Shown here: positions 1 through 64,000 of the stretch, in pieces
How positions within the stretch are numbered: position 1 is the stretch's first letter
How the letters are laid out: each line of letters begins with the position of its first letter
Assembly (NCBI RefSeq): GCF_001270265.1
Contig: NZ_LGAP01000016.1
Span: 1 to 64,000, forward strand
Reading direction: 5' to 3'
Source: Ensifer adhaerens
GTDB taxonomy: Bacteria > Pseudomonadota > Alphaproteobacteria > Rhizobiales > Rhizobiaceae
DNA: 64,000 nucleotides
Translations under genes and position numbers: made by a program
Notes under the pieces: model-generated
Seen by the model: the letters and a program-made list of their open reading frames with translations, nothing else
Databases searched by the model: none
What the model was told of the DNA's origin: nothing

Positions 1-111
1 TGCTTCTCAAAACTCAAGCAGTTCCGCAGAGTAGCCACGCGCTACGAGAAAACGGCACAAAACTACCGAGCCGTCGTCACAATCGCAGCCATCGTCCTCT
101 GGATCAGGTAA
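1..111 (+). CDS. IS5-type transposase, C-terminal fragment
   Basis: Frame 1 is open from the window edge to TAA and gives 36 residues including FSKLKQFRRVATRYEK and a terminal AIVLWIR. This is the conserved C-terminal block of IS5/IS427-group transposases (family form: FNKLKHFRRVATRYDK...). The start and the DDE catalytic residues are outside the window, so it is not possible to say whether the gene is intact. Confidence 0.7.
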   Translation, partial: CFSKLKQFRRVATRYEKTAQNYRAVVTIAAIVLWIR

Positions 112-125
112 GTGTCCACACGACC
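1..125 (+). mobile_element. 3' end of an IS5-family insertion sequence (truncated by window edge)
   Basis: The first bases encode the end of a DDE transposase, followed by a short non-coding tail with GTGTCCACACGACC that looks like a terminal inverted repeat, then CTAG. The left end lies outside the window, so the element's length, target duplication and identity cannot be established. It sits just behind the stop codon of the flagellar DUF1217 gene without interrupting it. Confidence 0.6.
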
Positions 126-139
126 TAGCCGCTTAGGCT

Positions 140-2590
140 TTACCGGCCGCCGGCTCTCAGCTGTGCAAGCGAAAACAATGCGTCGGCGCTGATGCCGCCG
201 CCGCTGCCGCCGGTCAGGATGGCGAGCCCCGGATTGACGTCGGTGTTGTTCTCGACGTCATAAAGCGCGGTGAAGCGCCTCAGCAGCTTCTCGAGCTCCT
301 CGGGATCCTGAAGGTCCTTGATGTCCATCAGGCGTTCGATGTAGGCGGCCTGCATCTCGATCTTGGCGCTGGCCAGGCCCTCGGGCATGCTGTAGGCGGT
401 GCGAACGACCTGCATCAGCGCGTTGTCGGCGAGCAAATCATAGGGCGTGGTGATTTCAGGCGCCTTGCGCTTGAAATAGAGCGCCAGTCGGACACCGGCA
501 TTGTCCTCGCCCTCACTCTCCTCAAGCGTCTGGTTAAGATAGAGATCGAACGTCATCGTCAGTCCACGCCGCGTCTGGATCTGCCCAGCCTCGCCTGTCA
601 CGATCTTTCCGTCCTTGTCGAAGTTGAAGGCGGAAACGATCTCGCGATACTTCAAGCCGTTTGGATCGGTATTGATGAAGCTCTTGCGATCGTTGAGGTC
701 GGAGGTGAACATCTGCTTGAGGTAGTCGGTCTTGACGCCCTCCGGATCGATGCCGGCGCCGATCAGCACGATATCGACGAGCCGCTTGTCCTCGAGGAAA
801 TCGTCGAGCGTTTCGATCTTCTGGATCTGCGTCGTGTAGTACTTGCTTTCCTCTTCGGCCTTCGTCTTGGCGGCCTTCTTTTCGTCCTCCGTGCCGAAGC
901 GCGACTTCTCGACGATATAGGCCTTGGCAGTATTGACGATGTCAGCCTCGTTCTGCGCCAACTTGGGTGAGCCAAGTGTACCGTCCGGGTTGAAATTAAA
1001 GGCCTTCACCAGCTTGATATAGCGCTCGTCCCGCAAGGAGTTGGCGTAGCTTGCCGGATTGTTGAGATCGCTTGTCAGAATCTGCTTCAGCTTGCGCGGC
1101 GTCAGATCCTCGTTTTCAAGGCCAAAGGCGCTGAGCACGAAGGAGCGCAATTCGCTATTGCCGACGAGATCATCGACCGTACTCATGGTCTTGATCAATA
1201 GCTTGTAGCGACTGATCTTGCCCTCGTCCGCTGCATCGTCGGCGTCGTTGTAGTGGACCATGTAACCATCGGTGGTCGTAGTGGTCTGTTCGGTCGTCTG
1301 CGCCTTGGTACCGGCCGGCAGCGTGCCGTCGGGCTGGAAGTTGAATGCCGCAAGCAGAGCCTTGTAGGCCTTGTTGTACTCACCGCCGAACTTGTTCACG
1401 TAGCTGTTCGGATCGTTGATGTCGCTGGTGAGAATATTCTCGATCGTCGCGTTCACGGTCGTGACAGGCAGGCCGAACGCGTTTCGGACGTAGTCCGCGA
1501 GGCGCGGGTCGGCCACAAGCTCGGCAACGGTCGTGATGGAACCGATCTTCTGTTCGAAATAATCCCTGTTGAGGAGCGCTCCCGAAGGGGTCAGTCGCGG
1601 ACTGCTGAAGATGTGCGCGTCGTTCAGCATCTTCTTCTTTTCGTCGGTGATCGCCTTACCGCCCACAGGCACGCTGCCATCGGCTTCGAAGTTGAAGGCC
1701 CCGTTTATCTGCCGATAAGCGTCGAGCATGCTGATCTGCCTGTTCAACATGCTTACTTCGGTCGAAAGCTCGTTCGCCAATGCGGTCGACTCGCTACCGA
1801 CCGGCGGCAGCTTGGTGTTGAGGTCAGCGACGATGGCGTTCTTGGCGTCGATCTGGGCCTGGATCGCAGGCTTGTCCGCCTCCGCCGCCTCGGCGAGTTG
1901 GGCTGTCAGCGTGCTGATGTCCTTTATGGCGGCTTCGCGCGTCTCCCGATCGGGCTGCGGCTTCCTGGGTTCGGTGCGCCGCGTCTGCGCTGCGGGCTGG
2001 GGGGTGGGAAGATCCGCCGGCTCGCTGGTCAACGCGTACCGCACCTGATCATAGGAGTAATTGCGCGTATCGATGTTGAAGATACTGAAAGCGTATGAGC
2101 GCAAACGTTCATTGCCGAGGAACTGATCGACGTTGGTGACGAGATCCATGGCCGCGTTGAAATAGGCGTTGTCTCCTTTGAGAACAGTGTCGAGATTGGC
2201 GACTCGTTCGTTGTAGAGACCGATCAGTGCATCCTGCTGCGCCGTCGTCTGCGCGGCGGCCGACGATGTGCTGAAGCTGAACGCCTCGGCAAAGTTGCGG
2301 TAACGGTCGTCCGTCAGCCGGCTGGCAAAGCTGTTCTCGTCCTTCAGATCGCTTTCGAGCACCTTGCGCATGAAGGCCTTGGCATAGGTCATGTCTTCGA
2401 GGCCATGCGCCTTCATGGCATAGGAATAGAGGCGGTAGTCGTCGAGGAACTCGTCGACCGTTTTCACGTTGCCGATGTTTTCCTTGTAGTACTCGGCCTC
2501 GCGGGCGACCAGCGGCCGGTCGGCAACACGATTGAGGGTGGTCCTCAAGTCGCTCGTGATCCGGCTGTAGTTGAGATAGGTCGAAACCAT
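140..2590 (-). CDS. DUF1217 repeat protein, flagellum-associated
   Basis: This 816-residue protein has no signal peptide or membrane segment and consists of repeated DUF1217 units. Each unit reads roughly 'TVDEFL.D.RL..Y...A.GL', then 'L.SDL.D..S.', then 'Y..L..AFNF'. Such units begin near residues 35, 150, 345, 450 and 590, with a divergent sixth near 700; a charged Gln/Ala-rich linker lies between the second and third. DUF1217 proteins are found beside flagellar genes in alphaproteobacteria and are often co-regulated with them; their biochemical role is unknown to me. Here no flagellar gene adjoins it: an IS end lies downstream and DUF6101 is divergent upstream. The chosen ATG gives the conserved N-terminus MVSTYLNYSRI and follows a purine-rich GGGGCAGCAGG. 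Confidence 0.8.
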   Translation of the reverse strand: MVSTYLNYSRITSDLRTTLNRVADRPLVAREAEYYKENIGNVKTVDEFLDDYRLYSYAMKAHGLEDMTYAKAFMRKVLESDLKDENSFASRLTDDRYRNFAEAFSFSTSSAAAQTTAQQDALIGLYNERVANLDTVLKGDNAYFNAAMDLVTNVDQFLGNERLRSYAFSIFNIDTRNYSYDQVRYALTSEPADLPTPQPAAQTRRTEPRKPQPDRETREAAIKDISTLTAQLAEAAEADKPAIQAQIDAKNAIVADLNTKLPPVGSESTALANELSTEVSMLNRQISMLDAYRQINGAFNFEADGSVPVGGKAITDEKKKMLNDAHIFSSPRLTPSGALLNRDYFEQKIGSITTVAELVADPRLADYVRNAFGLPVTTVNATIENILTSDINDPNSYVNKFGGEYNKAYKALLAAFNFQPDGTLPAGTKAQTTEQTTTTTDGYMVHYNDADDAADEGKISRYKLLIKTMSTVDDLVGNSELRSFVLSAFGLENEDLTPRKLKQILTSDLNNPASYANSLRDERYIKLVKAFNFNPDGTLGSPKLAQNEADIVNTAKAYIVEKSRFGTEDEKKAAKTKAEEESKYYTTQIQKIETLDDFLEDKRLVDIVLIGAGIDPEGVKTDYLKQMFTSDLNDRKSFINTDPNGLKYREIVSAFNFDKDGKIVTGEAGQIQTRRGLTMTFDLYLNQTLEESEGEDNAGVRLALYFKRKAPEITTPYDLLADNALMQVVRTAYSMPEGLASAKIEMQAAYIERLMDIKDLQDPEELEKLLRRFTALYDVENNTDVNPGLAILTGGSGGGISADALFSLAQLRAGGR

Positions 2591-2915
2591 GCCTGCTGCC
2601 CCGTCGCTTACTTAAGGGGCGGGTCGCACCAATCCCCCGAAACAGAATTCTGACGCGGCATGATTGCACGACAGGCTTGTGTGTGGCTTTTCGCCGCCGC
2701 CGCCAGCCATTGCCAAAAATGCGAGCGCTCGCGTTGACGAAACAGAAACCTTGGCCGCTCGGCTTTTGCTAACCATCGAAAAACGCAAAGTTTTCTTAAC
2801 CGCGATTTTTAAGTCGGCCGGAAGGAGGGCCGCCTATTCTCCAGCCCATAGAGGACGAAAAGTCCCGAAGAGAAGACCGGAAATCGGCTCTCAAGGAAAA
2901 ACAAGGGCGATTGAA

Positions 2916-3482
2916 ATGCGCAATACACTCTCTCAACCCGCATGGGTCGAAAACACGCTCCGGCTCGATCCGAAGCGTTTTCCTCAGCAGGCAAGCTACG
3001 TCCTGCGTGGCCATACAGGCAATGTCACGATCAGCCTGGACGAGCGTGGCGCGGTTCTGCGCAAGGTGCTACCATCAAGCGGCCTGCCGCTTTCGATCGC
3101 ACTGCCGGCGCGGGCATTCAAAGGGGTCGCGGCACGCGCGATCGACCACGGCGACGGAGACGTTACAGTGACGCTTGAACTTCATCATGACGATCCGGAC
3201 CTTTGCGTTCCGCTGCTCGTTGCACATGATCTTTCCGATATCGCCGCCGATTGGCGCGCCTGGGCCGAAGCCTATCGCATTCCGATGCTGATGGTCGAAG
3301 CCGATGGCGTTGCCCGCGCGCTGGAAGAGCATCTCGGCGAGGTTCGCACCGCACCGCTCAAGCCACGGCGCCGCCATTCCTTCTTTGCCGACCGCCGGCC
3401 GCGCTTCCTCGTGCGCCGCTCCACCGGCCGGCTTGGCGTCAACATGAAGATCGACGGGCGCGAAATCATCGCCCGCAGCTAA
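2916..3482 (+). CDS. DUF6101 family protein
   Basis: The product is 188 residues, soluble, with no signal peptide, and rich in Arg near the C-terminus (APLKPRRRHSFFADRRPR). It resembles the conserved rhizobial family DUF6101, whose function is not known to me. An in-frame upstream extension to 2664 exists, but AAGGAAAA a few bases before the ATG at 2916 and the natural start MRNTLSQPAWVENTLRLDP favour the shorter form. It is monocistronic: a strong terminator follows 24 bases after the stop, and the upstream gene is divergent. Confidence 0.7.
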   Translation: MRNTLSQPAWVENTLRLDPKRFPQQASYVLRGHTGNVTISLDERGAVLRKVLPSSGLPLSIALPARAFKGVAARAIDHGDGDVTVTLELHHDDPDLCVPLLVAHDLSDIAADWRAWAEAYRIPMLMVEADGVARALEEHLGEVRTAPLKPRRRHSFFADRRPRFLVRRSTGRLGVNMKIDGREIIARS

Positions 3483-3505
3483 GTTTTCCTGAATTCCTCC
3501 AGTGC

Positions 3506-3540
3506 AAAAACCGGTCGTTCCCTGCGACCGGTTTTTGTTT
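3506..3540 (+). terminator. Rho-independent terminator after DUF6101 gene
   Basis: AAAAACCGGTCG pairs perfectly with CGACCGGTTTTT around a 7-base loop and runs into GTTT. The A and T tracts on both sides could allow use from either strand. Confidence 0.85.
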
Positions 3541-3549
3541 GCGGCTACG

Positions 3550-3655
3550 GCATAATTCCTCAAATCGGATTCGATTTGAGGTGAAAATTATGCAGCGAGT
3601 CCAAAGCGCTACAGCGTCCTTAGCGCGTCATATTTGACGCGCGGCGCTGTAACGT
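3550..3655. repeat. Two-hairpin intergenic palindromic repeat, copy 1
   Basis: The first hairpin is GCATAATT...AATTATGC with a Phe-less AT-rich stem around CAAATCGGATTCGATTTG; the second is TACAGCG...CGCTGTA enclosing CGCGTC...GACGCG. The same pair of hairpins occurs, more or less complete, at 13439-13529, 23289-23397, 38017-38123 and 62552-62655. The copies lie in intergenic space only. This is the style of rhizobial mosaic palindromic elements; I have not assigned it to a named family. Confidence 0.8.
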
Positions 3656-3761
3656 CAGAACGTTCACGGCCAAATCGACGTGTTCCTTTGGAAACAGCCG
3701 CTTCGCCTTCTTCATGCCATATCGGGCTCATAGCCAAGGTCACGAAAGAAGGAGACACCCG

Positions 3762-3866
3762 ATGCGCAAGCACCTCGCCGCAACCGTTGCCGCAGTCGCC
3801 GCCATTTTCCGTGCACGTTCCAAGGCGAAGATGCGCAAGGCTGTCACCGAAGTAAGCTGGGCCTGA
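3762..3866 (+). CDS. Possible 34-residue small basic protein
   Basis: An ATG lies 8 bases behind AAAGAAGGAG, one of the best ribosome binding sites in the window. It opens a 34-codon frame, MRKHLAATVAAVAAIFRARS onward, ending in TEVSWA. The frame is rich in Lys and Arg with a short Ala/Val hydrophobic stretch (residues 6-15). A terminator follows about 70 bases after the stop and another closes the preceding gene, so the frame sits in its own transcript-sized interval. It could be a small protein or a leader; there is no homology that I recognise. Confidence 0.45.
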   Translation: MRKHLAATVAAVAAIFRARSKAKMRKAVTEVSWA

Positions 3867-3938
3867 CGTGTTCCAGCATTTGCCGACGCATCGGCAAATG
3901 CGCAAGACGTGCATCAAGCAATTTGGATAGACTGCCGG

Positions 3939-3965
3939 ATCCTCCGCCAAGACGGAGGATTTTTC
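3939..3965 (+). terminator. Rho-independent terminator after the small ORF
   Basis: ATCCTCCG pairs with CGGAGGAT around CCAAGA or similar and is followed by TTTTC. It overlaps the stop codon of the convergent ubiA gene by a few bases. Confidence 0.75.
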
Positions 3966-4923
3966 ATATCAGCCGAACAAAAAGCGCAGCGACAAGCCCG
4001 GCGAAGATGATCAGCCCCACGACACCATTGAACTTGAACAATGCAAGGCATTGCGAGGGGTCGTGAATGTTCAGCACCAGGATCTGATAGGTCAGCAGCA
4101 CGGCGGCGACAAGCAAACCGAGATAGGCAAACAGCCCCGCTCCGGCCGCGAGAAACGACAACAGCATAAGCGCGATGGCAAGCCCATAGAGCCCGATCAG
4201 CCAGGGGCGTGGATTGTCGCCGAAGCGGCGAGCCGTCGACCGCACACCGATCAATTCGTCGTCTTCCCTGTCCTGGTAGGCGTAGATCGTGTCGTAGCCG
4301 ATCGTCCAGGCGATCGCCGCGCCATAGAGCAGCACGGGCGCGAGCGAAAGCGACCCGAACTCCGCCGTCCAGCCCATGATCGCACCCCAGGAAAACGCAA
4401 GGCCGAGGAAGAACTGCGGCCAGTCGGTAAAGCGCTTGGCAAAGGGGTAGATTGCCACAAGTCCCAGCGACAGCACGCCGAGCAAAATTGTGAAGGCGTT
4501 AAGCTGTAGCAGAACCACGAGCCCGACGAGCGCCTGCAGCACCATGAAGACCTTTGCCTGAAAGCGGGAAACCCGGCCCGATGGCAATGGGCGCGAACGG
4601 GTTCGCGCGACTTCCATGTCGATGTCATGATCGACGATGTCGTTGAAGGTGCAGCCGGCGCCGCGCATGGCAATGGCACCGGCGATGAAGAGGAAGCTGT
4701 GAAAAACGAACCGGCCGAGCGAAAATTGCCCCGCTGCCGCCGCTGTACCCGAAGCCAGGGCGATCGACCACAGGCATGGCCACATCAGCAATTGCCAACC
4801 GATCGGGCGGTCCCAGCGAGCAAGTTGCGCATAGGGCCAGAGTGCGCGCGGCAGCACGCGGTAGACCCAGTTGTTCGACGGGGCGTCGTGGACGCGCCCG
4901 GAATCGGCGGAGAACGTGTTCAT
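3964..4923 (-). CDS. ubiA: 4-hydroxybenzoate polyprenyltransferase
   Basis: The enzyme attaches the polyprenyl tail to 4-hydroxybenzoate, the membrane step of ubiquinone synthesis. The 319-residue protein has about eight or nine hydrophobic segments and both Asp-rich, Mg-prenyl-diphosphate-binding motifs of the UbiA family: NDIVDHDID at residues 94-102 and DTIYAYQDREDD at 211-222. The length is usual for the family with a short N-terminal extension. It is monocistronic: a long inverted-repeat element lies upstream and a convergent terminator downstream. Its prenyl donor would be made by the synthase gene at 25.5 kb in the same window. Confidence 0.95.
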   Translation of the reverse strand: MNTFSADSGRVHDAPSNNWVYRVLPRALWPYAQLARWDRPIGWQLLMWPCLWSIALASGTAAAAGQFSLGRFVFHSFLFIAGAIAMRGAGCTFNDIVDHDIDMEVARTRSRPLPSGRVSRFQAKVFMVLQALVGLVVLLQLNAFTILLGVLSLGLVAIYPFAKRFTDWPQFFLGLAFSWGAIMGWTAEFGSLSLAPVLLYGAAIAWTIGYDTIYAYQDREDDELIGVRSTARRFGDNPRPWLIGLYGLAIALMLLSFLAAGAGLFAYLGLLVAAVLLTYQILVLNIHDPSQCLALFKFNGVVGLIIFAGLVAALFVRLI

Positions 4924-4987
4924 GCTCCCTGTTTGACGCCGCGCGCCGGGACGGTCAAGCGGTTCGATGCCGCACCGTCCCGACGCG

Positions 4988-5255
4988 TTATACCAAGTCT
5001 CGGTGATAGAAACCTATAGGATGGACCATGGCTGGTCTCTGGCTAGGCGCGGGGCGCAGCGCGATGCTGACGCATCGAACAAGCGTCGCAACGACGCCAG
5101 AGACCAGCCATGGTCCACCTTCGGCAGGCTTCTCGGGCTTTCTGGCGGCGTCGAGATCCTTGACCGATGCGTGAGCATCGCTCCGCGGACCTCTCCTAGC
5201 CAGAAAACCCGATCGAGCCTGTCCCATAGGTTCCTATCATCGAGACTTGGTATCA
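4988..5255. repeat. 268-bp long inverted-repeat element (element A)
   Basis: The outer arms 4990-5020 and 5223-5253 pair at 28 of 31 positions and begin ATACCAAG. Inside, 5023-5043 is a perfect 21-base inverted repeat of 5096-5116. Two inverted copies of a 45-base module are present: 5056-5100 forward and 5142-5186 reverse. Both contain the hairpin CGATGC-N4-GCATCG with different loops. The element fills the gap between ubiA and the outer-membrane protein gene. Open frames across it on both strands are products of the symmetry. A related element occurs at 33464-33645. Confidence 0.8.
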
Positions 5256-5265
5256 GCGGCACCGT

Positions 5266-6072
5266 TCAGTGAAGCGTGAAGTCGAAGCGGTAGGTGGCCG
5301 ACAGGCCGACGAGGAACTGGTTGCGGCTGCCGCGCTCGCGCACGAGGCTGGAGTCGGCGGCAGAGCCCATCAGGCGGCGATATTCGGCATAGGCGCCGGT
5401 TTCGAGCTTTTCCGTTGCCTGCCAGTTGATCGCCGCACCAACACCGGCGGAATGAATGCCGCCGTGCGGATTATAGGTGCTGAGGCCGGATGCTGCCGAC
5501 TCGGCATCGTTCACGCCGTAATAGGCGCTGAAATAGTCACTGGTGGCAGCCGTCATGCGCGGACCGGCGGAAATGCGAACATTGCTGCTGATGTCGGTAA
5601 ATGCGTCCGCAGCAACATCGGCGACGATGCCATGATGGCTGCGAATGCCTTGCCGGACTTCCGCGCGCACGCGCATCCAGTCGGTCGGGTAGACTTCGGC
5701 GAAACCACCGAGCTCGCCACCGAACTTGACGGGGTCGAGACCCCTAAGGTCGCTGGAGGTACCGGCGTCGCGTTCGAAGATCAGCTTGCCGGCGACACCG
5801 GCGCGGAACCCGCCCTGGTCGAGCAGCGCATAGGACATGTTGTCGTTGCGCGACGAGAAGCGAACGGTGCTGCCAGCCTTGCCGAGCGAGATCAGCGGCG
5901 CGGCCTGGAACATGCGCTTGGAGGCGCCTTCGTATTTCGGGCCGAGAAAGCCGGTGGCGCCGACCTTCAAGTACCAGTCGCCGGACCAGAAATACTGGCC
6001 GTCACCAGCCGAGGCCGTGCCTGCGGACAACAAAAGGGTTCCAGAAAGGAGGAGAAGAGAACGGATACGCAA
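5266..6072 (-). CDS. MipA/OmpV family outer-membrane protein
   Basis: The 268-residue protein starts with a clear signal peptide (MRIRSLLLLSGTLLLSAGTASA, cleaved near residue 22). The rest has the alternating pattern of a small beta-barrel and ends in an aromatic-rich strand (TYRFDFTLH), as outer-membrane proteins do. WYLKVGATGFLGPKYEG near the mature N-terminus and the overall length fit MipA/OmpV. In E. coli MipA is a scaffold for murein hydrolase MltA and synthase PBP1B, but most rhizobial members are uncharacterised. The stop lies only 10 bases from element A. Confidence 0.8.
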   Translation of the reverse strand: MRIRSLLLLSGTLLLSAGTASAGDGQYFWSGDWYLKVGATGFLGPKYEGASKRMFQAAPLISLGKAGSTVRFSSRNDNMSYALLDQGGFRAGVAGKLIFERDAGTSSDLRGLDPVKFGGELGGFAEVYPTDWMRVRAEVRQGIRSHHGIVADVAADAFTDISSNVRISAGPRMTAATSDYFSAYYGVNDAESAASGLSTYNPHGGIHSAGVGAAINWQATEKLETGAYAEYRRLMGSAADSSLVRERGSRNQFLVGLSATYRFDFTLH

Positions 6073-6237
6073 GGAACAACTCCGGAAGAATCATTCGCCG
6101 GGGCGAAGTTTGAACCGTGCCCTTGCGCCGGCCAGTGGCGCAATCTGATAGGACACGGGGCGACTTATTTCCCGTTGTTCCTACGATTCCGTTAACCAGG
6201 TCAATTCAGCCTCCGTTTCCCATACCAGCCGCGGCGC

Positions 6238-7053
6238 CTACCGGCCCTGGTACATTTTCAGGTAGTGGCTGGGGGCGCTTCCAAGCATGCGCCGAAACAT
6301 CGTCGTGAAGGCCGCAACGTTCTCGTAGCCGGCATCGAGCGCGACGTTGGTGATCGATTCACCATCCGCAAGGCGTGGCAGCGATGCGAAGATGCAGGCC
6401 TGCTGGCGCCAGGTGACGAAACTGACACCTGTCTCGTTGCGAAACATCCGCGTGAATGTCCGTCGGCTCAAACCCAGGCGGTCGGCCCACTGATCGATAT
6501 TGGCGGTCGCCGACGGCGCCCCCAGGAACTGCCGGCAGAGAAGCGCCAGCTTCTGCTCGCGCGGAAAAGGCAGACCGAGCGGCCGCTCATGCAGAAGCGC
6601 GATCTCCCCCAAGAGGAGATCCATGATCAACTGCTCCCGCCGCTCCGACATCGTTTCGCTCTCGACGCTGACCAGTGCATCGACGAGGCTGCCCGCCAGC
6701 GGGGTGATCTCCATCACCATCGGCCGTTCGGCACGCAGCAGCGACGGCGTGAAATAGATCGAGTGCATGCGCACATCGCTGATCATCTCGGTCGAATGCT
6801 CGACGCCTGCCGGGATCAACAACGCGTGCCCCGGCGGAACGAGCCAACGCCCGTGGGCCGTGCGCACAAGGACAACACCTTGCCGCGCCCACCACAATTG
6901 CGTGCGGGTATGGCTGTGGAGCGGAACGGTCAGGCCAGCGCCATAATCGCGGCCAAGGGCGAGCACGGCCGAGTTTCCGGCCTCGATCCAGTCCAGGTTC
7001 CTGAAGTGGTCGGCATCGGGCAGTTCGGGCAAGTTTACTCGTTGGATCGGCAT
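6238..7053 (-). CDS. AraC-family transcriptional regulator with cupin sensor domain
   Basis: The N-terminal half is a cupin-like AraC sensor domain (HSHTRTQLWWARQGVVLV, then GHALLIPAGVEH). The C-terminal hundred residues form the two helix-turn-helix units of AraC proteins (IDQWADRLGLSRRTFTRMF and ITNVALDAGYENVAAFTTMF). It is divergent from the Fsr-like exporter gene, with about 110 bases between starts, so it is the likely regulator of that gene. The start is uncertain: MPIQRVNLPE is preferred, while an ATG at 7083 or GTG at 7086 would add about ten residues. The ligand is unknown. Confidence 0.85.
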   Translation of the reverse strand: MPIQRVNLPELPDADHFRNLDWIEAGNSAVLALGRDYGAGLTVPLHSHTRTQLWWARQGVVLVRTAHGRWLVPPGHALLIPAGVEHSTEMISDVRMHSIYFTPSLLRAERPMVMEITPLAGSLVDALVSVESETMSERREQLIMDLLLGEIALLHERPLGLPFPREQKLALLCRQFLGAPSATANIDQWADRLGLSRRTFTRMFRNETGVSFVTWRQQACIFASLPRLADGESITNVALDAGYENVAAFTTMFRRMLGSAPSHYLKMYQGR

Positions 7054-7161
7054 TGGCCCACTCACGAAAGAACTCGACCACATCACAAAAGCAGGCCACG
7101 AGCAAGATCAGTAGAGATATCCCTCGCCGCAAACAACCATCGAGACGGCAAGGAAACATCC

Positions 7162-8361
7162 ATGGCAACGGTTACTTCAACCGGGGACATAACCCCGGAA
7201 AAGACGGCATTTTCCGTCATCCTGGCAGTCAGCTTCTGCCACATGCTGAACGACATCATGCAATCGCTGCTGACGGCGCTCTATCCCTTGCTCAAGGCGA
7301 ACTATTCGCTCGATTTCGTCCAGATCGGCCTTCTGACCTTCACCTTTCAGCTGACCGCCTCGATGCTGCAGCCGGCTGTCGGCATCATCACCGACCGCTG
7401 GGCGCTGCCCTACTCACTGCCGGTAGCGATGCTTTCCACATGCTCCGGCCTGATCCTGCTCGCGAACGCCCATGATTTCTCGATGCTGCTGCTCGCTGCA
7501 AGCCTGATCGGCGTCGGTTCGGCGATCTTCCATCCGGAATCCTCGCGCATCGCCCGCCTCGCCTCGGGTGGGCGGCATGGCTTGGCGCAATCGCTGTTCC
7601 AGGTCGGTGGCAATGCCGGCAGCGCCATGGGACCGCTGCTCGCAGCCTTCATCGTCATCCCCTTCGGCCAGGGTAGCCTCAGCTGGTTCTCGATCGTCGC
7701 GGTCATCGGCTTCTTCGTGCTCTCCTGGGTCAGCACCTGGTACGTGCGTCACCGCCGTTCGTCGATGAGCCGGCCAGCACCGAGCCGCGCGCTGCCGCTG
7801 CCGAAGAACCGCGTGATATGGGCCGTCGCCGTCCTGGTGCTGCTGACCGCCACCAAGAACGTCTATATGGCCAGCATCTCCAGCTACTTCACTTTCTTCG
7901 TCATCGAGAAGTTCAGCGTTACCGTGCAGCAGGCGCAGCTGATGCTCTTCCTGTTCTTAGGTGCGGCCGCCGCAGGCACCTTCCTCGGCGGTCCGATCGG
8001 CGACCGTTACGGTGCCCGCTTCGTCATCTGGTTCTCGATCCTCGGCGTCATCCCCTTCGCGCTGATGCTGCCCTATGCGAACCTCTTCTGGACCGGCGTG
8101 CTGTCGATCATCATCGGCTTCATCTTCTCCTCCGCGTTTTCGGCAATCGTCGTTTTCGCGCAGGAGCTGGTGCCGGGTCGCGTCGGGCTGATTGCCGGTG
8201 TCTTTTTCGGCTTCGCCTTCGGATTCGGCGGCATGGGTGCAGCTCTTCTCGGCATTTTTGCCGACCGGCAGGGCATCGAGTTCGTCTACACCGTCTGCTC
8301 CTATCTGCCGCTGCTCGGCATTCTGACGATCCTTCTGCCCAAGATGCCCGCGCGGCATTAG
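7162..8361 (+). CDS. fsr: Fosmidomycin-resistance-like MFS exporter
   Basis: This 399-residue major facilitator protein has 12 predicted membrane segments. The first contains HMLNDIMQSLLTALYPLLK, and the block GVGSAIFHPESSRIAR is a hallmark of the Fsr (fosmidomycin resistance) subgroup. In E. coli Fsr exports fosmidomycin; natural substrates in rhizobia are not established. The ATG follows CAAGGAAA at good distance; longer in-frame extensions overlap the divergent regulator and are rejected. The gene ends in a strong terminator, so it is a single-gene unit controlled from the shared AraC intergenic region. The symbol is by family resemblance. Confidence 0.8.
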   Translation: MATVTSTGDITPEKTAFSVILAVSFCHMLNDIMQSLLTALYPLLKANYSLDFVQIGLLTFTFQLTASMLQPAVGIITDRWALPYSLPVAMLSTCSGLILLANAHDFSMLLLAASLIGVGSAIFHPESSRIARLASGGRHGLAQSLFQVGGNAGSAMGPLLAAFIVIPFGQGSLSWFSIVAVIGFFVLSWVSTWYVRHRRSSMSRPAPSRALPLPKNRVIWAVAVLVLLTATKNVYMASISSYFTFFVIEKFSVTVQQAQLMLFLFLGAAAAGTFLGGPIGDRYGARFVIWFSILGVIPFALMLPYANLFWTGVLSIIIGFIFSSAFSAIVVFAQELVPGRVGLIAGVFFGFAFGFGGMGAALLGIFADRQGIEFVYTVCSYLPLLGILTILLPKMPARH

Positions 8362-8387
8362 GCAGACATCGTACGGCGGACTTTTCA

Positions 8388-8420
8388 ACGGGCGCCGCCA
8401 TGCGGCGCCCGTTCTGTTTT
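8388..8420 (+). terminator. Rho-independent terminator after the MFS gene
   Basis: AACGGGCGCCGC pairs with GCGGCGCCCGTT around CAT, followed by CTGTTTT. Confidence 0.85.
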
Positions 8421-8532
8421 CTCCGCCCGTCCACGCCTTGCTCCAGCTATGCTATTTCCCGCAGCCCTGCGTAATCATTCATCAATTTTTGCGCGCTACG
8501 GTCGCTGGATGGGGCTTGGGCAGGGGTAGACA

Positions 8533-9573
8533 ATGCGAGGGCGATCGGCGATTCCTGCCTTTTTGACGACGTTGCTTCTGGCAACGGCGGGGCAAGCCGA
8601 AACGCTCAACCTGCTGATCTGGGAATCCTATATCGACCAGGCGATCCTCGATCGCTGGACGGCGATAACCGGCGTCGGAATCCATCAAGTCTACTACGAC
8701 AACGGCGATACCCGCGACGAGGTGCTGGCCGATCCGAACAGCATCGTCGATCTGGTGGTGACCGGAGAGAACGGCGCCGCCCTCTTTGGGCGCAGGGGGG
8801 TGCTGGAGACGGTCGACGAGACGAATGTCGCCTCGCTCAGGGACTATGACGATAGCTGGCGCAAGCGCTGCTCGAACCATGGCCTGCCCTATCTCTGGGG
8901 CACGATGGGCATTCTCTACCGATCGGACATGCTGCCTGAAGCGCCGACGTCCTGGCGCGACCTGATGCAGCCGGCTCCGGCGCTCACCAAGCACGTCGCC
9001 ATGTATGACGACCACAACGAGGCCTTCGTCGCGCCCCTCATGCTGCTCGGCGAGTCGATCAACACCAACGAGCCGGCAACGCTCAAGACCGCCTTCAACC
9101 TGATGAAGGAACAGGCGCCGGCCGTTCTGACCTATGAATACGTCATCAGCTCGATCCAGAACCAGGCGATCGGCAAAAACATCTATATGGCGCTCGGCTA
9201 CAGCGGCGACCAGCACGTCCTGAACGAGAAGGCCGGCACACCGGGCGTCTGGCGCTATGTCGTACCCAAGGAAGGCTCGCTTTCCTGGCTCGACTGCATG
9301 TCGGTTGTCGCCAAGTCGCCAAACAAGGCGCGAGCGCTCGCCTTCCTCGATTATATCGGCTCGCCCGGAAGTGCCGCCGCAAACGCGCGGGCGCTGAATA
9401 TGCCGACACCCAGCAAAGCCGCCCTTGCGCTCCTGCCTGAGGCGATGCGCACGGACCAGGCGATCTACCCCTCGCCCGACATTCTGGCCAAGAGTCAATA
9501 CCAGCAAGAACTGTCAACGACGTCGGTGCAGCTGCGCCGACGCATCATCAGCACATTGGCGAATTTCCAGTGA
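8533..9573 (+). CDS. PotD-like periplasmic polyamine-binding protein (NspS-like sensor)
   Basis: The 346-residue protein begins with a signal peptide cleaved near residue 22 (LLLATAGQA|ETLN). It continues with the start typical of spermidine/putrescine binding proteins, LNLLIWESYIDQAILDRW. LPYLWGTMGILY is the conserved PotD/PotF block that shapes the polyamine pocket. There are no transporter permease or ATPase genes nearby. Instead its stop codon overlaps the GTG start of a membrane GGDEF-EAL protein. This is the arrangement of nspS-mbaA in Vibrio, where a PotD-like protein reports (nor)spermidine to a c-di-GMP enzyme. I infer a sensory, not transport, role. AGGGG lies before the ATG. Confidence 0.85.
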   Translation: MRGRSAIPAFLTTLLLATAGQAETLNLLIWESYIDQAILDRWTAITGVGIHQVYYDNGDTRDEVLADPNSIVDLVVTGENGAALFGRRGVLETVDETNVASLRDYDDSWRKRCSNHGLPYLWGTMGILYRSDMLPEAPTSWRDLMQPAPALTKHVAMYDDHNEAFVAPLMLLGESINTNEPATLKTAFNLMKEQAPAVLTYEYVISSIQNQAIGKNIYMALGYSGDQHVLNEKAGTPGVWRYVVPKEGSLSWLDCMSVVAKSPNKARALAFLDYIGSPGSAAANARALNMPTPSKAALALLPEAMRTDQAIYPSPDILAKSQYQQELSTTSVQLRRRIISTLANFQ

Positions 9574-11933
9574 CCCTCGGCAAGCGCGCACTCATCCTGA
9601 TCTTTCCCGTGGTGCTCGCCGGCTACCTGCTGGCGGCGGTGTCGGTCCATGTCACCCAGAGCCGGTCGATCCGGGCGCTCGAACATGCCAAACTATCCCA
9701 GCGGCTGGAACACGCCGCCGCTGTCTTCCAGAACGAAATCGGCCGCAGCAAGGGCTTCCTCAATGCGCTCCTGAACAGCAACGCACTGCGCCAGTACATC
9801 TCGGAAACCGACAAAAACTATCGGGCCAACGCGCTCGGCGTCCGGCTGCAGGAAAGTGTCAAGTCGCTTTCCGACGACCCGATGGGCTACGTGTCGCTGG
9901 TGATCCTGACATCGAGCCTGCAGTCCGAGTATTACTTCGAAAACAGCTGGGATCCCTTCGCGGAAATCGACGAGGCACAACTCAATCTGGCACGGCGGCT
10001 AGTGCGCGAGGAGAAACTCGCCGACTGGACCTATCTCTACGACGCCGGGCAGAAAGCTCGTATCGTCTATTCGTATTTCCTCGATCCCGTCACGTTCACA
10101 CGGCCGCTGCCGAGCAAGAAATCGAGCGCGCTGCTTATCCAGGTAGCAATACAGCCGGATCGCTTCCTCGACATGCAGGAGACGCTGAAGCAGGAATACG
10201 GCGCCGACATCGTGCTTCAGCCGTGGCCGCTGGCGGTCACCGACGATCTTTCGGCAAGCGTGCATCTCGGGCCATCGCTCTATGCGACGCTGACGGTTTC
10301 CAACAATCATTTCTACCGGTTGATGGCCCAACAGAAATTGCTGCTGGCGCTTGGCGCCGTGGCAATGAGCCTGTTTTCGATCTGGCTGATCATCGTTCTC
10401 ATCCGGCGGTTCATCACCGACCCGATTGCCACGCTCGACGCCAACGTCATGGCCGTCATGGTCGGCGCCCATGACGAGATCCGCAACATGGAGGAGAAGG
10501 GCGAGATCGGGCGCCTGACGGAGAACATCAGGGAGTTGCACCGGCAGTCCGAGCAATCGCTCAAACTGGTGCAGCGCAGTTCCTGGACCGACACGCTGAC
10601 CGGGATCAGCAATCGCGGCCACTTCAACGCCGTTGCCGCCAGCATCGTTCGCGAGGCCATTGTCTCGGGCGAAAAATGCAGCCTGCTGTTCATCGACATC
10701 GACAACTTCAAGTTCGTCAATGACAAGCATGGCCATGAGATCGGCGACGAGCTCCTGAAGACGCTGGCGACGCGCATCGCCGAGAGTGTCGAAGCGATCA
10801 CCGAGCGACGCGGTCAGAAGCCGGCGATCCTGGCGCGGCTCTCGGGCGACGAATTCGCGGTGCTGGTCCGCTCGCGGCCGGGTGACGGCACCGTGCGGGA
10901 GGTTTCCGCGGCCATCCTGGCACTGTTCGAAGATGGCTTCGAAGTCTCCGGCAAGAGCTATCCGGTCACAGCCAGCATCGGCGCCGCCATCTGCCCCGAT
11001 GACGCCACCAATCTTGCCGAGTTGATCTCAAATGCCGACGCGGCGATGTATCAGGCAAAGACCAGCGGCAAGAACCGCTCTTCCCGGTTCTCGCGCGCCC
11101 TTCACGACAAGCGCACGCGCCTGCGCCAGATCCAGGACGAGCTGCGTTCGCTCGACCCGGACGAACAATTCCACCTGGTCTACATGCCGATTGTTGATAC
11201 CGATGGCCGGGTGGCCGGTTGCGAGGCGCTGTTGCGCTGGTATTCGCCGGTACTTGGCAACGTGACGCCGGACGAATTCGTACCGATCGCCGAAAGTTCC
11301 GGCCTCTTTACCAAGATCGACTGGTGGGTGATCAACAAGGCGATGTCCGACTGCCGGCAGCTGAAAGCGCTGTTTGGTCCCGATACGATCCTGGCGATCA
11401 ACATTTCCTCGGCCGAACTGCATTCGAAGGCGATTGCCGACTATTTCTCCGATTGCCTCAGCCGCCATGGCCTTCAGCCGCAATCGATCGAAATCGAACT
11501 GACGGAGACCTTCGCGGTCAAGTTCAGCGACCAGCTCCGCCGCAACATCGACGAGCTTCGACAAAAAGGATTCCGCCTGTCGATCGACGATTTCGGAGCG
11601 GGCTACACCTCGGTCCAGCAGATTATCGAATACACCGCCGATACGATCAAACTCGATCGCGCGCTTGTTTCGAACCTCACGGCATCACAATCGCTACCGG
11701 TACTGAAGGCTCTGATCGCGCTGTGCCACGCCAAAGACGTTGCCGTGGTCGGCGAAGGCGTCGATACGCCGGAGAAGCTCTCGATGCTGACGGCTGCAGG
11801 CTGCGACCTCTTCCAGGGCTATCTCATCAGCAAGCCGCTGCCGCTCGAGGATCTCGGCATCTGGGCGCTGACGCGCACCGCCCGCTATGCCAATCAACAG
11901 GATGATCGCAAGAACCAGCAGGCCATCGCCTGA
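9570..11933 (+). CDS. Membrane GGDEF-EAL protein (MbaA-like c-di-GMP enzyme)
   Basis: The 787-residue protein has a membrane segment at about residues 6-28, a periplasmic region of some 220 residues, a second segment at 256-279, a HAMP-like linker, a GGDEF domain (SGDEF at 425-429), and an EAL domain. The EAL domain has EALLRW at 552-557, NISS, ELTET, DDFGAGYTS at 673-681, KLDR and the glutamate of EGVD near 729. All metal-binding residues of an active phosphodiesterase are present; SGDEF is a tolerated variant of GGDEF, so cyclase activity is also possible. Translation starts at a GTG overlapping the upstream stop (GTGA), indicating coupling. The periplasmic loop is the probable docking surface for the upstream binding protein. 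Confidence 0.9.
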   Translation: MTLGKRALILIFPVVLAGYLLAAVSVHVTQSRSIRALEHAKLSQRLEHAAAVFQNEIGRSKGFLNALLNSNALRQYISETDKNYRANALGVRLQESVKSLSDDPMGYVSLVILTSSLQSEYYFENSWDPFAEIDEAQLNLARRLVREEKLADWTYLYDAGQKARIVYSYFLDPVTFTRPLPSKKSSALLIQVAIQPDRFLDMQETLKQEYGADIVLQPWPLAVTDDLSASVHLGPSLYATLTVSNNHFYRLMAQQKLLLALGAVAMSLFSIWLIIVLIRRFITDPIATLDANVMAVMVGAHDEIRNMEEKGEIGRLTENIRELHRQSEQSLKLVQRSSWTDTLTGISNRGHFNAVAASIVREAIVSGEKCSLLFIDIDNFKFVNDKHGHEIGDELLKTLATRIAESVEAITERRGQKPAILARLSGDEFAVLVRSRPGDGTVREVSAAILALFEDGFEVSGKSYPVTASIGAAICPDDATNLAELISNADAAMYQAKTSGKNRSSRFSRALHDKRTRLRQIQDELRSLDPDEQFHLVYMPIVDTDGRVAGCEALLRWYSPVLGNVTPDEFVPIAESSGLFTKIDWWVINKAMSDCRQLKALFGPDTILAINISSAELHSKAIADYFSDCLSRHGLQPQSIEIELTETFAVKFSDQLRRNIDELRQKGFRLSIDDFGAGYTSVQQIIEYTADTIKLDRALVSNLTASQSLPVLKALIALCHAKDVAVVGEGVDTPEKLSMLTAAGCDLFQGYLISKPLPLEDLGIWALTRTARYANQQDDRKNQQAIA

Positions 11934-12082
11934 TCGCGTGGTAGACGCGCTCTGTCGTGGTACCTCGTGCATGTGTGCCTTCAACCGCGGGAATCGTGCC
12001 TCACGGCTCCCTGCCCCCTTGACCTGACAGCCGCGCCGCCTTAACCGCAACGCAACAATTTTCGGCATGTCGGGGGCAGGCA

Positions 12083-13354
12083 ATGAAGGTTCTTCTGATC
12101 GGATCGGGTGGACGCGAACATGCGCTGGCATGGAAGATCGCGCAGTCGCCGAAATTGACCAGGCTTTATGCCGCGCCCGGCAATCCCGGGATTGCCGAGG
12201 AAGCGACGCTCGTTGCACTCGATACCGACAACCATGCTGCGGTCACGGATTTCTGCCTGAAAGAGGCGATCGACTTCGTCGTGGTCGGGCCGGAAGGTCC
12301 GCTCGTCGCCGGCCTCGCAGATGTGCTCAGCGCTGCCGGTATCGCCGTCTTCGGTCCTTCCGCCGCTGCCGCCCAGCTTGAAGGGTCCAAGGGCTTCACC
12401 AAGGACCTCTGCGCCAGATACGATATCCCGACCGGTGCCTATGGCCGCTTCACCGATGCCGAAACGGCCAAGGCCTATGTGCGCGACCAGGGCGCGCCGA
12501 TCGTCATCAAGGCCGATGGGCTTGCCGCCGGCAAGGGCGTGACCGTCGCCATGGAACTCGATGAAGCGCTTGCTGCAGTCGATGACTGTTTCGACGGCGC
12601 CTTCGGTGCGGCCGGCGCAGAAGTGGTCGTGGAGGCCTATCTCGACGGCGAAGAGGCAAGCTTCTTCTGCCTTAGCGACGGCAAGACCGCGCTCGCGCTA
12701 GCCTCGGCGCAGGATCACAAACGCGTCGGCGATGGTGACACCGGCCCGAACACTGGCGGCATGGGCGCCTATTCGCCGGCACCTGTGATGACACCGGAGA
12801 TGATCGAGCGCACGATGAAGGAGATCATCGAGCCGACGATGCGCGGCATGGCGGAGAGCGGACATCCCTTCTCCGGCGTGTTCTTTGCCGGACTGATGAT
12901 CACCGCCAAGGGGCCGGAGCTGATTGAATACAACGTGCGGTTCGGCGACCCGGAATGCCAGGTGCTGATGATGCGAATGAAGAGTGACCTGCTGCCGCTG
13001 CTTTATGCCGCCGCAACCGGCACGCTAGCGGGCATGGAAGCCGAATGGCGCGACGAGACGGCACTGACCGTCGTCATGGCGTCGAAGGGATATCCGGGCA
13101 GCTACGACAAGAACACGCCTATCGCTGCGCTTCCGGCAACCTCGCCGCGGACCAAGGTGTTTCATGCCGGCACAGCGATGAAGGACGGCAGCCTGGTTGC
13201 AACGGGCGGCCGGGTGCTGAACATCACGGCGATCGGCGAAAGTGCGAGCGCTGCCAAGGACCGCGCCTATTCGGCAGTCGACGGCGTTTCCTGGGACAAC
13301 GGCTTCTACCGCCACGATATCGGCTGGCGCGCGGTTGCTCGCGAAAAGGTCTGA
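12083..13354 (+). CDS. purD: Phosphoribosylamine-glycine ligase (GAR synthetase)
   Basis: The enzyme joins glycine to 5-phosphoribosylamine with ATP, the second step of purine synthesis. The 423-residue protein has the family start [18 protein letters not shown], the ATP-grasp region with GSKGFTKDL and [13 protein letters not shown], the signature RFGDPECQ and the usual length. The preceding 150 bases contain TTGACC but no promoter I would defend, and no riboswitch is apparent. A palindromic repeat separates it from the next gene, so it is probably transcribed alone. Confidence 0.97.
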
Positions 13355-13438
13355 TCGTCATCGGCAAATGGCCGGATCATTCAATTTTTACCAATTCTCC
13401 TGACGGGAAAGTAAGAGAGAACGCATATTCTCGCCCAG

Positions 13439-13529
13439 TACATGTTTCCTTAAATCGTAGCCGACTTCAGGAATTCAAAGTGCTGCAGCGACCTTTGCGC
13501 GTCCGATAAGACGCGCGGCGCTGTAGAAC
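13439..13529. repeat. Two-hairpin intergenic palindromic repeat, copy 2 (first hairpin degraded)
   Basis: The second hairpin (CTGCAGCG...GCGCTGTAG with CGCGTC/GACGCG inside) is intact. The first is reduced to ACATGTTTCCTTAAATCG without its pairing arm. The repeat ends 19 bases before the start of the secreted protein gene. Confidence 0.75.
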
Positions 13530-13548
13530 AAACTCGGGGAGAAGACCG

Positions 13549-14076
13549 ATGCGCCTGCTGCTGATCACCACCGCCGTCGCGCTTGCAGCCGGCAGCGCCT
13601 GGGCATCGTCGATCGAAGCCGTCGTTTCCGGGGATGCAGTCAATTCCAGCGTGGCATCCGTCTCCTGCGCACAATGCCCGCCGCTGCAGATCAAGAAGAA
13701 GGTCACCTATGTGGTGCCGGAGATTGAGAATGGCAGCGAGAAGGTCGAGCTCAAGCAGATCAACGGCGAGATGAAACTCGTGCGCACCGAAGCCTGGCTC
13801 GGCGGCTCGCCGGTTGTTTTCGTCAGCAAGCCATCTGAGGACGTGGTCAAAGCAGCGGCCGCAGGGTCCGAGCAGCCTATCGTGGCGACCGCGGCCGCGG
13901 GCATCGACATCACGAACCCTGGCAACCATGGGACAGCTGCATCTGCAATCGACGAGACCGCCAAAACTGCAGCGGTTCAGACGATCACACGGGCAGAGCC
14001 GGCGATCGCCGCAGCTGCGGCCGCGGAAAGCTCACAGCAATTTGATCCTTCCGCCCTCGAACTTCGGCTAAACTGA
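13549..14076 (+). CDS. Secreted protein of unknown function
   Basis: The 175-residue protein has a signal peptide (MRLLLITTAVALAAGSAWA|SS). Its central part, from SVSCAQCPPLQIKKKVTYVV to LVRTEAWLGGSPVVFVSK, looks like a compact conserved domain with a CxxC pair. The C-terminal 70 residues are Ala/Thr-rich and of low complexity. GGGGAGAAG precedes the ATG. I do not recognise a characterised homologue; the Cys pair could form a disulfide or bind metal. It stands alone between a palindromic repeat and a strong terminator. Confidence 0.75.
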   Translation: MRLLLITTAVALAAGSAWASSIEAVVSGDAVNSSVASVSCAQCPPLQIKKKVTYVVPEIENGSEKVELKQINGEMKLVRTEAWLGGSPVVFVSKPSEDVVKAAAAGSEQPIVATAAAGIDITNPGNHGTAASAIDETAKTAAVQTITRAEPAIAAAAAAESSQQFDPSALELRLN

Positions 14077-14158
14077 AGGCCTAGACGGGAAAGTTCCCTG
14101 CCCCGCTCAGCCGCCCCTGCATTCAAGGGCTGACGGGCAAATTCGCTGAAACAGCGAG

Positions 14159-14197
14159 AGATTGCGCCCCTGAGAGAAGCAGGGGCGTAATCTTTTT
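14159..14197 (+). terminator. Rho-independent terminator between convergent genes
   Basis: GATTGCGCCCCTG pairs with CAGGGGCGTAATC around AGAGAAG and is followed by TTTTTA. It serves the secreted protein gene; its T tract overlaps the stop codon of the convergent DUF523 gene. Confidence 0.85.
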
Positions 14198-14711
14198 ATC
14201 TGGGCTTTTTATCTGGGTCGCGTCGCCCATCGACCCGCTCGATCAAGCCTTCGATATCCCTGTCGGAATAGACCTCGACACCGTTCCTTGTCAGGAGCGC
14301 GGCGGTCACCCCTTGTCCCGCATGGCGGGCGCCCGAAAACGTGCCGTCATAGACGAAGCCCGATCCGCAGGACGGGCTGCCGTCGATCAACAGCGCGAAA
14401 CGACAGTCCGTTTCGCGTGCGAGCGCAAGCGCATTTTCAGCGGCATCCAGGAATTCGCCGGTGACATCGCGGCCGGTGTTCTCGACGACGGTTGCCCCGC
14501 CATCGAGCACGTCAGTGCCGGACATGCCGGACGCGATCTCGGCCGGCGGACGCGGCACCGGCATGCCGGCCGACATTTCCGGACAGATGGTGACGAGCCG
14601 GCCCTCTTCGCGCCAGCGCTCGATGGCCGGATGGACGAGCGGCTTCGCCTCACCATCGTAGCGCACCGCATGGCCCATGAGGCAGGCGCTGACGAGGATC
14701 TTCGCCGTCAT
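14196..14711 (-). CDS. DUF523 family protein
   Basis: The 171-residue protein has the family start KILVSACLMGHAVRYDG, the block PEMSAGMPVPRPP and the Cys-containing LLIDGSPSCGSGFVYDG. In DUF523 the conserved Cys, Pro and Asp residues suggest a small cytosolic metal- or thiol-dependent enzyme; the reaction is not known to me. It starts 13 bases after the stop of glyS and is probably cotranscribed with it. The last codons lie inside a duplicated 13-base stretch (CTTTTTATCTGGG twice), which may have slightly altered the C-terminus. Confidence 0.85.
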   Translation of the reverse strand: MTAKILVSACLMGHAVRYDGEAKPLVHPAIERWREEGRLVTICPEMSAGMPVPRPPAEIASGMSGTDVLDGGATVVENTGRDVTGEFLDAAENALALARETDCRFALLIDGSPSCGSGFVYDGTFSGARHAGQGVTAALLTRNGVEVYSDRDIEGLIERVDGRRDPDKKPR

Positions 14712-14724
14712 GCGCCCCTCCCCG

Positions 14725-16890
14725 TCATCCCGCGATCTTGGAGAAATCGGCAACAGTGCCGGTCGCCGAACGGATGAGACCGAGCAGTGCCAGACGGTTT
14801 GCCCGGATCGAGACGTCGTCGTCATTGACGAGCACGTCATTGAAGAACTGGTCAACCGGCTCGCGCAGCTTCGCCAGGGCCTGCATGGCGGAGCGGAAGT
14901 CTTCCTTGGCGATCGCCTCGCGTGCCTCGCCGGAGCCGAGCTGAACTGCGGAGTGCAGCGCCTTTTCGGCATCGAGACGGAAGAGACCCGCGTCGACCGC
15001 GTCGGCGACAGCCGTGCCCTTCTTCTCTTCGGCCGCCAGGATCTGCGTCGCGCGCTTGGTACCGGCCAGCAGGTTCTTGCCCTCTTCGTCGGTGATGAAG
15101 GCCGTCAGCGCCTCGACGCGGCGGGCGATCATCAAAAGATCGTCCACATCCGGCGTCAGTACCGCATCGATCAGGTCGTGGCGGGCGCCGAGATCACGCA
15201 GATAGACCTTGAGACGATCATGGAAGAAGGACAGCAGATCCGCCGACACGTCGCTCGTCAGCGCCGGCTTCTGCGCCCGCAGAGCGGTCAGCGCGATCTC
15301 GAAGAACGGCGTGAGCGGCAGGCGCGCCTTGCCTTCGAGGATGAGGCGGATGACACCGAGAGCAGCGCGGCGCAGCGCATAGGGGTCCTTGGAGCCGGTC
15401 GGCTTTTCGTCGATCGCCCAGAAGCCGACCAGCGTGTCGAGCTTGTCGGCAAGCGCCACGGTTACGGCGACGGCATCGGTCGGTGCGCGATCCGAAGGGC
15501 CATTCGGCTTCCAGTGATCTTCGATCGCTGTTGCCACAGAGCTGTCTTCGCCCTGGAGCAACGCATATTTTCGGCCCATGATGCCCTGAAGCTCGGGGAA
15601 CTCGCCCACGGCTTCGGTGCGCAAATCGGCCTTTGCCAGCACCACGGCACGGTCGACCAATTTGGCGTCGGCGCCGGTCACCTTGGCAAGCTCGGCGGCA
15701 AGCGCCCGGATGCGGGCAACGCGTTCGCCCTGCGTGCCGAGCTTGGCATGGAAGGTGACGTTCAGCGCGTCGAGCTTCGCCATGCGCTGGTCGAGCGGCT
15801 TCTTCAGGTCGAGGTCGAATTTTTCAGCCGACGGCTTCAAGGTCTCCAGATCCGGCAGGCTGCCCTGGTCGCGATGCCAGAAGTGGGCGGCGTCCGAAAG
15901 GCGGGCGCGCACGACCTTGCCGTTGCCGTGTACGATCTCCTTGCCGCCGTCCTTCGCCTCAATGTTGGAGACGAGGATGAACTTGTTGGAGAGCGTCTCG
16001 GCACCCGGCGCGCGGGTCACGAAACACTTCTGGTTGGTCTTGATCGTCAGGCGGATGATTTCCGAAGGGATTTCGAGATAGCTCTCTTCAAAGCTTCCCA
16101 TCAGCACCTGCGGCCATTCGACGAGGCCGGAGACCTCCTCGAGCAGGCCTTCGTCCTCGACGAGTTCGAGCCCGTTGGCGAAGGCGACATTATGCGCGTC
16201 GGCAGAGATCATCTGCTTGCGGCGTTCGCCGTCGAGCACGACCTTCGCGCGCTCCAGCTTCTCGGCATAATCGGCAAAGCGGCGGACGGTGATCGCTTCG
16301 GGCGCATGGAAGCGATGGCCGTAGGTGACGTTGGAGGCGACGATGCCGTCGACCTCGAACGGGATCACATGGGTTTCATCGGTTTCCGAGCCGAACGTGC
16401 AGACGATCGACTGCAGCGGACGGACCCAGCGCAGGGCGCCCGGCTTGGCCGAGGCGGCACCAGAGCGCATCGGCTTCGGCCAGGGAAAATTGCGGATGAT
16501 GTCCGGCATCGCCTCAGCGACGATTTCTTCGGCAGGACGGCCCGGCTTGACGATATGGGCGACGTAGAAATCACCCTTCTTCGGATCGCTGTGGACATGG
16601 GCCTCGCTGATCGAGGACAGGCCGGCGCCGCGCAGAAAGCCCTCGATCGCCTTTTCGTTGGCGTCGGTGCGCGGACCCTTGCGGTCTTCGCGGACATCGG
16701 CGGAACGGGCATTGAGGCCACGGATGTCGAGCGTCAGCCGGCGCGGCGTCCAGTATTCGCGTGCGCCCTCATAGGTCAAACCCGCTTCCACCAGCGCATC
16801 GGTCAGCAGCTTCTTGAGGTCGCCGGCGGCCTTGCGCTGCAGGCGGGCAGGAATTTCCTCGGAGCGGAGTTCGATAAGAAGATCGGGCAT
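14725..16890 (-). CDS. glyS: Glycine-tRNA ligase, beta subunit
   Basis: Together with the alpha subunit encoded at 22 kb this forms the alpha2-beta2 bacterial glycyl-tRNA synthetase. The 721-residue product starts [22 protein letters not shown], the standard beta-subunit N-terminus. It contains the HD-like block [16 protein letters not shown] and the C-terminal tRNA-binding region ending in [22 protein letters not shown]. The length is slightly above the usual 690. It lies at the end of a minus-strand block, directly downstream of a DUF2207 gene and upstream of DUF523. Confidence 0.97.
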
Positions 16891-17003
16891 AGGAGATGAC
16901 TTTTTCTGTTCCGGACGGTTGCGGCCGACTTAGCAAGCTCTGGCGAAAATGTCACCAAGGCCGACGATGAATTTGACCTACAGGCAGGTAGGGCGCGCTG
17001 CGA

Positions 17004-18944
17004 TCACCAGCCACCGCCGCCGCCACCGCCGCCACCGCCGCCGGAAAAGCCGCCGCCGGTGGAAAAGCCTGACGACGAGGATTTCGGCGGGGGCGGCAAG
17101 GAAGAGGTCATGGTGTCGGCCATAGAGCCGGCAAAGCCGCCGATCCGATCCCCGAACGTACTCGAACTGAGGCCATCGCCATGGTACCAGGCCGGCTGGT
17201 AGGCGGCAGCGGCCGCAGCCCCCGCGGCGGCCGCCAGCAGCCAGCGGTCGAAGGTTTCCGTCCACGGCTTTTCCACCCCGAGCGCCACGGCATAGGGCAG
17301 CAGGGTCTCGAAATGCCGGGGTGACATTTCGGGCGCCCCTTGCATGTTCATCCGGTCCTTCTCGGCAAGCGTCATGTATTGCCTGAGGCCGTCGATGCCA
17401 TCCATCATCCGGGTGCCGAGCGGCGTCGGCGCGCCCATCAGGAAGAAGAACAGGACGTTGACGAGCACTATGCCGCCGATGGCAAACAGAAGCGGCAGTT
17501 CGTCGGTCTCCGCCGCGGAATAAAAGACCACCGCCAGGATGCTCGAAAAGATGGTGAAGGCGACGAAGCCGATGAAGGCGATGACCACGATCGACATGAT
17601 GCGGCTCATCAGGCTCTTTTCGCGCCGCAGGGATTTGCCGAAGGAAACGGCGAGGATCGAAACGAAGAAGGCGATGAAGACGGGGACGATCACCAGCGGG
17701 ATGCTGTCTTCGCTCAAATCGCCGAACAGGAACACGGCAGCGACCGCGAGAACCGAGAGCAACACGCCGGCGATGATGTAGCCGCTGTTGGCCAGATAGT
17801 ATTTGCCGCGGTGCTCGCGCTCCATGGCATTTCGGAAATCGGCACCCGTCGCCTGCACCTTCGTGCCATTGGCCCTGTCGATCTTCAGCTTGCCGCCGGC
17901 GGCATTGACGGCCTTTATCAGGCTCGCCTCGCCGGTCGGCAGTTTCTCGCTGCTGCCCTTGCCGGTTGCGGCAATGACGATGGCGTTCTTCAGATCTTCC
18001 AGCACGACATGGCCCTTGACCGCGAGGCTGAGCGCGGACGCCGACAGAGCCGTCCAGCCCTCGCCGGAAAAGCCCCGGTTGTCGATGTAGTTGACCAGCG
18101 CCGGCGAAATGCCGTCGGGCGCGTCCCAGCGCGGCACCATGACGCCCCGTGCCGGGTCTCGCCCCACCTTCAGCCAGGCGCGACCATAATAAAGCGCGAC
18201 GACCACAAGGCCGGCTCCAGCGATCAGGAGCGCCAGATGGTCGCGCAGCCACCAGGTATTTTCCTGGCTGGCGGTCGGCCGGTCGATGCTGCCCTTCGGC
18301 ATCTTGATCGCGATCGTCAGGCCTTCCTGCGGCTGCAGGCGCCTGGTGGTTGCAAAGAAAATCTCGCTGCCTTCCTCGGAAGCCCGCGCGTCCTTGCCGG
18401 TCGCGCCGTAGCCGCCGGTGAAAACGTCAAGTGCCTCCGCCCGCACGCCTTCCGGCAGAGTGACGGTTGCACTTGCCTCATCGATCGGGAAAGCCCATTC
18501 GGTGCCCGTCACGTTCCAATAGAGCTCGTCGTGATCATCGAAGAACCGGATCTGCCGGCTCGTCTCATAGGTGAACTGGAACGTATGCTCGCCGTCCGGC
18601 AGAAAGACCTCGGCAGATCCGGTATAGATGCGGATGCCGCCCGAGATCGATTCGGTGCGGTAGGGTTCCTCTTCACCGTCGCGCTCGACCGACAGCAGCT
18701 TGAAATCAACCTTGCTGCGGCGGCCCTTGGCATCGGTGAACGTCAGCGGCAGGTCGCGAAAGATGCCTCGCCGGATCTGGTTGCCCTCGGCATTCGCCGT
18801 GATCGTTTCGGTGACCGTCAGCGTTCCGTCCTTGGCGACATCGATCACCGAATTATAGGACGAGAACGCCTCGTCCGCCCGCCCGGCGCCGGCCGTCGCC
18901 ATCAGGAAGAACAACATGCCAAGCAGGGCGACGAAACGGGTCAT
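17004..18944 (-). CDS. DUF2207 membrane protein
   Basis: The 646-residue protein has a signal peptide (about residues 1-23), then a beta-rich extracytoplasmic DUF2207 domain of about 200 residues ([20 protein letters not shown] near its start). A membrane segment near residue 240, a cytosolic-looking region and more hydrophobic segments between 390 and 490 follow. It ends in a striking glycine tail, [17 protein letters not shown], the usual ending of this family. DUF2207 proteins commonly neighbour LemA genes, as here (lemA is two genes upstream, with aroA between). Function is unknown; an envelope role is inferred. Confidence 0.9.
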
Positions 18945-18979
18945 GCGGTCTCAGACCTTCCGATCGATCTCTCGAGCAT

Positions 18980-19068
18980 TTCCATTCTTAAACGGAGTCA
19001 TGGAAACGCTCTATTTCTTTGGTTTTCGCATTTCCTGGCGGAAAACCGCTTCGCACTTTTCCTGGAGA
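18980..19068. repeat. Second palindromic repeat family, copy 1
   Basis: The sequence TTTCCATTCTTAAACGG through CATTTCCTGGCGGAAAACCG to CTTTTCCTGGAGAAGC matches, as reverse complement, 62453-62550 at most positions. Two palindromic parts are visible: TTTCC...GGAAA and CGGAAAACCGCTTCGC. It occupies the space between aroA and the DUF2207 gene. Confidence 0.7.
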
Positions 19069-19099
19069 AGCTCGAGAAACAGTTTCATCCGGCGCGATA

Positions 19100-20368
19100 T
19101 CAAGGACGATCCCCGGTGAAGGCAACGCCGAGCGATGCAAGCGCATCCCAATAGGCCGGATAGGTCTTGGCGACGCAGCCGGGGTCCTCGATGGCAATGC
19201 CGTGGATCTTCAGCCCGGCAAGGGCGAAGCTCATGGCGATGCGATGGTCGGCAAATGTATCGATCGAGGCCGGCAATGTCTGGCCGGCAAGCCCCGGATC
19301 GGAGGAGACGATGAGATCGTCGCCCTCCTCGTGGGCTAGCCCCGGGCGGATGGCGGTCAGGCCCAGCGACAGAGCGCGGACGCGGTCGCATTCCTTTACG
19401 CGCAGATTGGCAAGTCCGACGAAGCGCACGGGCGTCTCGTTGAAGGCGGCAAGTACCGCGATCGTCGGTATCGCGTCCTGCATCTGCGACCCGTCGATGA
19501 CGGCGGGAAGATTCGGGAAGCTGGAGATGACTGCGTGGGCGCGTGCATCGGGCTGCGAAAACACGGAAGCCGGCACGCCGAGGTCTATGGCTCCTCCGGT
19601 CAACACTTCGGCGGCCCAGAGATAGGTCGCGGCCGACGCGTCCGGCTCGATTGCGAAGTCGGCTGCGCGATAGCCCGTCGGTGCAACCTGCCAGACGGAT
19701 GGACTCAACTGCTCGACTTCGGCGCCGAAGGCGCGCATCGCCGCGACCGTCAGATCGATGTAACCGCGGGCGCCGATATCGTCGCCGGCAAGTTCGATAC
19801 GGACAGGGCCCTTGGCGCCCGGGGCTGCCATCAGCAGAGCCGAGACGTATTGGCTGGAAAGGCCGGCATCGATTTCGATACGGCCGGCAGGGAAGCCGCC
19901 CTTGCCGTTGACGGTGACCGGCGGGCCCCCGGTTTCCGACGTGACCTCGACACCGAGCGTGCGCAGCGCATCGACAAGCGGCTTGATCGGCCGCTTGCGC
20001 ATGTGTTGGTCACCATCGACGACCACCGGGCCGTCGACCAGCGCCGCCGCGGCCGTCAGGAAGCGCGTGGCAGTTCCCGCATTGCCGAGGAACAGCGGAG
20101 CCGACGGTGATGCAAGCCGGCCGGTTCCAGTCACGACGAAGGTCGTGTCGTCTGGCTCGCTGACCTCGACGCCCATCGCCCGTAAGGCATCGGCCATATA
20201 GCGCGTGTCGTCGCTCTTCAGCGCGCCCGTCAGCCGGCTCGTGCCCTTGGCAAGTCCCGCAAGAAGCAGCGCCCGATTGGTGATCGACTTCGATCCCGGC
20301 GGGCGCACGTGACCGCGCAAGGGGTGGTCGGTCGGCAGGATGGTCAGCTTCTTCACGGTATCACTCAT
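19100..20368 (-). CDS. aroA: 3-phosphoshikimate 1-carboxyvinyltransferase (EPSP synthase), atypical
   Basis: The enzyme adds enolpyruvyl from PEP to shikimate 3-phosphate. The 422-residue product keeps the catalytic set of the family: PGSKSITNR (Lys27, Ser28, Arg32), SSQ, the Asp in MQDAIPTIAVLA, RVKECDR, FADHRIAM and AKTYPAYW. The PEP-binding loop is NAGTATRFL at 96-104. The residue matching Pro101 of the E. coli enzyme is Phe103 and the residue matching Met99 is Thr101. It is closer to E. coli AroA than to the CP4-type enzyme known from Agrobacterium and relatives, so it may be a second copy in this genome. A hairpin at 20394-20414 lies before its start. Confidence 0.85.
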   Translation of the reverse strand: MSDTVKKLTILPTDHPLRGHVRPPGSKSITNRALLLAGLAKGTSRLTGALKSDDTRYMADALRAMGVEVSEPDDTTFVVTGTGRLASPSAPLFLGNAGTATRFLTAAAALVDGPVVVDGDQHMRKRPIKPLVDALRTLGVEVTSETGGPPVTVNGKGGFPAGRIEIDAGLSSQYVSALLMAAPGAKGPVRIELAGDDIGARGYIDLTVAAMRAFGAEVEQLSPSVWQVAPTGYRAADFAIEPDASAATYLWAAEVLTGGAIDLGVPASVFSQPDARAHAVISSFPNLPAVIDGSQMQDAIPTIAVLAAFNETPVRFVGLANLRVKECDRVRALSLGLTAIRPGLAHEEGDDLIVSSDPGLAGQTLPASIDTFADHRIAMSFALAGLKIHGIAIEDPGCVAKTYPAYWDALASLGVAFTGDRP

Positions 20369-20393
20369 GCTCGGGTCTCTTTATGCAAGTAGC

Positions 20394-20414
20394 GCCGAGG
20401 CTTTCAGCCTCGGC
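20394..20414. other. Hairpin between lemA and aroA
   Basis: GCCGAGG pairs with CCTCGGC around CTTTCAG. No T tract follows on either strand, so it is not a standard terminator. It could trim or stabilise the lemA-aroA message. Confidence 0.4.
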
Positions 20415-20461
20415 AGGCGTGTCTCTTATCATTCGATGGCGCGATCGGGTAACGTCGCCGA

Positions 20462-21010
20462 TCAGAATTTGACTTGCGGCACCGCACGGTCCGCCTCGTT
20501 GGCGATCTCGAAATAGCCGGCCTTCACGAAGCGGAAAGCGTTGGCGATGAGGTTCGACGGAAAACTCTCGACCTTGACGTTAAGGTCGCGCGCCGCGCCG
20601 TTGTAGTAGCGGCGCGACATCTGGATCTCGCCCTCGATCGTTTCGAGCGAGCGCTGCAACTCTACGAAATTCTCGTTGGCCTTGAGATCCGGATAGGCTT
20701 CGGCAAGGGCAAACAGCTTGCCGAGTGCCTGCGATAGGGCGCCTTCGGCCGCGGCCCGCCCCTCGACATCGCCAGCCGGAACGGCCTGGGCGCGATTGCG
20801 CATCGCGATGACTTCCTCGAGCGTCGACTTCTCGTGGGCGGCGTAGCCCTTCACGGTTTCGATCAGGTTGGGGATGAGGTCGGCGCGCCGCTTCAACTGC
20901 ACGTCGATGCCCGACCAGGCCTCCTCGGCGATCTGCCGCGCCTTGACGAGACCGTTGTAGACGAAAACCAGATACAGGATCACGACAACGCCGATGGCCA
21001 GACCGATCAT
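20462..21010 (-). CDS. lemA: LemA family protein
   Basis: The 182-residue protein has one N-terminal membrane anchor (residues 3-20), then the alpha-helical LemA domain with the hallmark VQLKRRADLIPNLIETVKGY. YPDLKANENF and SRRYYNGAARDLN are also family blocks. LemA proteins are widespread, of uncertain function, and commonly encoded next to DUF2207/TPM-type membrane proteins, two of whose typical companions appear in this block. The 94-base gap to aroA is on the same strand and holds only a hairpin, so cotranscription is possible. Confidence 0.92.
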   Translation of the reverse strand: MIGLAIGVVVILYLVFVYNGLVKARQIAEEAWSGIDVQLKRRADLIPNLIETVKGYAAHEKSTLEEVIAMRNRAQAVPAGDVEGRAAAEGALSQALGKLFALAEAYPDLKANENFVELQRSLETIEGEIQMSRRYYNGAARDLNVKVESFPSNLIANAFRFVKAGYFEIANEADRAVPQVKF

Positions 21011-21260
21011 GAGATACCCTCCAAAAAAGCTCGGCAGAGATTAGCACCGGCTTTCCAGCTTCAAAGACCTTTCTGCAGCATTCGGGCGGAGAAACGCGCT
21101 CCTCCCCAGCTGCCGGCCGAAGGCTGTGAACACACTGTTCACCGCTACGGCCTATCCGCACGCCCAAACACCTCGATTCCTGTTCCATCGGGAACGGCGG
21201 GGACAGGGACGATCGGCGATAGTCCCCCCAACGAACAACCCCGGATACGAAGTGAAGACC

Positions 21261-21458
21261 ATGAAAACGCTCGCAACCCTCATCAACGTGATCGCCTTTA
21301 CGGCGCTCTTCGTTGCCTATGCGAGCGTTGGTTCGGCCGAGAAACCATCTGGCGTTCGCAGGGCACTGCAAACCTATTCCAGCCAGCTCTACACCGACGC
21401 CTATCCGACCCAGAAGCCGACCTGCAAGAACGGCATCAAGGCTGGCCACGCGGCATGA
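21261..21458 (+). CDS. Small secreted protein of unknown function
   Basis: The 65-residue frame begins MKTLATLINVIAFTALFVAY, a convincing signal peptide ending near SVGSA|EK. The mature part is only about 39 residues with one Cys (YPTQKPTCKNGIK). The ribosome binding site is weak (GAAG), and an alternative ATG at 21126 would bury the signal peptide, so the shorter form is chosen. It is the only plus-strand gene inside the minus-strand glyQ-glyS block and ends 3 bases from the convergent kinase gene. Confidence 0.6.
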   Translation: MKTLATLINVIAFTALFVAYASVGSAEKPSGVRRALQTYSSQLYTDAYPTQKPTCKNGIKAGHAA

Positions 21459-21461
21459 GAT

Positions 21462-22016
21462 CTAGCTCTGCGCAATCCGCACCGCAATCTCGCTGGCAGC
21501 TTCATCGGCGCCCAGGTTGGTGACGTCGAGTTCGATCAGCTGATCGCATTTTCCTTTCAACAGAACGTGCCGGCTTCTGAGATCGATCAACACTTGCGGA
21601 TCGGTCAGCTTGTGCGCCTTGGAACGACCGGCGCGCGTCAACCGCTTCAGGTTCTCCTCCAACGCACAATCGAGTACGACGACAACGAAACGGGCGCCGC
21701 GATCGGCAGCCAGCATCGCATAATCGTCGAATACGCGGCTGTCGAATGCATCATCCGACAGCGCATCGGTGAAGAGGAAGGATTGCGCAGCATCGGCCCG
21801 GCGCACGTGATCGAGCACTGCGGTTCTAATCGTTGCCCGCAGCGACCGATAGAGCGGCGTGCCCCTGGCAAACAGCGCCTCGGCCGGATTGATCAGCGTG
21901 TGATTGTCGGCAAGCCTCGCGCCGAGATGTTCGGCGAGATGGCGCGCGATGGTCAGCTTGCCGGTACCCGGCCAGCCATTGATGTGAACGATGAGGCTCG
22001 CTGGCTCGGCGATCAA
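21462..22016 (-). CDS. P-loop AAA-type small kinase, coupled to glyQ
   Basis: The 184-residue protein has a Walker A motif near its start ([21 protein letters not shown]). The lid-like region has [14 protein letters not shown] and the hydrophobic strand FVVVVLDC resembles a Walker B, as in zeta-toxin/gluconate-kinase-like small P-loop kinases. There is no ATG; the frame can start at a TTG that overlaps the glyQ stop codon (TTGA), giving [17 protein letters not shown]. That overlap predicts translational coupling with the glycyl-tRNA synthetase alpha subunit. The substrate is unknown: it may phosphorylate a small molecule or, less likely, a nucleotide or tRNA. Confidence 0.75.
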
Positions 22017-22975
22017 GCGGCGTCCCGGTTGAGGTTCGCGCCGCCGGCATCGGTCAGCAGGAATGCCTCGCCGCAGGCCTTTGCCAGTGTGCGAACGCGC
22101 AGAATGTAGCTCTGGCGTTCGGTCACCGAAATCACCCCGCGCGCATCGAGCAGATTGAAGACGTGGCTCGCCTTGATGCACTGGTCGTAGGCGGGAAAGA
22201 CGCACTTGTGCAAGTGGTTGTTGGTGCCCTCGACAGGTGCGCCGGCCGCCAGAAGCGCCTGGCATTCTGCCTCTGCGTCGATGAAGTGCTGATGCAGCAT
22301 GGCGGTATTGGCGTACTCGAAATTGTAGCGCGAATACTCCTGCTCCGCCTGCAGGAAGACGTCGCCATAGCTGATCTTCTCGGCGCCTTCGCGGCCGTTG
22401 AAGTTCAGATCATAGACATTGTCGACGCCCTGGACATACATCGCCAGACGTTCGAGGCCGTAAGTCAGCTCACCGGCGACCGGAGAGCATTCGATTCCGC
22501 AGACCTGCTGGAAATAGGTAAACTGCGACACTTCCATGCCGTCGCACCAGCATTCCCAGCCGAGGCCCCAGGCGCCCAGCGTCGGGCTTTCCCAATCGTC
22601 CTCGACGAAGCGGATGTCGTGCAGCAACGGATCGAGGCCGATGGCCTCCAGCGAGCCGAGATAAAGCTCCTGCAGGTTGGACGGGTTCGGCTTCAGGATC
22701 ACCTGATATTGATAATAGTGCTGCAGACGGTTCGGGTTCTCGCCATAGCGGCCGTCGGTCGGGCGACGGGAGGGCTGGACATAGGCCGCACGCCACGGAC
22801 GGGGGCCGAGCGCACGCAGCGTCGTTGCCGGATGGAACGTACCGGCGCCGACTTCCATGTCGTAGGGCTGCAGCACCGCGCAACCCTTGTCGGCCCAATA
22901 GTTGTGCAGCGTCAGGATCAGAGCCTGGAACGAGCGCTTTGGGTTCATGTGGTCGGGCAGCGAGGCGGTGGTCAT
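22013..22975 (-). CDS. glyQ: Glycine-tRNA ligase, alpha subunit
   Basis: This is the catalytic class II subunit of bacterial alpha2-beta2 glycyl-tRNA synthetase. The 320-residue product has [34 protein letters not shown] and the motif 2 region [20 protein letters not shown], all diagnostic. The partner glyS lies about 5 kb downstream on the same strand, with five unrelated genes between them rather than directly adjacent as in many bacteria. The ATG at the chosen start gives a nine-residue extension before MNPKRSFQ; the internal ATG is possible. Confidence 0.97.
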
Positions 22976-23085
22976 GGGGAACGTCCGAATTCTTCACGAA
23001 ATGAGAGCCGGACAGGTGCCACGCCGGGCGGCAGGGGTCAAGCGCTGAGGCCGATCTCCATGCACGCAAAGGTGCACGAAAAATC

Positions 23086-23277
23086 TCACTCGTCTTCGCG
23101 TTTGAGCCGGTACTCGCCGGTCTCGGGGTCCTTGACGAGGGTCCCGCTCGCGCCGGTCTGCTGCTCGCGGCGCGTTTGATCGCGCTGACGCGTCAACTTC
23201 TTGGCATCCGCAATGAACTTGCGGTAGCCGATCCATAGAACCAAGCCTGCGATCAGGAGCAGGATAAGCTGCGGCAT
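23086..23277 (-). CDS. Small membrane protein of unknown function
   Basis: The 63-residue protein has one N-terminal membrane segment (LILLLIAGLVLWIGY) and then a highly charged cytosolic tail with KDPETGEYRLKREDE. An excellent ribosome binding site (GGGAGGAAAA) precedes the ATG. The first hairpin of repeat copy 3 lies immediately upstream of that site in the leader. It sits between the protease and glyQ on the same strand. Small proteins with this 'TGEY.L' ending occur in rhizobia; the role is unknown. Confidence 0.75.
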   Translation of the reverse strand: MPQLILLLIAGLVLWIGYRKFIADAKKLTRQRDQTRREQQTGASGTLVKDPETGEYRLKREDE

Positions 23278-23288
23278 TTTTCCTCCCT

Positions 23289-23397
23289 ACTGCATATTTT
23301 CATCCTTAAATCGAACTCGATTTAAGGATGAAAATATGCAGCCATTCAAAGTGCTACAGCGACCTTTGCGCGTCTACAAGACGCGCGGCGCTGTAGG
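23289..23397. repeat. Two-hairpin intergenic palindromic repeat, copy 3
   Basis: The first hairpin is a perfect 50-base palindrome (23291-23340), TGCATATTTTCATCC...GGATGAAAATATGCA. The second is TACAGCG...CGCTGTAG with CGCGTC/GACGCG inside (about 23353-23396). It fills the whole gap between the protease stop and the Shine-Dalgarno sequence of the small membrane protein, so in the minus-strand message it lies in the leader of that gene. Confidence 0.85.
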
Positions 23398-23417
23398 CCG
23401 GTCGCGCCGGTCGCGGC

Positions 23418-24284
23418 TCAAAGCCCGAAACGCGCCCACAATGCCCTTTCCTCTACCGCTTCGGCAAGACCCGCCATCGCAGAAGCAGCGATCGGCGCGG
23501 CGATATCGCCGGCAATCGATGCGCCGGTCTGGCGGCGCCCGAAAAGACTGCGCGCCGGCTGGATCAGTTCGAGCCGCGCCTTCTCGCCGTAACGCTTCTT
23601 CACCTCGCCGCGCAGATCGCCAAGGCCGTCGATCAGCCCCAGTTCCAATCCGCGCCGCCCCGTCCAGAAAAGACCGGAGAAGACGTCGGGATGGTCGGCC
23701 AGCATCTGCCCGCGGCGGGCCTTCACCATCTGGATGAAGGTATCATGGATATCGAGCTGCAGGCTTTTCAGGAACTCGATGTCGCGTTCCTTTTCCGGCT
23801 GGAACGGGTCGAGCATGACCTTATTCTCGCCGGCCGTATAGACGCGCCGCTCGACGCCGATCTTCTTCAACAGCTCCGGAAAACCGAAGCCGCCGGAGAC
23901 GACACCGATGGACCCGACGATCGACGTCGGATCGGCGATGATCTCGTCGCCGGCAAGCGCGATCATGTAGCCGCCGGAAGCCGCCACGTCCTCGACGAAG
24001 ACGAGCACGCGCTTCTTCTTTTCCAGGGCGAGATCGCGGATACGCTGGTAGATCAGCCGCGACTGCACCGGCGAGCCGCCGGGAGAGTTGACCGAAATCG
24101 CAACGGCCGGGGCTTCCTTGACCGCGAAGGCTTTCTCCAGCAAGGGAGCGACTGAGGCCAGATTGAGCACTGGGCGAAACTGGCCGCCGCCGGCCATGAT
24201 TGCGCCGTGAAGCCGCACAACGGGGATCGCAATGCCATCCCGCCGAAAACGCTTCGGCATCAGCCTTTTGAAGAACCCGGCCAT
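23418..24284 (-). CDS. S49 family serine protease (SppA/SohB-like)
   Basis: The 288-residue protein carries a minimal S49 domain: VAISVNSPGGSPVQS (oxyanion region), the nucleophile Ser103 in DVAASGGYMIAL, SIVGSIGVVSGGFG, and Lys155 in AGENKVMLDPF. The Ser-Lys spacing of 52 residues matches the catalytic dyad of B. subtilis SppA. There is no clear N-terminal membrane segment, only a basic start (MAGFFKRLMPKRFRRDG), so it may be a peripheral or cytosolic form. The family degrades signal peptides or membrane proteins. It follows the methyltransferase gene on the same strand with a 76-base gap. Confidence 0.9.
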   Translation of the reverse strand: MAGFFKRLMPKRFRRDGIAIPVVRLHGAIMAGGGQFRPVLNLASVAPLLEKAFAVKEAPAVAISVNSPGGSPVQSRLIYQRIRDLALEKKKRVLVFVEDVAASGGYMIALAGDEIIADPTSIVGSIGVVSGGFGFPELLKKIGVERRVYTAGENKVMLDPFQPEKERDIEFLKSLQLDIHDTFIQMVKARRGQMLADHPDVFSGLFWTGRRGLELGLIDGLGDLRGEVKKRYGEKARLELIQPARSLFGRRQTGASIAGDIAAPIAASAMAGLAEAVEERALWARFGL

Positions 24285-24360
24285 TTAAACTCCTGCAATA
24301 CGAACTCTTGCCCTTGCATGTATGCACTGGTCGTCCAAACGCAATGCCGCATACGGTAAA

Positions 24361-25152
24361 TCAACGGCGCCGATAGACAGCGCGCCCGTTGTTGAGATCG
24401 TCGACGTCTTGAGAAAAGCGATGGGTGCCCTCCTCGTGCATGATCAGCGGCGCTCTCAACACTAGCCGCTTGCGGCTCTGCTTGATTGCGGTGACCAGGA
24501 TGCGCACGGCATTTTCGCCGATGCGCGGGTGCAGCGGCGTAATCTCGATACCGCCGAAGCGACGGCCGCAGGCCGCAATGATATTGGCGATCGATTCCGG
24601 CCGGGCGATCAGCGACAATTGTCCGCCGGGCTTCATGATCGCGCCCGCCGTCTTGATCCAGATCTCGAACAGGCCGTCGCTCATCGCGTGCGCCTCGGCC
24701 TTGAGACTGTCCGGCGTGCGCCGGTCGGAGGCATCGTTGAAAGGCGGGTTCATGATCACATGGTCGAAGGCATCGTCTGGTAGCCCGGCGGCACGGCGCG
24801 CCCTGCCGGCAAGCGAGACGTCGGCCTCGATCACCGACACCCGCTCGGCGAAACGTTCGTTTTCGGGGAGCGCCAGGCTGCGGCGCGCAAACGCCGCCAT
24901 GGTCGGCGAGCGCTCCACCAGAACGACCTCGGCCAGCTCCAGCCGCGAAGCGACCGCCATGCCGGCAGCACCGGCGCCGGCGCCAAGATCGGCCACGCGA
25001 CAGGCGCGGTGGGCGGCAACCAGCGAAGCCAGCAGCATCGCATCCATGCCGGAACGATGCCCCTGCCCCAGCGGCTGCACGACATGGAACCTGCCGCGGT
25101 GGAACGCGTCGACCGTTTCGGGCTCGGCAAGCGTCATAGGTCGTTCGCTCAT
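24361..25152 (-). CDS. TrmN6-like tRNA/nucleic acid N6-adenine methyltransferase
   Basis: The 263-residue protein has an S-adenosylmethionine site (DLGAGAGAAGMAVA, residues 55-68) and the N6-adenine catalytic motif NPPF at 135-138. PLGQGHRSGMDAMLLAS matches the start of the YfiC/TrmN6 group that methylates A37 of tRNA1-Val. The specific RNA target in this organism is inferred. It lies 37 bases downstream of the DUF2007 gene, and that pairing is common in rhizobia. Confidence 0.85.
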   Translation of the reverse strand: MSERPMTLAEPETVDAFHRGRFHVVQPLGQGHRSGMDAMLLASLVAAHRACRVADLGAGAGAAGMAVASRLELAEVVLVERSPTMAAFARRSLALPENERFAERVSVIEADVSLAGRARRAAGLPDDAFDHVIMNPPFNDASDRRTPDSLKAEAHAMSDGLFEIWIKTAGAIMKPGGQLSLIARPESIANIIAACGRRFGGIEITPLHPRIGENAVRILVTAIKQSRKRLVLRAPLIMHEEGTHRFSQDVDDLNNGRAVYRRR

Positions 25153-25189
25153 GGCCGATCGTCACCTGCGGCGGCAGACGAACCGGCGA

Positions 25190-25411
25190 TCATGCCCGCA
25201 ACTCCGCTTCCAGCCCGGCCTCAATCAGGATGCGGCGCGCGGCATCGGCATCGTCGTCCGGCACGAGGAAACGGCGCGGCAGCAGGCCCAGCGACCCCTC
25301 CAGAATGCTCATACCCTGATCGGCGATCAGGCAGTTGATACCGGCGTCCTTCATCAGGCTTTCCGCAAAAGAAAGCAGAACGACGTCGTTAGTGCGGATC
25401 AATTCCTTCAT
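25190..25411 (-). CDS. DUF2007 family small protein
   Basis: The 73-residue protein contains the DUF2007 pattern: an N-terminal TNDVVLLSFAESLMKDAGI, the middle RRFLVPDDDADAARRIL, and a short acidic/hydrophobic end. The fold is a small ferredoxin-like signal-transduction-type domain; the function is unknown. It opens the minus-strand block and is divergent from the polyprenyl synthase gene with under 90 bases between, which must hold both promoters. Confidence 0.9.
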   Translation of the reverse strand: MKELIRTNDVVLLSFAESLMKDAGINCLIADQGMSILEGSLGLLPRRFLVPDDDADAARRILIEAGLEAELRA

Positions 25412-25498
25412 CCAGCGGTTTTTCCTGTCCTATTTCAGCAAGCGGGACAATTCGCCTCTTGCCGCACGTGCCCCCCCTTCCTATTGTCGAAAGCGACA

Positions 25499-26536
25499 AT
25501 GAAAACAGGAGTCCCGGTGTTGGGCGTAGTGATACCGCTGGAAGACAGCAAAAACAAACAGGCGTCCGTGAAGCCGCTCGTTGACTTGACGTCGCCCGAC
25601 ATGGAACGCGTCAACCAGCTCATCCTGTCGAAGGCCGGCTCCGACGTCCAGATGATTCCTGAGGTTGCCAACCACCTGATTTCTTCGGGTGGCAAGCGGT
25701 TGCGGCCGATGCTGACGCTCGCCTCCGCGGCGATGTTCGGCTACGAGGGCGACGCTCACGTCAAGCTCGCCACCAGCGTCGAGTTCATGCATACGGCAAC
25801 GCTGCTGCATGACGATGTCGTGGACGAAAGCGATCTGCGCCGCGGTAAATCCACGGCCCGCACGATCTGGGGCAACCAGGCAAGCGTGCTCGTCGGCGAC
25901 TTCCTGCTCGGCCAGGCGTTCCGCATGATGGTCGATGTCGGCTCGCTCGATGCGCTCGACGTGCTTTCGACCGCAGCGTCGGTGATCGCCGAGGGCGAGG
26001 TGCTGCAGCTTTCCGTCGCCAAGAACATGGAAACGACCGAGGACGACTACCTTCAGGTCATCCGCGCCAAGACCGCAGCGCTTTTCGCCGCTGCCGCCGA
26101 AGTCGGCCCGATCGTCGCCCAGACCAGCAAATCCGACCGCAATGCATTGAAATCCTACGGCATGAATCTCGGCCTCGCCTTCCAGCTCGTCGACGACGTG
26201 CTCGACTATGGCGGCTCGGCCCGCGAGCTCGGCAAGAATGTCGGCGACGACTTCCGCGAAGGCAAGATCACCCTTCCGGTCATCCTGTCCTATCGCCGCG
26301 GCACGGCGGAAGATCGCGCCTTCTGGCGCCAGGCGATCGAGGGTGGCGACAGCAGCGATGCCAACCTTGAAAAGGCGCTCGGCCTGATCAAGCGATATGG
26401 GGGCTTAAGCGATACCATCGCCCGTGCGCAACACTATGGAACGATCGCGCGCGATGCTCTCGCGCCGCTGCCGGGTTCGCCCTGGAAATCGGCGCTGGTC
26501 GAGGTCATCGACTTCTGCATCGACCGAGTCAGCTGA
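25499..26536 (+). CDS. ispB: Polyprenyl (octa/decaprenyl) diphosphate synthase
   Basis: The enzyme condenses isopentenyl diphosphate units into the side chain of ubiquinone, the donor for UbiA at 4 kb. Both Asp-rich motifs are present: DDVVD near residues 105-109 and DDVLD near 232-236, with GGKRLRP upstream. The chain length is not readable from sequence; rhizobia make Q-10, so a decaprenyl product is likely. The start is uncertain: the ATG chosen is followed within the frame by AGGAG and a GTG at 25517, which may be the true start (VLGVVIPLEDSK). Confidence 0.93.
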   Translation: MKTGVPVLGVVIPLEDSKNKQASVKPLVDLTSPDMERVNQLILSKAGSDVQMIPEVANHLISSGGKRLRPMLTLASAAMFGYEGDAHVKLATSVEFMHTATLLHDDVVDESDLRRGKSTARTIWGNQASVLVGDFLLGQAFRMMVDVGSLDALDVLSTAASVIAEGEVLQLSVAKNMETTEDDYLQVIRAKTAALFAAAAEVGPIVAQTSKSDRNALKSYGMNLGLAFQLVDDVLDYGGSARELGKNVGDDFREGKITLPVILSYRRGTAEDRAFWRQAIEGGDSSDANLEKALGLIKRYGGLSDTIARAQHYGTIARDALAPLPGSPWKSALVEVIDFCIDRVS

Positions 26537-26700
26537 CGCAATCCTCCGGCCGGACCAGGACATCCAAGAGGAATTTCTTGCCGCGTTGCGCCAAAAAAGC
26601 CATTCTGTTCCTCAAGAGTTGTGCCGGGCAACACGTGGCTGATTCCAAAACAACCCTCAGTCGTGCGCAAGGCCGAGAGATCGGCAATGAAAGGTTTGAC

Positions 26701-28533
26701 ATGCGGCAAAAGACGATCCTCCGCCTTCTTAGCGGCGCTGCACTGATGGCTCTTGCCTCGGTCAGCACCAGCTACCAGGCTTTCGCCGAGGAAAAGGCCG
26801 CCGTCGAGGAGACCGAGCCTTTCGACATCACGTCTGTCAACACCTTTGCCGGCGCCTTCCTCGCTGCTCGCACCGCCGATACGGACCGTGACTTTGCCGC
26901 GGCCAACGAACTCTACCGCATTGCGCTGCAGTTCGAGCCGAACAATAACGAAGTCAAACAGCGGCTGATGATCACGCTGCTGATGGCCGGCAAGTTCGAC
27001 GACGGCGCCAAGATCGCCGAGCAGTTGAAGTCCGACCCGGCCGTCGAGCGCATTACCACCGTCATCCGTGCGATCGAGGCGATCCGCAAGCGCGAATACC
27101 GCAACGCGCAGAAGCTCTTGAACTACGAAGGTCCGAACGATCTCGACCGGCTGATGAACGGCCTTCTTTCCGCCTGGGCCAAATTCGGCCAGGGCAAGCC
27201 CAAAGAGGCGCTCGCGCAGGTCAACGGTCTCGAAGGACCGGACTGGTTCCGCGTATTCAAGAATTACCATGCCGGCGCGATCGCCATCGCCTCCGGCGAC
27301 AAGGCCGCCGCGCGCACGAAACTCAACGACGCGATCCTCGATCGCGAAGGCGGTAGTGCTGCGCCCGACACGTTCATGCGTGCGGTCGAGGCCTTGGCAC
27401 GGTTTGAGGCGCGCGAAGGCAACAAGCAGAAGGCGCTCGACACGATCGCCGTCGGCGAGAACATGGTCAACAACTACACTCCGCTCGAAGCGCTTCGGAA
27501 GAACATCGAGACCGGCATACCCCAGGAGCAGCAGGTCAAGAACGCATCGCAGGGTGCGGCAGCCGTGCTGTTTTCCATCGGCGGCGCGCTCAACCGCGAC
27601 GGCGCCGAAGACATCGTCTCGCTCTATCTCCAGACGGCGCGCCGTCTCGATCCGGAAAGTGCCGATATCCTCGTGATGTTGGCCGGCATCGCCGAAAACC
27701 TGAAGAAGCCGAAGGAAGCGATCGAGCTTTACCAGAGCGTGCCCGAGACCTCGCCGATGCGCAGGCTCTCGGAACTGCAGCTTGGTCTCAGCCTTGCCAG
27801 CATCGGCAAGGTGGATGAAGCCAAGAAGCACCTCAAGGCGCTGATCGACGTCGATCCGAAGAACATCCGCAACTATCTCGCCTATGGCAGCGTGCTTTCC
27901 GATGCCAAGGACTACAAGGAGATGGGCGAGCTTTACGACCGCGCCGTCGATGCGATCGGCCCGGTGCCGAAGCGCGGCGACTGGACCGTGTTTTTCCAGC
28001 GCGGCATCGCCTATGAGCGCCAGAAGCTCTGGGACAAGGCCGAGCCGAGCTTCCGCAAAGCTCTCGAGCTCAACCCCGATCAGCCGCAGGTGCTGAACTA
28101 TCTCGGCTATTCCTGGGTCGACATGAACATCAACCTGGAAGAAGGGCTCGACATGATCCGCAAGGCGGTCGAGCTGAAGCCGGATGACGGCTATATCGTC
28201 GATTCGCTCGGCTGGGCCTATTTCCGCATGAACCGCTTCGATGATGCGGTGGTCGAGCTTGAAAAGGCTGCCGAGCTGATGGCCGGCGATCCGACCATCA
28301 ACGACCATCTCGGCGATGCCTATTGGCGCGTCGGCCGCAAGCTGGAGGCGGTGTTCCAATGGACGCAGACGCTTGAGCTGAAACCCGAGGAGGCCGAGAT
28401 CCCGAAGATCAAGGCCAAGATCGAAAACGGCCTGCCGCCGCTGAAGGAAGTGGTTCCAGCCTCTGCCGACGCCAAGGAAACCGCGCCGAAGAAGGTCACC
28501 CCCGAGGCGCCGGCGCCGGACAAGAAGTCCTGA
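26701..28533 (+). CDS. Exported tetratricopeptide-repeat protein
   Basis: The 610-residue protein begins with a signal peptide (MRQKTILRLLSGAALMALAS to about AFAE). Many TPR-like helices follow, such as the run NPDQPQVLNYLGYSWVDMN, DDGYIVDSLGWAYFRMNRFD and DPTINDHLGDAYWRVGRKLE near the C-terminus. An in-frame extension upstream to 26578 lacks a signal peptide and is rejected. The last 35 residues are Ala/Pro/Lys-rich. It probably serves as a periplasmic scaffold. It ends 7 bases before ispE and is probably cotranscribed with ispE and moaB. Confidence 0.85.
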   Translation: MRQKTILRLLSGAALMALASVSTSYQAFAEEKAAVEETEPFDITSVNTFAGAFLAARTADTDRDFAAANELYRIALQFEPNNNEVKQRLMITLLMAGKFDDGAKIAEQLKSDPAVERITTVIRAIEAIRKREYRNAQKLLNYEGPNDLDRLMNGLLSAWAKFGQGKPKEALAQVNGLEGPDWFRVFKNYHAGAIAIASGDKAAARTKLNDAILDREGGSAAPDTFMRAVEALARFEAREGNKQKALDTIAVGENMVNNYTPLEALRKNIETGIPQEQQVKNASQGAAAVLFSIGGALNRDGAEDIVSLYLQTARRLDPESADILVMLAGIAENLKKPKEAIELYQSVPETSPMRRLSELQLGLSLASIGKVDEAKKHLKALIDVDPKNIRNYLAYGSVLSDAKDYKEMGELYDRAVDAIGPVPKRGDWTVFFQRGIAYERQKLWDKAEPSFRKALELNPDQPQVLNYLGYSWVDMNINLEEGLDMIRKAVELKPDDGYIVDSLGWAYFRMNRFDDAVVELEKAAELMAGDPTINDHLGDAYWRVGRKLEAVFQWTQTLELKPEEAEIPKIKAKIENGLPPLKEVVPASADAKETAPKKVTPEAPAPDKKS

Positions 28534-28540
28534 TCGCAGC

Positions 28541-29452
28541 ATGCTTCAAGGCGAGATTGCGGGCTTCGCGCTGACACGGGCGGCGCCCGCCAAGATCAAT
28601 CTGGCACTGCACGTCGTCGGCCAGCGGGCCGACGGCCACCACCTCCTCGAAAGCCTCGTGACCTTTGCCGACCGCGGAGACCGGATCGGGCTTTCGGCGT
28701 CGGACGAAGACCGTTTCACCCTATCCGGGCCATTCGCCACGGATTTGCCGACGACGGGCGCTGACCAGGACGGCAATCTCGTGCTCAAGGCGCGGGACCT
28801 GCTGCGCCAGGCCTTGGCCCTACAGGGCGTCGACACCCCGCCGGTCCATATTCATCTCGAAAAGAACCTGCCCGTTGCCTCGGGCATCGGTGGCGGATCC
28901 GCCGATGCGGCCGCTACGCTGCGCGGGCTTCTCGACCTCTGGCGAACCAGCATCGAACCGGGACCGCTCGCAGCCTTGGCGCTCAAGCTCGGCGCCGACG
29001 TGCCGATGTGCCTTGACGGCAGGCCGCTTGTGGCTCGCGGCATCGGCGAGGAGATCACGCCGGCTGAAGAGCTTCCCTCGTTCCCGATCGTGCTGGTCAA
29101 TCCTCTGGTTGCCGTCTCGACACCGGTGATCTTCCGGACACTGGAAAAGAAGATCAATCCGCCGCTTGCCATCCCCGTCGGCCTCATATCCCCTGCGGCC
29201 TGGCTTGCGGCCATGGCGGCGATGCGCAACGACCTGGAGCCGCCGGCGCGCTTGCTGCAGCCGATCATCGCCAGCGTCTCCGACGCACTGGCAGCAAGCG
29301 GAGCCGCGCTGGTGCGCATGTCCGGTTCGGGCGCCACCTGCTTCGGCCTGTTCGACAGCGACGAAAGCGCGCAGCGCGCAGCGCACTCCCTTTCTGCTGC
29401 CCACCGCGAATGGTACGTTCTCGCCGGCAGAACCGTAGGCAAGGGGAAATAA
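28541..29452 (+). CDS. ispE: 4-diphosphocytidyl-2-C-methyl-D-erythritol kinase
   Basis: This is the GHMP kinase of the non-mevalonate isoprenoid pathway. The 303-residue product has APAKINLALHVVGQRADGHH, the ATP-binding loop PVASGIGGGSADAAA at 111-125, and the C-terminal MSGSGATCFGLF. The pathway supplies the substrate of the polyprenyl synthase two genes upstream. The start codon lies 7 bases after the TPR gene. Confidence 0.97.
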   Translation: MLQGEIAGFALTRAAPAKINLALHVVGQRADGHHLLESLVTFADRGDRIGLSASDEDRFTLSGPFATDLPTTGADQDGNLVLKARDLLRQALALQGVDTPPVHIHLEKNLPVASGIGGGSADAAATLRGLLDLWRTSIEPGPLAALALKLGADVPMCLDGRPLVARGIGEEITPAEELPSFPIVLVNPLVAVSTPVIFRTLEKKINPPLAIPVGLISPAAWLAAMAAMRNDLEPPARLLQPIIASVSDALAASGAALVRMSGSGATCFGLFDSDESAQRAAHSLSAAHREWYVLAGRTVGKGK

Positions 29453-29453
29453 A

Positions 29454-29996
29454 ATGGCCGAGATCAACGACAATCGCCCCTTCATTCCCGTCGGCATCGC
29501 CATTCTGACGGTCTCCGATACCCGCACACTGGCCAACGACAAGTCCGGCGACACGCTTCAAGCGCGGGTGCTCGACGCCGGCCATCGCCTCGAAGCGCGC
29601 GCGATCGTGCCCGACGATAAGCAAAAGATCCGCGATCAGGTGGAAGCCTGGACGCGCGACGATACGATCGACGTGGTGATCACCACCGGCGGAACCGGCT
29701 TCACCGGCCGCGACGTCACGCCTGAGGCGCTCGAACCGCTGTTCGAAAAGCGCATGGATGGCTTCTCCGAAGTCTTCCACCGGATCTCCTATGAGAAGAT
29801 CGGTACATCGACGATCCAGTCGCGTGCAACCGGCGGCGTCGCCAACGCCACCTTCATCTTCGTCCTGCCGGGCTCGCCCGGGGCCTGCAAGGACGCGTGG
29901 GACAGCATTCTCAAGCAGCAACTCGACTACCGGCACATGCCGTGCAATTTCGTCGAGATCATGCCGCGGCTCGACGAGCATCTGAAGCGGGGCTGA
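29454..29996 (+). CDS. moaB: Molybdenum cofactor biosynthesis protein B
   Basis: The 180-residue protein is a MogA/MoaB-fold molybdopterin adenylyltransferase type: ILTVSDTRTLANDKSGD at the start, VVITTGGTGFTGRDVTPEAL for nucleotide binding, and FVLPGSPGACKDAWD at the end. A single base separates the ispE stop from its ATG. Whether it acts in place of MogA cannot be told here. Confidence 0.95.
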   Translation: MAEINDNRPFIPVGIAILTVSDTRTLANDKSGDTLQARVLDAGHRLEARAIVPDDKQKIRDQVEAWTRDDTIDVVITTGGTGFTGRDVTPEALEPLFEKRMDGFSEVFHRISYEKIGTSTIQSRATGGVANATFIFVLPGSPGACKDAWDSILKQQLDYRHMPCNFVEIMPRLDEHLKRG

Positions 29997-30002
29997 GCGG
30001 GC

Positions 30003-30334
30003 CTGTCCCTGAACGCATCTTACAAGAGGCCGCCTCTGCCGAAACGGCGGTCGACTGCGCGAATGTGTGGCGCAACCGGCCTGTTCCCTAGGGAACTGCG
30101 AAGCCACTACTTGTCTGCTAGACGTTCAATGGTCAGCTCACATGAGGGATCGCAACGAGACCCGAGCAAGTCCTTCAAACGGAGCGAAGACGAGCCCATC
30201 GCCAATGTCCCCCGGCGAAGGGAACAAGAACATACGACGCGCGGCTCGCCCGGTCGCTCGGCTACGAATTTGCTAGCAAAGATATTTGGTAGCCGCTTGG
30301 AGGTGCCGTCCGCAGGACAGGCACCTTTTTTGTT
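30003..30334 (+). ncRNA. Possible non-coding RNA or long 3' UTR ending in a strong terminator
   Basis: The 354 bases between moaB and the convergent glycosyltransferase contain no credible protein frame. The sequence holds the perfect palindrome GTTCCCTAGGGAAC (about 30084-30097), a hairpin CGGCTAC...GTAGCCG near 30262-30298, and a terminator at the end. GGCCTGTCCCTG at the left edge could also pair with CAGGACAGGC in the terminator region. It does not contain the signatures I know for 6S, RNase P, SRP or tmRNA. It could simply be the moaB 3' UTR. Confidence 0.35.
30300..30334 (+). terminator. Rho-independent terminator downstream of moaB / putative ncRNA
   Basis: AGGTGCC pairs with GGCACCT around GTCCGCAGGACA, which itself has GTCC/GGAC, followed by TTTTTT. 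The minus strand lacks a T tract, so it acts on plus-strand transcripts. Confidence 0.85.
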
Positions 30335-30350
30335 GGCGCCAGTCGATAAT

Positions 30351-30878
30351 CTACGCGCCCTGCCTGCTGTCGAGCGCAACCCAGGCCGGGACCAGCTCGG
30401 TCGCAAGCTTTCGTACAGCGCGGATATTGGTCATCTCACTCAGTTGCATCTTCCCGCGCGCGACCACCAAAGCGTCGCCCTTGCGCACGAGGAAACCGGC
30501 CTCCAACGGCTTCACCCGCCGCGCAAGGCGATGCAGGAGCGGCTTGCGGTGGAGGCGTGACGGGGAGAAACGGGCCGGGCCTTTGTGAAGCGATACATAT
30601 TCGACGAGTTCATCCACCCAGCGTCCGATCGGCCGAGCACCAGGCTCAAGCAGCATCAGCCACTCGCCGCGCGCGGAGCGCACGATATCGCCCAGATCCC
30701 AATCGACGCAGAAGCGGCAACCGGCGGCATCGGCCACACGCACCGACCCGTCCTTGGAGCCATGATCGAGGATGATGACATCGCTGACCAATCCCTCCAC
30801 GGCGCCTGCCACGAGCACGGACAGCGTCTGCGCCAGTTCCGCTTCGTTATCGCGTGTTTCCATGATGATCGTCAGCAT
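30351..30878 (-). CDS. Short GT2-like glycosyltransferase domain protein
   Basis: The 175-residue product starts MLTIIMETRDNEAELAQTLS and has IILDHGSKDGSVRVADAAG, resembling the nucleotide-sugar half of family 2 glycosyltransferases, then GEWLMLLEPGARP in place of the usual DDD/DAD loop. The acceptor half is missing, so it is either a minimal enzyme or a degenerate one; the catalytic DXD is not obvious. A longer frame to 30956 exists without support. It is convergent with moaB and divergent from the radical SAM gene. Confidence 0.7.
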   Translation of the reverse strand: MLTIIMETRDNEAELAQTLSVLVAGAVEGLVSDVIILDHGSKDGSVRVADAAGCRFCVDWDLGDIVRSARGEWLMLLEPGARPIGRWVDELVEYVSLHKGPARFSPSRLHRKPLLHRLARRVKPLEAGFLVRKGDALVVARGKMQLSEMTNIRAVRKLATELVPAWVALDSRQGA

Positions 30879-31076
30879 AGCTGTTCCTACCGCATTGCAG
30901 CGTAAAATGCTACATCCGCGTGCGACGATGGCTCCCGTCCTCGTCCTGATCTCCAAGTCATGCCTATCGCTCTCATTTCAGCGGGCATGATTTTGTTCTT
31001 GAATTGTTCTTGTTTTCACGATAGGAAAATAATCAGAACAAAACGGGATCAAACACGCGATCCCCCGGAGATTCCG

Positions 31077-32234
31077 ATGAACGAGCTGTCTCAGATCAGG
31101 CAGGGTGCGCTTGCACCCGCCAACACGGCAGAGGTTGCCGAAGCATTGATGAGCGGAACCGGTCTCAGGATCGAGGTTGATCGTCGCCGCGGACGGGGCG
31201 CCGGACTGAACATGTCGGGCCGCTTCGAGCCGCAGGCGCGTGAGGCCTTCGACGATGGTTGGGAGAGTCTTGAAGACCTGCCGCCCTTCAAGACCGAGGT
31301 GCAGGTGGAGAAGCCGCGCTCGGTGATCAGCCGCAACGATTCCCCGGATATTTCCTTCGATCGCTCGATCAACCCTTATCGTGGCTGCGAGCACGGATGC
31401 ATCTATTGTTTCGCCCGTCCGACGCATGCCTATATGGGGCTTTCGGCCGGCCTCGATTTCGAGGCGAAGCTCTTTGCCAAGCCGGACGCTCCGCGCCTGC
31501 TGGAGCGCGAGCTCGCCCGCTCGGACTACAAGGTGAGGCCGATCGCCATCGGCACCAACACCGACCCCTATCAGCCGATCGAGAAGGAATGGCGGATCAT
31601 GCGCCAGATCCTCGAAGTGCTGCAGGCCGCCAACCATCCGGTGATGATCGTGACGAAGTCGGCGATGGTGACGCGCGACATCGATCTGCTTGCGCCGATG
31701 GCGGAAAAGGGGCTCGCCCGTGTCGGCATTTCGGTAACGACGCTCGACCGAAAGCTGGCACGCACGATGGAGCCACGCGCTTCGACGCCTTCCAAGCGAC
31801 TGGAGGCGATGCGCTCCCTCTCCGAAGCCGGCATTCCGACCGGTGTCCTGGTGTCGCCGATCATCCCGGCCCTGAACGATCACGAGATAGAACGGGTTCT
31901 GGAAGCCTCCCGGACCGCAGGAGCGCTGGAAGCCACCTATGTGCTGTTGCGTCTGCCGCTCGAGGTCAGCCCGCTCTTTCGCGACTGGCTGCTTCGGAAC
32001 TATCCGGACCGCTATCGGCACGTGATGTCGCTGATCCGGTCGATGCGTGGCGGCAAGGACTACGATGCCGAGTTCGGTAAACGCATGAAGGGCGCCGGCC
32101 CCTATGCCTGGCAGATCGGCCGTCGGTTCGAACTTGCGGCCAAACGCCTCGGCCTCAACCTCAATCGCCGGCAGTTGCGCGACGACATTTTCGTGCCGCC
32201 GCTCGGGACCGGCGTCCAGCTTTCGCTGCTCTAG
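31077..32234 (+). CDS. Radical SAM protein, PA0069 family
   Basis: The 385-residue protein has the radical SAM cluster motif CEHGCIYC (Cys104, Cys108, Cys111) in the context NPYRGCEHGCIYCFARPTH. This is typical of the PA0069/SplB-like group. AIGTNTDPYQPIEK and GISVTTLDRKLARTMEPRA are further family blocks. The reaction and substrate are unknown. The ATG follows CCCCCGGAG, and an upstream in-frame extension has no ribosome site. It stands alone; 352 bases separate it from rnhB. Confidence 0.9.
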   Translation: MNELSQIRQGALAPANTAEVAEALMSGTGLRIEVDRRRGRGAGLNMSGRFEPQAREAFDDGWESLEDLPPFKTEVQVEKPRSVISRNDSPDISFDRSINPYRGCEHGCIYCFARPTHAYMGLSAGLDFEAKLFAKPDAPRLLERELARSDYKVRPIAIGTNTDPYQPIEKEWRIMRQILEVLQAANHPVMIVTKSAMVTRDIDLLAPMAEKGLARVGISVTTLDRKLARTMEPRASTPSKRLEAMRSLSEAGIPTGVLVSPIIPALNDHEIERVLEASRTAGALEATYVLLRLPLEVSPLFRDWLLRNYPDRYRHVMSLIRSMRGGKDYDAEFGKRMKGAGPYAWQIGRRFELAAKRLGLNLNRRQLRDDIFVPPLGTGVQLSLL

Positions 32235-32586
32235 CGGCAACAGGTGCTGCGTATTCCGCAGGGGGTGCGAAGTTTTCGGCCGTTTAGGCCATGGAATGAG
32301 AGGTTCAGCCAGAAGGTCTCATGACATTCATGGTTGGCCGGAAGATGAGGGTCTCAGCCTTGGGGCCTCTGCATGGCGCCCAAGACCGAAATCGGCTTGG
32401 GAAGCAGGTCATGTCGCAAATTCAGGAAAACAGCGCCTGTTGCGCGTCATATCCGACGCGCAACGACAGAAGTGAATTCCGGCGTCTCGTCCGTGCCTCA
32501 GGATGACGCTGGCATACCCCCCGGCTGCCGCCGCACTCAGATCGGGGGACTTGAAGAGAATCGGTCGATCATGCGAGTTTCGCCGC
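32235..32586. other. Intergenic region with a degenerate palindromic repeat
   Basis: The stretch holds a hairpin CTGTTGCGCGTC...GACGCGCAACGACAG near 32440-32470, a worn relative of the second hairpin of the two-hairpin repeats. No supported gene is visible. The rnhB frame is open upstream to 32503, so part of this stretch could be the rnhB N-terminus. Confidence 0.5.
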
Positions 32587-33237
32587 ATGTCACATCGCAG
32601 ATCGATCGATTCTCCCCTTTTCCCGGATATTCTCCTTGGGCCCGATTTCAGCTTTGAGCTGGCTGCCAGAAAGGATGGTGCATGGCCCGTCGCCGGCGCC
32701 GACGAAGCCGGTCGCGGACCGCTTGCCGGCCCGGTCGTTGCGGCCGCCGTCATCCTCAATCCCGACGCCATCCCTGAAGGCCTGAACGACAGCAAGAAAT
32801 TGAGCGCCGCTGCGCGCGAAAAACTGTTCGACGAGATCCTGGCGACCGCCACCGTTTCCATCGCCTCTTCCTCGGCCACCACCATCGATACCATCGACAT
32901 CCGCAAGGCCAGCCTCGAGGCGATGCGACGGGCCGTCGACGGCCTGTCCCTGGCCGCCCGTTTCGTGCTGGTCGATGGCCGCGATGTGCCGCCCGGCCTC
33001 GGCTGCCATGCCAAGGCGGTAGTCAAGGGCGATGCCCGCTCGCTTTCGATTGCAGCCGCGTCGATCGTCGCCAAGGTGACCCGCGACCGGATGATGGAAC
33101 GTGCCGATATCGCTCACCCCGGCTACGGTTTTGCGGTCCATGCCGGCTACGCAACGGCAGTGCACCGCAAGGCGATCGACGCCAAGGGCCCCTGCCCACT
33201 GCACCGCATGAGCTTTCGCCCGCTGCGCAAGGACTGA
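32587..33237 (+). CDS. rnhB: Ribonuclease HII
   Basis: The enzyme cuts the RNA strand of RNA-DNA hybrids, including single misincorporated ribonucleotides. The 216-residue product has the catalytic [13 protein letters not shown] (Asp39, Glu40), LNDSKKLS, the Asp130 of FVLVDG, and [21 protein letters not shown]. The start [14 protein letters not shown] is chosen for length; an in-frame ATG at 32503 would add 28 residues. Element B and the atp operon follow it. Confidence 0.95.
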
Positions 33238-33463
33238 CATTCGGCATCGGTGAAACCCGGCCGGCGCGACAACCGCGAACCGCAGCCAATAGCACTCCCC
33301 TTTGAAGGGCTCCTGGGCCGCTCGGTGCGTCACGCAGGCGCACAGCGAGCGGTGCCACGGCAGCTTTGCGCAGTCGCACGCTCGGCGCCGAGCCGCTACG
33401 CCAGCGCATTTGCCTGCAATTTGCCAACCGGCCCTGGCGATCGGCCGGTGTTTGACGAATGCT

Positions 33464-33645
33464 CTGATACCAACCTGCGCTGATATTGACCTCTTGCGTG
33501 GGACCGTATGCGGTCATCCGGCGAGGAGCATACCGCAGAGCGATGCCTCGGCATCGGTCGAGGGTTGCGACGCTGCCGGTGGCCGATAGACGGCCCACCC
33601 GTGGGCCCGGCGCAAGAGGTTAATGTCAGCGCAGGTTGGTATTAT
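33464..33645. repeat. 182-bp long inverted-repeat element (element B)
   Basis: The arms 33467-33498 and 33611-33642 pair at 30 of 32 positions and begin ATACCAAC. The interior carries one copy (33535-33579) of the 45-base module found twice in element A, including the hairpin CGATGC-CTCG-GCATCG. It lies in a 550-base gap between rnhB and the end of the atp operon. The rest of that gap (33238-33463, 33646-33737) shows no gene. Confidence 0.8.
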
Positions 33646-33737
33646 CCCGTCAATCGATCCGGAAGCGGGATGTTGAACGTCAAGGGTGACATTCCAACCG
33701 GCTTTCGCCGGCGTCGGCAAAAGTGGCCTCAAAAGCA

Positions 33738-33763
33738 AAAAGCCCCGCGCAAGGCGGGGCTTT
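33738..33763 (-). terminator. Rho-independent terminator of the atp F0 operon
   Basis: On the minus strand AAAGCCCCGCC pairs with the GGCGGGGCTTT counterpart (GCCCCGC/GCGGGGC core) around TTGC and runs into TTTTTGCTTTT. It lies 25 bases past the atpF stop. Confidence 0.85.
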
Positions 33764-33787
33764 CAAATCGTATCCTGCAGCGCGTGC

Positions 33788-34273
33788 TTAGTTCAGGCGC
33801 GACTTGACTTCGCCAAGTGCCTTCTTGAACAGCTCGCTCTGGGCGCCAGCGTCGGCTTTGGCAGCAACCACCTTTTCGGCGGCGCTGATCGCCAGATCGA
33901 CGGCAGCCGAACGAACGGCGTTGATCGCGTCGCTTTCGGCCTGCTTGATCTTCTGTTCCGACAGCGCGGTCCGGCGGGCGACGAATTCTTCCGTCTTCTG
34001 CTTGGCTTCGGCGGTCAGCATTTCGGCTTCACGCTGAGCGGCGGCAACGATACCGGCAGCTTCCGCTTCGGCATCCTTGCGCTTGCGCTGGTATTCGGCA
34101 ACGAGGCTCTGGGCTTCTTCGCGCAGGCGCTTGGCTTCCGCCAGCTCGTTGCTGATCTTGTCGGCGCGTCCATCGAGCGCCTTGCCGATCATGCCCGGCA
34201 CCTTGAGATAGGCGATCAGGACGAAGAACAGGATCAAGCCGACGAGGGCATAGAAGGTCGCATCAAGATGCAT
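33788..34273 (-). CDS. atpF: ATP synthase F0 subunit b
   Basis: The 161-residue stator subunit has an N-terminal membrane segment (FYALVGLILFFVLIAYL) followed by a long charged coiled coil rich in Ala, Glu, Lys and Arg. It pairs with the b' subunit encoded directly upstream (13-base gap); alphaproteobacteria use a b/b' heterodimer. It is last in the operon, before a terminator. Confidence 0.95.
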   Translation of the reverse strand: MHLDATFYALVGLILFFVLIAYLKVPGMIGKALDGRADKISNELAEAKRLREEAQSLVAEYQRKRKDAEAEAAGIVAAAQREAEMLTAEAKQKTEEFVARRTALSEQKIKQAESDAINAVRSAAVDLAISAAEKVVAAKADAGAQSELFKKALGEVKSRLN

Positions 34274-34286
34274 GGTTCAGTGCTCC

Positions 34287-34904
34287 TCAGTTACCGGCCG
34301 ATGCCTTGACGGCAGCAACGATCTCAGCCTTGGTGACGGTGCCACCAATGAGCTGCTTGACGACGGCGGTCGCAGTTTCCTCGGCAATCGCGCCGACGTC
34401 TGCAAGTGCCTTGGTCTTGATGTCGGCGATGCGGTCTTCCGCAGCGGCGATCTTCTTGGAAAGATCGGCTTCGACAGCGTTGCGGTCGGCGACAGCCTTG
34501 GACTTGGCAGCTTCGCGCGCGCCGTCGGCGATCTGATGACCCTTGGCCTTGGCGGTTGCCAATTCCTGCTCATAGGATGCGATGGCGGCGTCAGCTTCGC
34601 CCTTCAGGCGCGACGCTTCGTCGAGATCCTGAGCGATCCGGTCGTGACGGGTTTCAAGAATTCCGCCGATGCGCGGAATGATGACCTTCGACATCAAGAG
34701 ATAGAAGAGGCCGAACGTGATCGCGAGCCAGAGCAGCTGCGATGCGAAATGGGTCGAATCAAAGGGCGGGAACACGCCGGAGCCAGCCTCGCCTTCGTGG
34801 GCCACACCCGTTTCGGTGTGCACCTCACCGGCCGCAGCGGCATCGTGTGCTTCGGCGCCTTCAGTGGTGGTTGACTGCTGGGCATAGGCCGCGGTCACAA
34901 ACAT
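34287..34904 (-). CDS. atpG: ATP synthase F0 subunit b'
   Basis: The 205-residue product has an Ala/Glu/His-rich N-terminal extension, a membrane segment ([20 protein letters not shown]) and a long coiled coil, as in b' subunits of alphaproteobacteria and chloroplasts. GGAGGTGAGC lies ideally before the ATG of MFVTAAYAQ, which decides the start against an ATG six codons upstream. Some annotations call this gene atpF2. Confidence 0.93.
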
Positions 34905-34980
34905 GCTCACCTCCAGGTGCACTCAAGAATATGCGCGGCCGCGACCCTTTGACGGGTCGCGGCCGAAACTCCAGCCGTTA

Positions 34981-35208
34981 TTAGACGGCGAAGAGGAGGA
35001 GCAGGGCTACGAGCAGCGAGAAGATGCCCAGAGCTTCCGTAACGGCGAAGCCGAATACGAGGCGGCCGAACTGGCCGTCAGCAGCCGACGGGTTGCGCAG
35101 CGCGCCAGAGAGGTAGCTGCCGAAGATGTTGCCGAGGCCGAGAGCCGTGCCGGCCATACCGAGGCAAGCCAGACCTGCGCCGATGTACTTTGCTGCTTCC
35201 GCTTCCAT
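34981..35208 (-). CDS. atpE: ATP synthase F0 subunit c
   Basis: The 75-residue hairpin proteolipid forms the rotor ring. Two membrane helices flank the polar loop [10 protein letters not shown]. The proton-carrying carboxylate is Glu58 in [10 protein letters not shown]. Length and context (between a and b') are standard for alphaproteobacteria. Confidence 0.97.
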
Positions 35209-35289
35209 GATTGAACTCCTTCGAATGGTGTTGCGGCTTAGGATTGCGCTTCCGGCGGAGGACCGGCCGGAAGCAAGCGACTGTATTCC

Positions 35290-36042
35290 TTAGTGGCTTC
35301 CGGGATGGACAGCGTCGTTGAGGTACATGCAGGTCAGTACCGCGAAGACATAGGCCTGGAGGAAGCAGACGAGGAATTCAAGACCGGTGATAGCGACGGT
35401 CATGATGAGCGGCAGGATCGCGCCACCGATACCGAGCGCACCGAGAGCGCTCAGGGAGGTCACGAAGCCAGCGAAAACCTTCAGCGTGATGTGGCCGGCC
35501 AACATGTTGGCGAAGAGACGGACCGAAAGGCTGATGGGACGGGAAAGGAACGAGATGATTTCGATCGACACGACCAGCGGCAGCAGGACGCCCGGCACGC
35601 CGTGAGGCACGAACAGCTTCAGGAAGCCGAAGCCATGCTTGTAGAAACCATAGAACAGCACCGTACCGATGACGAACAGCGCCAAGGCGAAGGTGACGAT
35701 GATCTGGCTGGTGATGGTAAAGAAGTAAGGGAACATGCCGAGCAGGTTCGCCGTCAGGATGAACATGAACAGCGAGAACACCATCGGGAAGAATTTCATG
35801 CCGCCGCTGCCGGCGCCTTCGCGCAGCATCGAAGCGATGAATTCATAGGACATTTCCGAAACCGACTGCAGGCGCGTCGGGATCAGCCCGCGCTGCGATG
35901 TGGTCAGGTAAAGGAAACCGGCAGCGGCACCCACGGTCGCAACCATGAACAGCGATGCATTGGTGAAGGAAAAGTCAATTCCGCCAATTTCGATCGGGAC
36001 AATCTTGTTGACCAGGAACTGGTGGGTCGGATCGTTTGACAC
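35290..36042 (-). CDS. atpB: ATP synthase F0 subunit a
   Basis: The 250-residue stator channel subunit has five or six membrane helices. The essential Arg175 lies in [14 protein letters not shown], facing the c-ring Glu. [15 protein letters not shown] and [13 protein letters not shown] are further family blocks. It is second in the operon after atpI. Confidence 0.97.
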
Positions 36043-36102
36043 CGCGCTTCTCTTTCGTTCTGCCCGCCTTTAGGGCGGATACCGTGTTTTCCGGGCGACG
36101 CC

Positions 36103-36462
36103 TCAGGCGTCATCTCCGTCCGTCTTGTCATTCCCAGAACTGCGCTTCACCGAGTCGAGTGTTGCCACCATCCCCGCCGAACGCAGTACATTCAACACAC
36201 CGGCGCAAAAGCCAAGGAGCAGGAAAATGATCATGCCCCACGGCCCTGTACCCGCAAAGTGGTCCAAAAGATAGCCCAGAAACGCCCCAACAACGATGCC
36301 AGCGATGAACTCGCTGGAGAGCTTCATCGCCGCCGCATAGCCTTTGCGGCTTTCGGCGGCACGGGCCTCGGCAGTATCCGGCTCACTGGGTCGCTTGGAC
36401 TCAATTTTTTCGCCGAGCTGCTTGAGCCTCGCTTCCAGACTTTCCTCGGGTTTCTCCGTCAC
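36103..36462 (-). CDS. atpI: ATP synthase protein I
   Basis: The 119-residue protein has an acidic/basic N-terminal half and two membrane helices (SSEFIAGIVVGAFLGYLLD and GMIIFLLLGFCAGVLN). In other bacteria AtpI assists assembly of the c ring. As first gene of the F0 operon its upstream 296 bases (36463-36758) should hold the promoter; I see no motif there strong enough to annotate. The F1 genes are not in the window. Confidence 0.92.
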   Translation of the reverse strand: MTEKPEESLEARLKQLGEKIESKRPSEPDTAEARAAESRKGYAAAMKLSSEFIAGIVVGAFLGYLLDHFAGTGPWGMIIFLLLGFCAGVLNVLRSAGMVATLDSVKRSSGNDKTDGDDA

Positions 36463-36758
36463 GTGGCTCTCCCTTGCTGTCCTACACGGTCACGACCGTG
36501 ATTCGGTCACACAAAGGGCTGCTGTTCAAGCCACGTTTCAGCCCCATTTGAAGTCGCGCGCAACATAGTTTTAGGCATCCGCATAGTCAAGGCGTGCAAA
36601 GCGCTTCGACGTGGACAATATTTTTCAATGATTTCATCGACTTGACTGCATCCAGCGCCGACGATCGACAGACAAAGGAGGGAATCGGCAGATCGCAAGC
36701 CGGAATCTCCGACCCGCGATCGATGCTTGTGAGCCAAGGGGTCGGCAGCAGAACTGCG

Positions 36759-37967
36759 TCAGCTCCAGCCACCGCCATAGGTTCGATAGAAGATGTGCAG
36801 GCCGATCTTGCCGACACGCTTCATCGTCTTTGCCCAGGCCGGGTTTACGTAGGTTGCGTGATAGTGCGTGGCTGAGCCGACTTCGGGCAACCAGATCTTG
36901 CCGGCGGTTACCGCCATGGCAACTTCCTTTGCTTCCTTCCAGTGCGAGCGGGAGTAGATCAAATCGCGGATCATGTCGCAGGCGAAGGAGAACTGGCAAC
37001 GGTTGCGCCACGCCTTGTTCTGATAGACGACGCCGCAGATCGTTTTCGGATAGGTCGGATTGCGCACCCGATTGAGAATCACTTGCGCGACGGCCGCCTG
37101 CCCCTTCAGCGGTTCGCTGCGCGCCTCGAAGTAGATGCCTTCGGCAAGGCACGTCTGTTCCTCCTTGCTGAAGACTCCAGCCGGCAACGGGGTCGCGGCC
37201 CAGGCGTGATCCTCCGGAGAGATGTCGGGAATGAAACGTCCAGCGTTCGTGTCCTCACGCAGGATAGAATCGAAGGGCGATTCACGCGCATAGTCCGGCT
37301 CGGGCCGGACATAGGCAGTCGCAAGAATGTCGGGCCTGTCGTTGGTGACGAGCTTGGCCAACATCGGCGAGACGCCGGGATCCGTCTTCGGCGGCTTCTT
37401 CTTATAGAAGGCCGTGGCGATCTCGATCTCCTTGCCTTTGATCTTCGGCTTGGCGAAGACCATCTTTTCGGGCCCCTCGAAACCCGGCTCCATCAGCGAG
37501 CTCGTGCGCTGCAGGATCGAGCCGGCAGTAAAATCCTTGGGCGGAGTGACGGGGGTGACGGCAACGATACGGCCCTTCTTGCCCCGGCGATTGACACGGT
37601 CTTCATCCGGCGTGCCGGCGTGCTTGCTTTCGGCGGTCAGGGCGACGCGGCTACCATCGGGAAGATTGACACCGGCGCCACCATCAAGCGCGCTCGTCGT
37701 GATCGGGTCGGCAAAGACCATCTCGACTTCGTGGATCGAACCGGCCGGCGACGGCGTCATATACATCCGCCAGCGTTCGCCGCCGCGATTGATGCCGGAC
37801 AGGAAGGTTGCCAGGTCGGAATAGGCCGCGACCGTGGGAAACCCGATATAGACCGCAAGGCCGATGATTGCCGGAGCCAGCCAGGCGGAGAAGTTAACAC
37901 GAGATTCGCGACGCAGTTTCCGACTCTTCCGCACCAACCCACTCCACGCAACGCTTATCGAAGGCAC
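36759..37967 (-). CDS. SleB-type cell-wall hydrolase (Hydrolase_2)
   Basis: The 402-residue protein has an N-terminal membrane anchor (about 28-48), a long low-complexity linker and a C-terminal SleB domain beginning near residue 268. The putative catalytic Glu lies in CLAEGIYFEARSEPLKGQ (Glu276 or Glu281). QVILNRVRNPTYPKTICGVVYQ follows, then HYHATYVNPAWA. This family cuts peptidoglycan between N-acetylmuramic acid and N-acetylglucosamine (lytic transglycosylase or hydrolase); the cellular process here is unknown. It is a single gene with repeat copy 4 about 50 bases upstream of its start. Confidence 0.88.
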   Translation of the reverse strand: MPSISVAWSGLVRKSRKLRRESRVNFSAWLAPAIIGLAVYIGFPTVAAYSDLATFLSGINRGGERWRMYMTPSPAGSIHEVEMVFADPITTSALDGGAGVNLPDGSRVALTAESKHAGTPDEDRVNRRGKKGRIVAVTPVTPPKDFTAGSILQRTSSLMEPGFEGPEKMVFAKPKIKGKEIEIATAFYKKKPPKTDPGVSPMLAKLVTNDRPDILATAYVRPEPDYARESPFDSILREDTNAGRFIPDISPEDHAWAATPLPAGVFSKEEQTCLAEGIYFEARSEPLKGQAAVAQVILNRVRNPTYPKTICGVVYQNKAWRNRCQFSFACDMIRDLIYSRSHWKEAKEVAMAVTAGKIWLPEVGSATHYHATYVNPAWAKTMKRVGKIGLHIFYRTYGGGWS

Positions 37968-38016
37968 GGCTTTGCCCTCGCCGGCGATGAGCCAACGGAC
38001 AGGTTCCGCGCGGGAC

Positions 38017-38123
38017 GCTACAGCGCCGCGCGTCTTATCAGACGCGCAAAGGTCGCTGCAGCACTTTGAAGTGCTGCATGTTTTTGTCCTTAAATCGGAT
38101 ACGATTTAAGGAAACATGCAGTA
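38017..38123. repeat. Two-hairpin intergenic palindromic repeat, copy 4 (opposite orientation)
   Basis: CTACAGCG...CGCTGCAG with CGCGTC/GACGCG inside comes first. CTGCATG...CATGCAG around CCTTAAATCGGATACGATTTAAGG follows, the reverse order of copies 1, 3 and 5. It lies in the 306-base gap between the hydrolase and kup genes; nothing else is recognisable there. Confidence 0.85.
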
Positions 38124-38273
38124 GGACAATGAAGCCGCCGGACGCCTGCCGACGATGCTTCGTTCGAGCCTTGAAAATGAAGCATTAACCTTGATGTTTG
38201 GTTAATGCGTCTTCACTGAAAGACAGGAAGGGCAGGCCTTTCGGCCCGCCAGCCGCCTTGGCAGCCTGCATCG

Positions 38274-40175
38274 TCAGATGATGACGTGCGAGCCGAGTTC
38301 GACGACACGGTTCGTGGGCAGGCGGAAGTAATCGGAAGGATCGATCGCGGCATTGGCGAGCGCGATGAACAGGCGGTCCTGCCAATGCGGCATGCCGGAT
38401 TGGGCGTCCGGCACCAGTTTACGCCGGCCGAGATAGAACGACGTCGACATGATATCGAACTTCAAGCCCGACTTGCGGAAGAGGCCCAGTGCCTGTGAGA
38501 CGTTCTGCGTCTCCATGAAGCCGAAGCGCATTTCGAGCAGGGTGAAGCGTTCGGAGAGCGGCTGCACGCTGACACGTTCCGCCTTCGGCACCTTCGGCGT
38601 ATTGGCGGTGCGAATCGTCAGGATGAAATTCTGCTGATGCAGCACGTGATTGTGCTTGATGTTGTGCAGCAGGGCGGCGGGCGTCGATTCCGGGTCGCTC
38701 GTCAGGAACACCGCCGTGCCCGGCACGGCAACCGGCGCATGTTCGCTCTTGCGCTCGATCGACTTGACGAAACTCGCCAACGGAATGTCGATATGGCGCG
38801 TCTTGGCATGGAGGATCTCCGTGCCGCGCTTCCAGGTCCACATGATGACGATGAAGGTGACGGCGATCAGCACCGGCACATAGCCGCCGTCATGCATCTT
38901 CAGCATGTTGGCGCCGAGGAAGACGAATTCCAGCGCAAACAGCGGCAGCAGCGCGGCGCCGGCCCAAAGCGCCGACCAGTTCCAGCGCACGCGCAGGAAC
39001 TCGAAGGAGAGAACGGTGGTAACGACCATCGCGCCGGTGACCGAGATGCCATAGGCGGTGGCGAGTGATTCCGACGAGCCGAAAACCAACACCAGTGCCA
39101 TGACGCCGAACATCAGCAGCGTGTTGACGTTGGGCAGATAGATCTGACCCGTGTGGGTTTCCGAGGTGTGGAAGATAGCCATGCGCGGCAGGAAACCGAG
39201 ATGGATCGCCTGCCGCGTCAAGGAGAATGCGCCTGTTATGACAGCCTGGCTGGCGATGATCGTGGCAAACGTCGCCAGGATGACGACCGGCAGCAGCGCC
39301 CATTTCGGGAACATCAGGAAGAACGGGTCCGACATCGCCTCGGGGTTCTTCAGGATGAACGCGCCCTGGCCAAGATAGTTGAGCGTCAGCGCGGGAAAGA
39401 CGACGAGAAACCAGGCCCATTGGATCGGGCGACGACCGAAATGGCCGAGGTCGGCGTAGAGTGCCTCCGCGCCGGTCACCGTCAGGAAGACGGCGCCGAG
39501 CACGATGATGCCGACATAGCCCTCGTTGAACATGAAGCTGGCGGCATAATAGGGATTGAAGGCCTTGAAGATCGCCATGTCGTCGGAAATGTGGACGAGG
39601 CCGATGCCGCCCATCACCAGGAACCAGACCAGCGTGATCGGTCCGAAGAAGTTGGAGACCGCTGCCGTGCCCTTGGACTGCACCGCAAACATCAGGAGCA
39701 GAATGACCACGGCAATAGGAACGACATACTCCGACAGCGCCGGGGTCACGAGCTTCAGACCCTCGACGGCCGAAAGCACGGATAGCGCGGGCGTGATCAT
39801 CGCATCGCCGATGAACAGCGCGGCACCGGCAATGCCCATGAAGAACAGGATCGCCGTGTGGCCGTTTCCCGTCTTCATCAACAACGCCAGCAGTGAGAGC
39901 GTACCGCCCTCCCCCTGGTTGTCGGCGCGCAGCAGGAACAGCACATATTTGATCGTGACGATGATCGTCAGCGTCCAGAGCATCAGCGAAATCAGGCCGA
40001 TGATCTCCACATCGGTCACGCCGTCGTGGGAGACCGGCCGCAGCGCTTCGCGAAACGCGTAGAGCGGGCTGGTGCCGATATCGCCATAGACGACGCCGAT
40101 GGAGCCGAGGCCGAGGACGAGCAGCCGGCGCAGGTCTTTCGACCCTTGTGTGGAAGGGGCATGCGATTGGGTCAT
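38274..40175 (-). CDS. kup: Low-affinity potassium transporter Kup
   Basis: Kup proteins are K+/H+ symporters of the inner membrane. The 633-residue product has about 12 membrane segments in the first 430 residues, with [19 protein letters not shown] at the start (family signature). A cytosolic C-terminal domain of roughly 200 residues follows, of the usual size. The ATG of [10 protein letters not shown] is chosen; the frame is open further upstream without support. The 17-base gap after corA suggests the two ion-transport genes are cotranscribed. Confidence 0.96.
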
Positions 40176-40192
40176 GCGTGTCCTACTGGTTG

Positions 40193-41170
40193 TTACAGCC
40201 AGCCTTTCCAGCGAAAGAAGAAAAAGGGTATCACGGCGGATATCACCATGGCGGCAAGCGCCCAGGGATAGCCGAACTGCCATTCGAGTTCCGGCATCAC
40301 GCGAAAATTCATGCCGTAGACGGAAGCGACCAGCGTCGGCGGCAATAATACCACCGCAGCGATCGAGAAAATCTTGATGATGGCATTCTGCTCGACATTG
40401 ATGAGGCCGAGGGAGGCGTCGAGCAGGAAGGTGATGTTGCCGGAGATGAACGAGGCATGCTCCGACAAGGTCTGGATGTCGCGCGAGATCGAGCGGCAAA
40501 GCTCGCGGCTGTCCTTGTCCGCCTGGACGTCTGGAACCGTGTAGACGAAGGTCAACAGGCGCGAAAGTGACGAGAGGCTGTCGCGGGTCTTGGCGACCAG
40601 TCGGTGATGGCCGGCGACATCGCGCAGACGTGCTTCCAGAAAATGCGGCGGCCGACGTTTGACGACGGCCTTTTCGCCAAAAACCTGCAGCGACAGATCG
40701 TCGATCTTGCCCACGGCCTGTTCGAGAATTTCGGCGGTACGGTCGGCGATCGTTTCGAGCAGCCGGGTCAGCATCACGACGCCGTTCGGGCAGCCGCCCG
40801 GAATCCGGTGCATCGCCGCCTTGAAGAGCGCGAATGCCCGCGGCTCGGCGTAACGAATGGTCACCAGCCGCCCGCCATGCAGGATGAAGGCAACGTCAGT
40901 CAGATCGGGAATATCGGTTTCCGAGCGGTAGACCAGCGACGCCGTCATGAACACGGCATCGGCCTCGGTATAAAGCCGGCTTGATGGCTCGATGTCCTTC
41001 AGGTCGTCCCGTGTCGGGATGGAGATGCCCAGAAGCTTCTCCATCATCAGATCCTCGGCCTTGCTCGGCTCGACGAGGTCGACCCAAACGATGTCGGGAC
41101 GCAGGGTAACGGGCTCATCCGCCACCGACAGGATGACGGTCTCTCCGTTGGAGCAATAGCCCGTAATCAT
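40193..41170 (-). CDS. corA: CorA-type magnesium/cobalt transporter
   Basis: The 325-residue protein has a large cytosolic N-terminal domain and two C-terminal membrane helices. The selectivity motif YGMNF (Gly-Met-Asn at 286-288) lies at the end of the first helix, and the typical MPELEW loop follows. [10 protein letters not shown] closes the protein with basic and aromatic residues, as usual. It precedes kup on the same strand. Confidence 0.95.
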
Positions 41171-41593
41171 TCAGACGCCCTTCCCGCTGGTGCCGCCGCG
41201 GGCGAAGGTGCGAGCCGGAGCGAAAGTGAGCAACCGCATCGGCGCCACATTATTCCCACAATAGAAATCCATCGGATGAAGCGTTCCGCCAGTCAGGACA
41301 AAATCCTCAACTCGGTCATCGCGGGAGGACAAGATCTCCGGCGAGAGGGCGCTAAGTTGGGCACCTTCGCAAGTGCGGCACGGCATATGGCGCAACACAG
41401 ACGCAAAATCAATGCCCCCTCGGTACATGACACAGGCGCCGTCTACCGTTCCGGCGCCACCCTACTGCATGTTTCTCCAAATCGAAATCGGGTCGCGGAC
41501 AAAATTGTGCCGTCATTCAGGGGCTACGGCAGACGACCTTCGCGTCGGCTTGCCACCGCAGCGACGGCATCCGACGAAGCTGTGGATGAAGGT
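41171..41593. other. Intergenic region upstream of corA
   Basis: No supported gene. CTACTGCATGTTTCTCCAAATCGAAATCGGG at 41461-41490 region resembles the first hairpin of the two-hairpin repeats but lacks the pairing arm. A few palindromic G+C-rich stretches are present. The corA promoter should lie here; none is clear. Confidence 0.45.
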
Positions 41594-42754
41594 CTATTCG
41601 AAGACAATGCTCGGCATTGCACGGCTCTTGTCGTCGCGGGCTGCCGAAACCTCGGCCCAGACCCTGGTGGCGATGTCGCGATAGATGCGTGCGATCTCGC
41701 CGTCCGCATCGGAAACGACCAAAGGTGTGCCCGCGTCCGAGGTTTCCCGGATACCCATCGTCAACGGCACCTCGCCGAGGAAAGGTACGCCGATGCGTTC
41801 GGCCTCCTTGCGTGCCCCGCCGTGGCCGAAAATGTCGTAGCGATTGCCGGTGTCCGGCGCAACGAAGTAGCTCATGTTCTCGATGATGCCGAGGACCGGC
41901 ACCTCGACCTTGCGGAACATCGCCAGCCCCTTGCGGGCATCGACCAGAGCCAGATCCTGCGGCGTCGAGACGATGACCGCGCCGGCAAGCGGAACTTGCT
42001 GTGCCATCGTCAACTGCGCATCGCCGGTGCCCGGCGGCATGTCGACCACCAGCACGTCGAGATCGCCCCAGGCCACTTCGCGCAGCATCTGCAGCAATGC
42101 CGACTGAATCATCGGGCCGCGCCAGATCATCGCCACTTCCTCGTCGACGAGGAAGCCCATGGACATGACCTTGATGCCGTAGTTTTCCATCGGGCGGATC
42201 AACCGGCCTTCGATCTGCTGCGGCCGGCCGTGTATATTCAAGAGGCGCGGCATGGATGGGCCATAGATGTCGGCGTCGAGCAGGCCGACCTTCAGGCCGT
42301 TGGCCTTCAGCGCCAATGCCAGGTTGACCGATGTGGTCGATTTGCCGACGCCGCCCTTGCCGGAGGCGACGGCGATGATCGCGCCGACGCCGGGAATGCC
42401 CGCCTTGGCGGCCGCGCCGCCGGCCGGACGCTGGCCGTGGGCATGACCGGCATGGGCGCCGGCCGGTTGCGGGCGCTGCACCGGGGCAGCCGCAGGGGCG
42501 GCCTTGCGATCGGCGGTCAGGGCGACCATGGCTGCGCTGATACCGGGGATTTCCCGCACCACGCGCTCTGCTGCGGCGCGCATCGGCTCCAGTTCCTTGG
42601 CCCGGTCGGCCGGCACGGTGATCGAGAAATAAGCCTTGCCATCCGAGATGAACACATCCGACACGAGCCCGAGCTCGACGATGTTGCCTTCCATATCCGG
42701 GCCGCGCACGGTTCGCAGCTTATCAAGAACCACGTCTCTGGTGACTTCCGGCAT
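41594..42754 (-). CDS. mrp: Mrp/ApbC-type P-loop iron-sulfur carrier
   Basis: The 386-residue protein has an N-terminal MIP18/DUF59 domain (about 1-85), a His/Pro/Gly-rich linker (HAGHAHGQRP) and a ParA-like ATPase domain. That domain has the deviant Walker A GKGGVGKST at 132-140 and later DMPPGTGDAQL. Mrp/ApbC proteins load or transfer Fe-S clusters. The CXXC pair that many Mrp proteins have after NMSYF is absent: the sequence reads NMSYFVAPDTGNRYDIFG. The gene is transcribed away from the LuxR pair. Confidence 0.92.
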   Translation of the reverse strand: MPEVTRDVVLDKLRTVRGPDMEGNIVELGLVSDVFISDGKAYFSITVPADRAKELEPMRAAAERVVREIPGISAAMVALTADRKAAPAAAPVQRPQPAGAHAGHAHGQRPAGGAAAKAGIPGVGAIIAVASGKGGVGKSTTSVNLALALKANGLKVGLLDADIYGPSMPRLLNIHGRPQQIEGRLIRPMENYGIKVMSMGFLVDEEVAMIWRGPMIQSALLQMLREVAWGDLDVLVVDMPPGTGDAQLTMAQQVPLAGAVIVSTPQDLALVDARKGLAMFRKVEVPVLGIIENMSYFVAPDTGNRYDIFGHGGARKEAERIGVPFLGEVPLTMGIRETSDAGTPLVVSDADGEIARIYRDIATRVWAEVSAARDDKSRAMPSIVFE

Positions 42755-42827
42755 CGCGCCCTCTCATTCTTTGTTCTCTCTTAGATAATCGAGGCCGGGC
42801 GCTTCGCCAATGCGACATAACGCAAAA

Positions 42828-42899
42828 AAGCAGGGCCGCCACTCACCCTGGTGTCCGTACATCCGGGATCACACGAGGTTGGGTGGCGGCCCTTTTTGT
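42828..42899. terminator. Large bidirectional terminator-like hairpin
   Basis: AGGGCCGCCAC (about 42831-42842) pairs with GTGGCGGCCCT (about 42885-42895) around about 40 bases. It is followed by TTTTTG on the plus strand and GCTTTTTT on the minus strand. It lies in the 414-base gap between mrp and the LuxR genes, so it can end minus-strand LuxR transcripts. A lysine-rich minus-strand frame (ends KKVATKRAATQPRVI...) reaches into it; that frame has no start site that I trust. Confidence 0.65.
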
Positions 42900-43168
42900 C
42901 GCGACCTTCTTGGGCGCTGTCTTGTTTTTAGTCCCCTCTGGACATGCCGCTAACAATGCAGGATGCGTGCCAGATTTGGGGCAAGACGAAAAAGCGAACA
43001 TTTTCAGCGAAATAGATGGAAAGTCTCTCGCCCGGGGCGCCGAGAGCATCTGCCCAGTTTATGGGCAATGGTCTCAAATCCGCACAGGATCGGTGCATTT
43101 TACGCCTGCGACACCAAGGCGGGGAGCCGGGTTCGAGCAGCGTCGAACCCGGCGCTGCCGAACGACGG

Positions 43169-43942
43169 CTAGCTGATGTAGCCCTTCTTCATCGCCTTGA
43201 CGACGGCCTGCGTCCGGTTCACCGCGTCGAGCTTCTTGGTGACGTGGTTGAGGTAGTGGTTCACCGTGTGCTCGGAGAGGCCGAGAATGCCGGCAATCTC
43301 GGCGCTGGTCTTTCCCGCCGCCGTCCAGCTCAGGCACTGGATCTCGCGTTCGGAGAGCGACGCACTGCTGTTCTTCCATACCGAGCCGATCTCGGCCAAC
43401 CGGTTGTAGACATGGATTGCGATCATCTGCAGTTCCATGGTCACGGTCATCGGCAGTTCTGCTTCCGGCCCCATCAGGATGACAGCGCCGCGGCCGCCTT
43501 CGGCGTCATGCACCGGGAAGTAGCTGGCCTGGAAGATGCCGTTCTCGCGCAGCATCGCGATGTATTCGCGGGCTGAATCGGGCTTGCCGCCTTCGCCTTC
43601 CCAGGCATCGAGCGTCACCTGGAACGGCGTCGTCGTTTCCCGCAGCCGCTTGACGCCGGTGCTGAAGCGCAGCATCGACAGGCTGTCATATTTGTTGAGC
43701 AGTTCGGCAGGCATATTGGAGATAACAGTGGTTGCGGCCAGGCGTTCGACATCGATGGAAGGGATCGAACAGATGAGAAAGGTTTTGAAACCAAACATCT
43801 GCGTGATCCGCCGCATATAGCGGATGATATCGAACTGGGTCTCCAGCTTTGCGATCTCGGACGCGAAATCACCGCCCCGGGGCAGATCTGCGTCAGTCTT
43901 CCCGGTGGTCATCGTATCCTGCATTCGCGCGTTCCATGGCAT
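43169..43942 (-). CDS. LuxR-type regulator (second of a tandem pair)
   Basis: The 257-residue protein has an autoinducer-binding-like domain (about 30-180) and a C-terminal LuxR helix-turn-helix, LSEREIQCLSWTAAGKTSAE to VNHYLNHVTKKLDAVNR. In the pocket the position of TraR Trp57 is Leu and Asp70 is not conserved (NKYDSLSMLRFSTG), so it is unlikely to bind acyl-homoserine lactone normally. No luxI-type synthase is nearby. The start is uncertain (ATG also at 43924 and 43912). Confidence 0.88.
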   Translation of the reverse strand: MPWNARMQDTMTTGKTDADLPRGGDFASEIAKLETQFDIIRYMRRITQMFGFKTFLICSIPSIDVERLAATTVISNMPAELLNKYDSLSMLRFSTGVKRLRETTTPFQVTLDAWEGEGGKPDSAREYIAMLRENGIFQASYFPVHDAEGGRGAVILMGPEAELPMTVTMELQMIAIHVYNRLAEIGSVWKNSSASLSEREIQCLSWTAAGKTSAEIAGILGLSEHTVNHYLNHVTKKLDAVNRTQAVVKAMKKGYIS

Positions 43943-44093
43943 TCATCAATTATCAAATAGACTGACCTGCAGGCCAATGCCAACAGATGATCGAGATTCC
44001 CTGCCCTACGCGCCCAAAAGCCTGTGTATTTCCCTACAAGCGAACCGCACCATGCCGCAGCATCCAGCTTTTATGTGCAGAAAGTGCCAATTC

Positions 44094-44834
44094 TCAGTTG
44101 ATCAAACCGGCGCGCATGGCCTTGGCGACCGTCTGCACGCGGTTGACCGAATCCAGCTTTCGCGTCGCTCGGTTGAGATAGTGGTTCACCGTATACTCCG
44201 ATAGCGCCAGGATCCGCGCCATCTCGCTGGTGGTCTTGCCGGCAGCGGCCCAGCGCAGGCATTCGACCTCGCGGCGCGACAGGCTTCCCGAGCCGCGTCG
44301 CTCGCGCCCGCGCACCTCGGCCAGCTTGCTGTACAGAATGCCGGCCCACAGATTGAGTTCCTGCATCTCGTCGTTCGACACCACGGGGCGGTCGCCGCCA
44401 AAGGCAATGGCGGCCCGATGTCCGCCGGCGTCGTGCACCGGCAGATAAATGCCGCGCGGCATGCCCGCCTGTTCGAAGACGCAGATCGCCGCGTCGCCCT
44501 TGCCGTCTGCGCGGCGGCGCGCCAGCTGATGAGCGTCATAGGTGAACGGTATGGTGCTGCGGCGCAGACGCTGGATCACAGGGCTGCCATTGATCAGGCC
44601 GGCGCTGTCGTAGCCCTTCAGGAACTCAACCGGATAGGTCGTCATGATGGCGTTGGCCTCAAGGCTGCTGCAGCCGGTATCCGGAACGGCGAGCACCAGG
44701 AAACCGCGGAAGCCGTAAGCGTCCGCAACCTGCCCGATCACCCGTCTAATGTCATCTTCGCAACAGATCGGCCCCCTCACGGACCGTCCGTCAGGAAGCA
44801 TCAACGACGCCATATTCGCGCTGAAATCGATCAT
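44094..44834 (-). CDS. LuxR-type regulator (first of a tandem pair)
   Basis: The 246-residue protein has the same two-domain plan; its HTH (LSRREVECLRWAAAGKTTSE) is very close to that of the neighbour, so the two probably arose by duplication. In the sensor domain, TraR Trp57 is Phe and Asp70 is Ser (FLKGYDSAGLINGSPVIQRL), while the Tyr61 equivalent is retained. The ATG of MIDFSANMASL follows GGAGAAGGGCGGAAG and is preferred to a start 13 codons upstream. It lies about 150 bases upstream of the second gene, without a terminator between. Confidence 0.88.
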   Translation of the reverse strand: MIDFSANMASLMLPDGRSVRGPICCEDDIRRVIGQVADAYGFRGFLVLAVPDTGCSSLEANAIMTTYPVEFLKGYDSAGLINGSPVIQRLRRSTIPFTYDAHQLARRRADGKGDAAICVFEQAGMPRGIYLPVHDAGGHRAAIAFGGDRPVVSNDEMQELNLWAGILYSKLAEVRGRERRGSGSLSRREVECLRWAAAGKTTSEMARILALSEYTVNHYLNRATRKLDSVNRVQTVAKAMRAGLIN

Positions 44835-45028
44835 CTTCCGCCCTTCTCCACATCCGGCCCCGGGGAGGAGCACGGCCGCTGACGCCGCATGAAGATCACG
44901 TCAAAATTACTATCAATGTCAAAATCAAACCGACTCGCGTACAACCGCAAAGCGATCCTGATATATTAACGTTATCGAGCTTGGACCGCCACGTCCAGTC
45001 GAAGTTCCTAATTTATCGTAAAGTGAAC

Positions 45029-45865
45029 TCAAGGTCCACCGCGGCCCGGACCGAGGCGAATCGCGGCCTCCTCCCCGATCGCCGCCGCCGCCGTCCGCAC
45101 CGCCCCCGACCAGGCGATCAACTGCTCCATGCTCACCCGATAGGCCGGTCCCGTAACCGAGATTCCAGCCGTCAGATCGCTGCCCGAAACACGGATCGGC
45201 GCAGCCACGCACCGGATCTCTATCTCATGTTCTTCCCGATCGAAAGCGTGTCCATCGCGGCGAATGTCCGCGATCTCCGCCAGCAGTGATTCGGCCGAGC
45301 GATGGGTATGCGGCGTGAACGCATGGAACGCCATCCCTGCCACGAGACGCTCCAGTTCCAGTTGCGGCAACAACGACAGCGCCGCCTTGCCGATGCCGGT
45401 GCAATAGGCGGGCGAGGCCTTGCCGATCTGCGAACTCATGCGCACCGTCTGCCGGCTTTCGACCTTGTCGACATAGACGATCTCGGTTTCGCGCAGGATG
45501 CCGAGATGCACCGTTTCTCCGGTCAACTCGTGCAGGCTGCGAAGATGTGGTTCGGCAACGTCGCGGAAGCGATTGCCGGACCAGGAGCGATAGGCAAGCG
45601 TCAGCAGTCGAAGACCCGGTTCGTAGCAGAGATCGCGCCGCTGCACGAGCAGCCCTTCCTCGACGAGGTGGCTGAGCAGCCGATGCAAGGTGCCGCGCGG
45701 CTGCCCCGACCTTGCAAGGATGTCGGTGAAACGCTGCGGCCCGTCCGCCATGACCACCGCCTCAAGGACGGCCATGGCCTTGCCGAGCGTGCCGGTGCCC
45801 ACCGCCTCGCCATCCGCTATCACTGTCGGTTCTTCGCTCATGTCGCCCGCTTCATTTCGGCCCAT
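45029..45865 (-). CDS. IclR-family transcriptional regulator of the sugar operon
   Basis: The protein has an N-terminal winged helix (KAMAVLEAVVMADGPQRFTD, SGQPRGTLHRLLSHL) and a C-terminal IclR effector domain (VHLGILRETEIVYVDKVES, AAPIRVSGSDLTAGISVTGP). It is divergent from the galactose-pathway operon and very probably represses it. A 17-base dyad in the intergenic region (45940-45956) is the likely operator. The start may instead be ATG at 45841 (MSEEPTV). The inducer is unknown; a pathway intermediate such as 2-dehydro-3-deoxygalactonate is plausible. Confidence 0.9.
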   Translation of the reverse strand: MGRNEAGDMSEEPTVIADGEAVGTGTLGKAMAVLEAVVMADGPQRFTDILARSGQPRGTLHRLLSHLVEEGLLVQRRDLCYEPGLRLLTLAYRSWSGNRFRDVAEPHLRSLHELTGETVHLGILRETEIVYVDKVESRQTVRMSSQIGKASPAYCTGIGKAALSLLPQLELERLVAGMAFHAFTPHTHRSAESLLAEIADIRRDGHAFDREEHEIEIRCVAAPIRVSGSDLTAGISVTGPAYRVSMEQLIAWSGAVRTAAAAIGEEAAIRLGPGRGGP

Positions 45866-45891
45866 ACAGGTTCAAGGTTCGCCATCCGATC

Positions 45892-45956
45892 TTGACAAAA
45901 TAACCGTCATCGCCCGATAATTCCATATAATAAAATCAAGTTCCACATATCGGAAC
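45892..45956 (+). promoter_or_regulatory. Putative promoter and IclR operator of the sugar operon
   Basis: TTGACA (45892-45897) and GATAAT (45916-45921) are 18 bases apart. Nineteen bases after the -10 lies GTTCC-acatatc-GGAAC (45940-45956), a dyad resembling IclR-family boxes. The operator position at or past the start site suggests repression by the divergent IclR protein. Confidence 0.6.
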
Positions 45957-46007
45957 AAAGAAATCTGCAAACGCGCCGGAACGGCGCGAATGGGGAGTGC
46001 CGGACCG

Positions 46008-46778
46008 ATGCCGTTGCCTGCGGCCCAATTTCATGACCTGAGGGATCGCTGTGTGCTTATAACCGGCGGCGGCGCCGGCATCGGTGCTGCGCTCGTCGAA
46101 GGTTTCGTTCGTCAGCACGCACAGGTCGCCTTCGTCGACATCGACGAGCCCGCAAGCTTGGAACTCGCCGACAGGCTTGCAGTCGAGACCGGGCACAGGC
46201 CGCTGTTCATTCATGCCGATCTGCGCGATATCGGCGCGGTGAGGACAGCCGCCGAAACGGCCGCGGCGACGCTCGGCGCGATCCAGGTGCTCGTCAACAA
46301 TGCCGCCCGCGACGACCGGCAGCAGCTCGAAAGCGTCACCGAAGAGAGTTGGGACGAAAGCCAGGCCGTCAATCTCAGGCACCTGTTCTTCATGAGCCAG
46401 GCGGTAGCGCCGCATATGAGGCGGGCCGGCGGCGGATCGATCATCAATTTCTCGTCGATCGCCTTCCTGCTCAACATGGCGGAAATCCCGGCCTATGCGA
46501 CGGCCAAGGCCGGCATCATCGGATTGACGAAGTCGCTCGCCGGCAAGCTCGGCCCCGACAATATCCGCGTCAACGCAATCCTGCCCGGCATGATCGTTAC
46601 CGAGCGCCAAAAGAAACTCTGGCTCGATGAAACGGCGATCGCAGCGATGCTGGAGAAACAATGCCTGAAGCGGAGCCTGACCGCCGAGGACCTGGTGGGG
46701 CCATGCCTCTACCTGGCTTCGAACTGTTCCATGGGCATGACAGCCCAAACGATGATCATTGACGGAGGCGCACTTTGA
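46008..46778 (+). CDS. Short-chain dehydrogenase (probable sugar dehydrogenase of the operon)
   Basis: The product has the SDR NAD(P)-binding TGGGAGIG, NNAA, the catalytic Ser in SIINFSSIAF and YATAK (Tyr, Lys). Given the downstream genes it is the best candidate for the first step, oxidation of D-galactose (or a similar aldose) to the lactone; an alternative role on another sugar cannot be excluded. GGGGAG precedes the ATG of MPLPAAQ, while an ATG 18 bases upstream is also open. It overlaps dgoK by ATGA. Confidence 0.85.
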   Translation: MPLPAAQFHDLRDRCVLITGGGAGIGAALVEGFVRQHAQVAFVDIDEPASLELADRLAVETGHRPLFIHADLRDIGAVRTAAETAAATLGAIQVLVNNAARDDRQQLESVTEESWDESQAVNLRHLFFMSQAVAPHMRRAGGGSIINFSSIAFLLNMAEIPAYATAKAGIIGLTKSLAGKLGPDNIRVNAILPGMIVTERQKKLWLDETAIAAMLEKQCLKRSLTAEDLVGPCLYLASNCSMGMTAQTMIIDGGAL

Positions 46779-47695
46779 TGACCGCAGCCTATTATGCCGC
46801 AGTCGACTGGGGAACCACGAGCTTTCGGCTCTGGATCATTGCCGAGGACGGCACGGTGCTTGCCGAACGGCGCAGCGGCGAAGGCATGACCACAGCCGCC
46901 AAAACAGGCTTTTCAACCGTCCTGGAGGCGCATCTGGCGGCCGTGGCCGCGCCGACGCACCTGCCGGTTATCATCTGCGGCATGGCGGGTGCCAAACAGG
47001 GCTGGCTGGAAGCCGGGTATCTCGACACGCCCGCCGCCCTCTCGACCATTGCCATGGGCGCCGTCGCGGTGCCCGACGTCGGGCGCGACATCCGTATTCT
47101 TCCGGGTCTCGCCCAGCGCGATCCGCAGCACCCCGACGTGATGCGCGGCGAGGAAACCCAATTGCTCGGCGCCGCCGGAAGCCTCGGCGACGGCCGGCAC
47201 CTCGTCTGCATGCCTGGAACCCACAGCAAATGGGTGCGCCTTGATGGCGGCAAGGTCACCGGCTTCTCCACCTTCATGACCGGCGAATTGTTCGACGTGA
47301 TCTCCAGGCACTCCATCCTCAGCCACTCGGTCGCGGATGCGCAGGTCTTTTCCGGCGACCATCCGTCGTTCCTCGCCGCGGTCACCGCTGCGTGCGCCAA
47401 GCCTGCGCTCGCCACCAACCTGACGTTCGGCGTGCGCGCCGGCCAACTCCTCCATGGTGCGAGCGCCACCGACGCCAAGGCGACGCTTTCGGGCACATTG
47501 ATCGGGCTTGAGATCGCCGGAGCATTAGCGGCAGCCGGCACCGTCGACAGCGTCTGCCTCGTAGCCTCCGGCTCTCTCGGCGCGCTCTACCACGCCGCAC
47601 TCGCAAGCCAAAACCTTAGCCCGCGGGTCGTCGACGCCGACGAGGCCGTGCGCGCCGGCCTTTCGACTGCCGCTCAGGCAATCTGGCCCCTCTGA
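46775..47695 (+). CDS. dgoK: 2-dehydro-3-deoxygalactonokinase
   Basis: The kinase phosphorylates 2-dehydro-3-deoxy-D-galactonate at C6. The 306-residue protein has the DgoK start VDWGTTSFRLWII, CGMAGAKQGWLEAGY, LPGLAQRDPQHPDVMRGEETQ and MPGTHSKWV. Its ATG overlaps the SDR stop codon (ATGA), so the two are translationally coupled. dgoA follows 16 bases later. Confidence 0.95.
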   Translation: MMTAAYYAAVDWGTTSFRLWIIAEDGTVLAERRSGEGMTTAAKTGFSTVLEAHLAAVAAPTHLPVIICGMAGAKQGWLEAGYLDTPAALSTIAMGAVAVPDVGRDIRILPGLAQRDPQHPDVMRGEETQLLGAAGSLGDGRHLVCMPGTHSKWVRLDGGKVTGFSTFMTGELFDVISRHSILSHSVADAQVFSGDHPSFLAAVTAACAKPALATNLTFGVRAGQLLHGASATDAKATLSGTLIGLEIAGALAAAGTVDSVCLVASGSLGALYHAALASQNLSPRVVDADEAVRAGLSTAAQAIWPL

Positions 47696-47711
47696 TCGAA
47701 AGACTATTGAT

Positions 47712-48347
47712 ATGAACCGTATCCCCTTCCCGCCGATGAAATACCCGCTGGTCGCCATCCTGCGCGGCCTCAAGCCCGAAGAAACCGAAGGCGTCGTCGG
47801 CACGCTGATCGAAGCGGGCTTTACCGCGATCGAGATCCCGCTCAATTCGCCCGACCCGTTCCGATCGATCGAAGCCGCCGTGAAGATGGCACCGAAAGAC
47901 TGCCTGATCGGCGCCGGCACCGTGCTGACGACGGCACAGGTCGAACAGCTTGCTGATGTCGGCGGCCGGCTGATGGTCAGCCCCAATGTCGAGCCGGCGG
48001 TGATCCGACTGGCGGCGGAAAAGGGCATGGTGACCATGCCCGGCGTCTTCACTCCGACCGAAGCACTTGCCGCGGCGGCAGCAGGCGCAACCGGCCTCAA
48101 GTTCTTCCCGGCAAGCGTGCTCGGCCCGTCCGGCATCGCCGCAATCCGCACCGTGCTGCCGACCGATGTCGAAGTGGCCGCCGTCGGCGGCGTGTCGGAG
48201 GAGAATTTTGCCGACTATGCCAAGATCGGCATCAGAAGCTTCGGGCTCGGCTCAAGCCTCTACAAGCCGGGCATGAGTGCCTCCGACGTCGGCAAGCGCG
48301 CCGCCGCGACAGTCAAGGCCTACAACGCCGTCTACGGAGCGCGATGA
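47712..48347 (+). CDS. dgoA: 2-dehydro-3-deoxy-6-phosphogalactonate aldolase
   Basis: The class I aldolase splits the DgoK product into pyruvate and glyceraldehyde 3-phosphate. The 211-residue protein has EIPLNSP with Glu41, GAGTVLTTAQV, and the Schiff-base Lys130 in GLKFFPA, all typical of the KDPG/KDPGal aldolase family. The EIPLNSP form is characteristic of the galactonate rather than gluconate branch. Its stop overlaps the ATG of the next gene. Confidence 0.95.
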   Translation: MNRIPFPPMKYPLVAILRGLKPEETEGVVGTLIEAGFTAIEIPLNSPDPFRSIEAAVKMAPKDCLIGAGTVLTTAQVEQLADVGGRLMVSPNVEPAVIRLAAEKGMVTMPGVFTPTEALAAAAAGATGLKFFPASVLGPSGIAAIRTVLPTDVEVAAVGGVSEENFADYAKIGIRSFGLGSSLYKPGMSASDVGKRAAATVKAYNAVYGAR

Positions 48348-49228
48348 TGAGCGATACCATTCCCTTTTCCGGCAGCATCCTTTGCGAATCGACCTCGATC
48401 CTCGGGGAAGGCCCGACCTACGACTCCGGTAGCGGCACCGCCTGGTGGTTCAACATCAAGGGACAGGAGTTGCATGAGTTGCACCTGGAAACCGGCCGCA
48501 AGGCCGTGCATGACCTACCGTTCCTGGGCAGCGTCCTTGCCGTCATCGATCCGTCCCGGCAACTGATCGCTTCCGACCAGGGGCTTTTCCTGAGGGATAC
48601 GACAGGCGCCTTCAGTCTCGTGACGACGCTTGAGGACAAGCCCGGCAATCGCTCGAACGACGGCCGCGTTCATGCTTCCGGTTCGCTCTGGATCGGCACG
48701 ATGGGCCGCAACGCCGAGAAGGAAGCGGGCGCGATCTATCACGTCGCCGGCACCAAGGTGACCAAGCTCTATAACCGGATCACCATTCCCAACAGCATCT
48801 GCTTTTCGCCGGATGGGAACGTTGCCTATTTCGTCGACACCGATATCAACCACCTGATGCGCGTCGATATCGATGCCGAGACCGGGCTGCCGAAGGGCGA
48901 GCCCAGCCTGCTCGTCGACAGCAGCGGCGAGGCCGGCGGCATCGACGGCTCGGTCTGCGATGCCGACGGCCTGATCTGGAATGCCCGTTGGGGCAGTGGC
49001 ACGGTCGACGTTTACCGGCCTGACGGCGTGCGGATCGCGCGTTATGCGATGCCGACGACGCAGCCGAGCTGCACGGCCTTCATCGGGCCGAGGGCCGATC
49101 GCATGCTGGTGACGTCGGCTTGGCAGGACCTGGACGAGGCGGCGCGCGCAGCCGATCCGCATGCCGGCAAGACCTTCGATCTCGGCGTCAGCGTCAAGGG
49201 CCGGTTCGAGCCGTCGTTCCGCCTTTGA
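48344..49228 (+). CDS. SMP-30/gluconolactonase family lactonase
   Basis: The 294-residue protein has the six-bladed propeller pattern of the SMP-30 family: Glu in SILGEGPTYD, RSNDGRVHASGSLWIGTMG, NSICFSPDGNVAYFVDT and DGSVCDADGLIWNARW supply the metal ligands. In this operon it is expected to open the sugar lactone made by the dehydrogenase. It is coupled to dgoA by an ATGA overlap. Confidence 0.9.
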   Translation: MMSDTIPFSGSILCESTSILGEGPTYDSGSGTAWWFNIKGQELHELHLETGRKAVHDLPFLGSVLAVIDPSRQLIASDQGLFLRDTTGAFSLVTTLEDKPGNRSNDGRVHASGSLWIGTMGRNAEKEAGAIYHVAGTKVTKLYNRITIPNSICFSPDGNVAYFVDTDINHLMRVDIDAETGLPKGEPSLLVDSSGEAGGIDGSVCDADGLIWNARWGSGTVDVYRPDGVRIARYAMPTTQPSCTAFIGPRADRMLVTSAWQDLDEAARAADPHAGKTFDLGVSVKGRFEPSFRL

Positions 49229-49308
49229 TCGAAAGCCCTTGGCGAAACGCCAACAAAAAGTCATACAATTCATCCACGCGATAGACGCATGGTGAGGAGG
49301 AAGCTCGC

Positions 49309-51033
49309 ATGAGCGACAAGAAGAAAGAACTGCGCAGCCGCCACTGGTATGGCGGCACCCACAAGGATGGTTTCATCCATCGTTCCTGGATGAAGAACCA
49401 GGGATTTCCGGACCATGTTTTCGACGGGCGTCCGATCATCGGCATCTGCAACACCTGGTCGGAACTGACCCCGTGCAACAGCCACCTGCGCATTCTGGCA
49501 GAGGGCGTGAAGCGCGGTGTCTGGGAGGCCGGCGGCTTTCCCGTCGAGTTTCCGGTTTCCTCGCTTGGCGAAACCCAGATGCGGCCGACGGCCATGCTGT
49601 TTCGCAACCTGCTCGCGATGGACGTCGAGGAGGCGATCCGCGCCTATGGCATCGACGGCGTCGTGCTGCTCGGCGGCTGCGACAAGACGACACCCGGCCA
49701 GCTGATGGGTGCAGCGTCGGTGGACCTGCCGACGATCGTCGTTTCCTCCGGACCGATGCTGAACGGCAAGTGGAAGGGCAAGGACATCGGCTCGGGCACC
49801 GACGTCTGGAAATTTTCCGAAGCCGTGCGCGCCGGCGAGATGAGCGTCCAGGAGTTCATGGCGGCCGAGAGCGGCATGTCGCGCTCGCCGGGCGTCTGCA
49901 TGACCATGGGCACGGCCACCACCATGGCTTCGATCGTCGAGGCGATGGGCCTGTCGCTGCCGATGAACGCCGCCCTCCCCGCCGTCGACGCGCGCCGCAT
50001 GGCGCTGTCGCACATGACCGGCAAGCGCATCGTCGAAATGGTGCATGAGGATCTGCGCCTGTCGAAGATTCTGACCAAGAAGAACTTCGAGAACGGTATC
50101 ATCGCCAACGCCGCCGTCGGCGGATCGACCAACGCGGTCGTGCATATGCTGGCAATTGCCGGTCGTGCCGGCGTCGATCTCTGTCTCGAGGACTTCGACC
50201 GTGTCGGCGGTCAGGTGCCCTGCATCGTCAACTGCATGCCATCCGGCAAATACCTGATCGAAGATCTCGCCTATGCCGGCGGCCTGCCCGCCGTCATGAA
50301 CCGCATCCAGCATCTGCTTCATGCGGATGCGCCGACGGTCTTCGGCATGCCGATCAGCCGATACTGGGAAGACGCCGAAGTCTTCAACGACGACGTCATC
50401 CGTCCGCTCGACAACCCGCTGCGGGCGGCAGCCGGCATTCGCGTGCTCAAGGGGAACCTGGCGCCGAACGGCGCGGTCATCAAGCCGTCGGCCGCCAGCG
50501 AACATCTGCTGGCGCATGAGGGCCCGGCCTATGTCTTCGAGACGATCGAAGATCTGAAGGCGAAGATCGACGATCCGGATCTGCCTGTGACCGAGGATAC
50601 CATCCTGGTGCTCAAGGGCTGCGGCCCCAAGGGTTATCCCGGCATGGCGGAGGTCGGCAACATGCCGATCCCGCGCCGGCTGGTCGAAAAGGGCGTGCGC
50701 GACATGGTGCGCGTTTCGGACGCCCGCATGTCGGGTACGGCCTTCGGAACCGTCGTGCTGCATGTCAGCCCGGAATCGAACGCCGGCGGACCGCTGGCGA
50801 TCGTCAGAACCGGCGACCGCATCCGGCTCGACGCGATGAAGGGCGAACTCAACCTGATGATCAGCGAGGAAGAGTTTGCAGCCCGCATGGCTGCCTGGCA
50901 GCCGCCGGAACAGAAGTGGACGCGCGGCTACTACAAGCTCTATCAGGACACGGTGCTGCAGGCAGACAAGGGCGCAGATCTTGACTTCCTCGTCGGCGGC
51001 AGCGGCAGCGAGGTTCTGCGCGAAAGCCACTGA
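49309..51033 (+). CDS. IlvD/Edd family sugar-acid dehydratase (probable galactonate/arabinonate dehydratase)
   Basis: The 574-residue enzyme has three conserved Cys likely to hold a [2Fe-2S] cluster, in LTPCNSHLR (Cys56), GGCDKTTPG (Cys124) and SPGVCMTMG (Cys197). This is the pattern of the pentonate/hexonate dehydratase subgroup rather than of true dihydroxy-acid dehydratase. In this operon it should convert galactonate (and perhaps L-arabinonate or D-fuconate) to the 2-keto-3-deoxy acid that DgoK uses. Many genome annotations call such genes ilvD or dihydroxy-acid dehydratase. GGTGAGGAGGAAG precedes the ATG. A terminator follows 30 bases after the stop. Confidence 0.9.
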   Translation: MSDKKKELRSRHWYGGTHKDGFIHRSWMKNQGFPDHVFDGRPIIGICNTWSELTPCNSHLRILAEGVKRGVWEAGGFPVEFPVSSLGETQMRPTAMLFRNLLAMDVEEAIRAYGIDGVVLLGGCDKTTPGQLMGAASVDLPTIVVSSGPMLNGKWKGKDIGSGTDVWKFSEAVRAGEMSVQEFMAAESGMSRSPGVCMTMGTATTMASIVEAMGLSLPMNAALPAVDARRMALSHMTGKRIVEMVHEDLRLSKILTKKNFENGIIANAAVGGSTNAVVHMLAIAGRAGVDLCLEDFDRVGGQVPCIVNCMPSGKYLIEDLAYAGGLPAVMNRIQHLLHADAPTVFGMPISRYWEDAEVFNDDVIRPLDNPLRAAAGIRVLKGNLAPNGAVIKPSAASEHLLAHEGPAYVFETIEDLKAKIDDPDLPVTEDTILVLKGCGPKGYPGMAEVGNMPIPRRLVEKGVRDMVRVSDARMSGTAFGTVVLHVSPESNAGGPLAIVRTGDRIRLDAMKGELNLMISEEEFAARMAAWQPPEQKWTRGYYKLYQDTVLQADKGADLDFLVGGSGSEVLRESH

Positions 51034-51064
51034 GAACGCCGTCGCGCCGTGCGACGTCGCAATG

Positions 51065-51096
51065 GGAGCTCCGCCATTTCGGCGGAGCTTTCTTTT
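51065..51096 (+). terminator. Rho-independent terminator of the sugar operon
   Basis: GAGCTCCGCC pairs with GGCGGAGCTT around ATTTC, followed by TCTTTT. It reaches the stop codon of the convergent membrane protein gene. Confidence 0.85.
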
Positions 51097-52192
51097 ACCC
51101 AGCCATCGATCGGCGACCGATCCGCAACTCTGTGGTCGGCGCCGACGAGCGCAGACGCGACCAGGTCTCATAGCCATAGATGGCGAGACCGACCGCAATG
51201 AAGAGCTCCTTGTATTCGGTCGGATCCCATATGCGCACGAGTTCGTGCGCCTGCAGCACGAACAGCTCCTGGATCGCGACGATCAGGATGGCGGCGGCGG
51301 TCAGAACGGTGAATTCCCGCCACAGCCCGCTCCGCAGCGCGAGATCGGCGACCACCAGCAGGATGATCACGGTCATCATCACCATCATCTGGGTCGGCAG
51401 CATGCTCCAATTGTCGCTGTTGAACGCCGCCATCGGTGCGCTTGCCGCCAGCACCAGAACGCTGGGCGCGAAGGCTTCGAGCCGCCCGAGTGCAAAGCCC
51501 TTGCGAAGGTAGAGCCAGATAAAGGGCGCCAACGTCAAAAGCACGAAACTGCCGGCATAATAGAGCAGTTCGGAGGAGCCGGTAGAGATGTTGTGCAGGT
51601 TCAATTCCTGCTGCTTGTTGAGACCAAGCAATGCGTCCGGCGTGGAAATGCTGAACAGGCGTTGCATCCAGGATATCTCTTCCATGCCGACGATGAAGAG
51701 GACAAGACTGAAGAACGCAGCAGCGCAGGCCGCGAGCCATGCGATGCGACCGGCTCCACCGTACGCGAAGCGCAACTGACCGATCGCCGCCGACGCGAAG
51801 AACGCGCTCGAGGCGAAGATCAACAGGGCGGAAAGCCACTCGAAGATATTGTCCTCGCGGGCCAGGGCGCTGAAGATCGCGGCATCGACGGTGAAAAGCA
51901 GGGCGGCCGCGGCCGAAAAGACCAACATGGCGATGCAGATCCAGAGTTCGCGGCGCGAAGCCAGCCGGAGGACAGGCGTGCCCAACCAGGACGCATCACG
52001 CGTGAACCCCTGGATGGCCGCAAGCGACAGGCTGAGCGCCACCCATGCATGCCAAAGATTGTAGGGTTCGACCTGTGGCATTCGCTCCGAAAAATAGCGC
52101 ACGCCGAACAGGCTGCGCTCAATCCCGACAAGGCAGACCATCACCAAAACGGAAAGCAGGGAAACGGAGAGAAATCGCCGTGGCAGAAACAT
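51095..52192 (-). CDS. Polytopic membrane protein of unknown function
   Basis: The 365-residue product has nine or ten hydrophobic segments and no recognisable family motif. IVGMEEISWMQRLFSI and QQELNLHNISTG are the polar, perhaps functional, loops; a Glu-Glu-x-x-Trp inside a membrane-proximal helix is unusual. The ATG at MFLPRRFLSVSLL is preferred; a frame to 52273 would add a non-hydrophobic 27-residue lead. It is alone on its strand between the sugar operon and the PRC-barrel gene. Confidence 0.7.
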   Translation of the reverse strand: MFLPRRFLSVSLLSVLVMVCLVGIERSLFGVRYFSERMPQVEPYNLWHAWVALSLSLAAIQGFTRDASWLGTPVLRLASRRELWICIAMLVFSAAAALLFTVDAAIFSALAREDNIFEWLSALLIFASSAFFASAAIGQLRFAYGGAGRIAWLAACAAAFFSLVLFIVGMEEISWMQRLFSISTPDALLGLNKQQELNLHNISTGSSELLYYAGSFVLLTLAPFIWLYLRKGFALGRLEAFAPSVLVLAASAPMAAFNSDNWSMLPTQMMVMMTVIILLVVADLALRSGLWREFTVLTAAAILIVAIQELFVLQAHELVRIWDPTEYKELFIAVGLAIYGYETWSRLRSSAPTTELRIGRRSMAG

Positions 52193-52559
52193 CGGGGAAC
52201 CGTCCAGATCAACAGGATGGATTATCCACGAAGAGATCCCTGTCCTGCCTTCTGCAAGTATCGGCAAGAACACTCAAGATTGTGTGAATGTAAAGAAGCA
52301 ATCAATAAATCACTAAAATACAAAGATGGAGTGATGGCGGTCGGATTTCTGGCGAAAGATGCGCCACGGTCGTCGGCGATATTGATCGGCGGCCATCGGA
52401 AGCCGGCGCATGACTGCCCGATTGCCGGTGCGATCACTTCAAATTTTTCTGGAACCGTTTCTGCCGCCGGGCGTTGCTTTGATATCACCGGTGCGGTGGA
52501 AACCTGGCGACAATCAGGACCGCGCCTTGATCGACAACGTCAAGGAAAGGCAGTTTGAC
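52193..52559. other. Divergent intergenic region
   Basis: The 367 bases between the membrane protein and the PRC-barrel gene contain an AT-rich patch (about 52270-52335) unlike its surroundings, a likely promoter area. No gene, terminator or repeat is recognisable. Confidence 0.4.
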
Positions 52560-53198
52560 ATGACCAAGAAACTTGTATCTTCCGTTGCGGCCGGTGCGCT
52601 TATCGCGAGTGTTGCGTTCGCGCCGATGACCTTCGCTCAGGACGCCACCCAGCCTAAGCCGGCCGAGCCGCAGACGATGGAAATACAGCCGGTTCCGGGT
52701 GCCGAAGCACCTGCAGACCAGGCGCAGACGACACCGCCGGCAACCACCGAGGCACCTGCCGACATGGCTCAGTCTGACGGGACTTACCTGACCGAGCAGG
52801 CCAGCGACCAGATCGCGACCAGCACCTATGTCGGCCAGACCGTCTATAATGCCGGCGACGAAAAGGTCGGCGAAATTAACGACCTGATCATCAAGAAGGA
52901 TGGCGGCGTCGAAGCTGCCGTGATCGGTGTCGGTGGCTTCCTGGGCCTCGGCGAGAAGAACGTTGCGGTCCCGTTCGATCGCATCCAGATCTCCGAGCAG
53001 GCCAATACGGATGCCTTGAAGCTTACGACGACGGAAACCGCTGAAACCTTGAAGGCGGCTCCGGAGTTCAAGACCAAGGCGCAGCAGGTCGCCGAACAGA
53101 TCGCCAACCAGCCGGTTGACACATCGACGACCTCCTCGACCACCGGAACGGCACCGGCAACCACGATGCCGGCACCGGCTGAGGGTACCCAGCAGTAA
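52560..53198 (+). CDS. Exported PRC-barrel domain protein
   Basis: The 212-residue protein has a signal peptide (cleaved near FAQ|DAT), then an Ala/Pro/Thr/Gln-rich spacer of about 45 residues. A PRC-barrel domain follows (STYVGQTVYNAGDEKVGEIN, DGGVEAAVIGVGGFLGLGEK, VAVPFDRIQI), and then a Thr/Ser/Ala/Pro-rich tail. Such rhizobial proteins are exported and abundant; their role is unknown. AAGGAAAGG precedes the ATG. Longer upstream frames are rejected because they hide the signal peptide. Confidence 0.88.
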   Translation: MTKKLVSSVAAGALIASVAFAPMTFAQDATQPKPAEPQTMEIQPVPGAEAPADQAQTTPPATTEAPADMAQSDGTYLTEQASDQIATSTYVGQTVYNAGDEKVGEINDLIIKKDGGVEAAVIGVGGFLGLGEKNVAVPFDRIQISEQANTDALKLTTTETAETLKAAPEFKTKAQQVAEQIANQPVDTSTTSSTTGTAPATTMPAPAEGTQQ

Positions 53199-53263
53199 GC
53201 TGGATCAAGAAACGACCAGGGCTGGATCGGTAAACGACCAGGGCTGATCGATAAACGACCAGG
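53199..53263. repeat. Three tandem 22-base repeats after the PRC-barrel gene
   Basis: GCTGGATCAAGAAACGACCAGG, GCTGGATCGGTAAACGACC(AGG) and GCTGATCGATAAACGACC(AGG) follow directly on the stop codon. The invariant core is AAACGACCAGG. They sit between the stop and the terminator, so they are transcribed. Confidence 0.85.
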
Positions 53264-53267
53264 AGAT

Positions 53268-53300
53268 GGAGCGGCGGCGTTTGCACCGCCGCTCTTTTAT
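53268..53300 (+). terminator. Rho-independent terminator of the PRC-barrel gene
   Basis: GAGCGGCGGCG pairs with CGCCGCTC through CACCGCCGCTC around GTTTG, followed by TTTTA. Confidence 0.85.
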
Positions 53301-53884
53301 TCACATAAGCACGCCGTAGCGCAGCGCATCATAGATGCCGGCATGGATGTTGCGGCTGGCGACGGCATCGCCGATACGGAACATGCCGAAGCTCCCGCCC
53401 GGATTGCGAAGCTTAATCGGGTTTTCGCCGCGAAGCAGCGCCTTGTAATCGACGGCGCCCAGATTGCGGGAAAGCGGCTTGAGCGGTGCGCCGCTTCGCG
53501 CACCGGCGAGGCGGAGAGAACCGGCAGCCAGTCGCCCTTGTTCCAGCCGGTGCGACGGCCGCGATGGGTGAGCTAGATCATCACCGCGGCATCGTGCTCG
53601 TGACAGTCGTCGGCGATCTTCTTCAGCCAGGGCACGATCTCGTCGGAATAGGCGTGGAGATTGCCGAAGGCGGGCGGAGAATCCTCCGAAACGATGGCGG
53701 ATCCCGCCGTCATCGTCAGCGCCATGCCGCCCTTGGCCTTTTCAAGGTGGTAGAGGCGGGAGCGATCCTTCGGCATGCCGTCTTCGGAATAGGCCGGCTC
53801 GTGCGAAGTCGACATGATCCGGTTCTTGAGCGTCAGATGTTTGAGGCGATAGGGCTGGAGCAGCGGGTCTTTCGGCAGCGTCAT
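53301..53884 (-). pseudogene. Broken NADH:flavin oxidoreductase (DgcA/TMADH-like)
   Basis: The N-terminal part (MTLPKDPLLQPYRLKHLTLK, then NRIMSTSHEPAYSE and GGMALTMTAGSAIVS) matches the Old-Yellow-Enzyme half of amine/betaine demethylases. It reads to HEHDAAVMI and stops at TAG; the frame then continues LTHRGRRTGWNKGDWLPVLS, which homologues join directly with Gln at the TAG. After about 45 further codons the frame breaks. The very C-terminus (NLGAVDYKALLRGENPIKLR, then ASRNIHAGIYDALRYG) reappears in another frame. About 480 residues of the usual 680 are missing. So there is a nonsense codon, a large internal deletion and a frameshift. Confidence 0.85.
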
Positions 53885-53979
53885 TTCTGTTCCCTTGAGC
53901 GCCGCTCGTCCGCTGAAGTGGACCGGGGACACTGCATCATTCTTGTTCTGCTCATCCCCAGTGAGGGGGTGGCGTCGGC

Positions 53980-55551
53980 TCAGTACCAGGCGTCCGCCAT
54001 GCCGTTCTTGCGGCGAGAGACATAGTCCGTCAAAGCATCATCGATCGCCACGTCCAGCGGCGGCGCTTCGTATTCGGCCAGCGTCTTCTTCCAGCTGCGG
54101 TTCGCCCGCACCGCCATGTCGGTTCCGCCCTCCTCCGTCCATTTTTCGAACGGTTCGTTGTCGGACAGGCCTGAATCCCAGAAGGCGGTCTGGTAGTTGC
54201 GCATGGTGTGGTCGCAGCCGAGGAAATGGCTGCCAGGCCCAACCTGCAGGAAGGCGTCCATGGCCAGCGTGTTGTCGTCGACGACGACGCCGGCGAGATA
54301 GGAATGCAGCGCGCCGCAGAAATCCGTGTCCATGACGAACTTTTCGTAAGACATCGCCAGCAGCCCATCGACGAAGCCGGCCGAGTGCAGGATGAAGTTG
54401 GCCCCGCAATGCACGGCCGACAGCATCGACATGACGCCTTCCTGCATTGCCTGGGCATCCGGCAGCTTGGAGTTCGAAAAATTGCCGGCGCAGCGCAGCG
54501 GCAGGCCGAGCCGGCGCGCCAACTGGCCGACGACCATGCTGCCGATCGCCGGTTCCGGCGTGCCGAAGGTCGGCGAGCCCGAGCGCAAAGACATGGATGA
54601 GAGGAAATTGCCGAAGATAACCGGCGCGCCCTTGCGCTCGAGCTGGGTCAAGGCGCACCCGGCCAGCGTTTCGGCATAGGACTGGGCAATGGCGCCGGCA
54701 TTGGTGACCGGCCCCATGGCGCCGCCGAGGATGAAGGGCACGATGACCGCCGCCTGGTTTGCCCGTGCATAGGCGCGCAGCGACTTCGTCATGGTGCCGT
54801 CCCAAACGAGCGGCGAGTTGACGTTGACGTTGCCGAGGATGACGCAATTGGCATCGACGAAATCACGCCCGAAGAGAATGCGCGCCATCTCGATCGAATC
54901 TTCGGCGCGATCCTCCGCGGTGATCGAGCCCATGAAGGCACGGTCGGAATATTTGATGTGGCTGTAGACCATATCGAGGTGGCGTTTGTTCACCGGCACG
55001 TCGACCGGCTCGCAGATCGTCCCGCCGGAATGGTGCAGCCACGGGCTCGACTGTGCCAGCTTGATCAGATTGCGGAAGTCCTCGATCGTGCCGTAGCGCC
55101 GGCCCTTGTCGAGATCGGTGACGAAGGGAGAGCCGTAGGCCGGCGAGAACACGACATTGTTGCCGCCGATTTCGACACTGCGGGCGGGATTGCGGGCATG
55201 CTGGGTGAACTGGCGCGGCGCCGAGCGCACGATCTCCTTCAGCATGCCAGGTTCGAACGTCACCCGGACGCCATCCAGCTTGGCGCCGGCGCGTTTCCAA
55301 TGATCGAGAGATGCCGGATCGTCGCGAAATTCGATGCCGACTTCGGCAAGGATGCGATCGGCGACCTTCTCGATGCGGGTCAGGCTTTCCTCGCCCAGGA
55401 TATCGTAGGTCGGGATGTTGCGAACGATGTAGGGAACGCCAAGGCTCTTGGCGCTGACGCCGCCGCGCTGCGGCCTTGCCCCTCGCGTCCGTCTGGGCGC
55501 TTCGCCCGCTGTCACAGTCGTCATTTCCATCGACGTCCTCCCATCATTCAT
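53980..55551 (-). CDS. MttB-family corrinoid methyltransferase (non-pyrrolysine)
   Basis: The 523-residue protein belongs to the trimethylamine methyltransferase superfamily (GNVNVNSPLVWDGTM, GGAMGPVTNAGAIAQSYAE, HCGANFILHSAGFVDGLL). It lacks an in-frame TAG, so it is the non-pyrrolysine type, whose known members act on quaternary amines such as glycine betaine or proline betaine. No corrinoid protein gene is beside it in the window. Its neighbour is the broken demethylase-like oxidoreductase, and a LysR gene is divergent from it. The substrate is inferred from context only. Confidence 0.88.
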   Translation of the reverse strand: MNDGRTSMEMTTVTAGEAPRRTRGARPQRGGVSAKSLGVPYIVRNIPTYDILGEESLTRIEKVADRILAEVGIEFRDDPASLDHWKRAGAKLDGVRVTFEPGMLKEIVRSAPRQFTQHARNPARSVEIGGNNVVFSPAYGSPFVTDLDKGRRYGTIEDFRNLIKLAQSSPWLHHSGGTICEPVDVPVNKRHLDMVYSHIKYSDRAFMGSITAEDRAEDSIEMARILFGRDFVDANCVILGNVNVNSPLVWDGTMTKSLRAYARANQAAVIVPFILGGAMGPVTNAGAIAQSYAETLAGCALTQLERKGAPVIFGNFLSSMSLRSGSPTFGTPEPAIGSMVVGQLARRLGLPLRCAGNFSNSKLPDAQAMQEGVMSMLSAVHCGANFILHSAGFVDGLLAMSYEKFVMDTDFCGALHSYLAGVVVDDNTLAMDAFLQVGPGSHFLGCDHTMRNYQTAFWDSGLSDNEPFEKWTEEGGTDMAVRANRSWKKTLAEYEAPPLDVAIDDALTDYVSRRKNGMADAWY

Positions 55552-55602
55552 GGTGATGGTATTGATGAAAAATCACGTTGTAACGCTGGAAAAAATTGAG
55601 CC

Positions 55603-55615
55603 ATGCGATAAGCAT
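55603..55615. promoter_or_regulatory. Putative LysR binding site in the mttB-lysR intergenic region
   Basis: ATGC-gataa-GCAT is a perfect short dyad just before the LysR start codon (6 bases away), in a 69-base divergent region. It matches the general LysR T-N11-A pattern. Confidence 0.45.
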
Positions 55616-55620
55616 AAGTT

Positions 55621-56553
55621 ATGGAAAACCTGCGTCGCCTGCTCCCGTCTGCAGCCAGCCTCATCGTCTTCGAGGCTGCCGGCCGCCATCAGAATTTCAC
55701 CCGCGCCGCCAGCGAGCTCGGCATGACGCAGGCCGCCGTCTCCTACGCCATTCGCGGACTGGAAGAGCAATTGGGCGTGCCGCTCTTCCACCGCGTGCAT
55801 CGCGCCGTCGAACTGACGGAGGCGGGCGAGAAGTTCCACGCCGACGTTTCCGTCGGGCTCTCGCGCATTCAGAAGTCGGCGGAAGACATCCGCTCCAAGA
55901 GGCGCGAGACCAATGTGACGCTTGCGGCATCGACCGCTTTTGCCTCGATGTGGATGCTGCCGCGCCTCAACCGGATGCGCGAGGACCTGCCTGAAATCGA
56001 TCTCAGGATCCAGACGAGCGTGCGCGATCTCGACCTCGACGAGGAGCCGATCCCGCTTGGCATCCGCGGCGGCGATCCGAGCCATTGGCCGCGTTACCAT
56101 GCGGCCCTTCTTGCCGAGGAGGTCGTCAATGCGGTGGCGACACCTGCCTATATCGAGCAGCATGGGCTGCCGAGCACGCCGGCCGATCTCCTGCGCCACA
56201 ACCTCATTCATCTGGAAGAACCGGTCCGGCGCGCCTGCGACTGGACCGAATGGTTCGCCAGTGCCGGCCTCTCCTACCCGCCACAGGCGCGGCGCCTTGC
56301 CATCAACGACTATGTCCTGGTGATCCAGGCAGTGCTTGCCGGCGAAGGCGTGGCGCTTGGCTGGGAGCATCTGACCGATCCGCAGGTTCGCTCCGGCGCC
56401 CTGGTCCCAGTCTGCGGCCATGTGCTGAAAACAGGGCTGGCGTTTTACGTCGTCTGGCCGCGCTCGCGCGAGCTGAACAACCAGGCGCGCCGGGTCAGGG
56501 ACTGGTTGTTGGCGGAAGGCACGCGAAACCGCGCTGAAAGCGCCAAGGACTGA
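55621..56553 (+). CDS. LysR-family regulator (GcvA-like) of the MttB gene
   Basis: The 310-residue protein has a typical LysR winged helix (SLIVFEAAGRHQNFTRAASE and MTQAAVSYAIRGLEEQLGV) and a periplasmic-binding-like effector domain. It resembles GcvA-type regulators (LGIRGGDPSHWPRYHAALL, and GEGVALGWEHL). It is divergent from the MttB gene, 69 bases away, and very likely controls it. The effector may be an amine or betaine. A palindromic repeat follows its stop. Confidence 0.9.
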   Translation: MENLRRLLPSAASLIVFEAAGRHQNFTRAASELGMTQAAVSYAIRGLEEQLGVPLFHRVHRAVELTEAGEKFHADVSVGLSRIQKSAEDIRSKRRETNVTLAASTAFASMWMLPRLNRMREDLPEIDLRIQTSVRDLDLDEEPIPLGIRGGDPSHWPRYHAALLAEEVVNAVATPAYIEQHGLPSTPADLLRHNLIHLEEPVRRACDWTEWFASAGLSYPPQARRLAINDYVLVIQAVLAGEGVALGWEHLTDPQVRSGALVPVCGHVLKTGLAFYVVWPRSRELNNQARRVRDWLLAEGTRNRAESAKD

Positions 56554-56572
56554 CGCCCATCATCACAGCAGC

Positions 56573-56675
56573 GCCTGAGCATGTCGCGCAAAAGTGTGCC
56601 GCGCTTTTGCGATGACGACATGCGCAAGAATTAAAGCGCAGCAAGCGAATCCTAGAGATCGCGACGCGCTTTAAA
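56573..56675. repeat. Third palindromic repeat type (CATGTCG family)
   Basis: CATGTCGCGCAAAAG...CTTTTGCGATGACGACATG forms an imperfect hairpin and is followed by AATTAAAGCGC...GCGCTTTAA. The same arrangement is very common in Ensifer genomes from memory; here only one copy is present. The right end supplies the TAA stop codon of the convergent EAL protein gene. Confidence 0.65.
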
Positions 56676-58020
56676 GCTGAGCTGCAACGCCGCGGTAGCG
56701 GTCCGAGAGGTAGCGCATCGTCGCAACGGCGTCGGCGGGCTTGCCGTAGAAGTAGCCCTGGCCCATGCCGCAGCCGAGCGCCTTCAGCTTCAAGGCCTCG
56801 GAAAAATCCTCGATGCCTTCGGCGACGACCTCAAGCTCCAAACCTTCGCACATCGAGACGATAGCCTTGATGATATGCTCGGAGGCACGGTCGGCCGAAA
56901 TCCGCGACACGAAGGCGCGGTCGATCTTGACCTTGTCGAAGGAGAAGTCGCGAAGACGTCCAAGACTCGATTGGCCCGTGCCGAAATCGTCGAGCGAGAC
57001 ACGAACGCCCGCTGCCCGAAGCTCGGTCACGATCTTCTGGGCGGTCTCCGCGTCTGCCATCACGGCCGTCTCGGTGATCTCCAGTTCCAGCCGCCGCGGG
57101 TCCAGGCCGATCTGGTTGATAATCGTCAACAGCCGCTGGCTGGTGGCCGGATCCATCAACTGCGCCGACGACAGGTTGAACGACAGGAAGAGTTCCTTCG
57201 GCCAGGAAAGTGCCGCGTGCGCCGCCTTGCGCAACAGCGTCTCGGCCAAAGATTCGATGAAACCGCGCTCTTCCGCCAAAGGCACGAAGACGGCTGGCGA
57301 GACATAACCGAGGTCAGCGTCGCACCATCTGGCCAACGCCTCGAAGCCGACAACCGCGTCGTTGCGCAGGTCGACGATCGGCTGGAAATGCACATCCACC
57401 TCGTTGGCGATGATCGCATTGCGCAGCGCCTGCTCGAGCTGCGTCGCGCGCTTCATCTCCTGCGCAATTTCCTGGGAATAGACGGTGATCTGGCCGCGAC
57501 CGCGGCGCTTGGAACGATAGAGCGCCGTGTCGGCGCTTTTCAGCAGGTCTTCGAACACTTCGCCGGCAAAGGGATAGACGGCAAAACCGAAAGAAGCCGA
57601 AAGACGGACGTTGCGGTCGCCGAGATCGAAGGGCGCCGACAGCACCTCTTTCAGCATCAGGCCGACCTTCTCTGCACCTTTGCGCTCGAAGACGAGCGGC
57701 AGGACGAAGGCGAATTCGTCGTTCTCGGAGCGGATGATCGTTGCGCCTTCAGGCGCGCAGGCCTGCAGCCGATGGGCAACCTGGCAGAGGATCTCGTCGC
57801 CGGCGCGTGGGCCGAAAAGGTCGTTGATCGGCTTGAAGCCATCGATATTGGCAAGGCCAATGGTAAAGGGAGCGGGATCGCTGGCGCGCTCTTCAGCCAG
57901 ATCGCAAACGGTCTTGCGGAGCTGGCGCGCATTGCCGAGCCCGGTCAACGGATCGATCGAGCCGTCCACGACCAGAGGCTCCCTGCCGATGCGGTGATAG
58001 GGAGTTTCCCCCGACATCAT
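56671..58020 (-). CDS. EAL-domain c-di-GMP phosphodiesterase with degenerate GGDEF
   Basis: The 449-residue soluble protein has a GGDEF domain whose motif is ENDEF (residues 99-103), so cyclase activity is unlikely though GTP binding is possible. Its EAL domain keeps EALARW at 227-232, FNLSS, EITET, DDFGTGQSS at 344-352, KIDR and EGIED near 401, consistent with active phosphodiesterase. No membrane segment or sensor domain is seen. The start at MMSGETPYHR follows GGGGAC; a longer frame to 58179 adds Arg-rich residues without support. The stop codon falls in the adjacent repeat. Confidence 0.88.
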   Translation of the reverse strand: MMSGETPYHRIGREPLVVDGSIDPLTGLGNARQLRKTVCDLAEERASDPAPFTIGLANIDGFKPINDLFGPRAGDEILCQVAHRLQACAPEGATIIRSENDEFAFVLPLVFERKGAEKVGLMLKEVLSAPFDLGDRNVRLSASFGFAVYPFAGEVFEDLLKSADTALYRSKRRGRGQITVYSQEIAQEMKRATQLEQALRNAIIANEVDVHFQPIVDLRNDAVVGFEALARWCDADLGYVSPAVFVPLAEERGFIESLAETLLRKAAHAALSWPKELFLSFNLSSAQLMDPATSQRLLTIINQIGLDPRRLELEITETAVMADAETAQKIVTELRAAGVRVSLDDFGTGQSSLGRLRDFSFDKVKIDRAFVSRISADRASEHIIKAIVSMCEGLELEVVAEGIEDFSEALKLKALGCGMGQGYFYGKPADAVATMRYLSDRYRGVAAQL

Positions 58021-58282
58021 CGGCCAAGTCCCCGGATCTGAAGTGAGCCCGCCCGTCCGCGCCGCGCTACCGACAAAGCAAGCCGACCCGCGGAGCGGCG
58101 GCGCGCTTCCGGCAAGGTTCCGACGTTGACGGCTGAGGGGTTGCGATGCATTCCTGCGGGACTCTACACTTTTTGGCAATACGCTGCAGAAGATCGCAAT
58201 CGGGGGTTAACAATCCGATATCGCCCCGCTCCAAGATCTGCCATCGACATCCCCAATTCTAGCGAGTTGACACGGCTTTCGC

Positions 58283-60007
58283 TCAACCAGTCGTTCGCAT
58301 GGCCTTTACCGGCATGAATTTTCGTAAGACGGCCTCGATCATGTCGGGGCTGACCGGCTTCATGATGTGATCATCCATACCCGATGCCTTGCACTGTTGC
58401 AGGTCGATGTCGAGGGCCTGAGCGGTCACGGCGATGATCGGTGTTCTCTCGCCTCTCACTTTTTCCGCGGTTCGAATGGCAATTGCCGCCTCGAAGCCGT
58501 TCATGACAGGCATGGACACGTCCATCAGCACCAGCGCCGGCTGAAGCTCATGCCAAAGTTCGACGGCTTCGCGGCCATTGGCGGCAATGCGGTGCGAGAC
58601 ACCGAGCCCTTCGAGGATCTGCGTAAAGACGAACTGGTTGATCTGGTTGTCCTCGGCAACGAGGACATCGACCTGCGAAACCGGAACGGCTGAAGCAGCT
58701 TCGTCCTCGAAGGAGAGCGACCAGTCCGATTGCAGGAGTGGCGAGGCTTGCGGGCGCTCGGCGCAAACACGGAAAACCTCCGCAAGCACAGCCGCAGCGT
58801 CCTGATCGGCTTTGACCGTAACGACGGGGCAGTTGCGCCAGGCCGTCCGGATATGCTCACAGTCCGGAAAGGCGCCGTCGAGGAGCAGAACGTCGAGCTT
58901 CAGGCCGGCGCTGTCGGACGCCATACCGAAGGCGGTCAATTCGTCGAGGTTGCGCACTGCGCAGGCCTCGAGACCCGAGCCGCGCAGGCGCGCCACCAGC
59001 CGTTCTTCCGTCAGCCGATCGGCAGTCGCAAGCAGAACGCGCAAGCCACGCGCCGGAAGCGTCTCGATCATCGATCCCGCTCCGACCAGTTGCTGCACGT
59101 TCAACGCGCGAAACGGATCGTAGAAATTCTGGGCCGGCGCAAAAATGCTGTAGTCGTTGATCTGGAGACCGCCGGAGGGGGCAGAGCCAAGCTCGGAGCC
59201 ATTGTACCAGCCGGCGATATCAGTCACGTCGTTCATGCAACTGACGACGAAATGGCGGCCGGGCATGCCGACGCGATATTTGCGGGTGAGAACCCAGAGA
59301 TCGCTGCCATCGGCACGCACGATATGTTCCGCTTCCGAATGCGGCTTGCCGGTTTCAAGCACGCGCCGATCGGACTGCTCGAAACGTTCGGCAAGATCGC
59401 TTTCGACCAAATCCCAGGCCGAACGCCCGAGGATCGCCTCCTGGGAAAGGTCGTGGATGAGGCAGAACGCCTTGTTGACGGCGATATAGTTGAGGTTGCG
59501 ATCCTTGACGCAGATCGGATTGGGCTGAGCGTCGAGGATTTCCTCGGTCAACTCGACCCGTTCGAGATCCGTCTGCAGCTGCTCGTCGCGCTTCTTCTGG
59601 TCGGAAACGTCAGTGATCGACAGGATGCCGATACCGCTGGAGAGACGGCGCTTGCGCATCGACACCCATCGGGTTCGGCCGGAGCGCTCGACATTCTCGT
59701 AGCGCTCGCGCCAGTGCAGCGCCATATGCTCGGCAATCCAGTCTTCGCGGTTCGTCCGACGGCGGCTGTTTTCGGGAACGGTGCCCGGGCGAACGCCGGT
59801 GTCGTAGACGGCGCCGAGAAACTCGCGCAGGCGTGTGCCCGGCAGCAGCATCTCGGCAGGTACGGGGAAATATTGCAGCACCGTGCGGCTGGCAAAGAGA
59901 ATGGTATCGTCCCGGCCGCAGACAAGCATCGCAAAGCCGAGCGCATCGCAGCTCGACTCGAGAATGATCCTGTTGATGTCCGCGCCGTTCGGCGCCCCAT
60001 CGTTCAT
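58283..60007 (-). CDS. PAS-PAS-receiver protein without kinase domain
   Basis: The 574-residue product has two PAS domains (about 14-135 and 158-270). A degenerate receiver-like module follows at about 321-414 (VLLLDGAFPD, Asp377) with no conserved acidic pair. A complete receiver at 445-566 has the phosphoacceptor Asp496 in LVLMDVSMPVMNG, VAEDNQINQ and Lys550 in IMKPVSP. No histidine-kinase dimerisation or ATPase domain is present. GAGTGAGGACAGCGC precedes the chosen ATG; the frame continues upstream to 60130. It would need a partner kinase. It is divergent from mutL. Confidence 0.85.
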   Translation of the reverse strand: MNDGAPNGADINRIILESSCDALGFAMLVCGRDDTILFASRTVLQYFPVPAEMLLPGTRLREFLGAVYDTGVRPGTVPENSRRRTNREDWIAEHMALHWRERYENVERSGRTRWVSMRKRRLSSGIGILSITDVSDQKKRDEQLQTDLERVELTEEILDAQPNPICVKDRNLNYIAVNKAFCLIHDLSQEAILGRSAWDLVESDLAERFEQSDRRVLETGKPHSEAEHIVRADGSDLWVLTRKYRVGMPGRHFVVSCMNDVTDIAGWYNGSELGSAPSGGLQINDYSIFAPAQNFYDPFRALNVQQLVGAGSMIETLPARGLRVLLATADRLTEERLVARLRGSGLEACAVRNLDELTAFGMASDSAGLKLDVLLLDGAFPDCEHIRTAWRNCPVVTVKADQDAAAVLAEVFRVCAERPQASPLLQSDWSLSFEDEAASAVPVSQVDVLVAEDNQINQFVFTQILEGLGVSHRIAANGREAVELWHELQPALVLMDVSMPVMNGFEAAIAIRTAEKVRGERTPIIAVTAQALDIDLQQCKASGMDDHIMKPVSPDMIEAVLRKFMPVKAMRTTG

Positions 60008-60314
60008 TGCGCTGTCCTCACTCGCCCCCTGCGGCGGTTTCATTTCGGGACATGCTGGGATGGCCTTGAAAGGCGTCTCTTCGAGCGGGGTGACGCGGCG
60101 TCCAGCAACGCCGCAGTGCTCCAAAGACAAAACCCGTGATCATTCAGGTTGTTGTGGAAAATCGCAGCAGAGTGTTAAGGGGCAATTAAATCCTCGTCTC
60201 ATTTTTGGGCGCACCAATGGGTTGCACAACCAGAATCCGGCGATCGAAGATGCCAGACGGGGACAGACCCGTATTTCCGCTTCCGTTCCGTCGCCGAATC
60301 CGGGAAAATAGAGC
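60008..60314. other. Divergent intergenic region before mutL
   Basis: The 307 bases between the PAS-receiver gene and mutL include an AT-richer stretch at about 60150-60210. No repeat, terminator or RNA gene is recognisable. Confidence 0.4.
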
Positions 60315-62123
60315 ATGGCCATCAAGCAGCTCTCCGAGACCCTCATCAATCAGATCGCCGCCGGCGAAGTCATCGAACGTCCCGCCAGTGCCGCCAAGGA
60401 ACTGATCGAGAACGCGCTCGACGCCGGCGCGACCAGGATCGAAATCGCCACCGCCGGCGGTGGCAAGACGCTGCTGCGCGTAACCGACAACGGCGCCGGC
60501 ATGCAGCCGGCCGACCTGGAACTGGCCGTGAAGCGGCACTGCACGTCAAAACTCGACGACAACCTGTTCGACATCCGCACGCTCGGTTTTCGCGGCGAGG
60601 CCCTGCCCTCGATCGGATCGGTTTCCCGGCTTTCGATCACCACCCGAACGGCTGGTGCGACCGAAGGCGCCGTCATCACCATTGCCGGCGGCAGGACGGA
60701 CCCCATTCGCCCTTCGCCCGCCAATACCGGCACGGTCGTCGAAGTCCGCGACCTGTTTTTTGCGACCCCTGCCCGGCTCAAGTTCATGAAGTCGGAAAAG
60801 GCCGAGGCATCGGCGATATCGGATGTGGTGCGGCGCATGGCCATTGCCTTTCCGAAGGTGCGTTTCGTCCTGTCCGGGTCAGATCGCACGACGCTGGAGT
60901 TTCCGGCGACGGGCGACGACCGGCTCGCCCGCATGGCGCAGGTTCTCGGCAAGGAGTTTCGCGACAACGCCATCGAGATCGATGCCGAGCGCGAGGACAT
61001 CCAGCTCACCGGCTTTGCCGGCGTGCCGACCTACAACCGCGGCAACTCGCTGCAGCAATATGTCTTCGTCAACGGTCGTCCGGTCCAGGACAAGCAGCTG
61101 TTGTCCGCCATTCGGGCAGCCTATTCCGAAACGATCCCGCATGGCCGCTATCCCGTGGCGGTGCTGTCGATCACGCTCGACCCGGCACTCGTCGACGTCA
61201 ACGTGCATCCGGCGAAATCGGACGTTCGCTTCCGCGATCCGGGCCTCATTCGCGGGCTGATCATCGGCGCCATCCGCCAAGCTCTGGCACGGGAGGGTGA
61301 CCGGGCGTCGACGACGGGCGCGAGCGGCATGATGCAGGCGTTCCGCTCCGGGCAATATCGGCCGCACCAGCCCTGGAGCGCGGAAAGCTCACCCTCCCGG
61401 CCGACGCATTTCGAGACGATGGGTCGCGGCCTGTCCGAAACGCCGCAGGCAAGCTTCGCGGCCTTCACCGCGCCGTCGGCCCGCACCGCCCCGCCGTCAC
61501 CCGAACCTGACCGGACGATCGCAGACGCGCCGGCACCGCAATCCTTTCCGCTCGGTGCCGTGCGTGCGCAGCTTCACGAAAACTACATCGTCGCGCAGAC
61601 GCAGGACGGCCTTGTCATCGTCGACCAGCATGCCGCCCATGAACGCCTCGTCTTCGAAACCATGCGAACGGCGCTGCATTCAAAGCCCGTCGCTGCCCAG
61701 GCGTTGCTGATCCCGGAAATCGTTGATCTCTCAGAAGACGATTGCGACCGGCTGATGACGCATGCAGACGAACTGGGTCGCCTCGGCCTGGGCATCGAGC
61801 GCTTCGGGCCCGGTGCCATCGCGGTGCGGGAAACGCCGGCCATGCTGGGCGAGATGGACGCCGCAGGGCTGGTGCGCCAGCTCGCCGACGAGATTGCCGA
61901 ATGGGACACGGCCAACGGGCTTGCCAGCCGGCTTGAATATCTCGCCGCAACGATGGCCTGCCATGGATCGGTTCGCTCCGGCCGTCGGATGCGCACCGAG
62001 GAAATGAACGCGCTGTTGCGCCAGATGGAAGCAACGCCGGGCTCCGGCCAGTGCAATCACGGCCGGCCGACCTATATCGAGCTGAAGCTCTCCGACATCG
62101 AGCGACTGTTCGGCAGGAGCTGA
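60315..62123 (+). CDS. mutL: DNA mismatch repair protein MutL
   Basis: MutL links mismatch recognition by MutS to strand removal. The 602-residue protein has the GHKL ATPase ([33 protein letters not shown]) and a Pro/Ser-rich linker (about 340-405). Its C-terminal domain carries the endonuclease motif [12 protein letters not shown] at 437-448, the ACHGSVRSG block and CNHGRP. It is thus the nicking type found in bacteria lacking MutH. It starts [19 protein letters not shown]. Confidence 0.97.
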
Positions 62124-62218
62124 TCCCGTGAAGGCATGACACGGCGAAATGCGCTGGCATTTTACCGGGCGCCGGGCTAGATCAGAAAACAGACTAGGAA
62201 GACGGAACGGGCCAGACG

Positions 62219-62452
62219 ATGATGAACCGGTTTGAAGGAAGCGCCTCGCGCGAAGCGAAGATCCGTTATCTCGACGGTGACTTTCAGATCGTTCTTGCCG
62301 GCTCGCACGTCATCTGCGCGATGACGGGCAAGACCATCCCGGTCGACGAACTGCGCTACTGGAGCGTGGCCCGCCAGGAGCCCTATGTCGACGCGGAAGC
62401 GTCGCTCGAAGCGGAAAAACGCGCGGGCGCCCTGCCCAACCAGCGCCGCTAA
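62219..62452 (+). CDS. DUF2093 family protein
   Basis: The 77-residue protein has the family pattern AKIRYLDGDFQIVLAGSHV, then CAMTGKTIPVDELRYWSV. It is conserved in Rhizobiales next to mutL or lpxK; its function is unknown. It starts 95 bases after mutL. The last ten residues are basic. Confidence 0.88.
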   Translation: MMNRFEGSASREAKIRYLDGDFQIVLAGSHVICAMTGKTIPVDELRYWSVARQEPYVDAEASLEAEKRAGALPNQRR

Positions 62453-62550
62453 AGCTTTTCCAGGGAAAGCGCGAAGCGGTTTTCCGCCAGGAAATGCGTA
62501 AAACAAAGAGATAGTGCGTTTCCACGACGCCGTTTAAGACGGAAACGCTC
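62453..62550. repeat. Second palindromic repeat family, copy 2
   Basis: CTTTTCCAGGGAAAGCGC, GGTTTTCCGCCAGGAAATGCG and CGTTTCC...GGAAACG match the reverse complement of 18980-19068. It starts right at the DUF2093 stop codon and runs up to repeat copy 5. Confidence 0.75.
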
Positions 62551-62551
62551 T

Positions 62552-62655
62552 GCTGCATAATTCCTTAAATCGGGTTCGATTTAAGGAATTATGCAGCAAG
62601 TCTAAAGTGTTACAGCGTCCTTAGCGCGTCGTATTTAACGCGCGGCGCTGTAACG
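62552..62655. repeat. Two-hairpin intergenic palindromic repeat, copy 5
   Basis: GCTGCATAATTCCTTAAATC...GATTTAAGGAATTATGCAGC is a perfect palindromic hairpin. The second hairpin TTACAGCG...CGCTGTAA encloses CGCGTC...GACGCG-like arms (one substitution in the inner arm). It ends 14 bases from the convergent lpxK stop. Confidence 0.85.
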
Positions 62656-62668
62656 CGCCGATCGAACG

Positions 62669-63709
62669 TTATTTCTGCCCCGCTTCCCGCAGCTTGCGGG
62701 CGCGTGCCGCCGACAGGGCGGCGGTCACGATCTTCGCCGGCGCCGACGGATCGTCGAAGTGCACGTCGATTTCAATCACCCGGCTTGCCCCAGCCAACTC
62801 CGCTGCCCTCCCATGACCGGGCTCCAGGCGAACCATGTCCTTGGCCGTGGTCACGAGGACGCAGCCGAGCGCTGAGGCGCGGTCGAGAAGGTCCGATATC
62901 TCGTCCTCTGAAAAATGATGATGGTCGGGGAAGCTGCGGGTCTCCTCGATAAGCGCACCCGTCTCGCGCACGGTGCGATAGAATTTTTCCGGATCGGCGA
63001 TACCGGCCCAGGCCAGCACCTTGACTCCGTTCAGCGAGCCGTCGTCGAGGCGCACGACTTCCGCCTCGTAGATCTGCTTGCCCGCCCGTGCGGCACGGCG
63101 GATCAGGGCGTCGGCCTCTAGTCCGTCACCGATCTTCAACAGCGCCGTTGCGTGGCGCAACTGATTTGAAAGCGGCGCACGCACGGGACCTGACGGCACA
63201 AGGTAACCGTTGCCGATACCACGGCGGGAATCGATGACGAGCAGCGCGAAGTCGAAGGCAAGTCGCGCGCTCTGGAAACCATCGTCCATGATGATGATAT
63301 CCGCACCTTCGGCCACCAATCGGCGGGCTCCGTCGACGCGACGCCGACACACCACCGTCAGCGCCTCGCGCGCCAGCAACAGCGGCTCGTCGCCGACGTC
63401 GCGCGCCCTGTGGTGCTCCAGATCGACGATCGTCGTCACGTCGAGCGAACCACCATAGCCGCGGCTGAGGAACCCCGGCTTCAGACCTTTGGCCCTGACG
63501 GCACGCGCAAGCGCGATCGCCGTCGGCGTCTTGCCGGCACCGCCGACCGTGAAATTGCCGATGCAGATGATCGGGACCGCCACCGACGCCCGGCGGGCGC
63601 GATCCATGCGCAGGCCGGCAATACGCCCATAGATCCAGGAAAACGGCCACAAAACACGGGCACGCCAATCCGGCTTGGTCCACCAGAACGGCGGCGCTTC
63701 CGATACCAT
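62669..63709 (-). CDS. lpxK: Tetraacyldisaccharide 4'-kinase
   Basis: LpxK phosphorylates the 4' position of the lipid A precursor at the inner membrane. The 346-residue product starts [20 protein letters not shown], typical of the family, with an N-terminal hydrophobic patch. The Walker A is [14 protein letters not shown] at 51-64, followed by RGYGG and MDDGFQ (Asp of the catalytic dyad). HHHFSEDE and VTTAKD follow near the C-terminus. Upstream in-frame sequence to 63922 is Arg/Cys-rich and is not part of the protein. Confidence 0.96.
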
Positions 63710-63882
63710 CTTTGTTTCCGCAGCCCCCGGCCGTCTTTGTCCTTCTCGGAAGGACGATGCACATCTTGCCTGCCGCTGCCCAAAAAACCGGCGGCGGCAT
63801 GCCTGCCGACAAAAAACGTCAGAACGCGGAAAAAGGCAAGCGGCACAAGACAATGCGGGGTTCTGCACACTTCCCTGGAAGC

Positions 63883-64000
63883 TTAAGCGGCGCTTTCGAC
63901 CGCAAGGCCGGCCGCCTTCCAATCCGGAAATCCGCTATCGAGCCGCCGGACGGAGAAGCCTTTGCCTTGCAGGACCGTGACCGCATCGAAAGACAAGGCG
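63883..64000 (-). CDS. C-terminal end of a rhodanese-like domain protein (partial)
   Basis: The last 38 residues read [20 protein letters not shown] and then [18 protein letters not shown] before TAA. This matches the end of rhodanese domains (the GF.V..L.GG...W...G.PV pattern). The rest of the gene and any active-site Cys lie outside the window. It could be a single-domain sulfurtransferase or the tail of an ArsR-rhodanese fusion. Confidence 0.55.

Follow-up and report, generated by a model that had tools for sequence, protein, structure and literature searches.

A highly probable NspS-MbaA polyamine sensor in Ensifer adhaerens, syntenic with the published Sinorhizobium meliloti pair

Introduction

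The closest described counterparts of the locus analysed here are the NspS-MbaA systems of Vibrio cholerae and Sinorhizobium meliloti. The V. cholerae system (VC0704-VC0703) is presented in PMC8967002 as a bifunctional enzyme gated by polyamines. It has a two-gene design, a PotD-like sensor and an SGDEF motif, all of which recur in our pair; it differs in a 16 bp gene overlap and in EVL instead of EAL in MbaA. Its NspS and MbaA are 31-32% identical to those of S. meliloti, and norspermidine and spermidine are opposed in effect, an opposition not observed in S. meliloti.

The S. meliloti pair (SMc00991-SMc00992) was described in 2023 together with mutant phenotypes (PMC9993111). According to that paper, a polar nspS mutant of strain 1021 lost most of the reduction in biofilm and exopolysaccharide caused by putrescine, spermine and diaminopropane, and under control conditions its exopolysaccharide was 19% lower. 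In the quorum-sensing-proficient strain Rm8530, mutant and wild-type biofilm were similar without polyamines. None of the polyamines had reciprocal effects on phenotypes (PMC9993111). The nspS mutants are expected to be without mbaA expression too, so that the phenotypes are those of the pair and not of NspS alone.

Two further families offer a comparison. The PotD/PotF proteins of Pot ABC transporters share with NspS a fold family and several ligand residues; E. coli PotD is 26% identical to NspS, but nspS, unlike the genes for Pot binding proteins, has no adjoining potABC. Cache-type receptors, among them the chemoreceptor dCache and V. cholerae CqsR, show a weak fold match to the periplasmic domain of MbaA; they bind small ligands directly, whereas MbaA is thought to read its ligands via NspS.

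Results

The pair and its domains

The window, a 64,000-nucleotide stretch of Ensifer adhaerens DNA, contains the following features.

8533..9573, + strand: nspS, PotD-like polyamine-binding protein, predicted periplasmic, 346 aa
9570..11933, + strand: mbaA, GGDEF-EAL sensor protein of the membrane, 787 aa
9570..9573, + strand: nspS/mbaA overlap GTGA, 4 nt (mbaA start GTG, nspS stop TGA)
8869..8871, + strand: NspS Cys113, invariant in 125/125 unique sequences
9295..9297, + strand: NspS Cys255, invariant in 125/125 unique sequences, adjoining pocket residue Asp254 on its C-terminal side
9639..10337, + strand: MbaA periplasmic sensor domain, residues 24-256, tentatively Cache-like; limits as for S. 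meliloti MbaA in PMC9993111
9945..9962, + strand: MbaA sensor loop S-W-D-P-F-A, residues 126-131, core Pro129-Phe130; candidate NspS contact
10584..11078, + strand: GGDEF domain (Pfam), SGDEF at 10842-10856
11160..11837, + strand: EAL domain (Pfam), EAL at 11223-11231
7159..8361, + strand: MFS transporter gene (Pfam MFS_1), located where S. meliloti has fsr; outside the sensor unit

The initial annotation had described a PotD-like gene overlapping, through GTGA, a gene for a protein with an SGDEF motif and a complete EAL domain, and the two open reading frames lie exactly there. NspS matches Pfam SBP_bac_8 (E 1.8e-27) and PotD-type crystal structures (at about 1e-32); its top NCBIfam model is PotD (1.2e-34), although the score of 119.8 bits falls well short of the 582 set as that model's threshold. 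Read by eye, residues 1 to about 22 form a likely signal peptide with no lipobox cysteine. MbaA matches GGDEF at 7e-36 and EAL at 7e-62 in Pfam. The SGDEF motif spans residues 425-429 and the EAL motif residues 552-554, and the catalytic residues are intact.

Conservation of these residues was scored in 108 rhizobial MbaA rows, from which loci L110 and L112 were left out for a disturbed frame; all our MbaA and pocket row counts include near-duplicates (a species may be present both under its name and as an unnamed copy) and window copies. The GGDEF residues are kept in 107 or 108 of the 108 rows and the tested EAL residues up to E729 in 106 or 107. Catalytic residues follow RocR-type numbering, the four EAL metal residues being those named in PMC9993111. 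Elsewhere in the family the cyclase metal-site position is Gly in 10 of 40 gammaproteobacterial MbaA rows with NspS, and one member (L182) has no EAL domain, so some members are without one of the two activities.

An AlphaFold2 model of MbaA residues 1-330 (mean pLDDT 83.7) places an alpha/beta domain between two long helices. Foldseek returned weak matches of this periplasmic domain to Cache-type structures, and we tentatively regard it as Cache-like. The transmembrane limits and the HAMP label follow PMC9993111; Pfam made no HAMP call in the window MbaA.

Orthology and co-inheritance

The S. meliloti pair has the same gene order, overlap and SGDEF and EAL motifs as the window pair, and MbaA is 787 aa in both (PMC9993111). 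The copy in S. meliloti 4H41 has the same neighbouring genes, with NspS 63% and MbaA 79% identical, and the window MbaA falls within a nine-row Ensifer/Sinorhizobium branch of the tree that includes the 4H41 protein. Judged by sequence and gene order, the window pair is the syntenic orthologue of S. meliloti nspS-mbaA. The initial annotation was right to liken it to NspS-MbaA, the name under which the orthologue is published in PMC9993111. Since the system has been in print for a close relative since 2023, this interpretation is supported but essentially known, not new.

The initial annotation had also proposed a search of Rhizobiales for the pair as a conserved two-gene unit. Of the 297 Rhizobiaceae genomes sampled, 33 were found to have both genes, and two separate searches singled out an identical set (MbaA sensor domain at E 1e-5; NspS at E 1e-50, with at most seven candidates scored per genome against at most five in other searches). 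The Fisher p for co-occurrence is about 1e-44, treating genomes as independent though they are related. The genes are adjacent in 33/33 carriers, and nspS lies upstream of mbaA in each of 75 named rhizobial loci, overlapping it by 4 nt in 56 and by 11 or 14 nt in 17; the nspS frame is disturbed in the other two, L069 and L110. No mbaA without an adjacent nspS occurred among these 33 genomes and 75 loci. In a subset of the Rhizobiaceae, nspS and mbaA are thus inherited together as one unit.

Absence of transporter genes

Around the pair, the genes examined encode a MipA, an AraC-type protein, an MFS protein, PurD, a product that matches no Pfam family, a protein with a 2-thiouracil desulfurase domain and GlyS. 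A tblastn search (E 1e-8) with the Pot proteins A, B and C of E. coli as queries gave no potA, potB or potC homologue in the window. In the same search, the six further PotD-like genes detected in this genome each had homologues of all three close by. The window pair accordingly does not have the arrangement of a PotABCD transporter, with potA, potB and potC beside the binding protein, and the original statement that transporter genes are lacking holds. This absence near the window rests on flanking-gene families and tblastn; a separate permease scoring took 150 of 274 candidates. Occurrence of the binding-protein gene beside potABC in relatives, which had been named as evidence against a sensor, was seen in 0/75 named rhizobial loci (no PotA, PotB or PotC homologue at E 1e-15 in flanks of about 6 kb).

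These observations bear on whether NspS is instead an orphan uptake protein serving a Pot transporter encoded elsewhere, its place before mbaA being incidental. Its membership of the PotD family and the several potABC sets in the genome would fit such a role, but nspS accompanies mbaA in all 33 carrier genomes and overlaps it, NspS has residues specific to it, and the six further PotD-like genes detected are all accompanied by transporter genes. We regard orphan uptake as very improbable.

Cysteines and ligand pocket of NspS

C113 and C255 are both present in 125/125 unique NspS sequences (identical rows merged), and in none of seven PotD-type proteins do they occur together. The two may form a disulfide beside the ligand pocket. 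For the pocket we used an eight-residue list from a homology model of V. cholerae NspS, cited in PMC9993111, with positions mapped via a Vibrio-like NspS (L122) and not via V. cholerae NspS itself. The window protein retains W30, D56, Y223, D226, W252 and D254, six of the eight listed residues; V. cholerae D90 corresponds to G78 and F131 to L121. Across 86 unique rhizobial NspS, 58 have G, 14 have N, 12 have D and 2 have S at position 78; at position 121, 70 have L and 16 have F.

Because the two differing residues also depart from S. meliloti NspS (Asp and Phe in strain 4H41), the ligand preference of the window NspS may differ. The pair could then be the same two-gene sensor, with NspS in this Ensifer branch recognising another ligand, either a different polyamine (homospermidine, for example) or some related amine, and the prevalence of G78 and L121 among rhizobial sequences is consistent with this. 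However, six of the eight predicted contacts are kept, an acidic residue (E79) adjoins G78, and the pocket list itself comes from a homology model cited in PMC9993111. A changed ligand is thus somewhat unlikely in our estimation.

mbaA without a neighbouring nspS

Occurrence of the GGDEF-EAL gene alone had likewise been named as counting against a dedicated pair. It was seen in none of the 33 Rhizobiaceae carrier genomes or 75 named rhizobial loci, but in a Vibrio-like genus mbaA lies without a neighbouring nspS in 24 of 38 loci retrieved (most of the 38 from the top-scoring among 100 genomes with a match), which fall in three branches of the tree. An ORF of 383-409 aa upstream of nine of these mbaA genes was considered as a new partner and rejected, its sequence reading as PheA (chorismate mutase/prephenate dehydratase).

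The conserved sensor positions are eroded at 8/18 in branch B, against 7/137 in the rest of the protein, and at 8/18 in branch C, against 15/137; branch A shows a weak excess only (3/18 against 7/137, p 0.09). The Pro-Phe of the sensor domain is present in 148/148 rows with NspS and in 6/24 without an adjacent nspS, and is mostly kept in branch A (6/8). This motif was found post hoc, after listing all positions at least 90% conserved in the 147 paired rows, which still hold near-copies; the loop is a candidate NspS contact. One row, L154, has NspS and was counted as paired in the tree, erosion and Pro-Phe analyses, but for catalytic residues it was grouped without NspS because its NspS match begins at residue 84.

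Retention of mbaA in these three branches could mean that MbaA senses alone through its periplasmic domain, NspS merely modulating it or delivering ligand. The tentative Cache-like fold would suit this, Cache domains often binding small ligands directly. All 25 rows labelled as without NspS (L154, which has it, among them) have intact GGDEF residues, and the 23 of them that extend to the EAL metal residues have these intact as well. Against this, sensor positions erode more than the rest of MbaA in branches B and C, which lack nspS, and we consider sensing by MbaA alone improbable.

Discussion

We identify the window pair, with confidence, as an Ensifer polyamine sensor of the NspS-MbaA type. 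The pairing, the domains, the intact catalytic residues, the orthology and the co-inheritance all support this; the ligand, the docking and the change in c-di-GMP in this organism we infer. NspS would be exported to the periplasm, bind polyamines and feed no transporter, docking on the MbaA periplasmic domain depending on the polyamine bound. Docking would act by way of the region that follows the second membrane helix to shift the balance between SGDEF diguanylate cyclase and EAL phosphodiesterase, with the resting state probably net phosphodiesterase, and the resulting shift in c-di-GMP would alter exopolysaccharide, biofilm and motility.

More tentatively, and at clearly less than even confidence, we suggest that NspS forms a separate signalling class, marked by the invariant Cys pair, whose likely disulfide by the pocket may gate a docking-competent state, and touching the MbaA Pro-Phe loop, and that mbaA was freed at least three times upon nspS loss in the Vibrio-like genus. 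Cys113/Cys255, the Pro-Phe loop and pocket positions 78 and 121 offer testable handles on what separates NspS from transport PotD and on its receptor contact.

The pair probably lets a soil bacterium, kin of plant symbionts, read external polyamines and tune a biofilm signal. Polyamines are present around roots, so the question bears on plant association, although the system itself is already published; that the bacterium reads polyamines around roots is speculation, as it is in the S. meliloti paper (PMC9993111). The MFS gene upstream of the pair has a homologue in 47 of the 75 named rhizobial loci, and the name fsr was assigned to it by position, after PMC12095868.

The gene pair is a further copy of a published polyamine-signalling system

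ORF and family searches define the two genes under study as follows.

8533–9573, + strand: nspS, encoding a 346-aa PotD/PotF family protein
9570–11933, + strand: mbaA, encoding a GGDEF-EAL protein of 787 aa

By eye, the NspS N-terminus is likely a signal peptide. The initial annotation had read the pair, by analogy to Vibrio cholerae NspS-MbaA, as overlapping genes for a PotD-like and a GGDEF-EAL protein that lack potABC, and each of these elements was recovered: the genes overlap on the + strand, the family assignments agree, and tblastn with the E. coli proteins at E 1e-8 found no PotA, PotB or PotC homologue in the window. A search of the 7.46 Mb host genome, in which the window lies on contig C8, turned up six other PotD-like genes, and each of them has homologues of PotA, PotB and PotC no more than a few kb away; there are none beside nspS. 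Around the pair, the genes examined encode a MipA-like protein, an AraC-type regulator, an MFS transporter, PurD, a product with no Pfam match, a protein with a 2-thiouracil desulfurase domain, and GlyS. Elsewhere in the window, 56737–57954 (- strand) carries another GGDEF-EAL region, with 30% identity to MbaA over residues 341–756.

Among the matches listed, the nearest named relatives of MbaA are from Ensifer sp. LC163 (98%) and from E. adhaerens Lc04, E. oleiphilus HO-A22 and Sinorhizobium sp. A49 (97% each). MbaA of S. meliloti 4H41 is 79% identical, and the order of the MipA, AraC, Fsr-position and PurD homologues around the pair is the same in that strain (locus L049). PMC9993111 describes the S. 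meliloti orthologue as NspS-MbaA (SMc00991-SMc00992), with a 3-bp overlap and a 787-aa MbaA bearing SGDEF and EAL; in strain 1021, an nspS mutant lost the effects of putrescine and spermine on biofilm and exopolysaccharide. The window pair is therefore another copy of a described system, and the proposed NspS-MbaA-type design is well supported as correct and already known. The same source reports the system from S. meliloti, S. fredii and species of Ensifer, among them strains that it spells 'Ensifer adherens'; this spelling partly explains why our literature search found no paper joining NspS, polyamine and c-di-GMP under the name 'Ensifer adhaerens'. The neighbouring fsr gene is the subject of a second paper from the same group (PMC12095868).

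nspS and mbaA occur as a two-gene unit in part of the Rhizobiaceae

The MbaA sensor domain was found in 33 of 297 sampled Rhizobiaceae genomes (13 of 109 genera) and NspS (E below 1e-50) in the identical 33, with the genes adjoining in every one (30 loci, then the remaining three). Among 75 named rhizobial loci, drawn from the best 80 matches of one MbaA scan, NspS is always directly upstream; 56 loci have a 4-nt overlap and 17 have one of 11 or 14 nt, and two (L069, L110) have a disturbed nspS frame. The mbaA frame is disturbed in L110 and L112; these disturbances could be either real decay or sequencing error.

At E 1e-20 the sensor domain occurs in 1/385 genomes sampled from the class (the window's own), 12/398 from the phylum (two of them Rhizobiaceae), 24/158 from another gammaproteobacterial family, and 100/158 from a genus labelled Vibrio-like because the named locus L114 groups with it in the MbaA tree. 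In that tree a modestly supported branch (75) has the Rhizobiaceae copies to one side, and the presence of several long branches calls for caution before a transfer is inferred.

MbaA domains and the proposed mode of action

AlphaFold2 (54 sequences) modelled MbaA residues 1–330 with a mean pLDDT of 83.7, as an alpha/beta periplasmic domain flanked by two long helices. Only two Foldseek matches in the PDB are at E 0.001 or better. They are modelled chemoreceptor pairs (1.6e-7 and 4e-6) and may be owed largely to the long helices. Since the next matches, to CqsR (1.1e-3) and dCache domains (3e-3 and weaker), are weak and have low TM-scores, the modelled domain is only tentatively described as Cache-like.

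Of 108 rhizobial MbaA sequences, 107 or 108 retain the GGDEF motif and the three nearby cyclase residues that were tested, and 107 have an intact EAL triad, metal residues and K694, the exception being L182. E729 is, in addition, replaced by Gln in L181, and 104 sequences have Asp at residue 732. At L182 (983–3551; Rhizobiaceae genome G088), NspS precedes an MbaA of 512 aa that stops behind GGDEF and has no EAL domain, which reads as a natural cyclase-only version. Ten of the 40 gammaproteobacterial MbaA sequences with NspS (L121, L171–L179) have Gly at the metal-site position 376 (Asp in the window) together with AGDEF, and their cyclase may be inactive. Judged from these sequences, the combination of cyclase and phosphodiesterase activity would not be universal in the family.

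V. cholerae NspS-MbaA toggles between cyclase and phosphodiesterase (PMC8967002). By analogy, liganded NspS would most likely dock on the MbaA sensor, and docking would alter the tandem GGDEF-EAL module's output. In an expR-minus background, S. meliloti that has lost nspS (and with it the expression of mbaA) or mbaA alone shows raised biofilm or exopolysaccharide and lowered motility, phenotypes that fit net phosphodiesterase activity of NspS-MbaA at rest. Against this, under control conditions exopolysaccharide of the nspS mutant of 1021 was 19% lower, and biofilm of quorum-sensing-proficient Rm8530 was similar with and without nspS (all from PMC9993111).

Conserved residues of NspS

PMC9993111 lists eight residues of V. 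cholerae NspS as predicted norspermidine contacts. Mapped through the Vibrio-like NspS of locus L122, six are kept in the window (W30, D56, Y223, D226, W252 and D254) and two differ (G78 for D90, L121 for F131), whereas S. meliloti 4H41 NspS has D and F at these two positions. Of the 86 unique rhizobial NspS sequences, 58 have G at position 78; the others have N (14), D (12) or S (2).

Two cysteine codons stand out.

8869–8871: codon for NspS C113, invariant in 125/125 unique NspS
9295–9297: codon for NspS C255, invariant in 125/125 unique NspS

The 125 sequences (86 rhizobial, 39 gammaproteobacterial) all have both cysteines, and 122 have exactly two beyond residue 25. Of the seven PotD-type proteins compared (E. 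coli PotD and the six paralogues), none carries the two together, in an alignment that is gappy near C113; in one paralogue a Cys aligns with C255, the residue that immediately follows pocket residue D254. We infer that C113 and C255 may form a disulfide. 'Cysteine' and 'disulfide' are absent from the main texts of PMC9993111, PMC8079147 and PMC5646818, and a literature search on NspS, polyamines, cysteines and disulfides together returned no paper on NspS by title.

mbaA without nspS in a Vibrio-like genus

The constant pairing seen in the Rhizobiaceae carriers does not extend to this genus: adjacent nspS is missing at 24 of 38 mbaA loci fetched (L114, L115, L124–L126, L128–L139, L142, L144, L146, L148, L149, L152, L156), in three tree branches, A, B and C. 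The gene upstream of mbaA reads as PheA in two of the three. The best match to a Vibrio-like NspS query in 22 such genomes had E 7e-49 (28% identity), as against 2e-238 to 1e-56 in eight nspS-bearing controls. Since seven of the 22, and likewise one control, have an unlinked match with E between 3e-44 and 7e-49, a distant unlinked partner is possible. We found no report of mbaA without nspS with the few wordings tried; PMC10914755 describes V. parahaemolyticus and V. vulnificus as not responding to norspermidine and as having no clear MbaA at a 60% identity threshold.

Eighteen periplasmic MbaA positions are conserved in at least 90% of sequences accompanied by NspS. Branch B loses 8/18 of these vs 7/137 elsewhere in MbaA (Fisher p 3e-5), branch C 8/18 vs 15/137 (Fisher p 0.001) and branch A 3/18 (p 0.09). 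The loss stands out most at Pro129-Phe130, within the loop S-W-D-P-F-A: this pair is kept in 108/108 rhizobial and 40/40 gammaproteobacterial sequences with NspS and, in the nspS-less branches, in 6/8 (A), 0/2 (B) and 0/14 (C), a post hoc comparison in which branch B is two loci and related sequences are not independent. This pattern of loss marks the loop as a candidate site of contact with NspS. At one further locus (G1169:C8:2370-4419, in a sampled genome) two NspS-like genes stand in tandem before mbaA; the related loci L120, L145 and L140 have a single NspS 135–242 nt upstream of mbaA.
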